A DNA stretch of 33,953 nt, from assembly GCF_900002405.1 (NCBI RefSeq), contig NZ_LK995485.1, forward strand, positions 57,491 through 91,443, written 5' to 3'. Numbering within the stretch: the first letter of the stretch is position 1; each line of letters opens with the position of its first letter. The notes below the pieces were generated by a model. That model had not been told where the DNA came from. It ran no database searches and saw nothing but the letters and a program-made list of their open reading frames with translations. This DNA comes from Actinomyces succiniciruminis (GTDB taxonomy: Bacteria; Actinomycetota; Actinomycetes; Actinomycetales; Actinomycetaceae). Made by a program: the position numbers and the translations under genes. Shown here in pieces: positions 1 to 33,953 of the stretch.

Positions 1-32
1 CTGGTGGGGTTGGGTGCTGGTGGGGTGGGTGG
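1..32. repeat. G-rich 16-bp tandem direct repeat
   Basis: Two imperfect 16-bp copies starting CTGGTGGGGT lie head to tail (1-16 and 17-32). The tract has several runs of three or four G and could fold as a G-quadruplex on the plus strand. No gene is visible on either side, and the left part of the tract may lie outside the window. The function is unknown. Confidence 0.4.
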
Positions 33-290
33 TGTGTGCCCGGGCGGCCCGCCGTGGGACGGGATGTCCAAATTCGGCACTAAGGCCGTCCACGACCGCT
101 AGGGCCGTTCCTGAAACCGCATGATTCCAACGTTCTGCCCACAACTGTCGGCGAGGTCGGAGTCGTTTATGCCGATCCTGGACACTTTGAACCGCCACTC
201 ACGCGACTCGGCGCCGGCGGCGGGCCGCGTGGGCGGACGGCCGCGGGGAGGCCGGCCGGGCCCGGCGCCCGCACCTGCCCCAGATCCCTA

Positions 291-400
291 CTTGGACCAC
301 GAATCTGCAGTTGGACCGCCTGAGAGTGCGTCTGGGCGGTCCAACTGCAGCTAGACAGCAAGCGCAGCTAGACGGTCCAAGTAGAGCCCGGCGGTCCAAG
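291..400. repeat. Intergenic inverted-repeat cluster (GGTCCAA words)
   Basis: A perfect 16-bp inverted repeat, CTGCAGTTGGACCGCC at 305-320 and its complement at 335-350, encloses a 14-nt loop. The word TTGGACC or its complement GGTCCAA recurs outside the stem, at 292-298 in one orientation and at 374-380 and 393-399 in the other. GCAGCTAGAC is repeated at 347-356 and 364-373 (17-bp period). This is the main content of the gene-poor stretch 1-699. No coding function is seen, and the arrangement resembles the other two repeat clusters in this window. Confidence 0.6.
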
Positions 401-414
401 CACGCGCGGGCTAG

Positions 415-645
415 TCGCCCCAACCGCAAGCAACCACACACCTCGGACACCGACCCAACCCCCGCCCCCACACCCGCGAACGGGAAGAGCCCGTAAAGCT
501 GTGTACCGCGGACGGAGCCGTCGCGGGTACCTCCGGCTACTCCTGCGTGTTCTATGACATGTACGACGGCAAAGTTGACCGGGACATCGGCTACCCGCAC
601 AGGTATGCCAAGCAGATTTACGACGACGCCGCGCAGCGGCTCTGA
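415..645 (+). pseudogene. Possible 3' remnant of an unidentified gene
   Basis: One frame is open from just after a stop at 412-414 to a TGA at 643-645. Its last 50 codons (about 496-642) read like real protein, with a D/Y-rich tail containing the words GYSCVFYDMYDG, GYPHRYAKQIYDDAAQRL. Codon use there is less GC-rich than in neighbouring genes. No plausible start or ribosome-binding site exists, and stops lie upstream in frame, so at best this is the 3' end of a gene whose front has been lost. I do not recognise the family. The stop overlaps the hairpin that follows sdhB. Confidence 0.3.
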
Positions 646-663
646 GCAGAGCTACTGCGCGGC
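628..663 (-). terminator. Long hairpin downstream of sdhB
   Basis: Arms GCCGCGCAG (628-636) and CTGCGCGGC (655-663) pair perfectly, and inside them GCTCTG (639-644) pairs with CAGAGC (647-652) around a 2-nt loop. The only break is a 2-nt internal mismatch. It lies 36 nt past the sdhB stop and is the likely transcription end of sdhCAB. No T-run follows, so Rho-independent action is not assured. Confidence 0.5.
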
Positions 664-699
664 GCGCGGGTGTGGAAGCCTCAGCCGGGGCCAAGCGCC

Positions 700-1469
700 T
701 CAGGCGGTGGTCTTCTGGCCCTTCCACAGGGCGTGGCCGAGGTCGCGGTTCAGCCTGGTGATGACCTCCAGCGGCACCGACTTGGGGCACACGGCCGCGC
801 ACTCACCGATGTTGGTGCAGCCGCCGAAGCCCTCGGCGTCGTGCTGGTTGAGCATGTTGACCACGCGGGCGAGCCGCTCCGGCTGGCCCTGCGGGAGCAG
901 GCCCAGGTGGGAGATCTTCGCGCCGGTGAACAGCATGGCGGAGGCGTTCGGGCAGGCGGCCACGCAGGCGCCGCAGCCGATGCACGCGGCGGCCTCGAAG
1001 GCGGCGTCGGCCTTGTCCTTCTGCACGGGCACGGAGTGTGCCTCCGGGGCGGCGCCGGTGTTGACGGAGATGTAGCCGCCGGCCTGGACGATGCGGTCCA
1101 GGGCGGAGCGGTCCACGATCAGGTCCTTGAGCACCGGGAAGCCGGTGGAGCGCCACGGCTCGATGGTGATGGTGGAGCCGTCCTTGAAGGAGGGGTCCTC
1201 CGCCAGGTGCCGCATGTGCAGCTGGCAGGTGGTGGAGCGGATCGGCCCGTGGGCCTGCCCGTTGATGACCACGCCACACTGCCCGCAGATGCCCTCGCGG
1301 CAATCCGAGTCGAAGGCGACGGGCTCCTTGCCCTCGGCGAAGAGCTGCTCGTTGAGCAGGTCGAGGACCTCGAGGAAGCTCATGTGCTCCTCGATGCCGG
1401 TCATCGAGTACTCCTCGAAGTGCCCCTCCGAGTCCTGGTTCTTCTGGCGCCAGATCTTCAGCTTGATGT

Positions 1470-1473
<4 letters not shown>
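700..1473 (-). CDS. sdhB: Succinate dehydrogenase iron-sulfur subunit SdhB
   Basis: The electron-relay subunit of complex II, which passes electrons from the flavin in SdhA to the membrane cytochrome b. The 257 residues show all three cluster motifs. The [2Fe-2S] cysteines are C58, C63, C66 and C83. A ferredoxin-like CxxCxxCxxxCP is at 164-175 and a second CxxxxxCxxxCP at 219-230, together supplying the [4Fe-4S] ligands (164, 167, 170, 229) and the [3Fe-4S] ligands (174, 219, 225). The GTG start at 1473 was chosen because the frame begins NIKLKIW there and the GTG overlaps the sdhA stop as GTGA. Frames further upstream would lie inside sdhA. This overlap implies translational coupling. Third gene of sdhCAB. 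Confidence 0.97.
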
Positions 1474-3473
<2,000 letters not shown>

Positions 3474-3488
3474 TCACTCACTTCTCGA

Positions 3489-4292
3489 TCAGTAGGCAGC
3501 GCAGTGGGCGAACTGCTCGGAGGCCGAACCGATCGCATCGCAGAACTGGGGGTAGTAGTCGGCCGCGGCCATCGGGGCGTCGACCCAGCCGAAGAGGATC
3601 GCCGTCGGCACCGACATGAACACGAGGAACAGGCCGAAGGCGACGATGAAGGCGATCAGGCGGATGAGGGGGATGGTGTTGCCGCGGGTGGCGCCAAGGG
3701 TCTGCAGCGCCGACCAGACGCCGTGCCACACGTGCAGGCACAGAGCCGCCAGGGCCACCAGGTAGATCAGGTACACCCACCACAGCTGGAAGCCGTAGTA
3801 CATGTTGGCGTAGGCGCGCCCGTGGACGTACTCGCCGCCCGGGGCCAACGACAGGGTGGTGAACTGCAGGATGTGCCAGATTATGAACAGCAGCAGGATC
3901 ACGCCGCCCCAGCGCATGGTGCGCATGGCGTAGCGGGAGGCGAAGTAGTCGGCGCCCGGCTTCTTGACCTCGTACTTGTCAGTCCCACGGGCCTTGCGGT
4001 TGCGGAACCACAGGTGGAAGGCACTGATCACGTGGGCCAGCAGCAGCGCCACCAGGACAACCCGCAGGATCCACAGCATGCCGCCGTAGGGAAGCAGCGG
4101 CTCAAGCAGGGTGCGCAGCCAGACCGCGTAGTGGTCATAGGCGATCTCACCCTGGAAGTAGTGGGTGTTGCCATAGGCGTGAAGCAGCAGATAGACGATG
4201 AAGATGATGCCCGACCAGGCCATCAGACGCTTCATGAAGACCGTCGTCGTGTAGGCGGCCTTCTTCTTGGGGGGAGCAGACGTTTTCACCAC
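3489..4292 (-). CDS. sdhC: Succinate dehydrogenase cytochrome b subunit SdhC
   Basis: Membrane anchor of complex II that carries two b hemes and reduces menaquinone. Of 267 residues, five hydrophobic helices are seen at about 22-42, 70-95, 126-146, 169-192 and 209-230. Histidines H38, H87, H140 and H187 fall one per helix with the spacing of the four heme ligands in the one-subunit, di-heme class. H93 and H190 are alternative ligands. No sdhD gene is present, as expected for this class. The N terminus is lysine-rich and cytosolic. Two GTG codons stand in tandem at 4292 and 4289. No Shine-Dalgarno precedes them, but a -10 box ends six bases upstream, so the message is probably leaderless. First gene of sdhCAB. 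Confidence 0.93.
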   Translation of the reverse strand: MVKTSAPPKKKAAYTTTVFMKRLMAWSGIIFIVYLLLHAYGNTHYFQGEIAYDHYAVWLRTLLEPLLPYGGMLWILRVVLVALLLAHVISAFHLWFRNRKARGTDKYEVKKPGADYFASRYAMRTMRWGGVILLLFIIWHILQFTTLSLAPGGEYVHGRAYANMYYGFQLWWVYLIYLVALAALCLHVWHGVWSALQTLGATRGNTIPLIRLIAFIVAFGLFLVFMSVPTAILFGWVDAPMAAADYYPQFCDAIGSASEQFAHCAAY

Positions 4293-4298
4293 GGGTGC

Positions 4299-4304
4299 AG
4301 TTTA
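4299..4304 (-). promoter_or_regulatory. Candidate leaderless promoter (-10) of sdhCAB
   Basis: On the minus strand TAAACT lies at 4304-4299, followed by six bases and then the sdhC GTG at 4292. This is the spacing expected if transcription starts on the first base of the start codon. No convincing -35 and no ribosome-binding site are visible. The inference rests on the TAnnnT hexamer and its exact spacing. Confidence 0.45.
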
Positions 4305-4473
4305 CGAACGCACCCTGGCCGATGGTCCCAAACCGCCGCCCGCGTCCCCACGAGCATTCACGCATCCCCGCCAGGCCGCGGAAAACCGGGGATAGACTGC
4401 GGGAACACGGTTCGGCTCGACTCGTCATATCACGCCCGCCGGGGCGAATTAGCGCCGCCATTTCGTCACACGA

Positions 4474-4484
4474 TTGTCAGACAA
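4474..4484. promoter_or_regulatory. Candidate GntR/FadR-type operator upstream of sdhCAB
   Basis: TTGTCAGACAA is a perfect 5-1-5 palindrome in the AT-richest part of the sdhC-rimI gap (4293-4487). It fits TNGTnnnACNA, the half-site pattern known for FadR-subfamily GntR regulators such as LldR. It lies about 180 bp upstream of sdhC and just past the rimI stop. If it is real, it would imply a second, upstream sdh promoter. No regulator gene of that family is in the window. Confidence 0.3.
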
Positions 4485-4487
4485 ATA

Positions 4488-5054
4488 TCAGAGTGGTCGG
4501 CGCATGACGATGGCGTCCTCCACCGGCGCCAGGTAGTAGCGGCGGCGTCGGCCGATCGCCTTGAACCCGTGCGTGGCGTACAGGCGCTGGGCACTCTCGT
4601 TGGAGGCGCGTACCTCCAGCAGGACGGCGCGGCAACCGGCGTCGGCGGCCGCAGTCAGCAGGGCATTCAGCAGGGCGGTGGCCACACCGCGGCGCCGGGC
4701 GGCGGGGATGGTGGCGATGGTGAGCAGGTCGGCGTCGCCGCGGCCGTCCCCGTACCACAGGCCGGCGTAGCCGACGATCGGTTCGGCGTCGGCAGCGCCC
4801 GGGCCCGGCGCAGCGGGCGCCTCCTGCGGGTCGGCCGCACCCGCGGGCGCGGCATCCTCCAAGTGGGCGACCAGGTAGGTGCGGTCGGCGCCCGGGCCGT
4901 TGGTGCGGTCCAGTTCGGCGGCGAGCGTCGCTGGACTCCAGGCCTCCGCACCGAACAACTCCGGCTCCAGGCGGGAGACCACCTCCAGGTCTTGCGGCGT
5001 CATGGGGCGCAGCCGCACCCCGACCGCTGCAGCCTCCTGGCCGGGCGGGTTCAC
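4488..5054 (-). CDS. rimI: Ribosomal-protein-alanine N-acetyltransferase RimI
   Basis: GNAT acetyltransferase. The family transfers acetyl from acetyl-CoA to protein N-termini, classically ribosomal S18. The 188 residues show the GNAT fold: an N-terminal strand (VRLRPMTPQDLEVV), motif A with IATIPAARRRGVATALL for acetyl-CoA pyrophosphate binding, and the C-terminal NESAQRLYATHGFKAIG typical of RimI. An Ala/Pro-rich insert at about 68-92 lengthens the protein relative to the usual 150-160 residues. The start overlaps the tsaB stop by 4 bp (ATGA), so it is coupled to tsaB. In related genomes tsaD follows rimI, but here the next gene is sdhC. Confidence 0.9.
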   Translation of the reverse strand: MNPPGQEAAAVGVRLRPMTPQDLEVVSRLEPELFGAEAWSPATLAAELDRTNGPGADRTYLVAHLEDAAPAGAADPQEAPAAPGPGAADAEPIVGYAGLWYGDGRGDADLLTIATIPAARRRGVATALLNALLTAAADAGCRAVLLEVRASNESAQRLYATHGFKAIGRRRRYYLAPVEDAIVMRRPL

Positions 5055-5827
5055 CGTGCGCGTCCCGCAGACATCTGCACGTCGGGGCGGCGCAGGTACA
5101 GGGGCGCCGTCCCAAGTCCGGCCTGCTGCACGGCCTCCTCCCCCGCGCCGTCCAGTGCACGCAGGCGGGCCAGGGCGATGCGCACCTGGGCGGCCGCCTC
5201 CCCGGAGACGGGGGCCAGCACCTCGCGGCCGGCGGCCAGCTCGGGGTACAGGGCGACGCCGGAGCCGGCCACGACGTCGGCGGGCGGCTGCGCGCCGCTC
5301 TCCTCGCGCTGACGCAGGGCGGCGGGGGCCAGCACCTCGTACTCACCCAGGCGTTCGACGTCGTCGGCGCCACGAGCCCGGTAGCGGGCGGTGTAGACCT
5401 CCTTGCGGCGCGCGTCGGTGGCGACCAGGACCGTGGCCGATTGCGCGGCCTGCTGGTCCCGCCGGGCCAGCTGATCGAGGGCGGCGCGGGCCACGGCGTC
5501 GAGGCTGGGCACGCCGTACACGGGGATGTCACGGGCACGGCCGACGGCGCGGGCGGTCACCAGGCCGGCGCGCAGCCCGGTGAAGGGGGCCGGGCCGGTG
5601 GTGGCGACGACGGCGTCCAGCGGGGCCGCGGCCACCGCCGGGTCCGCGAGCGCGGCGGACAGCATGGGGCCCAGTGATTCGGCGTGGCGGCGGGGACTGT
5701 CCTGCCCGGCGGTGGTCAGGATGTTCAGGGAGGCGGGGGCCGCGTCGGCGTCCGGGCGGTCGGGGGCGTCGGCGACCAGCAGCTGGGTTCCCAGGGAGGA
5801 GTCGATGGAGAGGATGCGCACGGGCAC
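5051..5827 (-). CDS. tsaB: tRNA t6A37 synthesis protein TsaB
   Basis: Scaffold partner of TsaD in making N6-threonylcarbamoyladenosine at position 37 of ANN-decoding tRNAs. It is an inactive member of the ASKHA fold. The 258 residues start RILSIDSSLGTQLLV, the family's degenerate phosphate-1 loop, followed by the conserved SPRRHAESLGP and the TGPAPFTGLRAGLVTARA segment that contacts TsaD. The C-terminal third is Ala/Pro-rich and poorly conserved. The start is GTG at 5827, 29 bp after tsaE, and the stop overlaps rimI. A piece of this gene (5691-5722) recurs at 7849-7880 in the opposite orientation. Confidence 0.93.
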   Translation of the reverse strand: MPVRILSIDSSLGTQLLVADAPDRPDADAAPASLNILTTAGQDSPRRHAESLGPMLSAALADPAVAAAPLDAVVATTGPAPFTGLRAGLVTARAVGRARDIPVYGVPSLDAVARAALDQLARRDQQAAQSATVLVATDARRKEVYTARYRARGADDVERLGEYEVLAPAALRQREESGAQPPADVVAGSGVALYPELAAGREVLAPVSGEAAAQVRIALARLRALDGAGEEAVQQAGLGTAPLYLRRPDVQMSAGRAR

Positions 5828-5856
5828 AGCCTAGATGAGCGCCGGGCGCTGGAGCG

Positions 5857-6431
5857 TCAGCCGGCGAGTGGGCGGAGGTCGACGCCGGCCCAGCGGGGGC
5901 CGACGGCGGCGATGGTGACGGTGCGTCGGCCGTCGTCTACTCGGGCCAGGTCGGTAACCGCCCGGGTTTCCCCGGAGCCGGTGGGCGCGGCGGCGGCGAG
6001 GCCGCCGTGGGGGCGGGCGACGGTGATCTCCAGCCGGTCGGGAGAGAGGGCTTCCGCCTTGCCCTCGCCCCACTCCATGAGGGTGACCGAGTCGGCGACG
6101 GCGGAGTCCAGGTCGAGGGCGTCAAGCTCCTCCAGGGAGGAGATTCGGTAGGCGTCCACGTGGATGAGGTCGGGGCCGGCGTCGGCGGCGGGGTGGACGC
6201 GCGCGATGACGAAGGTGGGTGAGGAGACGCGTCCGCGCACCCCCATGGCGGAGCCGATGCCCTGGGCGAGGGTGGTTTTGCCGGCGCCGAGCCCGCCGGT
6301 GAGTACGACGACGTCGCCGGCCCGCAGCAGCTTGGCCAGGCGGGCGCCCAGCGCACGGGTGGCGTCGGCGGAGTCGGTGTCCACGACGACCACCGGCGCG
6401 GGGCCGTCCTGAACGGCGGGGTGGGCGGTGC

Positions 6432-6435
<4 letters not shown>
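5857..6435 (-). CDS. tsaE: tRNA t6A37 synthesis ATPase TsaE
   Basis: P-loop ATPase that powers or resets the TsaB-TsaD-TsaE complex. In 192 residues the Walker A loop GGLGAGKTT is at about 47-55, followed by the switch-like SSPTFVIARVH and the conserved LIHVDAYR and MEWGEG segments. The C-terminal 50 residues extend past the usual core of about 150 and are Ala/Gly-rich. The ATG overlaps the alr stop by 4 bp, so TsaE is coupled to Alr, and tsaB follows after 29 bp. This places t6A synthesis in one transcription unit with cell-wall precursor genes. Confidence 0.95.
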
Positions 6436-7772
<1,337 letters not shown>

Positions 7773-7785
7773 GGTGGCGATTGTT

Positions 7786-7890
7786 CCACTCCGCGGGGCT
7801 CAGCGCCTGGTCATCGCCACCGACTCGGCGAAGAAGAACGTCACCCGCATCCTGGCCGCCGCCGGGCAAGACAGTCCCCGAGGTCACATC
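7786..7890 (+). pseudogene. Inverted fragment resembling the 5' part of tsaB
   Basis: The alr-nnr gap reads on the plus strand as LRGAQRLVIATDSA, then RILAAAGQDSPRGH, matching the TsaB pattern LGTQLLVADA, then NILTTAGQDSPRRH. At the DNA level, 7849-7880 matches the reverse strand of 5691-5722 at 29 of 32 positions by direct comparison. Orientation is opposite to tsaB. The frame runs into the antisense of nnr without a proper end and has no start signal, so this is a fragment and not a gene. It may be a remnant of an inverted duplication of tsaB or of a tsaB homologue. Confidence 0.5.
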
Positions 7891-7901
7891 AACGGCTCGG
7901 T

Positions 7902-9584
7902 TCAGCCCCGGCCGGCGCACCAGAGCTGTTCCCAGGCGGCCGGGATCGCCTCGGTCAGGTCCAGTGCGGCAAGCGGATGTCCCGAGCATGCAAACAGCCG
8001 GCCGGCTCCAGCCGTGACTGCGGGGCTGGCGTCAACCAGGCCCGCCGCCCGGGCTGCCGCGAGCGCATGCAGCCGCACCCCCAGGGCCGCGCAGCGGGCC
8101 GGGGCTTCGGCCTGCACATCTTCGCCGCCGACGGCTTTGCCGTTCTCGGCATCGGCCCGGCTGGCCGCCAGTAGGGCACCGATGATTCCGGCCAGTACGT
8201 CCCCACTGCCGGCGGTGGCCAACCAGCCCGGGCCGGAGTCGACCGACAGCAGTGTCCCGCCCGGGGATGCGATCAGCGTCGGGGTCGTCTTCAGCAGCAC
8301 GGTGGCGCCGGTCAGCTCCGCCAGGCGCCGCGCCGCCGCGGCCGGGGCCGCCTCGACCGACTCCCGCGAGGTCTGCTCCCCCAGCGCGCCGAGCAGGGCG
8401 GCGGCCTCCCCGGCGTGTGGGGTGAGCACCTGCCGCGGCATGCAGCGACCACCGGAGACGACTCGAGCGGCGAGCAGGGGCAGCGCCCCGGCATCAATCA
8501 CCGCATCAACCGGCTCGCCGGCCTCACCCAGCACCCGTCCCAACGCTGCGTCGAGTTCGGCGGCGCGTGGGGCGTCGGCGGGGTCGGTGCCGGGGCCGAT
8601 CACCAGCGCCTGACAGCGCCCGTCGACGGGCACGACCTCGGGGCGGCGGGCGAGCACCAGGTCGACCACCCGCGCCGGCGCCGCCAACCGCACCATGCCG
8701 GCGCCCGTGCGCACCGCCGCCGACGCGGCCAGCACCGCGGCCCCCGGATAGGTCTGGCTGCCGGCCCACAGCCCGACCACGCCCCGGGTGTACTTGTGGT
8801 CGCGGTCCCCGGGCACGCGCAGCAGCCCGCCCAGCTCGGTGTCGGTGGGCCGGACGGCGAGCGGCGCCCCGTTCGGCACGGGCAGCCCCAGGTCGACCAC
8901 GTCCACGCGCCCGCACCGGGGCGCCGCCGGCGGCGCCAGGTGGGCGGCCTTGAAGCAGGTGAAGGTGACGGTGCGATCGGCGGCCAGCACGGGGCCGGGC
9001 AGGGTGCCGTCGTCCACGCCAACGCCGGAGGGCAGGTCGACGGCCAGCACCCGGAAGGGCCGCTCCCCCGGATCCCCGGCGGCGCACAGCGGAGCGATGA
9101 TCTCGGCCGCGGCCGGGCGCAGTGGCCCGGTGGCGGCGATGCCGGTGAGCCCGTCAACCACCAGGTCGACTCCGGCCGCTCCCCCCGCGGCTGCGCGAGC
9201 CGCGGCCATGGGATCAGCAGCGAGGCGCACGCCGGCGGCGCGGGCGGCGTCCAGGGCGCCCGCATGCAAACGAGCCGGGTCGGTTGCCGGGGCGGCGGTG
9301 ACGGCACAGCCGTGGCGGGCCAGCAGGGCGCCGGCCAGCAGGGCGTCGCCGCCGTTGTGACCGCCACCCACAAGCAGCAGCACGCGCGCTCCAGGCACGG
9401 CGCCGCGCGCACCGCGGAGCTCCTCCACCGCTGCCCGAGCCAGGGCGTGGGCGGCGGCATGCATGTAGCGGTCGGTGCCCGCGGTCAGCGGCGCCTCCGC
9501 GTCGGCGACGGCACGTGCCGGATAGGCCGCTGCGGCGGCCAGGGTGGAACCGGAGGCGGATGGGCTGGCGGTGGCGGTACTCAC
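7902..9584 (-). CDS. nnr: Bifunctional NAD(P)HX epimerase/dehydratase Nnr
   Basis: Repairs damaged hydrated NADH and NADPH. The N-terminal half epimerises the R form and the C-terminal half dehydrates S-NAD(P)HX with ADP or ATP. The 560 residues hold both domains. The N-terminal YjeF-like part has VLLLVGGGHNGGDALLAG (the usual NNGGD is HNGGD here), DLVVDGLTG and VLAVDLPSGVG. The ribokinase-like part has YTRGVVGLWAGSQTYPGA, LTPHAGEAA and the catalytic GSGDVLAGIIGALL. The GTG at 9584 is preferred because family similarity begins soon after it. The open frame further upstream is low-complexity and runs antisense-like into the glmS gap. The Shine-Dalgarno is weak. The gene lies between glmS and alr. 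Confidence 0.93.
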   Translation of the reverse strand: MSTATASPSASGSTLAAAAAYPARAVADAEAPLTAGTDRYMHAAAHALARAAVEELRGARGAVPGARVLLLVGGGHNGGDALLAGALLARHGCAVTAAPATDPARLHAGALDAARAAGVRLAADPMAAARAAAGGAAGVDLVVDGLTGIAATGPLRPAAAEIIAPLCAAGDPGERPFRVLAVDLPSGVGVDDGTLPGPVLAADRTVTFTCFKAAHLAPPAAPRCGRVDVVDLGLPVPNGAPLAVRPTDTELGGLLRVPGDRDHKYTRGVVGLWAGSQTYPGAAVLAASAAVRTGAGMVRLAAPARVVDLVLARRPEVVPVDGRCQALVIGPGTDPADAPRAAELDAALGRVLGEAGEPVDAVIDAGALPLLAARVVSGGRCMPRQVLTPHAGEAAALLGALGEQTSRESVEAAPAAAARRLAELTGATVLLKTTPTLIASPGGTLLSVDSGPGWLATAGSGDVLAGIIGALLAASRADAENGKAVGGEDVQAEAPARCAALGVRLHALAAARAAGLVDASPAVTAGAGRLFACSGHPLAALDLTEAIPAAWEQLWCAGRG

Positions 9585-9697
9585 CGCCCCATCATCACCC
9601 CGTCGGCTCCCCCCGCGCCCGGCACCGCGCGCGAGATCGGTGGTGGGACGGTGCGGCTGGACCGTCGGCCCCAGCGCGCCCGGCACCGCCCGTGCAT

Positions 9698-11632
9698 TCA
9701 CTCCACGGTGACGGACTTGGCCAGGTTGCGGGGCTGGTCGACGTCCAGTCCCTTGGCCTTGGCCAGCGCGGAGGCGAAGATCTGCAGCGGCACCACCGTC
9801 AGCAGCGGCCACATCAGGGTCGGCGTGGCCGGGATGCGGATGACGGTGTCGGCGAAGGGGGTGACCGCCTCGTCGCCCTCCTCCGCGATGACGATGGTGC
9901 GGGCGCCGCGGGCGCGCACCTCCTGAATGTTGGAGATGACCTTGTCATGCAGGACGGGGCGCCGCGGGGTGGGGACGATGACGAACACCGGCAGCCCGTC
10001 CTCCACCAGGGCGATGGGGCCGTGCTTGAGCTCGCCGGCGGCGAAGCCCTCGGCGTGCACGTAGGCGACCTCCTTCAGCTTCAGCGCCCCCTCCAGTGCG
10101 ACCGGGTAGCCGACGTGGCGGCCCAGGAACAGGAAGGAGGTCTGGTCGGCCAGCTGCCCCCCGAGCTCGCGGATGCTGTCCTCCTGCTCGGCGAGCAGCC
10201 GCTCGATCTTGGCGGGCATCTTGCCGAGATTCTCCAGGTAGTCGGCGACCTCGTCGGGCCACTTGTTGCCGCGCAGCTGCGCCAGGTACAGGCCCAGCAG
10301 GTAGCAGGCGGTGATCTGGGCGAGGAAGGCCTTGGTGGAGGCCACCGCCACCTCCGGGCCGGCGTGGGTGTACAGGACGGCGTCGGCCTCGCGGGCGATC
10401 GTGGAGCCGTAGGTGTTGACGATCGCCAGCGCCCGGCTGCCCTGTTCGCGGGCGTGGCGGACCGCCTGGATGGTGTCCATGGTCTCCCCCGACTGGGAGA
10501 TGGCCACGGTCAGGGTCTTCTCCGACACGATCGGGTCGCGGTAGCGGAACTCGTGGGCGAGTTCGATCTCCACCGGGATGCGGCACCAGTGCTCGATGGC
10601 GTACTTGGCGACGTGCCCGGCGTAGGCGGCGGTGCCGCAGGCGACGACGATGATCTTGTCGATGCTGCGCAGCACGGCCGGGTCGATGCGCATCTCGTCC
10701 AGGACCAGTTCGCCGCGGTCGTCGACACGCCCGAGCAGGGTCTCGGCGACGGCGGTGGGCTCGTCGTGGATCTCCTTGTCCATGAAGGTGTCGTACCCGC
10801 CCTTGACGGCGGCGGACGCATCCCAGGAGACCTCCCACTGGCGCGGGGTGACGACGTCACCGGCGGCGTCCCACACGGTGACAGAGTCGGCGGTCAGCAG
10901 CAGCACCTGGTCGTCGTCGACCTCGGCGGCGTGGGTGGTGAAGGCGACGAAGGCGGCCACGTCCGAGCCGAGGAAGTTCTCCCCCTCGCCCAGGCCGATC
11001 ACCAGCGGGCTGGAGCGGCGGGCGGCGACGATCGCACCGGGGGCGAGCTCGGTGACGGCCAGCAGCGCGAAGGTGCCCTCCAGGCGGGCGGTGACGGCGC
11101 GCATGGACTCCACCAACAACGCGGCGGCCGCGTCCGGGTCCACGGTGCCGGCCTCGCCCGCGGCGGCAAGCCGGTCGGTGAAGTCGAGGTCGAGCAGGTG
11201 GGCAACCACCTCGGTGTCGGTGGCGGACAGCAGGGTGCGGCCGGCGGCCTCCACCTCGGCGCGCAGGGACCGGAAGTTCTCAATGATGCCGTTATGCACC
11301 ACGGCCAAGGAGCCCGCCCGGTGCGGGTGGGCGTTTTCGGTGGTGGGGCCGCCGTGCGTGGCCCAGCGGGTGTGCCCGATGCCGGCGGTGGCCGGCGCAG
11401 GCGCGGCCGCGTCCAGGGCGGCGCGCAGGTTGTCGAGCTTGCCGGCAGCCTTGACGGTCGTGAGGCGCTCGACGCCGTCGGGCCGCACCAGGGCGACGCC
11501 CGCAGAGTCGTAGCCGCGGTATTCCAGGCGCGAGAGTCCGTCCAGCAGCACCTCCAGGGAGCGGCCGGAGCCGGGGGCGGACGAGGCGGTTGACGGGGTC
11601 AGGGGGCCGACGTGGCCGACGATTCCACACAT
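9698..11632 (-). CDS. glmS: Glutamine-fructose-6-phosphate aminotransferase GlmS
   Basis: Makes glucosamine-6-phosphate from fructose-6-phosphate and glutamine, the first step toward UDP-GlcNAc. The 644 residues begin MCGIVG, so the nucleophile is C2 after Met removal. The glutaminase domain contains LEYRGYDSAG, HTRWATHG and HNGIIENF. Two SIS domains follow, with VVACGTAAYAG and AISQSGETMDT, and the end is the family's KSVTVE. A short Ser/Pro-rich insert at 10-24 accounts for most of the extra length over about 610-625. Its product feeds GlmM, encoded at 21573-22931. It is divergent from coaA across a 137-bp gap and is probably first in glmS-nnr-alr-tsaE-tsaB-rimI. Confidence 0.97.
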   Translation of the reverse strand: MCGIVGHVGPLTPSTASSAPGSGRSLEVLLDGLSRLEYRGYDSAGVALVRPDGVERLTTVKAAGKLDNLRAALDAAAPAPATAGIGHTRWATHGGPTTENAHPHRAGSLAVVHNGIIENFRSLRAEVEAAGRTLLSATDTEVVAHLLDLDFTDRLAAAGEAGTVDPDAAAALLVESMRAVTARLEGTFALLAVTELAPGAIVAARRSSPLVIGLGEGENFLGSDVAAFVAFTTHAAEVDDDQVLLLTADSVTVWDAAGDVVTPRQWEVSWDASAAVKGGYDTFMDKEIHDEPTAVAETLLGRVDDRGELVLDEMRIDPAVLRSIDKIIVVACGTAAYAGHVAKYAIEHWCRIPVEIELAHEFRYRDPIVSEKTLTVAISQSGETMDTIQAVRHAREQGSRALAIVNTYGSTIAREADAVLYTHAGPEVAVASTKAFLAQITACYLLGLYLAQLRGNKWPDEVADYLENLGKMPAKIERLLAEQEDSIRELGGQLADQTSFLFLGRHVGYPVALEGALKLKEVAYVHAEGFAAGELKHGPIALVEDGLPVFVIVPTPRRPVLHDKVISNIQEVRARGARTIVIAEEGDEAVTPFADTVIRIPATPTLMWPLLTVVPLQIFASALAKAKGLDVDQPRNLAKSVTVE

Positions 11633-11769
11633 GTGCCCGATAGAACCACCAATCCCCCTCCCGATTCAACGCCCGCGCCGTGAACGCGCGCAGAAATCGA
11701 CCGGCGGCCCGGTGAGAGATGCGGCGTCACAGCCTCCTGGCGGCACCCACACGTGCCTATGAGGTAACA

Positions 11770-12792
11770 ATGCGTCACACTGGTGCGGTGAACACCCCCG
11801 CATCCCCTGCGGCATTGACGTCCCGGCCCGGGACGCCCCCCTCGCCGTACATCGAGTTGCACCGCGACCAGTGGCGCGCGCTCGCCTCCGCCGCGCCACT
11901 GCCGCTGACCCAGGCGGACCTGGAGAAGCTGCGCGGCCTGGGTGATCCGATCGACCTGCCGGAGGTGGATGTGGTCTACCGGCCGCTGACGGCACTGCTG
12001 GAGCACTTCATCACCACCGCCCGCGAGCGCGCCCGCCGCACCGCCGACTTCCTGGGGGTGGATGAACGCCCCACGCCGTTCGTGGTGGCCGTGGCCGGCT
12101 CGGTTGCGGTTGGCAAGTCGACGACGGCGCGGCTGCTCGCCCACCTGCTGGCCCGCTTCCCGGACACCCCACGGGTGGACCTGGTCACTACCGACGGCTT
12201 CCTGCTGCCCAACGCCGTCCTGGAGGCGCGCGGACTGACCGCCCGCAAGGGTTTCCCGGAGTCCTACGACCAGAAGGCGCTGCTGGAGTTCGTCACCGCG
12301 GTTAAGTCCGGGGCGCCGCGGGTGGAGGCGCCGGTGTACTCGCACACCGTCTACGACATCGTGCCGGGCAGGAAGCTCGTGATTGAGCGGCCGGACGTGG
12401 TGGTGCTGGAGGGACTGAATGTGCTCCAGCCCGCCCCGCGGGTGCGCCACTCCCCCGGCAACGATGAGCGCCCGGTGACGTCGGCGCTGGCGGTGAGCGA
12501 CTTCATCGACTTCTCCATCTATGTGGACGCCGACCCGGAGGACATCCGCCGCTGGTACCTGGACCGCTTCCTGACGCTCAAGCACACGGCCTTCAAGGAC
12601 CCGAACTCCTACTTCCGGCGCTACCAGGCCATCCCGGACGACATCGCGCTGGCGGCCGCGAACGAGGTGTGGGAGAGCATCAACCTGGTGAATCTGCGGG
12701 AGAACATCGCCCCCACCCGGGGGCGGGCCACCCTGGTGCTGCACAAGGACGCCGACCATCACATGAGCCGGGTGCTGCTGCGCAAGGCCTGA
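11770..12792 (+). CDS. coaA: Type I pantothenate kinase CoaA
   Basis: Phosphorylates pantothenate, the committed step to coenzyme A. Counting from the ATG at 11770, the 340 residues show [12 protein letters not shown], the Walker A loop GSVAVGKST (110-118), [12 protein letters not shown], the [11 protein letters not shown] substrate loop and the C-terminal [16 protein letters not shown]. The family core begins near residue 26. The ATG at 11770 has a short AGG five bases upstream. A GTG at 11788 is an equally possible start giving 334 residues, and the two cannot be separated by eye. It is the only plus-strand gene in this part and diverges from glmS. It converges on the membrane-protein cassette with no clear hairpin between them. 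Confidence 0.93.
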
Positions 12793-12812
12793 ACGCCCAT
12801 GGTCGGTTGGCT

Positions 12813-12829
12813 GGGGCGGGGCGGGGCGG
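12813..12829 (+). other. G-run tract after coaA
   Basis: Three runs of four G separated by single C, then GG, lie 21 bp past the coaA stop on the coding strand (12813-12829). It could fold as a G-quadruplex RNA or DNA, and it takes the place where a terminator would be expected between the convergent coaA and the gene ending at 12917. No stem-loop is seen in this gap. Confidence 0.35.
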
Positions 12830-12916
12830 ACTCGGACGGATGATCTCGCAACTGGCAATCGTCTGCGCCCACTCGCGACCGGCCGATGTCAGCGTGAGCC
12901 GAAGGTGTCCGTTTTC

Positions 12917-14182
12917 CTACATGATGTCGCGGGACATGAGGTAGGCGATCCGCCGATCGTTGGCGCGGCGCTCCTGCTCGATCGCATCGTCGGGGACCGA
13001 ATAGTAGGTGCCGTCGTCGTAGGCGACTGCGCGGGAGACGCCCCACTCCCAGATGGTTTGTGCTGCGGCCGCAGCGGCCAGCAGGGCCTGATCCTCATGC
13101 TTAGAGAAACACGCCGTGCCGGGCACGCGCAGCGCTAATCCGGCAGGGTCGAGCAGCCATGCGGAGGCCTCGACGTGCCCGAAGTAGCGCCGGCTTCGTA
13201 CGAAGAAGTACGAGCTCGACGGCGGCCACGCCACTCGAAGGGTTCGCCACACCACAAGTGCCAGACCTTCCCGCGAGAGGATCGTGTGTTCCCGAACAAT
13301 CCGGTGCACACTGACCACGAGGCCGCCCGCGGATGCGACCAGCAGTATCCAGAAACCGCTGGACAGTCGCAGCGTCCCGTCCTCCCGGAATACTCCGGCA
13401 AAGGCCTGCGGCGTCCGCTCCGGGCCGAGCACGGCCGGCAGCGCCAGGATGCATAGGAACACGAGGATAACGATGTTGGGGATGAGACCGTGCCAGTTCG
13501 GCTTGTCTTTGAGGATTAGGGGCTCGTGGGCAAGCAGTGTCTGGTCTGCCGGCGGAGTGCGCAGCACCGGTACGGCCGGGTATTCGTTCTGCACATTACG
13601 AGGGCCGACACCTTGTGGTGAGAACAGGGCGGGCATGGTCTCGCGGGCGTAGCCGCGGGCCAGCGCCCAGGACCAGATGGCGTCGACCTCAGCCTCGAGC
13701 CGCGTCCGGGAGGATAGGCGCGGAGCGGACAGTCTCGTCCTTTTACCAGCCGTTTCCACCTCTACCACGGGCACTGGGGCGTGCTTGCCGCCGGCGTCTG
13801 TGACGACGATGAATCCGGCACGCGAGTCGGGCCAGGACAGGTGAACCGTCCGCAGCAGGCCTCGTGAGTGTATCCCGTGAGCGTCAAAAAGGGTGCGGCG
13901 CCGAAGCACCGCGACGCCGAGGAACAACAAAATCACCCCACCCGCGCACAGAGGTACGGTGACCGGCGACTCGGGATCGGCTGCATGCAGCGTCTGGACG
14001 ATGCTGAAAACTATGAGGCCGCCGAACAAGAAGACGACGCCGGCGACCAAGCTGGCGGCACCCGGTCGGCGCACCAGTGATCCCGAAACTTGGAGTCGTG
14101 ACGAGGCACTCCTCTGCGAACCGCCATACGGTGCGGCACCACGCTCGAACCCGTCTTGGGTGCCTTGCCAGGGGTAAGTCAT
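12917..14182 (-). CDS. Double PH-like membrane protein, third of cassette
   Basis: Unknown function. The 421 residues hold two copies of one module. Copy 1: SLVRRP at 35-40, membrane helices at about 44-65 and 74-94, then FDAHGIHSRGLLRTVHLSWP (99-118), a beta-rich stretch to about 155 and IWSWALARGYARE (169-181). Copy 2: LLAHEP at 216-221, helices at about 232-252 and 275-293, LSREGLALVVWRTLRVAWPP (302-321), LRVPG (351-355) and IWEWGVSRAVAYDDGTY (377-393). The tail is charged and helical. The beta segments look like bacterial PH-like (bPH) domains, which is an inference from pattern. The N terminus is longer and Gly/Ser-rich. ATG overlaps the preceding gene's stop by 4 bp. It is the most diverged of the three: in copy 2 the SR of WPPSR is SS. 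Confidence 0.8.
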   Translation of the reverse strand: MTYPWQGTQDGFERGAAPYGGSQRSASSRLQVSGSLVRRPGAASLVAGVVFLFGGLIVFSIVQTLHAADPESPVTVPLCAGGVILLFLGVAVLRRRTLFDAHGIHSRGLLRTVHLSWPDSRAGFIVVTDAGGKHAPVPVVEVETAGKRTRLSAPRLSSRTRLEAEVDAIWSWALARGYARETMPALFSPQGVGPRNVQNEYPAVPVLRTPPADQTLLAHEPLILKDKPNWHGLIPNIVILVFLCILALPAVLGPERTPQAFAGVFREDGTLRLSSGFWILLVASAGGLVVSVHRIVREHTILSREGLALVVWRTLRVAWPPSSSYFFVRSRRYFGHVEASAWLLDPAGLALRVPGTACFSKHEDQALLAAAAAAQTIWEWGVSRAVAYDDGTYYSVPDDAIEQERRANDRRIAYLMSRDIM

Positions 14183-15432
14183 CGCTGCTCCTGGGGAAAC
14201 GTGCGCAGGTACTCGATGCGTTGGGCGGTGGCGACGCGTCGCTGCTCCACCTCGGCGTCAGCGGCCGGCCGGTAGACGCCGTCATCTCGGGCTGCGCCGC
14301 TGGAGGCGCCCCATTCCCAGATCGCCTGAGCCATTGCCTCGGCCGCCAGCAGCGCTCGGCGTTCGTCACGGGAGGCCCAGTGCAGTCCCGGTATGCGCAG
14401 CGCCACGCCGTCGGGAGCGAGCAGCCGCAGCGACGCCGTGGTGCGCACCGATTCGTGGAACGCCAGCACGAAGATGCACGAGCGCGACGGCGGCCAGGTC
14501 AGCCGTTCGGTGCGCCACACGTCCTGCCACACCAGCCCCTCGGGCACGAGGGTCAGCCGGGTGCGCATCGTCTTGAACACGGAGAACAGGAGGTAGCCGA
14601 GTACGGAGATCAGCAGCGCGGCGGATACCCCGGCGAATGCACCGGACTCCGGAAAACGCCCGCCTAGCGCTGGGATGTGGCGCGGGCCCAGATCCGTCAG
14701 CAGCCGCATCCCGCCCGCCAAGGCGAGGTACACGACGCAAAGGATGATCGCCGGCCGGATGGCACTTCCCGCGGGCTTGAAGATCAGGGGATCGCGGGAC
14801 AGCAGGGCCCTGTCCTCGGGGGACAGCCCATCTGCGGGCGCCGAAGCCGGAGCCGGCCCGTCGTACCGAGGGGTGGGCGCCAGTGGTATCGGCCCGTCCG
14901 GTGCAGCCTCGAATTCGCGCACGTAACCGCGTGAGCGCGCCCACGCCCAGATCTCATCGACCTCTGCTTCCAGTCGGGAACGCAACCCATCGGGATTCAT
15001 GGCGGCAATGCGAGGCGCCGCCAGGGTTACGTTGCCGTCCGGCGTGGCCACGGCAACCGTGGCGGTCAGCACGTCGGTCGTGCCCCCGTTCTCTGAACGG
15101 ACCCGTTCGGAGACGTTGATAACGAAGGCGGTGCGGGAGGCGGGCCAGGGCAGGTGGACCGTCCGCAGCACGCCCCGGGAGTGAATGCCGGTGGCATCGA
15201 AGACCGTGCGAAATCTGAGCGGAGGCGCCAGGCCCCCACCGATCATCAGCACTGCCGCGCCTGCGACGCCGGCCACGGCGAACGGCGGCACGGACACGCC
15301 GAAGGCGAGCAACCGTGAACCGATTATCAGAAACATGACCCCCAACAGCGCGAAGAAGCCGCCGAAGACGTAGGTGAAGGGACTCGGCCGACGCACCAGC
15401 GACTCGGCGCCCCCTTGCCGTATACCTGTCAT
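14179..15432 (-). CDS. Double PH-like membrane protein, second of cassette
   Basis: Paralogue of its two neighbours, of unknown function. In 417 residues copy 1 has SLVRRP (11-16), membrane helices at about 20-39 and 50-70, FDATGIHSRGVLRTVHLPWP (78-97), SRTAFVI, LAAPRI and IWAWARSRGYVRE (161-173). Copy 2 has LLSRDP (210-215), helices at about 226-244 and 266-286, LVWQDVWRTERLTWPPSR (300-317), LRIPGL (345-350) and IWEWGASSGAARDDGVY (371-387), then a charged helix ending PQEQR. Both PH-like parts should lie on the same side as the N terminus, because each module has an even number of helices. It overlaps both neighbours by 4 bp, so the three are translationally coupled. No enzyme motif is seen. 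Confidence 0.82.
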   Translation of the reverse strand: MTGIRQGGAESLVRRPSPFTYVFGGFFALLGVMFLIIGSRLLAFGVSVPPFAVAGVAGAAVLMIGGGLAPPLRFRTVFDATGIHSRGVLRTVHLPWPASRTAFVINVSERVRSENGGTTDVLTATVAVATPDGNVTLAAPRIAAMNPDGLRSRLEAEVDEIWAWARSRGYVREFEAAPDGPIPLAPTPRYDGPAPASAPADGLSPEDRALLSRDPLIFKPAGSAIRPAIILCVVYLALAGGMRLLTDLGPRHIPALGGRFPESGAFAGVSAALLISVLGYLLFSVFKTMRTRLTLVPEGLVWQDVWRTERLTWPPSRSCIFVLAFHESVRTTASLRLLAPDGVALRIPGLHWASRDERRALLAAEAMAQAIWEWGASSGAARDDGVYRPAADAEVEQRRVATAQRIEYLRTFPQEQR

Positions 15433-16718
15433 CGCGTCTCCTGGGGATGTGACAGCAGGTAGTCGATCCGCAGCGCGGCGTCGGCCCGGTCGCGTTCGAG
15501 TTCCGCATCGACTGCGGCGCGGTAGACGCCGTCGTCACGGGCGACGCCGCGGGAGGACCCCCACTGCCATATGGACTGTGCGGCAGTCGCCGCCGGCAGC
15601 AGGGCGCGGCGATCGTGCTTGGAGCGCCACGTCAGGCCGGGCACGGCCATCGCCGTCCTGTCGGGGGCGAGTACGCACACCGTGGCCGTGGTTCGACCCG
15701 AGGTTCTACGGGATTGGACGAATACGCACGTGCGCGACGGCGGCCACGCCAGGTGCTGTGCGCCCCAGACCCCCGTCCACTCCAGCCCGTCCCGCGATAC
15801 CGTCAACCGCGAGCGCAGTCTGACCCACTCGCCAATCAGAAAGGCGGCCCCGACGCCGAGGTACACGCACGCGAGCACAATGGCCATCGATTCGGCGCCG
15901 TCGGAGGCCAGATCATCCACAGCTTGCAGTGCGCGCACCAGCACGAGGCCACCGACCAGCATGAAGCCGATCGACGCGGTTATGAACGCCGCCGTTCTCC
16001 CGTCCGGTCGTTGCTTGAGCACCAGGGGCTCGCGGGCCAGTAGCGTCTGGTCGGCGGCCGAGCCGCCGTATGCCGACGTCCGCGGCCCCGGCCCGGGCAC
16101 GTACCCGCCCTGGTCCCACTCCCGCGCGTAGCCGCGGTCGAGCGCCCATGCCCAGATCTCATCCAGGTCTGCCTCGAGGCGCGCACGCAGTGCCGGCTCC
16201 TCCCGCGCGGGTGCGGACAGGATGCGCGGCATCGCCAGTGTCGCGCTTCGCCCCGGCGCCAGCACGTGGACTGTGAGAGTCACCTCCCGCCGTCGTCTCG
16301 CGGAGTGCCTGTCGTTGCCCTGGTCATGACTGTGCGTACCCACGTCCACGACGAAGGCGGTGCGTGTGTCTGGCCAGGGCAGGTCCACGTGCCGGATCAG
16401 GCCGCGGGAGTGAATGCCGTCGGCGTCGAAGACCGTGCGCCGCGCCACCATGGTCAAGCCCGAGCAGATCAGCAGCAGCGCCATGCCGACAACGCCCCCG
16501 AGCCAGATGGACCGAATCGGCTCGTCTGACTCCAGGTCCGTCCGGACGCCGGCCACGGCTACCGCGACACCCGCCAGAGTGATGAGCGCGCCACCGACGT
16601 ACGTCATCGCATCCGGCCGACGGACCAGGGATTCGGGAGAGCCCGTCGAGGCGGCGCCTGGGGATATTGAAAGCTCCCCTTGCGGATCAGGCGTGAGACT
16701 GCAGGGGGATGCCGACAT
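15429..16718 (-). CDS. Double PH-like membrane protein, first of cassette
   Basis: First gene of the three-paralogue cassette, function unknown. In 429 residues copy 1 has SLVRRP (30-35), membrane helices at about 40-59 and 71-92, FDADGIHSRGLIRHVDLPWP (97-116), a His/Arg-rich loop at 128-144 not found in the paralogues, LAMPRI and IWAWALDRGYARE (188-200). Copy 2 has LLAREP (226-231), helices at about 243-264 and 278-297, LEWTGVWGAQHLAWPPSR (312-329), MAVPGLTW (357-364) and IWQWGSSRGVARDDGVY (383-399), and ends HPQETR. ATG at 16718 follows an AAGGAG ribosome-binding site, the only strong one in the cassette. It lies downstream of the HxlR-family gene in the same direction, after a 149-bp gap. 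Confidence 0.82.
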   Translation of the reverse strand: MSASPCSLTPDPQGELSISPGAASTGSPESLVRRPDAMTYVGGALITLAGVAVAVAGVRTDLESDEPIRSIWLGGVVGMALLLICSGLTMVARRTVFDADGIHSRGLIRHVDLPWPDTRTAFVVDVGTHSHDQGNDRHSARRRREVTLTVHVLAPGRSATLAMPRILSAPAREEPALRARLEADLDEIWAWALDRGYAREWDQGGYVPGPGPRTSAYGGSAADQTLLAREPLVLKQRPDGRTAAFITASIGFMLVGGLVLVRALQAVDDLASDGAESMAIVLACVYLGVGAAFLIGEWVRLRSRLTVSRDGLEWTGVWGAQHLAWPPSRTCVFVQSRRTSGRTTATVCVLAPDRTAMAVPGLTWRSKHDRRALLPAATAAQSIWQWGSSRGVARDDGVYRAAVDAELERDRADAALRIDYLLSHPQETR

Positions 16719-16867
16719 AGCAGCTCCTTAAAACAGCTGGTGGGCGCGAGGACGGTTTCAGGGCGCCAGTGACACGCGCCGCCGTGTCCGTCTCGTGATC
16801 TCGAGCTTAGCAGAGCCAGCGGGAGGTCATCCCCCAGACATCGTCCCCCGGGGCCTGCGGAACATGG

Positions 16868-17254
16868 CTAGTCCGCGCGTTCGGCGTCGTAGGCCTCGCG
16901 GGCGGCGAGCACGTCGTCCATGTGCCCGACGGCCCAGTTCTCCAGGGTGTCCATGACGTCGGCGAGGTCCCGCCCCAGTGCGGTCAACTCGTAGGTGACC
17001 CGCGGCGGGGTCTCGGTGTAGTACTCGCGCCTGACCAGGCCGTCGCGTTCCAGGGTGCGCAGCGTCTGGGTGAGCATCTTGGTGGAGATACCGTCCACGC
17101 GCCGGGAGATCTCGGTGAAGCGCAGCGGCCCCTCGTACAGGGCGCCGATGACCAGCACGCTCCACAGTTCACCGAGCTCCCGCAACAGGCGTCGCGAGGG
17201 GCAGGACCGGCTGTAGGGGTTGTAGGCGTGCTCGCCCTCACCTACCGCACTCAT
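16868..17254 (-). CDS. HxlR-family winged-helix regulator
   Basis: DNA-binding regulator of the HxlR type, a family that often senses quinones, aldehydes or other electrophiles and controls adjacent redox genes. The 128 residues are nearly all domain: YSRSCPSRRLLRELGELWSV with the family's N-terminal cysteine (C18), LRFTEISRRVDGISTKMLTQ (helix-turn-helix, about 45-64), LRTLERDGLVRREYY (wing) and YELTALGRDL. The ATG at 17254 follows a strong GGGAGGA site. An upstream in-frame ATG at 17296 is disfavoured because it lacks one. The likely target is the NAD(P)-binding protein gene just upstream. The PH-like cassette downstream is another possible target. Confidence 0.88.
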   Translation of the reverse strand: MSAVGEGEHAYNPYSRSCPSRRLLRELGELWSVLVIGALYEGPLRFTEISRRVDGISTKMLTQTLRTLERDGLVRREYYTETPPRVTYELTALGRDLADVMDTLENWAVGHMDDVLAAREAYDAERAD

Positions 17255-17299
17255 GCGCCGTTCCTCCCTTCGCCCCGCCGTCGACACCCGACCCATGGG

Positions 17300-17305
17300 A
17301 TTCTA
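17300..17305 (-). promoter_or_regulatory. Candidate -10 box of the HxlR-family gene
   Basis: TAGAAT on the minus strand (17305-17300) matches five of six bases of the -10 consensus. It lies 45 bp upstream of the ATG at 17254 and downstream of the hairpin ending the previous gene. The -35 region at the right distance is weak, as expected if the promoter is autoregulated. A GGTAC word overlaps the spacer edge at about 17321-17325. Confidence 0.35.
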
Positions 17306-17337
17306 CCGGCCTCTGAGAAAGGTACAGCGCACAGGGC

Positions 17338-17373
17338 TGCGCCCGCCGCCCCGAGTCGGGGGCGGCGGGCGCA
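17338..17373 (-). terminator. Strong hairpin after the NAD(P)-binding protein gene
   Basis: A perfect 15-bp stem pairs 17338-17352 with 17359-17373 around a 6-nt loop, almost all G-C. It lies 37 bp past the stop of the NAD(P)-binding gene and before the regulator's promoter. A pyrimidine-rich CTTTCTC follows some 13 bases later on the minus strand. This is a likely terminator that separates the two genes transcriptionally. Confidence 0.65.
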
Positions 17374-17410
17374 CGCGTCACACGGTTAGTGGGTTACCCG
17401 GCGGACGGGT

Positions 17411-18043
17411 TCACTTGATGACGGCGAAGCCTCCGGTCCAGGTGACCTGCTCGCTCAGGGCCAGGCCGATCTGGAGCGCACCCATGGCCTCCAGCTCATG
17501 CGCCCGCTTGAGCGCTCCGGCGTCCACATAGGCCAGGCCGGCCGCCTCCACGAGAGCGCGCAGGGTCGCCTTGGCGTCCTCGCTGTCCGCGGCGGCATAG
17601 ACGGTGACCGGCTCACCGGCAATGGTGCCGGCGGCGAGGGTCGCGGCGAAGTTCGTGTTGAAGGCCTTGACGACCTGCGCTCCAGGCAGGCGCTCGGCGA
17701 GCTCCGCGGCGGCGGAGGAGCCGGGGGCGACGACGGAGTCGAGCGTGCCGAAGTCGATCGGGTTGGAGGGGTCGACGACGATCTTGCCGGCGAAGGCCTC
17801 CGCGGGGTAGGCGGACAGCACCTCGGCGATGGCCGGGAAGGGCAGAGCCAGGACGACCAGGTCGCCGGTGACGGCGTCGCCGACGGTTCCGGCGGTGGCG
17901 CCGTCGGCAGCAGCGGCGGCCTTCGCGGCGTCGCGGGCAAGCACCTGGACGGAGGCGCCGGCCTTGACGGCGAGCTGGGCGACGGCGGAGCCGATGGCAC
18001 CGGCTCCGAAGACGGTAACGGACGGGAGGGATGCAGCAGCCAC
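17411..18043 (-). CDS. NADPH-dependent F420 reductase-like oxidoreductase
   Basis: NAD(P)-binding protein of the F420-dependent NADP reductase/COG2085 type. The 210 residues start with a Rossmann fold (VTVFGAGAIGSAVAQLAVKAG, here 10-30 in parts: GAGAIG at 13-18). They continue with DLVVLALPFPAI, the family's VVDPSNPIDF and QVVKAFNTNFA, and a C-terminal helical part (ALKRAHELEAMGALQIGL). Many members do not use F420 and act on unknown substrates, so the substrate is open. The GTG at 18043 has AAGGAG eight bases upstream. It diverges from pntA across 280 bp and neighbours an HxlR-family regulator. Together these suggest a redox-responsive pair. Confidence 0.8.
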   Translation of the reverse strand: MAAASLPSVTVFGAGAIGSAVAQLAVKAGASVQVLARDAAKAAAAADGATAGTVGDAVTGDLVVLALPFPAIAEVLSAYPAEAFAGKIVVDPSNPIDFGTLDSVVAPGSSAAAELAERLPGAQVVKAFNTNFAATLAAGTIAGEPVTVYAAADSEDAKATLRALVEAAGLAYVDAGALKRAHELEAMGALQIGLALSEQVTWTGGFAVIK

Positions 18044-18076
18044 GAAGTTCTCCTTACTGCGTGCGGTGGTTCCGAC

Positions 18077-18104
18077 GGGTATTACTCTCTCTCGGTAACC
18101 CACT
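18077..18104. promoter_or_regulatory. Candidate operator and -10 of the NAD(P)-binding gene
   Basis: GGGTATTA at 18077-18084 and TAACCC at 18096-18101 form an imperfect inverted repeat with one extra base. It overlaps a minus-strand -10-like TAATAC (18084-18079), 36 bp upstream of the GTG at 18043. The word AGTGGGTTACC in the right half (minus strand 18104-18094) occurs again at 17388-17398, downstream of the same gene. The HxlR-family protein encoded next door is the obvious candidate binder. This is inference from position and symmetry only. Confidence 0.35.
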
Positions 18105-18211
18105 TCCCGCAAGAGAGCTTTTAAGTGAGTCGAGCCACATCCTCCACCGACGCGGGCGGCCCACCCACAACCGCTTCGCACCGCCCAAGGCCCGCGGCGG
18201 TGAGACGCCGC

Positions 18212-18240
18212 GTGACACCCACCCCGACGCGTTCTACTGT
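18212..18240 (+). promoter_or_regulatory. Candidate promoter of pntAB
   Basis: GTGACA at 18212-18217 (five of six bases of the -35 consensus), a 17-bp spacer and TACTGT at 18235-18240 form a well-spaced vegetative-type promoter on the plus strand. It would give a leader of about 77 nt before the pntA ATG. Confidence 0.5.
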
Positions 18241-18323
18241 TGCGTGAGTCACCACGCGCGCCCGTATTCCCCAACCCGCGGTCGCCGCCGCGCCACCGGG
18301 CGCGCCCGCTGAAAGGAGCTTCT

Positions 18324-19880
18324 ATGCGTCTTGGAATCCCCTGCCAGCCTCCGGACCGCTCCATGACCGCGGCCACGCCGCAGACAGTGGAACAGCTGAT
18401 CCGTCTGGGCTACGACGTCGTCGTCCAGCGCGGAGCCGGGGCACCGGCCCAGTTCCCCGACGACGCCTATGAGGAGGCAGGCGCGCAGCTCGCCGACCGC
18501 GCCGAGACCTGGGGCTGCAACGTCGTCGTCACCGCCTATGCGCCCGACGACGCCGAGCTGGACCTCATGCACCCGGGCGCCACCCTCATCGGCAGGCTCG
18601 ACCCCGCCCGCCATCCCGAGCTCGTGCAGAGCCTGCAGGACCATTCCCTCACCGCCCTGGCAATCGACACCGTGCCGCGCATCTCCCGGGCACAGAGCAT
18701 GGACGTGCTCTCCTCCCAGGCGAACCTGGCCGGCTACCGGGCCGTCATCGAGGCCGCCGCGCACTTCGGCCGCCTGCTCAACGGCCAGGTGACCGCCGCC
18801 GGCAAGTTCCCGCCCGCCTCCGTGTACGTGATCGGCGCGGGCGTGGCCGGCCTGGCCGCCATCGGTACCGCCTACTCCCTGGGCGCCGTCGTCAAGGGCA
18901 CCGACGTGCGCCCCGAGGTGGCCGACCAGGTCAAGTCGGTGGGGGCCGAGTTCGTACCCGTGCCCACCGCCCAGGAGGTGTCCGCCGACGGCTACGCCAA
19001 GGAGATGAGTACCGACCAGGCGGCGCTGGCGAACGCCCTGTATGCGGAGCAGTCCGCCGCCGCGGACATCGTGATCACGACGGCGAACATCCCCGGCCGC
19101 CGCGCCCCGCTGCTGCTGGACCGCGCCGCGATCGACGCCATGCGCCCCGGCTCGGTGATCGTGGACATGGCGGCCGCCAACGGAGGCAACACCGAGCTGA
19201 CCGTGCCCGGTGAGGTGGTCACCACCGACTCCGGTGTGACCATCGTCGGCTACACCGACCTGGCCGAGCGTCTGCCCGCCCAGGCCTCCCAGCTGTACGG
19301 CCGCAACATCCTCAACCTGCTTACCCTGGTCACCCCCGCCAAGGACGGCGACCTGACCCTGGACCTGGACGACCAGGTGGTGCGGGCCATCACCGTGTGC
19401 CAGGCCGGCGAACTGCTGTGGCCGCCGCCGCCCGTGGCGGTCTCGGCCGCCCCCAAGGCGCCGGCGGCCCCGACCCCCGAGCCGGCCCCCGATGCCTCCG
19501 CCGACGCCGAGGCCCAGGCCGCCGCCCGGGCCCGTTCACGCCGGCGCATGACCATCGGCCTCGCGCTGGCCGCCGTCGCAGTCGCCGTCCTGGTGCTGGT
19601 CACCCCCGCGGCCGCCACCAGCCACTACATCGTGCTGGCCCTGGCGGTCATCCTGGGATTCCACGTCATCTCCAACGTGACCCCGGCACTGCACACGCCG
19701 CTGATGTCGGTGACCAATGCGATCTCCGGCATCATCCTGCTCGGCGCCATCTCGCAGGTCGGCAACGCCAACCCGGCGATCAGCGCCGTCGCCTTCATCG
19801 CGATCCTGCTCGCGTCCATCAACGTCTTCGGCGGCTTCGCGGTCACCAACCGCATGCTCGCCATGTTCAGGAAGGAGTGA
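18324..19880 (+). CDS. pntA: NAD(P) transhydrogenase subunit alpha PntA
   Basis: Soluble NAD(H)-binding domain I plus the first part of the membrane domain of proton-translocating transhydrogenase, which makes NADPH from NADH using the proton gradient. Of 518 residues, 1-390 are domain I, with [20 protein letters not shown] (about 119-138), the Rossmann loop GAGVAG (171-176) and [11 protein letters not shown]. An Ala/Pro-rich linker follows, then about 409-518 hold four hydrophobic helices ending [17 protein letters not shown]. This is the two-subunit E. coli layout, not the three-subunit split seen in many bacteria. In the N-terminal motif, where relatives read MRIGIPRE, this protein reads [13 protein letters not shown]. 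The ATG at 18324 follows AAAGGAG. It overlaps nothing, and pntB starts 4 bp after its stop. Confidence 0.95.
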
Positions 19881-19884
19881 GGGC

Positions 19885-21393
19885 ATGTCCTGCGCAGCTG
19901 TTGTCTCCCTGCCCGCATTCACGTCAGCGGCCGTGTCGGCATCGCTCCCCGCCGCTGCAAGCGACACCGTCAGCCTGACCCTGCCCTCGCCGGTGGCCCT
20001 GGCCTATGTCGCCGCGGCGGTGCTGTTCATCGCCGCCGCCGCCGGACTGTCCCGGCACGAGACCGCGGTCGCCGGGAACATCGCCGGCGCCGTCGGCATG
20101 GTGGTCGCGGTCGCGGCCGCCATCGGCCTGGCTTTGACCTCCGACCCCGGACAGGGCGTGGCCACCACCGCCATCCTGATCGCCCTGGCCCTCGGCATCG
20201 GCGCCGTGATCGGCATGCTGCTGGCCGGGCGGGTAGCCATGACCGGCATGCCGCAGCTGATCGCGGTCCTGAACGGGCTGGTAGGTCTGGCCGCCGTGCT
20301 GGTGGGCTACAGCTCCTACGCCTCCCCCGACGAACTGGCCGAGTCGCTGGGCGGCTTCCACCTGGGCGAGGTGTTCCTGGGTGTGTTCGTCGGCGCCGTG
20401 ACCTTCACCGGCTCGGTGCTTGCCGCTCTGAAGCTGGCCGGGCGTGTCCCGGGCCGCCCGATCACCCTGCCGGGGCGCAATAGGCTCAATCTCGCCGCTC
20501 TGCTGGTCAGCCTCGTACTCATGGTCGCCTTCATCCTGCTGCCTGCGGGGTCGACGGCGGCCTGGGTGTGCCTGGCGGTGATGACGGTGATCGCCCTGGC
20601 CCTGGGCGCCCACCTGGTGGTGGCGATCGGCGGCGGTGACATGCCCGTGGTCGTCGCCATCATGAACTCCTACTCCGGTTGGGCCTCCGCCTTCACCGGC
20701 TTCATGGTCAACAACGACCTGCTGATCATCACCGGCGCACTGGTGGGCTCCTCCGGCGCCTACCTGTCCTACCTGATGTGCCAGGCAATGAACCGCTCCT
20801 TCATGTCCGTGCTGCTGGGCGGCTACGGCACCGAGGGCGCGGTGGCCGCCCCCGCCGCGGGCGAGGAGGGCACCATCCAGCAGACCGACGTGGGCGCCGT
20901 CGCCCGGGCGCTGCAGGACGCCAAGCGCGTGGTGATCACTCCCGGCTACGGCATGGCCGTGGCGCACGCCCAGTACCCCGTGGCGACGCTGACGGAGATG
21001 CTGCGCGGGGAGGGCGTGGACGTCACCTTCGGCATCCACCCCGTGGCCGGCCGCCTGCCCGGGCACATGAACGTGCTGCTGGCGGAGGCGAAGGTCCCCT
21101 ACGACCTGGTGCTGGAGATGGACGAGGTCAACGACAGCTTCTCCGACGTCGACGTGGTGCTGGTCATCGGTGCGAATGACACGGTCAACCCCGCCGCGGA
21201 GGAGCCCGGCTCCCCCATCGCCGGCATGCCAGTGCTGCGGGTTTGGGATGCCGCCAAGGTCGTGGTGTTCAAGCGCTCCATGGCCACCGGCTACGCCGGC
21301 GTGCAGAACCCGCTGTTCTTCAAGGACAACACCTCCATGCTCTTCGGCGACGCCAAGGAGACCGTGGAGGAAGTCATCCGCGCCATGGAGTGA
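19885..21393 (+). CDS. pntB: NAD(P) transhydrogenase subunit beta PntB
   Basis: Carries most of the proton-conducting membrane domain and the NADP(H)-binding domain III. The 502 residues comprise an N-terminal extension of about 30 residues over E. coli PntB, roughly nine membrane helices (about 30-290, including [19 protein letters not shown]), and domain III. Domain III has [48 protein letters not shown] and [16 protein letters not shown]. The ATG at 19885 lies just after the pntA stop, with GGAGTGAG of the pntA end serving as ribosome-binding site. The extension is hydrophobic and could be an extra helix or signal. PntAB next to an F420-reductase-like gene suggests a locus for nicotinamide redox balance. 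Confidence 0.95.
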
Positions 21394-21430
21394 GCACGTG
21401 CAGTGAACCGGTGAGCTCTCCCCGGAATTG

Positions 21431-21468
21431 GACCGGGCCCCGCACCGCAAACGGTGTGGGGCCCGGTC
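21431..21468 (+). terminator. Terminator of pntAB (also possible for glmM)
   Basis: GACCGGGCCCCGCACC (21431-21446) pairs with 21453-21468 around a 6-nt loop. The stem has 16 pairs, one of them mismatched or wobble. It lies 37 bp past the pntB stop and is followed by pyrimidine-rich DNA. It may also serve the convergent glmM from the other side. Confidence 0.7.
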
Positions 21469-21572
21469 GTCCGTCTAAGTCCCTCTCACATACGCATTTG
21501 CCTCTCGCGCACGCGGGGCGGGAAGTCGCACGTCAGGCGGCGCGGGTCAGCGCAGCGAGCCGGGCCGCGCGA

Positions 21573-22931
21573 TCACAGTGCGAGGTTGTCCTTAACGACG
21601 GCGGCCAGGCCGGCGGCCACGCGGTCGGCCTCCTCCTGGCTGGCGGCCTCCACCATCACGCGCACCAGCGGCTCGGTGCCCGACGGGCGCAGCAGCACCC
21701 GGCCGGTCTCCCCCAGCTGCTTCTCGGCGTCGGCGACGGCGTCCTGCACCGCCTTGTTGGTGCCGGCGGCGGCCTTGTCCACGCCGGGGACGTTGATGAG
21801 CGTCTGCGGCAGGCGCTGCACAATGCTGGCCAGCTCGGCCAGGGACTTGCCGGTGCGCTTCATGCGGGCGGCCACACGCAGCGAGGTGAGCACGCCGTCA
21901 CCGGTGGTGGCGTGGATGGTGTCGATGACGTGCCCGGACTGCTCGCCGCCGAGGGTGTAGCCGCCCTGCAGCATCTTCTCTAGCACGTAGCGGTCGCCCA
22001 CGCCGGTCTGCACAATGCGGATGCCGTGCTCGCGCATGGCCAGGATCAGGCCCAGGTTGCTCATGACGGTGACCACCAGAGTGTCGGAGCCGAGCGTGCC
22101 GTCGGCCTTCATGCCCACGGCCAGCAGGCCCATGATCTGGTCGCCGTCCACCAGGTTGCCGTCTGCGTCCACGGCCATGCAGCGGTCGGCGTCCCCGTCA
22201 TAGGCGACCCCCATGTCCGCGCCGACGCTGCGCACGTACGACTGCAGCTGCTCGGGGTGGGTGGAACCGCAGTCGGCGTTGATGTTCAGCCCGTCCGGGG
22301 ACGCGTTGATGGCGATGACCTCGGCGCCGGCGGAGCGCAGGGCGGCGGGGCCGACGTTGCTGGCGGCGCCGTTGGAGGCGTCCACCACGATGCGCAGGCC
22401 AGACAGGTCGGTGGCTACGGAGTCCACCAGGTGGTTGATGTAGGTCTGGTCGGCGACCGTCTCGCCCTTGATGACGCGGCCGACGGCGGCGCCGGTGGGG
22501 CGGGGCAGGTCCTCGTTCAGGGCCGCCTCGATGCGGTCCTCCACGGCGTCCTCGAGCTTGTAGCCGCCGCGGGCGAAGAACTTGATGCCGTTGTCCGGGA
22601 AGGGGTTGTGGGAGGCGGAGATGACCACGCCGAGGCTGACGTCCTGGCTGGCGGTCAGGTGAGCGATGGCGGGGGTGGGCAGCACGCCGACGCGGGTGAC
22701 ATCCATGCCGGAGGCGGCCAGGCCGGCGCTGATGGCGTGGTCGAGGAACTCGCCGCTGGCGCGGGTGTCGCGGCCGACGACGGCGCGGGGGCGGCGACCC
22801 AGCCGGTGGGGGGAGTCATCCGAGCCGACCAGGACACTGGCCGCGGCCCGGCCGAGGCTGACTGCGAGATCAGGGGTGAGCAGTTCGTTGGCGAGTCCGC
22901 GGACGCCGTCGGTGCCGAAGAGTCGTGACAT
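21573..22931 (-). CDS. glmM: Phosphoglucosamine mutase GlmM
   Basis: Converts glucosamine-6-phosphate to glucosamine-1-phosphate on the way to UDP-GlcNAc. The 452 residues begin MSRLFGTDGVRG. The phosphorylated serine is S107 in ISASHNPFPDNGIK. The metal loop is DGDADRC, the sugar loop GGEQSGH and the phosphate-binding loop RPSGTEPLVRV. Length is normal. The start at 22931 has AGGATCC-type purines (AGGAGGATCCC region) upstream. It follows rplM-rpsI, separated by two hairpins. GlmS, the preceding enzyme in the pathway, is encoded at 9698-11632, with the accessory block and coaA lying between. Confidence 0.97.
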   Translation of the reverse strand: MSRLFGTDGVRGLANELLTPDLAVSLGRAAASVLVGSDDSPHRLGRRPRAVVGRDTRASGEFLDHAISAGLAASGMDVTRVGVLPTPAIAHLTASQDVSLGVVISASHNPFPDNGIKFFARGGYKLEDAVEDRIEAALNEDLPRPTGAAVGRVIKGETVADQTYINHLVDSVATDLSGLRIVVDASNGAASNVGPAALRSAGAEVIAINASPDGLNINADCGSTHPEQLQSYVRSVGADMGVAYDGDADRCMAVDADGNLVDGDQIMGLLAVGMKADGTLGSDTLVVTVMSNLGLILAMREHGIRIVQTGVGDRYVLEKMLQGGYTLGGEQSGHVIDTIHATTGDGVLTSLRVAARMKRTGKSLAELASIVQRLPQTLINVPGVDKAAAGTNKAVQDAVADAEKQLGETGRVLLRPSGTEPLVRVMVEAASQEEADRVAAGLAAVVKDNLAL

Positions 22932-22982
22932 GGGATCCTCCTGTGGGTAGACGGCCCCATCATTCCACGCCGGAGCGCAAAC

Positions 22983-23016
22983 CGGTGGCCGCCTCCCCGA
23001 AGAAAGACGGCCACCG
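22983..23016 (-). terminator. Hairpin between rpsI and glmM
   Basis: CGGTGGCCG (22983-22991) pairs perfectly with CGGCCACCG (23008-23016), loop 16 nt. It lies in the 131-bp rpsI-glmM gap and is probably part of a terminator or attenuator for rplM-rpsI. Confidence 0.45.
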
Positions 23017-23036
23017 ACGTGAAATATGCGCTTCGG

Positions 23037-23055
23037 GGCGCCCCGGAGGGGCGCC
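23037..23055 (-). terminator. Terminator-like hairpin right after rpsI
   Basis: GGCGCCCC (23037-23044) pairs perfectly with GGGGCGCC (23048-23055) around a 3-nt loop. It begins seven bases past the rpsI stop on the minus strand. A short A/T-rich ATATTTCA follows. Termination of rplM-rpsI here is likely, though the T-run is poor. Confidence 0.5.
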
Positions 23056-23062
23056 GCCGCGG

Positions 23063-23554
23063 TCAGCGCTTGGAGTACTGCGGGGCGCGGCGGGCCTTGT
23101 GCAGACCGGCCTTCTTGCGCTCCACGATGCGGGCGTCACGGGTGAGGAAGCCGGCCTTCTTCAGGGCCGGACGGTTGGCCTCACGGTCGATCTCGTTCAG
23201 GGCGCGGGCGATGCCCAGGCGCAGGGCGCCGGCCTGGCCGGAGATGCCGCCGCCGTTGATGCGGGCGATGACGTCGAAGCGGCCCTCGAGCTCGAGGATG
23301 GTGAAGGGGGCGCGCACGAGCTGCTGGTGCAGCTTGTTGGGGAAGTAGTCCTCCAGGGTGCGGCCGTTGATCTTCCACTGGCCGGTGCCGGGGATGAGGC
23401 GGACGCGGGCGACGGCCTCCTTGCGGCGGCCGAGTCCCATGCCAGGGGCGGTGATGGACTGGCCGCGTCCCTCGGTGGGGGTGGATTCGGTGGTGTAGCT
23501 GGCGGGGGCGTTGTCCTCGTCCAGCGCGTCGATGTCGACGGTGGTCTCAGCCAC
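23063..23554 (-). CDS. rpsI: Ribosomal protein uS9
   Basis: 30S protein whose C-terminal tail reaches the P-site tRNA. The 163 residues have the core [17 protein letters not shown], the [19 protein letters not shown] motif and the end [10 protein letters not shown], with the conserved final Lys-Arg. The N-terminal 40 residues are an acidic/Thr-rich extension common in actinobacteria. It follows rplM after 39 bp, and the pair is one operon as in nearly all bacteria. Confidence 0.97.
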
Positions 23555-23593
23555 GATGTGTCCTTTGCTTGTCGGGTGCCGGGCGCTGGGCGC

Positions 23594-24037
23594 TTACTGG
23601 GTGACCTGGGTGAGCTGGTAGCTCTGCGGGTTCTGGGAGGCGTGCGGGTGCTCCGGACCGGCGTACACCTTCAGCTTCTTCAGCTGGGCGCGGCCCAGGC
23701 GGGTGTGGGGCAGCATGCCCTTGATGGCCTTCTGGACGGCCCGCTCGGGGTTGGTGGCCAGCAGCTCCCGGTAGGAGACGGCGGTCAGGCCGCCCGGGTA
23801 GCCGGAGTGGCGGTAGGCGAACTTCTTGTCGGCCTTGCCGCGGGTGAGGACGACCTTGTCGGCGTTGATGATGACGACGTAGTCGCCACAGTCCTCGTTC
23901 GGCGCGAACTGCGGCTTGTGCTTCCCACGGAGCAGGGTTGCAGCCTGGGCTGCGAGCTGGCCGAGCACGACGTCGCTGGCGTCAATGACGTACCAGTTCT
24001 TCTTGACGTCGCCGGGCTTCGGTGTGTACGTGCGCAC
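23594..24037 (-). CDS. rplM: Ribosomal protein uL13
   Basis: Early-assembly 50S protein. With GTG at 24037 it has 147 residues, the usual length. It reads [19 protein letters not shown] at the N terminus, then [38 protein letters not shown], the [20 protein letters not shown] motif and [16 protein letters not shown]. The GTG is preferred over an upstream ATG because similarity begins at this codon and GAAGG lies nine bases before it. It has its own promoter 164-192 bp upstream, giving a long leader. Confidence 0.97.
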
Positions 24038-24200
24038 TGGCGTTGCCTTCGTTTCTCTTGGCGGGCGGACACGCGGAAACAGCGCAGGCGCTGGCATCCG
24101 GCGGGACCGCCATGGTCAGATGAGGTGGTCGGAGCACCGGCCGCAAGTGGCGAGTGGGATGGCACCACAAGCGTGATCGCGTGCTGCACGACGATCCCCT

Positions 24201-24229
24201 ACCCTACCGGCGGCTTCGGGGACGGTCAA
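24201..24229 (-). promoter_or_regulatory. Promoter of rplM-rpsI
   Basis: On the minus strand TTGACC (24229-24224, five of six bases of consensus), a 17-bp spacer and TAGGGT (24206-24201) form a good promoter. Transcription would start near 24194, giving a leader of about 155 nt before the rplM GTG. The leader contains small perfect hairpins (for example CAGCGC-CT-GCGCTG), which could be an autoregulatory site. I did not recognise a known L13-leader structure. Confidence 0.6.
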
Positions 24230-24238
24230 AGCCGCCGG
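24207..24238 (-). terminator. Hairpin ending truA, embedded in the rplM promoter
   Basis: Perfect 10-bp stem: 24229-24238 pairs with 24207-24216 (CCGGCGGCTT and its complement), loop 12 nt. It lies 121 bp past the truA stop. Its loop and second arm form the spacer of the rplM promoter, and the -10 begins at the next base. The rest of the 322-bp gap 24038-24359 holds the rplM leader and GC-rich DNA without a gene. Confidence 0.5.
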
Positions 24239-24359
24239 CACCCGGGCGGCCGTGAAACCTGACACGCCGCCGTGCGACTCGCCGACGGCGCAACGGCGGT
24301 CGGCACGCACCCGCCGACGTGGGCTCGCGCCTGCGCCGACCGCGCCACCAGCCGCGCGG

Positions 24360-25349
24360 TCAATCGCAACAACCCGGTGCCCGGCGCAGCGTGCGGGCCC
24401 GCTCGGCCTGAGCGGCCAGCTCGGCGTCGTCCGGGTAGATGACCTCCTGAAGGGTGAGGCCGTGGGCGGGGGCGACGGGTGCCGCCTGCTGACGGCTGCG
24501 GGCGTCCAGCAGCCGGACGGGCCAGTCGACGTCGCGCCTCCCAGTCCCGACTTCGAGGGCGGCGCCCACCAGGGAGCGCACCATGGAGTGACAGAAGGCG
24601 TCGGCGACGACGGTGAGGGTGACCAGGCCGCCGTCGGGGCCGGGGGCGTCGGCGGGCACACGCCGCCAGGAGAGCTCTTTCAGGGTGCGGATGGTGGTGG
24701 CGCCCTCGCGGGGGCGGCAGTAGGACAGGAAGTCGTGCTCGCCCAGCAGGGGGTGGGCGGACGTCTGCATGGCGTCGACGTCGAGCCGCTCGTTCACCCA
24801 CAGGACCTGGCCGCGGCGGGCGGGGTCGCGCGGGGCGCCGGCGGGGCCGCCGTCGGCGATGCGGTAGCGGTAGCGGCGGGTCAGCGCGGAGAAGCGGGCG
24901 TCGAAGGCGGCGGGGACCAGGCGCGCCCCGTGGACCACCAGGTCGCCGGCACCGCGCGGGGCCGGGACGGGTCCGTGTTGAGCCTCGCGGGCGAGCACGC
25001 CGGCGAGCCGGTCAAGCAGGGCCTGCTCGGGGGTACGCGTGGAGCGGCCTGGCAGTGCCCGCCAGGCCGCGGTGGGCACGTCGAGGTGGGCGACCTGCCC
25101 GCTCGCGTGCACGCCGGCGTCGGTGCGCCCGGCCACCGTCAGCCGCACCGGGGTCCGCAGCACGGTGGCCAGGGCGTCGGTCAGTACACCCTCGACGGTG
25201 CGCTGTCCGGGCTGGGCCGCCCAGCCGTGAAAACCGGTGCCGTCGTAAGCCAGGTCCAGGCGCACGCGCACCATGTCGGTGCGGGCGGGGTCGGCGTCGT
25301 ACGTAGGGTCATCATGGCGCGTGGGCTCGGCGTCGCTCATGGGCACCAT
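24360..25349 (-). CDS. truA: tRNA pseudouridine synthase TruA
   Basis: Makes pseudouridine at tRNA positions 38-40. From the first ATG at 25349 there are 329 residues. The core begins VRVRLDLAYDGTGFHGWAAQ (27-46), the catalytic Asp is D77 in AGRTDAGVHA, and FLSYCRPREGATT and AFCHSMVRSLVGA are intact. ATG codons at 25340 and 25274 are alternative starts. The last would begin directly at the core (VRVRLDL) and none has a good ribosome-binding site. In relatives truA follows rplQ directly. Here a plus-strand island of about 1.6 kb separates them, so truA needs its own promoter in 25350-25742. Confidence 0.95.
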   Translation of the reverse strand: MVPMSDAEPTRHDDPTYDADPARTDMVRVRLDLAYDGTGFHGWAAQPGQRTVEGVLTDALATVLRTPVRLTVAGRTDAGVHASGQVAHLDVPTAAWRALPGRSTRTPEQALLDRLAGVLAREAQHGPVPAPRGAGDLVVHGARLVPAAFDARFSALTRRYRYRIADGGPAGAPRDPARRGQVLWVNERLDVDAMQTSAHPLLGEHDFLSYCRPREGATTIRTLKELSWRRVPADAPGPDGGLVTLTVVADAFCHSMVRSLVGAALEVGTGRRDVDWPVRLLDARSRQQAAPVAPAHGLTLQEVIYPDDAELAAQAERARTLRRAPGCCD

Positions 25350-25415
25350 GAGACCACAGCCCGGGTGCTGCCTTCACCCGTCCGCCTCGGTGCTAGACGT
25401 CGGGCCGCATGTCGC

Positions 25416-25521
25416 TTGCACGAACTTGGTGGCGTTGCACGACCTTGGGGTGCATTCCACGACCACCCCGGGGTCGTGCAAAACACCCCAAGGTCGTGCA
25501 ACGCGGCCCAGGGTCGTGCAA
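25416..25521. repeat. Head-to-head array of about 20-bp repeats (TTGCACGACC)
   Basis: Units starting TTGCACGA lie at 25416 and 25435, and a diverged TTCCACGA at 25455 (19- and 20-bp steps). The complement GGTCGTGCAA then occurs at 25472, 25492 and 25512, exactly 20 bp apart. The best-matched pair makes a perfect 18-bp stem, TTGCACGACCTTGGGGTG at 25435-25452 with 25484-25501. The array fills the centre of the 393-bp gap between the divergent truA and the 111-aa gene. It is not a CRISPR: units are too short, spacers absent and orientation flips. Function unknown. Confidence 0.75.
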
Positions 25522-25742
25522 CAGCAAACAGCAGCACAGCCCGACACCTGCAAGAGCACAAGCCCACTCCCCCGCGCGCACGCCCGGGCACGAAGGCTCT
25601 AGCCACGCAACTCGACGGCGGTGACGCCCGGCCGCCAGGCACGCTTCGCACATGAAGTCCGGGTCAAGCCCCCAAGGCCTACACCTTGCGTAGACCGCTT
25701 CCAGCGGCCGGCGTAACCTGGAAACGAGGAGGCCGAGGGGAC

Positions 25743-26078
25743 ATGACTGAACACACTGCGGAGCGTGTGCGGTTCCGAGACATCAAACCCGTCGAAGCGC
25801 CAACCACGCTGGATGAGCTGATCGGACCTGCCGCAGGCGAGGTCACCCTCCCCCTGCGCGTGCGCTGGGCTCCCGGAGCCCGTACTTATGACGTTGCTCG
25901 AGACCCACAAGCGCAGATCGTCTACCAGGCTGTTCTAGCTGAAGGGACCGTGGACGACCAGCGGAGGTTCATCAACCGCAACCGACTCGTGGCACTGTGG
26001 CCGACTCTGAACCTCGACCAGCGAATCGTCACGCTTTGGGAAGGGCGATTCCCCGAACTGCGTGGACTCGCATGGTAG
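25743..26078 (+). CDS. Small antitoxin-like protein (partner of a decayed toxin)
   Basis: 111 residues, mostly soluble. The second half, LPLRVRWAPGARTYDVARDP then YQAVLAEGTVDDQRRFINRN, LVALWPTLNL and LWEGRFPEL, follows a pattern I associate with small actinobacterial proteins encoded just upstream of AbiEii-like nucleotidyltransferase toxins. This is recalled similarity, not a search result. The ATG at 25743 follows GAGGGG closely. Its stop overlaps the ATG of the toxin-like remnant by 7 bp, as in a two-gene toxin-antitoxin operon. Codon use is less GC-rich than in the flanking ribosomal genes, which suggests transfer. With the toxin broken, the gene may be an orphan antitoxin or in decay. 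Confidence 0.65.
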   Translation: MTEHTAERVRFRDIKPVEAPTTLDELIGPAAGEVTLPLRVRWAPGARTYDVARDPQAQIVYQAVLAEGTVDDQRRFINRNRLVALWPTLNLDQRIVTLWEGRFPELRGLAW

Positions 26079-26203
26079 TCGGTCGCCTGGCTGACGAACA
26101 GCGGCACTCGACGAATCTGGCGCTCAACGTATTGGCCGGCGACGAGTTTGCCTTGGCAGGGTCGGGCGCGATTCGTGAGCACGGGCGCATCGACCGACGC
26201 GGA
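26072..26203 (+). pseudogene. 5' remnant of a nucleotidyltransferase (AbiEii-like) toxin
   Basis: An ATG overlapping the end of the 111-aa gene opens a frame reading LALNVLAGDEFALAGSGAIREHGRIDR. This matches the front of AbiEii/AbiGii-type nucleotidyltransferases (pattern FALAGGxAxxxHGxxxR), which is normally followed by the catalytic T/S-x-D-(I/L)-D-L. Here similarity stops right after HGRIDR at about 26203, before the catalytic aspartates. The frame then runs on into the wrong frame of the ROK kinase gene. It is therefore a truncated, inactive remnant. The family assignment is by pattern only. Confidence 0.5.
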
Positions 26204-26234
26204 CGGGAAACTGCGTCGGCCGCCGCCAAGGCGG

Positions 26235-26240
26235 TAGCGT
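26235..26240 (+). promoter_or_regulatory. Candidate leaderless promoter (-10) of the ROK kinase
   Basis: TAGCGT at 26235-26240 is followed by six bases and then the GTG at 26247. This is the same spacing as at sdhC. No ribosome-binding site is present. The -35 (CTGCGT, 18 bp upstream) is weak. It lies inside the decayed toxin frame. Confidence 0.4.
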
Positions 26241-26246
26241 CGGGGC

Positions 26247-27005
26247 GTGACCACTACGACCACGCTCAGCGTCGACTGCGGCGGCGGCGGCATCAAGGCC
26301 TCCGTGCTCGACGCCGACGGCGCCATCATCTCCCGCGCCCTGCGCACTCCCACCCCCTACCCGCTGCCGCCGGAACTGCTGGTGGACACCATCAAGGACC
26401 TGGCCGACCAGCTGCCGCCCGCCGACCGGGTGACCGTCGGCATGCCCGGCATGATCCGCCACGGGGTCGTCATCGCCACCCCCCACTACATCACCAAGGA
26501 CGGCCCCCGCTCCCGCGTCCTGCCGGAGCTGGTGGAGGCCTGGGCGCGCTTCGACATGGGCGGGCGACTACAGGAGACCCTCGGCCGCCCGGTGCTGGTG
26601 CTCAACGACGCCGAGGTGGCCGGCGCCGGCGTCGTCACCGGCCACGGCCTGGAGATGATCGTGACCCTGGGGACGGGTCTGGGCAACGCCGTCTTCGACA
26701 ACGGCGTGCTCGCCCCGCACGTAGAGGTCTCTCAGGGGCCGGTCCGCTGGGGTCTTAGCTATGACGACTACATCGGCGAGCACGAGCGCCTGCGCCTGGG
26801 GGACGCCCACTGGTCGCGGCGGGTGCGGCGCGTGGTCGAGGCACTGCGCCCCATGTACATGTGGGACCGGCTCTACCTGGGCGGCGGCAACTCCCGCCGC
26901 ATCACCGCCTTCCAGCTCGACAAGATCGGCGACGACGTCGTCGTCGTGCCCAACGAGGCCGGCATGACCGGCGGAGCCCGCTGCTGGGAGATGGCCCGGC
27001 CCTGA
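26247..27005 (+). CDS. ROK-family kinase, polyphosphate-glucokinase-like
   Basis: Sugar kinase of the ROK/ASKHA fold. The closest pattern I recall is actinobacterial polyphosphate glucokinase, which phosphorylates glucose with polyphosphate or ATP. The 252 residues show phosphate-1 loop SVDCGGGGIKASVLD (8-22), VGMPGMI (64-70), LNDAEVAGAG with the catalytic base D121, and phosphate-2 loop TLGTGLGNAV (140-149). The ROK zinc motif (CxCGxxGC) is absent. After HVEVSQGPVRWG the chain reads SYDDYIGEHERL, as in the zinc-free subgroup. The GTG at 26247 is the start. Substrate and phosphate donor are not readable from sequence. It is followed by a clear terminator and converges on rplQ. Confidence 0.75.
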   Translation: MTTTTTLSVDCGGGGIKASVLDADGAIISRALRTPTPYPLPPELLVDTIKDLADQLPPADRVTVGMPGMIRHGVVIATPHYITKDGPRSRVLPELVEAWARFDMGGRLQETLGRPVLVLNDAEVAGAGVVTGHGLEMIVTLGTGLGNAVFDNGVLAPHVEVSQGPVRWGLSYDDYIGEHERLRLGDAHWSRRVRRVVEALRPMYMWDRLYLGGGNSRRITAFQLDKIGDDVVVVPNEAGMTGGARCWEMARP

Positions 27006-27074
27006 CGGCCCCATCCCGCCTGACGGCCCCGCCCCGCTACCGCCTCCGGCTCCGCAAGCCCGACGCTGAGACGC

Positions 27075-27112
27075 AGGGAGGGCCGGTCACCTCGCGGCGA
27101 CCGGCCCTCCCT
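27075..27112. terminator. Strong terminator between the ROK kinase and rplQ
   Basis: A perfect 14-bp stem pairs 27075-27088 with 27099-27112 around a 10-nt loop and is followed on the plus strand by TTGTTTGTG. It is a good Rho-independent terminator for the kinase gene. It also lies 52 bp past the rplQ stop, so it may work in both directions, though the minus-strand side lacks a T-run. Confidence 0.8.
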
Positions 27113-27164
27113 TGTTTGTGTGAGCCTTGCGGCCCACCAGCGCTCAGACCCTACCGGGACCGGC

Positions 27165-27935
27165 TCACTTCTTGACCTTCTGCGCGGCGGCACCGCCGGC
27201 GGGGGCGAAGCCCGCGGCCTCGGCGTCCTCGGCGGAGGCGAACCAGACCTCGGCCACCGTGTTGTCGTACCAGCGGGAGCCGGGCACGTGGTACTTCATG
27301 GAGTCCTCGTTGCCCTTGACCTCGTGGTCGGCGTCGGGTGCCTCGGTGGAGCCCTTCTCCAGGCGCACCGAGCCGGCGTAGACGGGCTTGCCGGAAGTCT
27401 CGTCGACAGCGGCCTCGTCAGCGGCCTCGGTCTCCTCCACGGCAACCTCGGCGACGTCGTCGGCCGGAGTCTCCTCGGCCTCGACCTCGGCGGCGGCCTC
27501 CTCAACCTCGGCCACGGCCTGCTCGGCCGCACGCTTGGCGGTGCGGACGGCGTCGTCGACGACGGCCTTCTTGGCGACCGGCTCCAGCACCAGCGAGATC
27601 TGCGCCATGGGGGCGTTGTCGCCCCGGCGCGGCGCGGTCTTGATGATGCGGGTGTAGCCGCCGTCGCGCTCGGCCATCTGCGGGGCGATCTCGTCGAAGA
27701 GGCGGTAGACGGCGTACTTGTCCGTCACCTTCTTCATCACGGTGCGGCGGGCGTGAAGGTCGCCGCGCTTGCCCTTGGTGATGAGCTTCTCGACGTAGGG
27801 CCGCAGGCGCCGGGCGCGTGCCTCCGTGGTCGTGATCGACTCGTGGATGATGAGCTGCGTGGCCAGGTTGGCCAGCATGTGACGCTCGTGCTGGGGGGAT
27901 CCGCCCAGCCGGGGACCCTTGGTGGGGCGAGGCAT
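27165..27935 (-). CDS. rplQ: Ribosomal protein bL17 with acidic tail and extra C-terminal domain
   Basis: 50S protein near the peptide exit tunnel. Residues 1-120 are a normal L17 core: [20 protein letters not shown], then LITTTEA-like [10 protein letters not shown] and [10 protein letters not shown]. The total of 256 residues is about twice the E. coli length. Residues 121-205 are an Ala/Glu/Asp-rich, probably helical then disordered linker. Residues about 206-246 form a compact domain with [14 protein letters not shown] and [17 protein letters not shown]. That domain resembles a small module seen at the ends of several actinobacterial proteins (HxPxSxxY ... F.S...AxxAGF). Its role is unknown. 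A short basic end follows. It lies 30 bp downstream of rpoA in the same operon. Confidence 0.95.
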
Positions 27936-27965
27936 GTTGTCTCCTAGTGGAATGGCGAGCCGGCG

Positions 27966-28967
27966 TCAGGCCTGCTGCTCGTCGCTGAAGGTGGGGTTGG
28001 TGTAGTCGCCCTCCGGGGCGTAGTCGACCGGGGACCCCTTGAGGGACAGCCCGAGCTCGGCCAGCTTGTCCTTGATCTCGGAGATCGACTTTGCACCGAA
28101 GTTGCGGATGTCGAGGAGGTCAGCCTCGCTGCGCGCGACGAGCTCACCGACGGTGTGGATGCCCTCGCGCTTGAGGGCGTTGGAGGAGCGGGCCTGCAGG
28201 TCCAGCTCATCAATCATCATGGCCAGGTCCTGCTGCAGGGCCTGATCCATCGGCGAGGGGCCGACCTCGATGCCCTCGGCCTCGACGTTGAGCTCACGGG
28301 CCAGCCCGAACAGCTCAACCAGCGTCTTGCCGGCGGAGGCCAGCGCGTCGCGCGGGGTCATGGAGGCCTTGGTCTCCACGTCCACCACCAGGCGGTCGAA
28401 GTCCGTGCGCTGCTCCACACGGGTGGCCTCCACCGCGTAGGAGACCTTCTTGACCGGTGAGTAGATGGAGTCGACCGGAATACGCGAGATCTCGGCGTTC
28501 GGGTCCTTGTTCTGGTTGGCGGACACGTAGCCGCGGCCGCGCTCGACCGTCAGCTCGATCTCCAGCTTGCCCTTCTCGTTGAGAGTGGCGATCACCAGCT
28601 CGGGGTTGTGGATCTCCACGCCCGCCGGCGGGGTGATGTCGCCGGCGACGACGACGCCCGGTCCGGACTTGCGCAGGTACATGACCACCGGCTCGTCGTT
28701 CTCGGACGACAGGACGATCTCCTTGATATTCAGGATGATCTGGGCGACGTCCTCCTTGACCCCGGCAATGGTGCGGAACTCGTGGGGCACGCCCTCAATA
28801 CGGACGGAGGTCACGGCCGCGCCCGGGATGGAGGACAGCAGCGTGCGACGCAGGGAGTTTCCGAGCGTGTAGCCGAAGCCGGGCTCGAGGGGCTCAAGGA
28901 TGAACCGCGAGCGGCGGTCCTCCTCAATGACCTCCTCGGAGAGTGTGGGTCGCTGTGCAATGAGCAC
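27966..28967 (-). CDS. rpoA: RNA polymerase alpha subunit
   Basis: Assembly platform of RNA polymerase. Its C-terminal domain touches UP elements and activators. The 333 residues show the N-terminal domain ([30 protein letters not shown]), the dimer region, a linker near 225-250 and the alpha-CTD ([39 protein letters not shown]). The end is acidic, as in other actinobacteria. The start is GTG at 28967 with AAAGGA nine bases upstream. It follows rpsK directly in this genome, with a 159-bp gap holding a hairpin. Confidence 0.98.
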
Positions 28968-29022
28968 TAGGGGTTTCCTTTCGTCGCGGCGCCCGCTATA
29001 TGACGCCGTTCCTCATGGTGTT

Positions 29023-29046
29023 GGCCGCCGACATGAGTCGGCGGCC
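29023..29046 (-). other. Hairpin in the rpsK-rpoA gap
   Basis: GGCCGCCGAC (29023-29032) pairs perfectly with GTCGGCGGCC (29037-29046) around the 4-nt loop ATGA. It sits between rpsK and rpoA, 56 bp before the rpoA start, where many actinobacteria carry rpsD. No T-run follows, so it may be an attenuator, processing site or autoregulatory site rather than a terminator. Confidence 0.45.
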
Positions 29047-29126
29047 GGCCCGTCCTGTCCGGGCGGAGCCAATGGCCTACGTCGTCCCCAGCTTTTGTGG
29101 GGAGGCGCCGACCGCAGGGTCGAGCC

Positions 29127-29528
29127 TCAGACGCGGCGCCGCTTCGGCGGGCGGCAGCCGTTGTGCGCCTGCGGGGTCACGTCGGTGATCGAGCCGACCT
29201 CGAGGCCGGCGGCCTGGAGGGAGCGGATCGCGGTCTCGCGGCCGGAGCCGGGGCCCTTGACGAACACGTCGACCTTCTTCATGCCGTGGTCCTGGGCGCG
29301 GCGGGCGGCAGCCTCGGCGGCGAGCTGAGCGGCGTACGGCGTCGACTTGCGCGAGCCCTTGAAACCGACCTGGCCGGAGGAGGCCCAGGCGATGACGGCG
29401 CCGTTGGGGTCCGTCAGGGACACGATGGTGTTGTTGAAGGTGGACTTGATGTAGGCGTGACCGTGGGTGACGTTCTTACGGTCCTTGCGGCGCGGCTTGC
29501 GCGCGGTGGAACGAGTCTTAGGGGGCAT
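29127..29528 (-). CDS. rpsK: Ribosomal protein uS11
   Basis: 30S platform protein. The 133 residues match the family in length and motifs: [53 protein letters not shown] and [20 protein letters not shown] at the end. It follows rpsM after 57 bp, with a GAAGGA ribosome-binding site before ATG at 29528. Confidence 0.98.
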
Positions 29529-29585
29529 GCTTCCTTCTTCGAGTGAGGTCTAGTTCCGGGCCTGCGGCGCCCGGATAACGGCTGG

Positions 29586-29960
29586 TTACTTGGCCTTCTT
29601 CTTACCGGCCACGGTGCGCTTGGGGCCCTTGCGAGTGCGGGCGTTGGTCTTGGTGCGCTGGCCGCGGACCGGCAGGTGCCGGCGGTGGCGCAGGCCCTGG
29701 TAGGAGCCGATCTCAATCTTGCGGCGGATGTCCGCCTGGACCTCACGACGCAGGTCGCCCTCGACCTGGTAGCTGGAGTCGATGTGGTTGCGCAGCGCGA
29801 CCAGCTCGTCCTCCGTCAGGTCCTTGACCCGGGTGTCCGGGTTGACCCCGGTGGCCTCGAGGGTCTTCTGGGCGCGGGTGCGTCCGATCCCGTAGATGTA
29901 GGTGAGCGCGACCTCGACTCGCTTCTCGCGAGGCAGGTCGACGCCGGAAATGCGTGCCAC
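29586..29960 (-). CDS. rpsM: Ribosomal protein uS13
   Basis: 30S head protein contacting the 50S subunit and P-site tRNA. With GTG at 29960 it has 124 residues, reading [29 protein letters not shown], the [20 protein letters not shown] motif and the basic end [11 protein letters not shown]. The GTG is preferred to an upstream ATG (29996) because similarity starts at this codon and AGGAG lies nine bases before it. The 159-bp gap to rpmJ contains a perfect 7-bp hairpin (30048-30054 with 30058-30064) and other GC-rich structure. Confidence 0.97.
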
Positions 29961-30119
29961 TGTGTGGTTCTCCTGTGTGCTCCCGGAGGTCGTCACCCAT
30001 CCCCTCCACCGCCTTCCGGTGGCCCCGGCCTCCAGGAACCGGGGGTGGTGGCGCGAGGCGCCACTGGGGTGAGTGCTGAGTTGTTTTGCCGCCGACCCCA
30101 GGCCGGCGACGCGCGGGTG

Positions 30120-30233
30120 TCAGCCCTGACGCTGCTTGTGCCGCGGGTTGTCGCAGATGACCATGACCTTGCCGTGGCGACGAATCACCTTGCAGTTGTC
30201 ACAGATCTTCTTGACGCTCGGCTTGACCTTCAT
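30120..30233 (-). CDS. rpmJ: Ribosomal protein bL36
   Basis: Smallest 50S protein, 37 residues: [20 protein letters not shown] to the end RHKQRQG. It is the zinc-binding (C+) form, with C11, C14 and C27 and a histidine (H32) as the fourth ligand. AGGAACAAC purines lie before the ATG at 30233. It follows infA after 33 bp, as in the classic infA-rpmJ-rpsM order. Confidence 0.97.
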
Positions 30234-30266
30234 GTTGTTCCTCCGTCCTCCCGGCAAGGAGGACTG

Positions 30267-30488
30267 TCACTTGTACCGGTAGACGATGCGGCCACGCGAC
30301 AGGTCGTAGGGGCTGAGCTCAACGACCACGCGGTCCTCCGGCAGGATGCGGATGTAGTGCTGCCGCATCTTGCCCGAGATGTGCGCGAGCACGACGTGCC
30401 CGTTGCTCAGCTCGACCCGGAACATCGCGTTCGGAAGGGCCTCGACGACCGATCCCTCGACCTCGATGACGCCGTCCTTCTTAGCCAT
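30267..30488 (-). CDS. infA: Translation initiation factor IF-1
   Basis: OB-fold factor that blocks the A site during initiation. The 73 residues, [20 protein letters not shown] to [10 protein letters not shown], are a standard IF-1. The ATG at 30488 has GGAGG six bases upstream. The frame stays open for a long way upstream, but that stretch is repeat-bearing intergenic DNA and lacks any family similarity. First gene of infA-rpmJ-rpsM-rpsK-rpoA-rplQ. Confidence 0.98.
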
Positions 30489-30760
30489 GTTCCTCCGTCG
30501 GTTGCTTTCTCGCTGGATACTCCCTCCGGCGACGACGCCGCCGGCATGGTGCGCTGGACGCGCCACCCCACCTCGCGGGAAGCCGGAGAGCCGGCGGACA
30601 AAATGGTATGGCACCGCGTCCTGGACGCGCCGATCGCCAACGATACGGCAAACCCGCCGCGGCTGACCACCGCGGAGGGGCATTATCCGGCGGTGTTTCC
30701 CGACACACTGCGCACCTCGACTCCGGCGCGTCGCCAACACCCGCCTCGCTCCCGGCACGA

Positions 30761-30817
30761 CCGACCTCGGCACGTAAGTTCCACCGACCTCGGCACGTAA
30801 GTTCCACCGACCTCGGC
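30761..30817. repeat. 23-bp direct repeats in the map-infA gap
   Basis: Two identical 23-bp units (30761-30783 and 30784-30806), each starting CCGACCTCGG and ending AAGTTCCA, are followed by the first 11 bases of a third. GGCACG also precedes the array. An 8-bp repeat GGACAGCA follows at 30831-30846. These elements fill the map-proximal part of the 364-bp gap 30489-30852. The infA promoter must lie in the remainder but is not obvious. Function unknown. Confidence 0.75.
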
Positions 30818-30852
30818 GATCGCGGGCGCAGGACAGCAGGACAGCAGAGTAG

Positions 30853-31734
30853 TCAGTCCAGGGGCTTGGGCTCCAGGCCGTAGGGGGCCAGGCCCTCCAC
30901 TCCCCCATCGGGGGCGGTCAGCACCCACACTCCACCGGGCACGAGCGCGACCGTGTGCTCCCACTGGGCGGCGTGCGAACCGTCCCGCGTGACCACGGTC
31001 CAGCCGTCGTCGAGCTCGTCCACCTTCGTGCCACCGGCGGTGAGCATCGGCTCGATGGCGAGTACCATGCCCGCCCGGAGCTTGGGGCCCTTGTGCTTGA
31101 CGGAATAGTTGAGCACGTCGGGGGCCATGTGCATGGCGGTACCGATGCCGTGGCCCACGTAGTCCTGCAGGATGCCCAGATGCACCCCCTCACGCTCGCT
31201 CACCGCAGCAACGGTGGCCTCGACCGTGTCGCCAACCGTGTTCAACCGTGCGGCTCGCCCAGTGACTTCGCCTGCGGCGGCACGGGCGACGGCGGCGATC
31301 GCGTCCCACAGGGCCTGCCGGGTGGTGGTGTCCAGCACCCGATCGGACTCGGAGGCATAGCGGCCGCCCACTACGGTGGTGAAGGCGGCGTCGCCGTGCC
31401 ACTGGGTGCCGGCGTCGTCGAGGATGTAGGCGCCACAGTCGAAGGTGACCAGGTCGCCCGGCTCGAGCACCCGCTCCCCCGGGATCCCATGAACCACCTC
31501 GTCGTTGACGGAGATGCAGACGGTGGCCGGGTAGTCGTAGTAACCCAGGAAGTTGGAGCGGGCGCCGCCGCGGGCGATGGCGTCGGCGGAGACGGCGTCA
31601 AGCTCTGCGGTGGTGACGCCGGGGCGCACGGCCTCCCGCAGGGCGGCGTGGATATCGGCGACGACGAGCCCGGCCCGGCGCATGTGCCGCAGCTGGTCCG
31701 GGGTCTTGAGCTGAATCCGCTCGCGCGTCAGCAT
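30853..31734 (-). CDS. map: Methionine aminopeptidase, type I
   Basis: Removes the initiator methionine from nascent proteins using two metal ions. The 293 residues show the five metal ligands in order: D in VTFDCGAY, D in HGDAAFT, H in [10 protein letters not shown] in [10 protein letters not shown] and E in QWEHTV. The substrate-side VVHGIPG is also present. ATG at 31734 follows the adk stop by 14 bp, with GGGG nine bases upstream. secY-adk-map is one operon, as in most bacteria. Confidence 0.97.
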
Positions 31735-31748
31735 GGAGGGTGTCCCCT

Positions 31749-32333
31749 TCAGGCGGTGACGCCGCGCGTGGCGAGCGCGTTCATGATCCGGTCGGTGACC
31801 TCATCCAGCGCGCCGACGCCGTCGGCGCGCACCAGCAGCCCGCGCTGCTCGTACAGGGCGGCCAGCGGCGCGGTCTGCTCCGCGTACACCTCCAGGCGAC
31901 GACGGATGACCGGTTCGGTGTCGTCGGTGCGGCCCTGCTCGGCGGCGCGCCCCAGCAGCCGCTGGACCACGACCTCGGCGTCCGCGGTGATCTCCAGGAC
32001 CACGTCCAGGGACAGGTCGGCGGCGGCGAGCATGCTGTCCAGCTCGTGCACCTGCGCCTCAGTGCGGGGGTAACCGTCCAGCAGGAAGCCGTCGGCGGCG
32101 TCGTCGGCGGCCAGCCGGTCGGCGACCATGGCGTTGGTGACCGAGTCGGGCACGTACTCGCCGGCGTCCATGTACTGCTTGGCCTGGCGGCCCAACTCGG
32201 TGCCGCCGGCGACGTTCGCACGGAAGATGTCGCCGGTGGAGATGGCGGGGATGCCCAGGCGCTCGCAAATGCGGGCTGCCTGGGTGCCCTTGCCGGCTCC
32301 GGGGGGACCGAGGATGACCATACGTGCGCTCAT
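31749..32333 (-). CDS. adk: Adenylate kinase (short form)
   Basis: Interconverts AMP+ATP and 2 ADP. The 194 residues show the P-loop GPPGAGKGTQ (9-18), the AMP-binding STGDIFRAN (32-40) and the DGYPRTEAQ motif (86-94). After RLLGR the chain goes straight to TDDTEPVIRRRL, so the long zinc-type LID insert of the 214-residue form is missing. This is the short LID typical of actinobacteria. The ATG overlaps the secY stop by 4 bp, so translation is coupled to secY. Confidence 0.97.
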   Translation of the reverse strand: MSARMVILGPPGAGKGTQAARICERLGIPAISTGDIFRANVAGGTELGRQAKQYMDAGEYVPDSVTNAMVADRLAADDAADGFLLDGYPRTEAQVHELDSMLAAADLSLDVVLEITADAEVVVQRLLGRAAEQGRTDDTEPVIRRRLEVYAEQTAPLAALYEQRGLLVRADGVGALDEVTDRIMNALATRGVTA

Positions 32334-33622
32334 GAGAGGAACCCTTCGTAGTGCCGCTGCTGCAGCTGAGAGTTGATTTCCTTAACCGTCTGCAGGCCGA
32401 CCCCCACCATGATCAGGATGGTCGTGCCGCCGAACGGCAGATTCTGGGACAGGCCCAGCCAGATGACGGCGAGCGTCGGCAGCAGGGCCAGGATCACCAG
32501 GTAGACGGAGCCCGCCGCGGTGATCCGGTTGATTACGTAGCTGAGGTAGCGCACCGTCGGCTCACCGGCACGGATGCCGGGGATGAAGCCGCCGTAGCGC
32601 TTCATGTTGTCGGCGATCTCCTCGGAGTTGAAGGTGATGGCCGTGTAGAAGAACGTGAAGGCGAAGATCAGCAGGGCGTAGCCCACCAGGTAGACCGTGT
32701 CGGTCTGCCGCAGGTTGGTGGCGATCCACTGCACCCAGGAACTGGTGGGCGAGCCGAACTGGGCGATCAGCTGCGGCATGGCCAGCAGGGAGGAGGCGAA
32801 GATGACCGGGATGACGCCGGCGGTGTTGATCTTGATGGGGATGTAGGTGGTGGAGCCGCCGTACTGGCGCCGTCCCACCATGCGCTTGGCGTACTGCACC
32901 GGGATGCGGCGGGTGGCCTGCTCCACGAAGACCACCGCGAGTGTGGCCACCAGGATGATGGCGACGACGGCCAGGAAGCGGGAGAGGCCGCCGGAGCCGC
33001 CCAGGATGGACAGCAGGTTCTGCGGCATGCGCGCCACGATCGAGGTGAAGATCAGCAGGGACATGCCGTTGCCGATGCCGTGCTCGGTGATGAGCTCACC
33101 CAGCCACATGATCAGGCCGGTGCCGGCGGTCATGGTGACGATCATCAGCGCCAGGTTCAGGGGGGAGTCGTTCGGGATGACGTCCACCGAGCAGCCGGTG
33201 AACAGGTTGCCGTTTGCGGCGGTGGCGACAATTGTGGCCGACTGGAGCACACCCAACCCGATCGTGAGGTAGCGGGTGTACTCGGTCAGCTTGGCGGTGC
33301 CCGACTGGCCCTCCTTGTACAGCTCCTCGAAGCGCGGGATCACCACGCGCAGCAGCTGGATGATGATGGAGGCGGTGATGTAGGGCATGATGCCCAGCGC
33401 GAATACGCTCAGCTGCAGCAGCGCTCCACCGGAGAAGATGTTGATCAGGCCGAGCAGGCCCGCATCCTCGGCCTCCCCCACGCACACCTGCACGTTGGCC
33501 AGGTTCACGCCGGGGGTGGGCAGCACGGAACCGAACCGGAACAGGGCCATGATTCCCAGGGTGAACAGGAGCTTTCTCCTCAGGTCCGGCGTTTTGAACG
33601 CCTGGATGAACGCACTGAACAC
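32330..33622 (-). CDS. secY: Protein translocase subunit SecY
   Basis: Channel-forming subunit of the Sec translocon. With GTG at 33622 it has 430 residues and ten membrane helices. The start reads FSAFIQAFKTPDLRRKLLFT. The plug/first periplasmic region contains NIFSGGALLQLSVFALGIMP, and the conserved cytosolic loops include KEGQSGTAKLTEYTRYLT and RRIPVQYAKRMVGRR. FNSEEIADNMKRYGGFIPG lies before the last helices. The GTG has GGAG five bases upstream. The open frame continues upstream but is non-membrane, repeat-bearing DNA. First gene of secY-adk-map in this window, since no rplO is seen within 331 bp upstream. Confidence 0.97.
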   Translation of the reverse strand: MFSAFIQAFKTPDLRRKLLFTLGIMALFRFGSVLPTPGVNLANVQVCVGEAEDAGLLGLINIFSGGALLQLSVFALGIMPYITASIIIQLLRVVIPRFEELYKEGQSGTAKLTEYTRYLTIGLGVLQSATIVATAANGNLFTGCSVDVIPNDSPLNLALMIVTMTAGTGLIMWLGELITEHGIGNGMSLLIFTSIVARMPQNLLSILGGSGGLSRFLAVVAIILVATLAVVFVEQATRRIPVQYAKRMVGRRQYGGSTTYIPIKINTAGVIPVIFASSLLAMPQLIAQFGSPTSSWVQWIATNLRQTDTVYLVGYALLIFAFTFFYTAITFNSEEIADNMKRYGGFIPGIRAGEPTVRYLSYVINRITAAGSVYLVILALLPTLAVIWLGLSQNLPFGGTTILIMVGVGLQTVKEINSQLQQRHYEGFLS

Positions 33623-33707
33623 TCGGTCTCCTGTGGGCGGCTGATTGCGGACGTGGGGCAGCGCATCCGTCGACGTGCATGATGCGTAGGCGGATGCCCG
33701 GGATGCA

Positions 33708-33738
33708 CCTGGGGATATCCCCAGGGTACAGCCCTGGG
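33708..33738. repeat. Two overlapping palindromes upstream of secY
   Basis: CCTGGGGATATCCCCAGG at 33708-33725 is a perfect 18-bp palindrome. It overlaps a second hairpin, CCCAGGG (33720-33726) with CCCTGGG (33732-33738) around 5 nt, so the two structures are mutually exclusive. They lie 86-116 bp upstream of the secY start in a 331-bp stretch without a gene. Either a terminator of an upstream operon or a protein-binding site is possible. Confidence 0.5.
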
Positions 33739-33909
33739 CCACCCTACCCCGCCGAGCCGCCGACACCACGCCCGTACCGCACCGTACGACGGGGGTATCG
33801 GTCACGCCGCCCCGAACCCGCCGCACCGAGTGCACGTCCGTCGACTGTTCGAACGTGCGAATTCCCGCCTCACGTACGCGTTTTGGAGACATTCGACCAC
33901 TAGCCGCGA

Positions 33910-33953
33910 TGTGATGTCTCAGGACATCGGTGACAGTTCTGCCTCAGGACATC
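33910..33953. mobile_element. Possible end of an insertion sequence (cut by the window)
   Basis: TGTGATGTCTCAGGACATC at 33910-33928 contains the inverted repeat GATGTC-TCAG-GACATC. CTCAGGACATC recurs 25 bp later at 33943-33953, the last base of the window. The TGTGATGTC start and internal repeats look like the terminal repeats of actinobacterial IS481/IS3-type elements that I recall. No transposase is visible here, so the call depends on what follows outside the window. Confidence 0.3.

What the first reader, a model, noticed from the sequence alone, without database searches (positions are those of the whole stretch)
12917..16718. Three overlapping genes for paralogous PH-like membrane proteins: a candidate undescribed membrane complex
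Seen: three genes of 421, 417 and 429 codons on one strand, each overlapping the next by 4 bp, with one strong ribosome-binding site at the front. All three share SLVRRP, GIHSRG(L/V)(L/I)R, WPxSR, IWxWA, a second set LL(A/S)xxP, W-PPS, IWxWG and a DDG-(V/T)-Y tail. Known: bacterial PH-like (bPH) domains occur in membrane proteins of unclear role. Inference: coupled paralogues that have all been kept suggest a hetero-trimer or equimolar assembly at the membrane, and not recent redundant copies. No enzymatic motif is visible.
Basis: partly seen in the sequence, partly recalled or inferred. Interest (0 to 1): 0.75.

Follow-up and report, generated by a model that had tools for sequence, protein, structure and literature searches.

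The report
Recombining tandem membrane PH-protein genes
Three neighbouring genes in an Actinomyces genome make related membrane proteins of unknown function; close relatives carry different numbers and mixtures of these genes, so they look like swappable variants, perhaps for protecting the membrane, and not like three fixed parts of one machine.

Summary
Three genes (421, 417, 429 codons) overlap by 4 bp; their products are about 37-46% identical, and each is two copies of one unit: a short strand, a transmembrane hairpin, then a PH-like domain (unit model pLDDT 88). They are divergent relatives of bPH_6; the best solved match for a unit is the membrane chaperone EROS.

The inferred trimer is not supported. 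Seven examined genomes of the genus carry the array between coaA and pntA, with 3, 3, 2, 2, 2, 1 and 0 gene-sized copies, several broken. A. glycerinitolerans has flanks 97-98% identical in DNA but a different array: a divergent fourth paralogue plus a truncated B/C hybrid. In gene C the first unit has been exchanged, with the breakpoint at the unit boundary (dS 0.58 against 0.14-0.21 in unit 2). Copy number also varies at other sites of the family.

Best reading: an Actinomycetaceae family of two-unit TM-PH membrane proteins evolving by tandem birth, death and module exchange, as toxin-immunity gene arrays do. Protection against membrane-acting peptides or toxins is the likeliest role, but it is inferred: no toxin gene was found beside the genes examined.

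The parts
15429..16718 (-). gene A (429 aa), first gene of the array; two TM-hairpin/PH-like units
14179..15432 (-). gene B (417 aa); structure predicted (pLDDT 81.4, pTM 0.66)
12917..14182 (-). gene C (421 aa), last gene of the array
14932..15399 (-). B unit 1 (residues 12-167): strand, TM 18-43, TM 50-73, PH-like strands 75-144, helix 147-167
14302..14787 (-). B unit 2 (residues 216-377): strand, TM 225-247, TM 264-290, PH-like strands 292-354, helix 357-377; EROS-like in layout
15132..15198 (-). conserved block in B (GIHSRGVLRTVHLPWP region), up to 82% identical to C in 60-nt windows; the B/C hybrid of A. glycerinitolerans switches at its end (the B match ends at 15134)
13541..13546 (-). 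place in C (codon 213, linker between its units) where divergence from the G176 and G172 orthologues drops sharply: module-exchange breakpoint
12971..13368 (-). part of C (most of unit 2) missing from the B/C hybrid gene of A. glycerinitolerans
16724..16729 (-). ribosome-binding site AAGGAG of A
15438..15442 (-). ribosome-binding site AGGAG of B; lies inside the end of A and encodes part of its PQETR tail
14188..14192 (-). ribosome-binding site AGGAG of C; lies inside the end of B and encodes part of its PQEQR tail
11719..12792 (+). flank: pantothenate kinase (coaA; PRK family by Pfam, name is my reading), in the same place in all 7 genomes with the array
16868..17251 (-). flank: HxlR regulator, beside the array in 5 of 7 genomes (not in A. 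ruminis or A. ruminicola)
18318..19880 (+). flank: pntA, transhydrogenase alpha subunit

Best explanation
The three genes are a tandem array of an Actinomycetaceae family of accessory membrane proteins. Each protein carries two units; each unit is a PH-like domain with a transmembrane hairpin inserted after its first strand, related to bPH_6. SHOWN by computation: the array is remodelled by recombination between paralogues, through conserved blocks and at the linker between units. This changes copy number, makes hybrids and exchanges whole units, while dN/dS near 0.4 says the proteins are still selected to work. INFERRED: each protein acts as one interchangeable variant, alone or as a homo-oligomer, with the PH-like units on the cytosolic face and the hairpins in the membrane. 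INFERRED, less sure: the variants bind or neutralise varying membrane-active peptides or toxins of competitors (orphan immunity or membrane protection), in the manner of YdbST and of the PH proteins of leaderless bacteriocin clusters.
For: Structure: B model pLDDT 81, single unit 88, hydrophobic helices in hairpins. Turnover: flanks 98.3% and 97.0% identical to A. glycerinitolerans while the array differs; copy number 3/3/2/2/2/1/remnants in 7 genomes. Hybrids: B-to-C, and A proteins with B's or C's tail. Module exchange: unit 1 of C dS 0.58 in both comparisons, unit 2 0.14 and 0.21, flank genes 0.22-0.29; breakpoint at codon 213 in both, 0 of 500 codon permutations reach it. Copy number also varies at the mutY-like site (3, 2, 2, 1 in 4 loci), near PEPCK (2 in 5 of 10 loci, 1 in 5 of 10) and at a site in another genus (3 versus 2 in 2 loci). 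Selection: dN/dS 0.41-0.45 in three whole-gene comparisons of A and C (0.38-0.63 with the partial ones). Precedents: YdbST protects against amylocyclicin (PMC8144471, passage); DdE/DdF needed for transport of a leaderless bacteriocin (PMC8657885, passages); esaG and tipC immunity arrays evolve the same way (PMC9484751, abstract, passages and discussion).
Against: No toxin, bacteriocin or secretion gene was seen beside the family: none among 20 neighbour proteins from 12 of the 20 loci (17 of 20 had a Pfam match), none among 20 of the window's 27 other called genes (18 of 20 had a match; secY, the general translocase gene, is among them but 15 kb away). The two gaps beside the array hold no ORF that looks like a peptide gene to me, but small ORFs at other sites were not examined. 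No PADLOC match. The bPH_2 (YdbST) link by profile is weak (15%). Recombining arrays also occur in families with no role in conflict. At the PEPCK site a pair (444 + 420 aa) is stable in five genomes. A against G168 is no more diverged than its flank (dS 0.12 and 0.20 in two pieces, pntA 0.31).
Confidence: 0.42

Rival explanations
1. Assembly factors: the EROS-like units act as chaperones or scaffolds for one or more membrane complexes, each paralogue for a different client.
Against: A fold match is not a function; Foldseek itself gives no E below 0.001. A fixed client would predict stable copy number; here it varies between genomes with nearly identical flanks, and 13 of 49 genus genomes show no match (E<=0.001).
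Confidence: 0.22
2. Lineage-specific expansion with no arms race: tandem copies arise and decay almost neutrally, with weak dosage or redundancy benefits.
For: Many copies are broken or truncated (in L082, L083, L084 and the hybrid in L080); dN/dS of most flank comparisons is lower (0.07-0.34).
Against: dN/dS near 0.4, not 1, and long open frames; repeated arrays at several sites; module exchange keeps frame and domain borders.
Confidence: 0.24
3. Obligate hetero-trimer or equimolar three-subunit complex.
For: Overlapping genes on one strand, old divergence of A, B and C, all three intact in the window.
Against: Only the window has an undisturbed A+B+C set among 7 genomes at this place; single and two-gene arrays, hybrids and a different paralogue D stand in for it. 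Each gene has its own ribosome-binding site.
Confidence: 0.07

Closest known systems
bPH_6 (Pfam PF10756), bacterial PH domain
   Same: Strand register around the GIxxRGxxRTxxxPW stretch; hhalign probability 92% over 35 columns; 15 of 40 family rows match at E<=0.1, best 8e-7.
   Different: A and B stay below the gathering score (11.6 and 13.3 bits against 22) and C has no match; two units per protein and a TM hairpin inside each; tandem arrays.
YdbS/YdbT (bPH_2, PF03703) and the PH proteins of leaderless bacteriocin clusters
   Same: Repeated [two TM + PH] layout in one membrane protein, as described for YdbS (2 TM, 1 PH) and YdbT (6 TM, 3 PH) in PMC8657885 (passages).
   Different: No bPH_2 row for A, B or C and hhalign only 15%; the window's genome has separate bPH_2 genes elsewhere, laid out like a YdbS/YdbT pair.
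EROS/CYBC1 (8kei chain D)
   Same: TM hairpin plus PH-like fold over 142 of 164 residues.
   Different: Eukaryotic, single unit, 11% identity in the alignment; homology not shown.
T7SS immunity arrays esaG and tipC
   Same: Strings of non-identical paralogues, copy-number change and mosaics made in conserved blocks (PMC9484751).
   Different: There the toxins are known; here no toxin is found. No sequence comparison with EsaG or TipC was made.

Membership tests
bPH_6 (PF10756) | Pfam gathering score reached by the window's proteins | tested here: not met
   A 11.6 and B 13.3 bits against 22, C none; some relatives carry a precomputed PF10756 label
bPH_6 (PF10756) | profile-profile similarity | tested here: met
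   hhalign probability 92.2, E 5.9e-7, 35 columns, against 11 bPH_6 proteins
bPH_6 (PF10756) | PH-like fold | tested here: met
YdbS/YdbT (bPH_2, PF03703) | bPH_2 sequence match | tested here: not met
   no PF03703 row (where most matches above E 0.1 are filtered out); hhalign probability 15.1 against 8 bPH_2 proteins of the genus
YdbS/YdbT (bPH_2, PF03703) | repeated TM-pair plus PH architecture | tested here: met
YdbS/YdbT (bPH_2, PF03703) | protection against a membrane-active bacteriocin | not testable with these tools
   needs a bench test
toxin-immunity array (esaG/tipC type) | tandem non-identical paralogues with copy-number variation | tested here: met
toxin-immunity array (esaG/tipC type) | recombination between paralogues in conserved blocks | tested here: met
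toxin-immunity array (esaG/tipC type) | cognate toxin gene linked | tested here: not met
   20 of the window's 27 other called genes and 20 neighbours at 12 other loci, none a toxin by Pfam; no peptide-like ORF in the two gaps; small ORFs elsewhere not examined
EROS/Ycf4 assembly factors | same fold and TM layout | tested here: met
EROS/Ycf4 assembly factors | sequence homology | tested here: inconclusive
   PDB sequence search with the unit profile gave no EROS row at E<=10; distant homology not excluded

The most novel reading that the evidence does not exclude
An undescribed orphan-immunity or membrane-protection system of Actinomyces in which two-unit TM-PH membrane proteins are diversified by exchanging whole units and by fusing paralogues, giving each lineage its own set of variants against competitors' membrane-active peptides or toxins.
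Probability: 0.27. Interest if true: 0.75.

Novelty: new variant of a known kind. Interest (0 to 1): 0.45.

Why it matters
Bacterial PH-like membrane proteins have few known functions. A family whose members are shuffled unit by unit between closely related bacteria points to a varying partner. It gives a testable handle (delete the array, challenge with competitors' products) on what TM-PH proteins do. It also warns against reading overlapping paralogous genes as subunits of one complex.

Full report
WHAT IS THERE. Three minus-strand genes, A (15429-16718), B (14179-15432) and C (12917-14182), overlap by ATGA. The products are 37-43% identical by BLASTP; in the MAFFT alignment A is 46% identical to B and 39% to C. 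Each gene has its own AGGAG five bases before the ATG. The sites of B and C lie inside the ends of A and B, so the shared PQExR tail of A and B is also the ribosome-binding site of the next gene; C, the last gene, lacks that tail. The surroundings are housekeeping genes: secY, rpoA, rplQ, truA-like, rpsI, glmM-like, transhydrogenase, glmS, alanine racemase and others (18 of 20 proteins scanned, of 27 other called genes, had a Pfam match; the short gene names are my reading of those matches).

WHERE ELSE IT OCCURS. With a 40-row profile, 52 of 213 Actinomycetaceae genomes have a match at E<=1e-5 (a lower bound because few candidates per genome were scored); in the window's genus 36 of 49. Flank-gene clustering over the loci I fetched shows that the family sits at several fixed places: beside holB, near PEPCK, beside a HhH-GPD glycosylase gene (mutY-like), beside a UbiA gene, at coaA, and at a site in another genus. 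Copy number varies within places: PEPCK site 2 copies in 5 of 10 loci and 1 in 5 (L112 is probably an eleventh, not counted); mutY-like site 3, 2, 2, 1 in 4 loci; the other-genus site 3 and 2 in 2 loci. The proteins of the PEPCK pair form two old groups, so a stable pair does exist there in five genomes; this is the best evidence in favour of a two-partner idea and I give it its due.

THE coaA PLACE. 48 of 49 genus genomes have coaA; I fetched 20 regions, the closest six first. Six carry the array; with the window that is 7. Contents: window A, B, C; A. ruminis A, B (frame break), C; A. glycerinitolerans D plus a B/C hybrid; Actinomyces sp. 594 D plus C; G168 A (frame interrupted) plus C; A. 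ruminicola one C with a frame break; G169 remnants of B and C. In two of the other 14 regions (L095, L099) coaA and pntA are neighbours, 141-220 bp apart, which is likely the state before the array arrived.

SELECTION. dN/dS is 0.41-0.45 for C (two genomes) and A (one), 0.38-0.63 in three partial comparisons, against 0.07-0.34 for flank genes, apart from 0.93 for HxlR against A. glycerinitolerans over very few changes. The 39-row tree holds A, C and D groups with good support and leaves B on a long branch near A (89/81); the copies are old.

HOW IT PROBABLY WORKS. Shown: membrane-type two-unit TM-PH proteins (by model and hydropathy), tandem birth and death, hybrids, unit exchange, purifying selection. 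Inferred: cytosolic PH units, each protein an interchangeable variant, a varying partner. The pattern matches immunity-gene arrays (esaG, tipC; PMC9484751, abstract, passages and discussion read). Membrane PH proteins with the same layout are linked to bacteriocin protection or transport (YdbST: PMC8144471, passage; DdE/DdF: PMC8657885, passages; Actinomycetota clusters: PMC11580447, passages; geobacillin 6: PMC10311245, passages). Against: none of the 40 neighbouring or window proteins scanned is a toxin or bacteriocin by Pfam, though small peptide genes were looked for only in the two gaps beside the array. So protection is the leading guess at about 0.3, an EROS-like assembly role about 0.2, and near-neutral expansion about 0.25.

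VERDICT. The sequence observation is right; the complex inference does not survive the survey. What remains is a lineage-specific, recombining membrane-protein family: moderately interesting, and testable.

Noticed in passing
L109, L120, L121, L122, L123 (PEPCK site of five genomes of the genus; L120 is on the contig length of oral taxon 170): A stable adjacent pair of two-unit family proteins (444-445 and 420 aa, 26-bp gap in all five); five other loci near PEPCK keep a single copy.
   Followed up: partly
L131 2213-4554 and L132 1998-3497: In another Actinomycetaceae genus, three or two tandem short members (239-285 aa) with touching or overlapping ends between the same flank genes.
   Followed up: partly
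L108 5086-7829, L116, L135, L137: Array of 3, 2, 2 or 1 family genes beside a HhH-GPD glycosylase gene in four genomes.
   Followed up: partly
G000 C22:3360-5443 (L149, L157) and C22:45525 (L119): The window's own genome has separate bPH_2 hits laid out like a YdbS/YdbT pair, and a bPH_6 protein next to a solute-binding protein gene.
   Followed up: no
L085 9467-10506 (A. ruminis): coaA is split by a frame break in this assembly, which suggests sequencing errors in that contig.
   Followed up: no
window 17414-18376 and L081: An F420-dependent-type oxidoreductase gene beside the array is intact in the window but mostly missing in Actinomyces sp. 594 (only 42 residues match), another sign of a labile region.
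   Followed up: no
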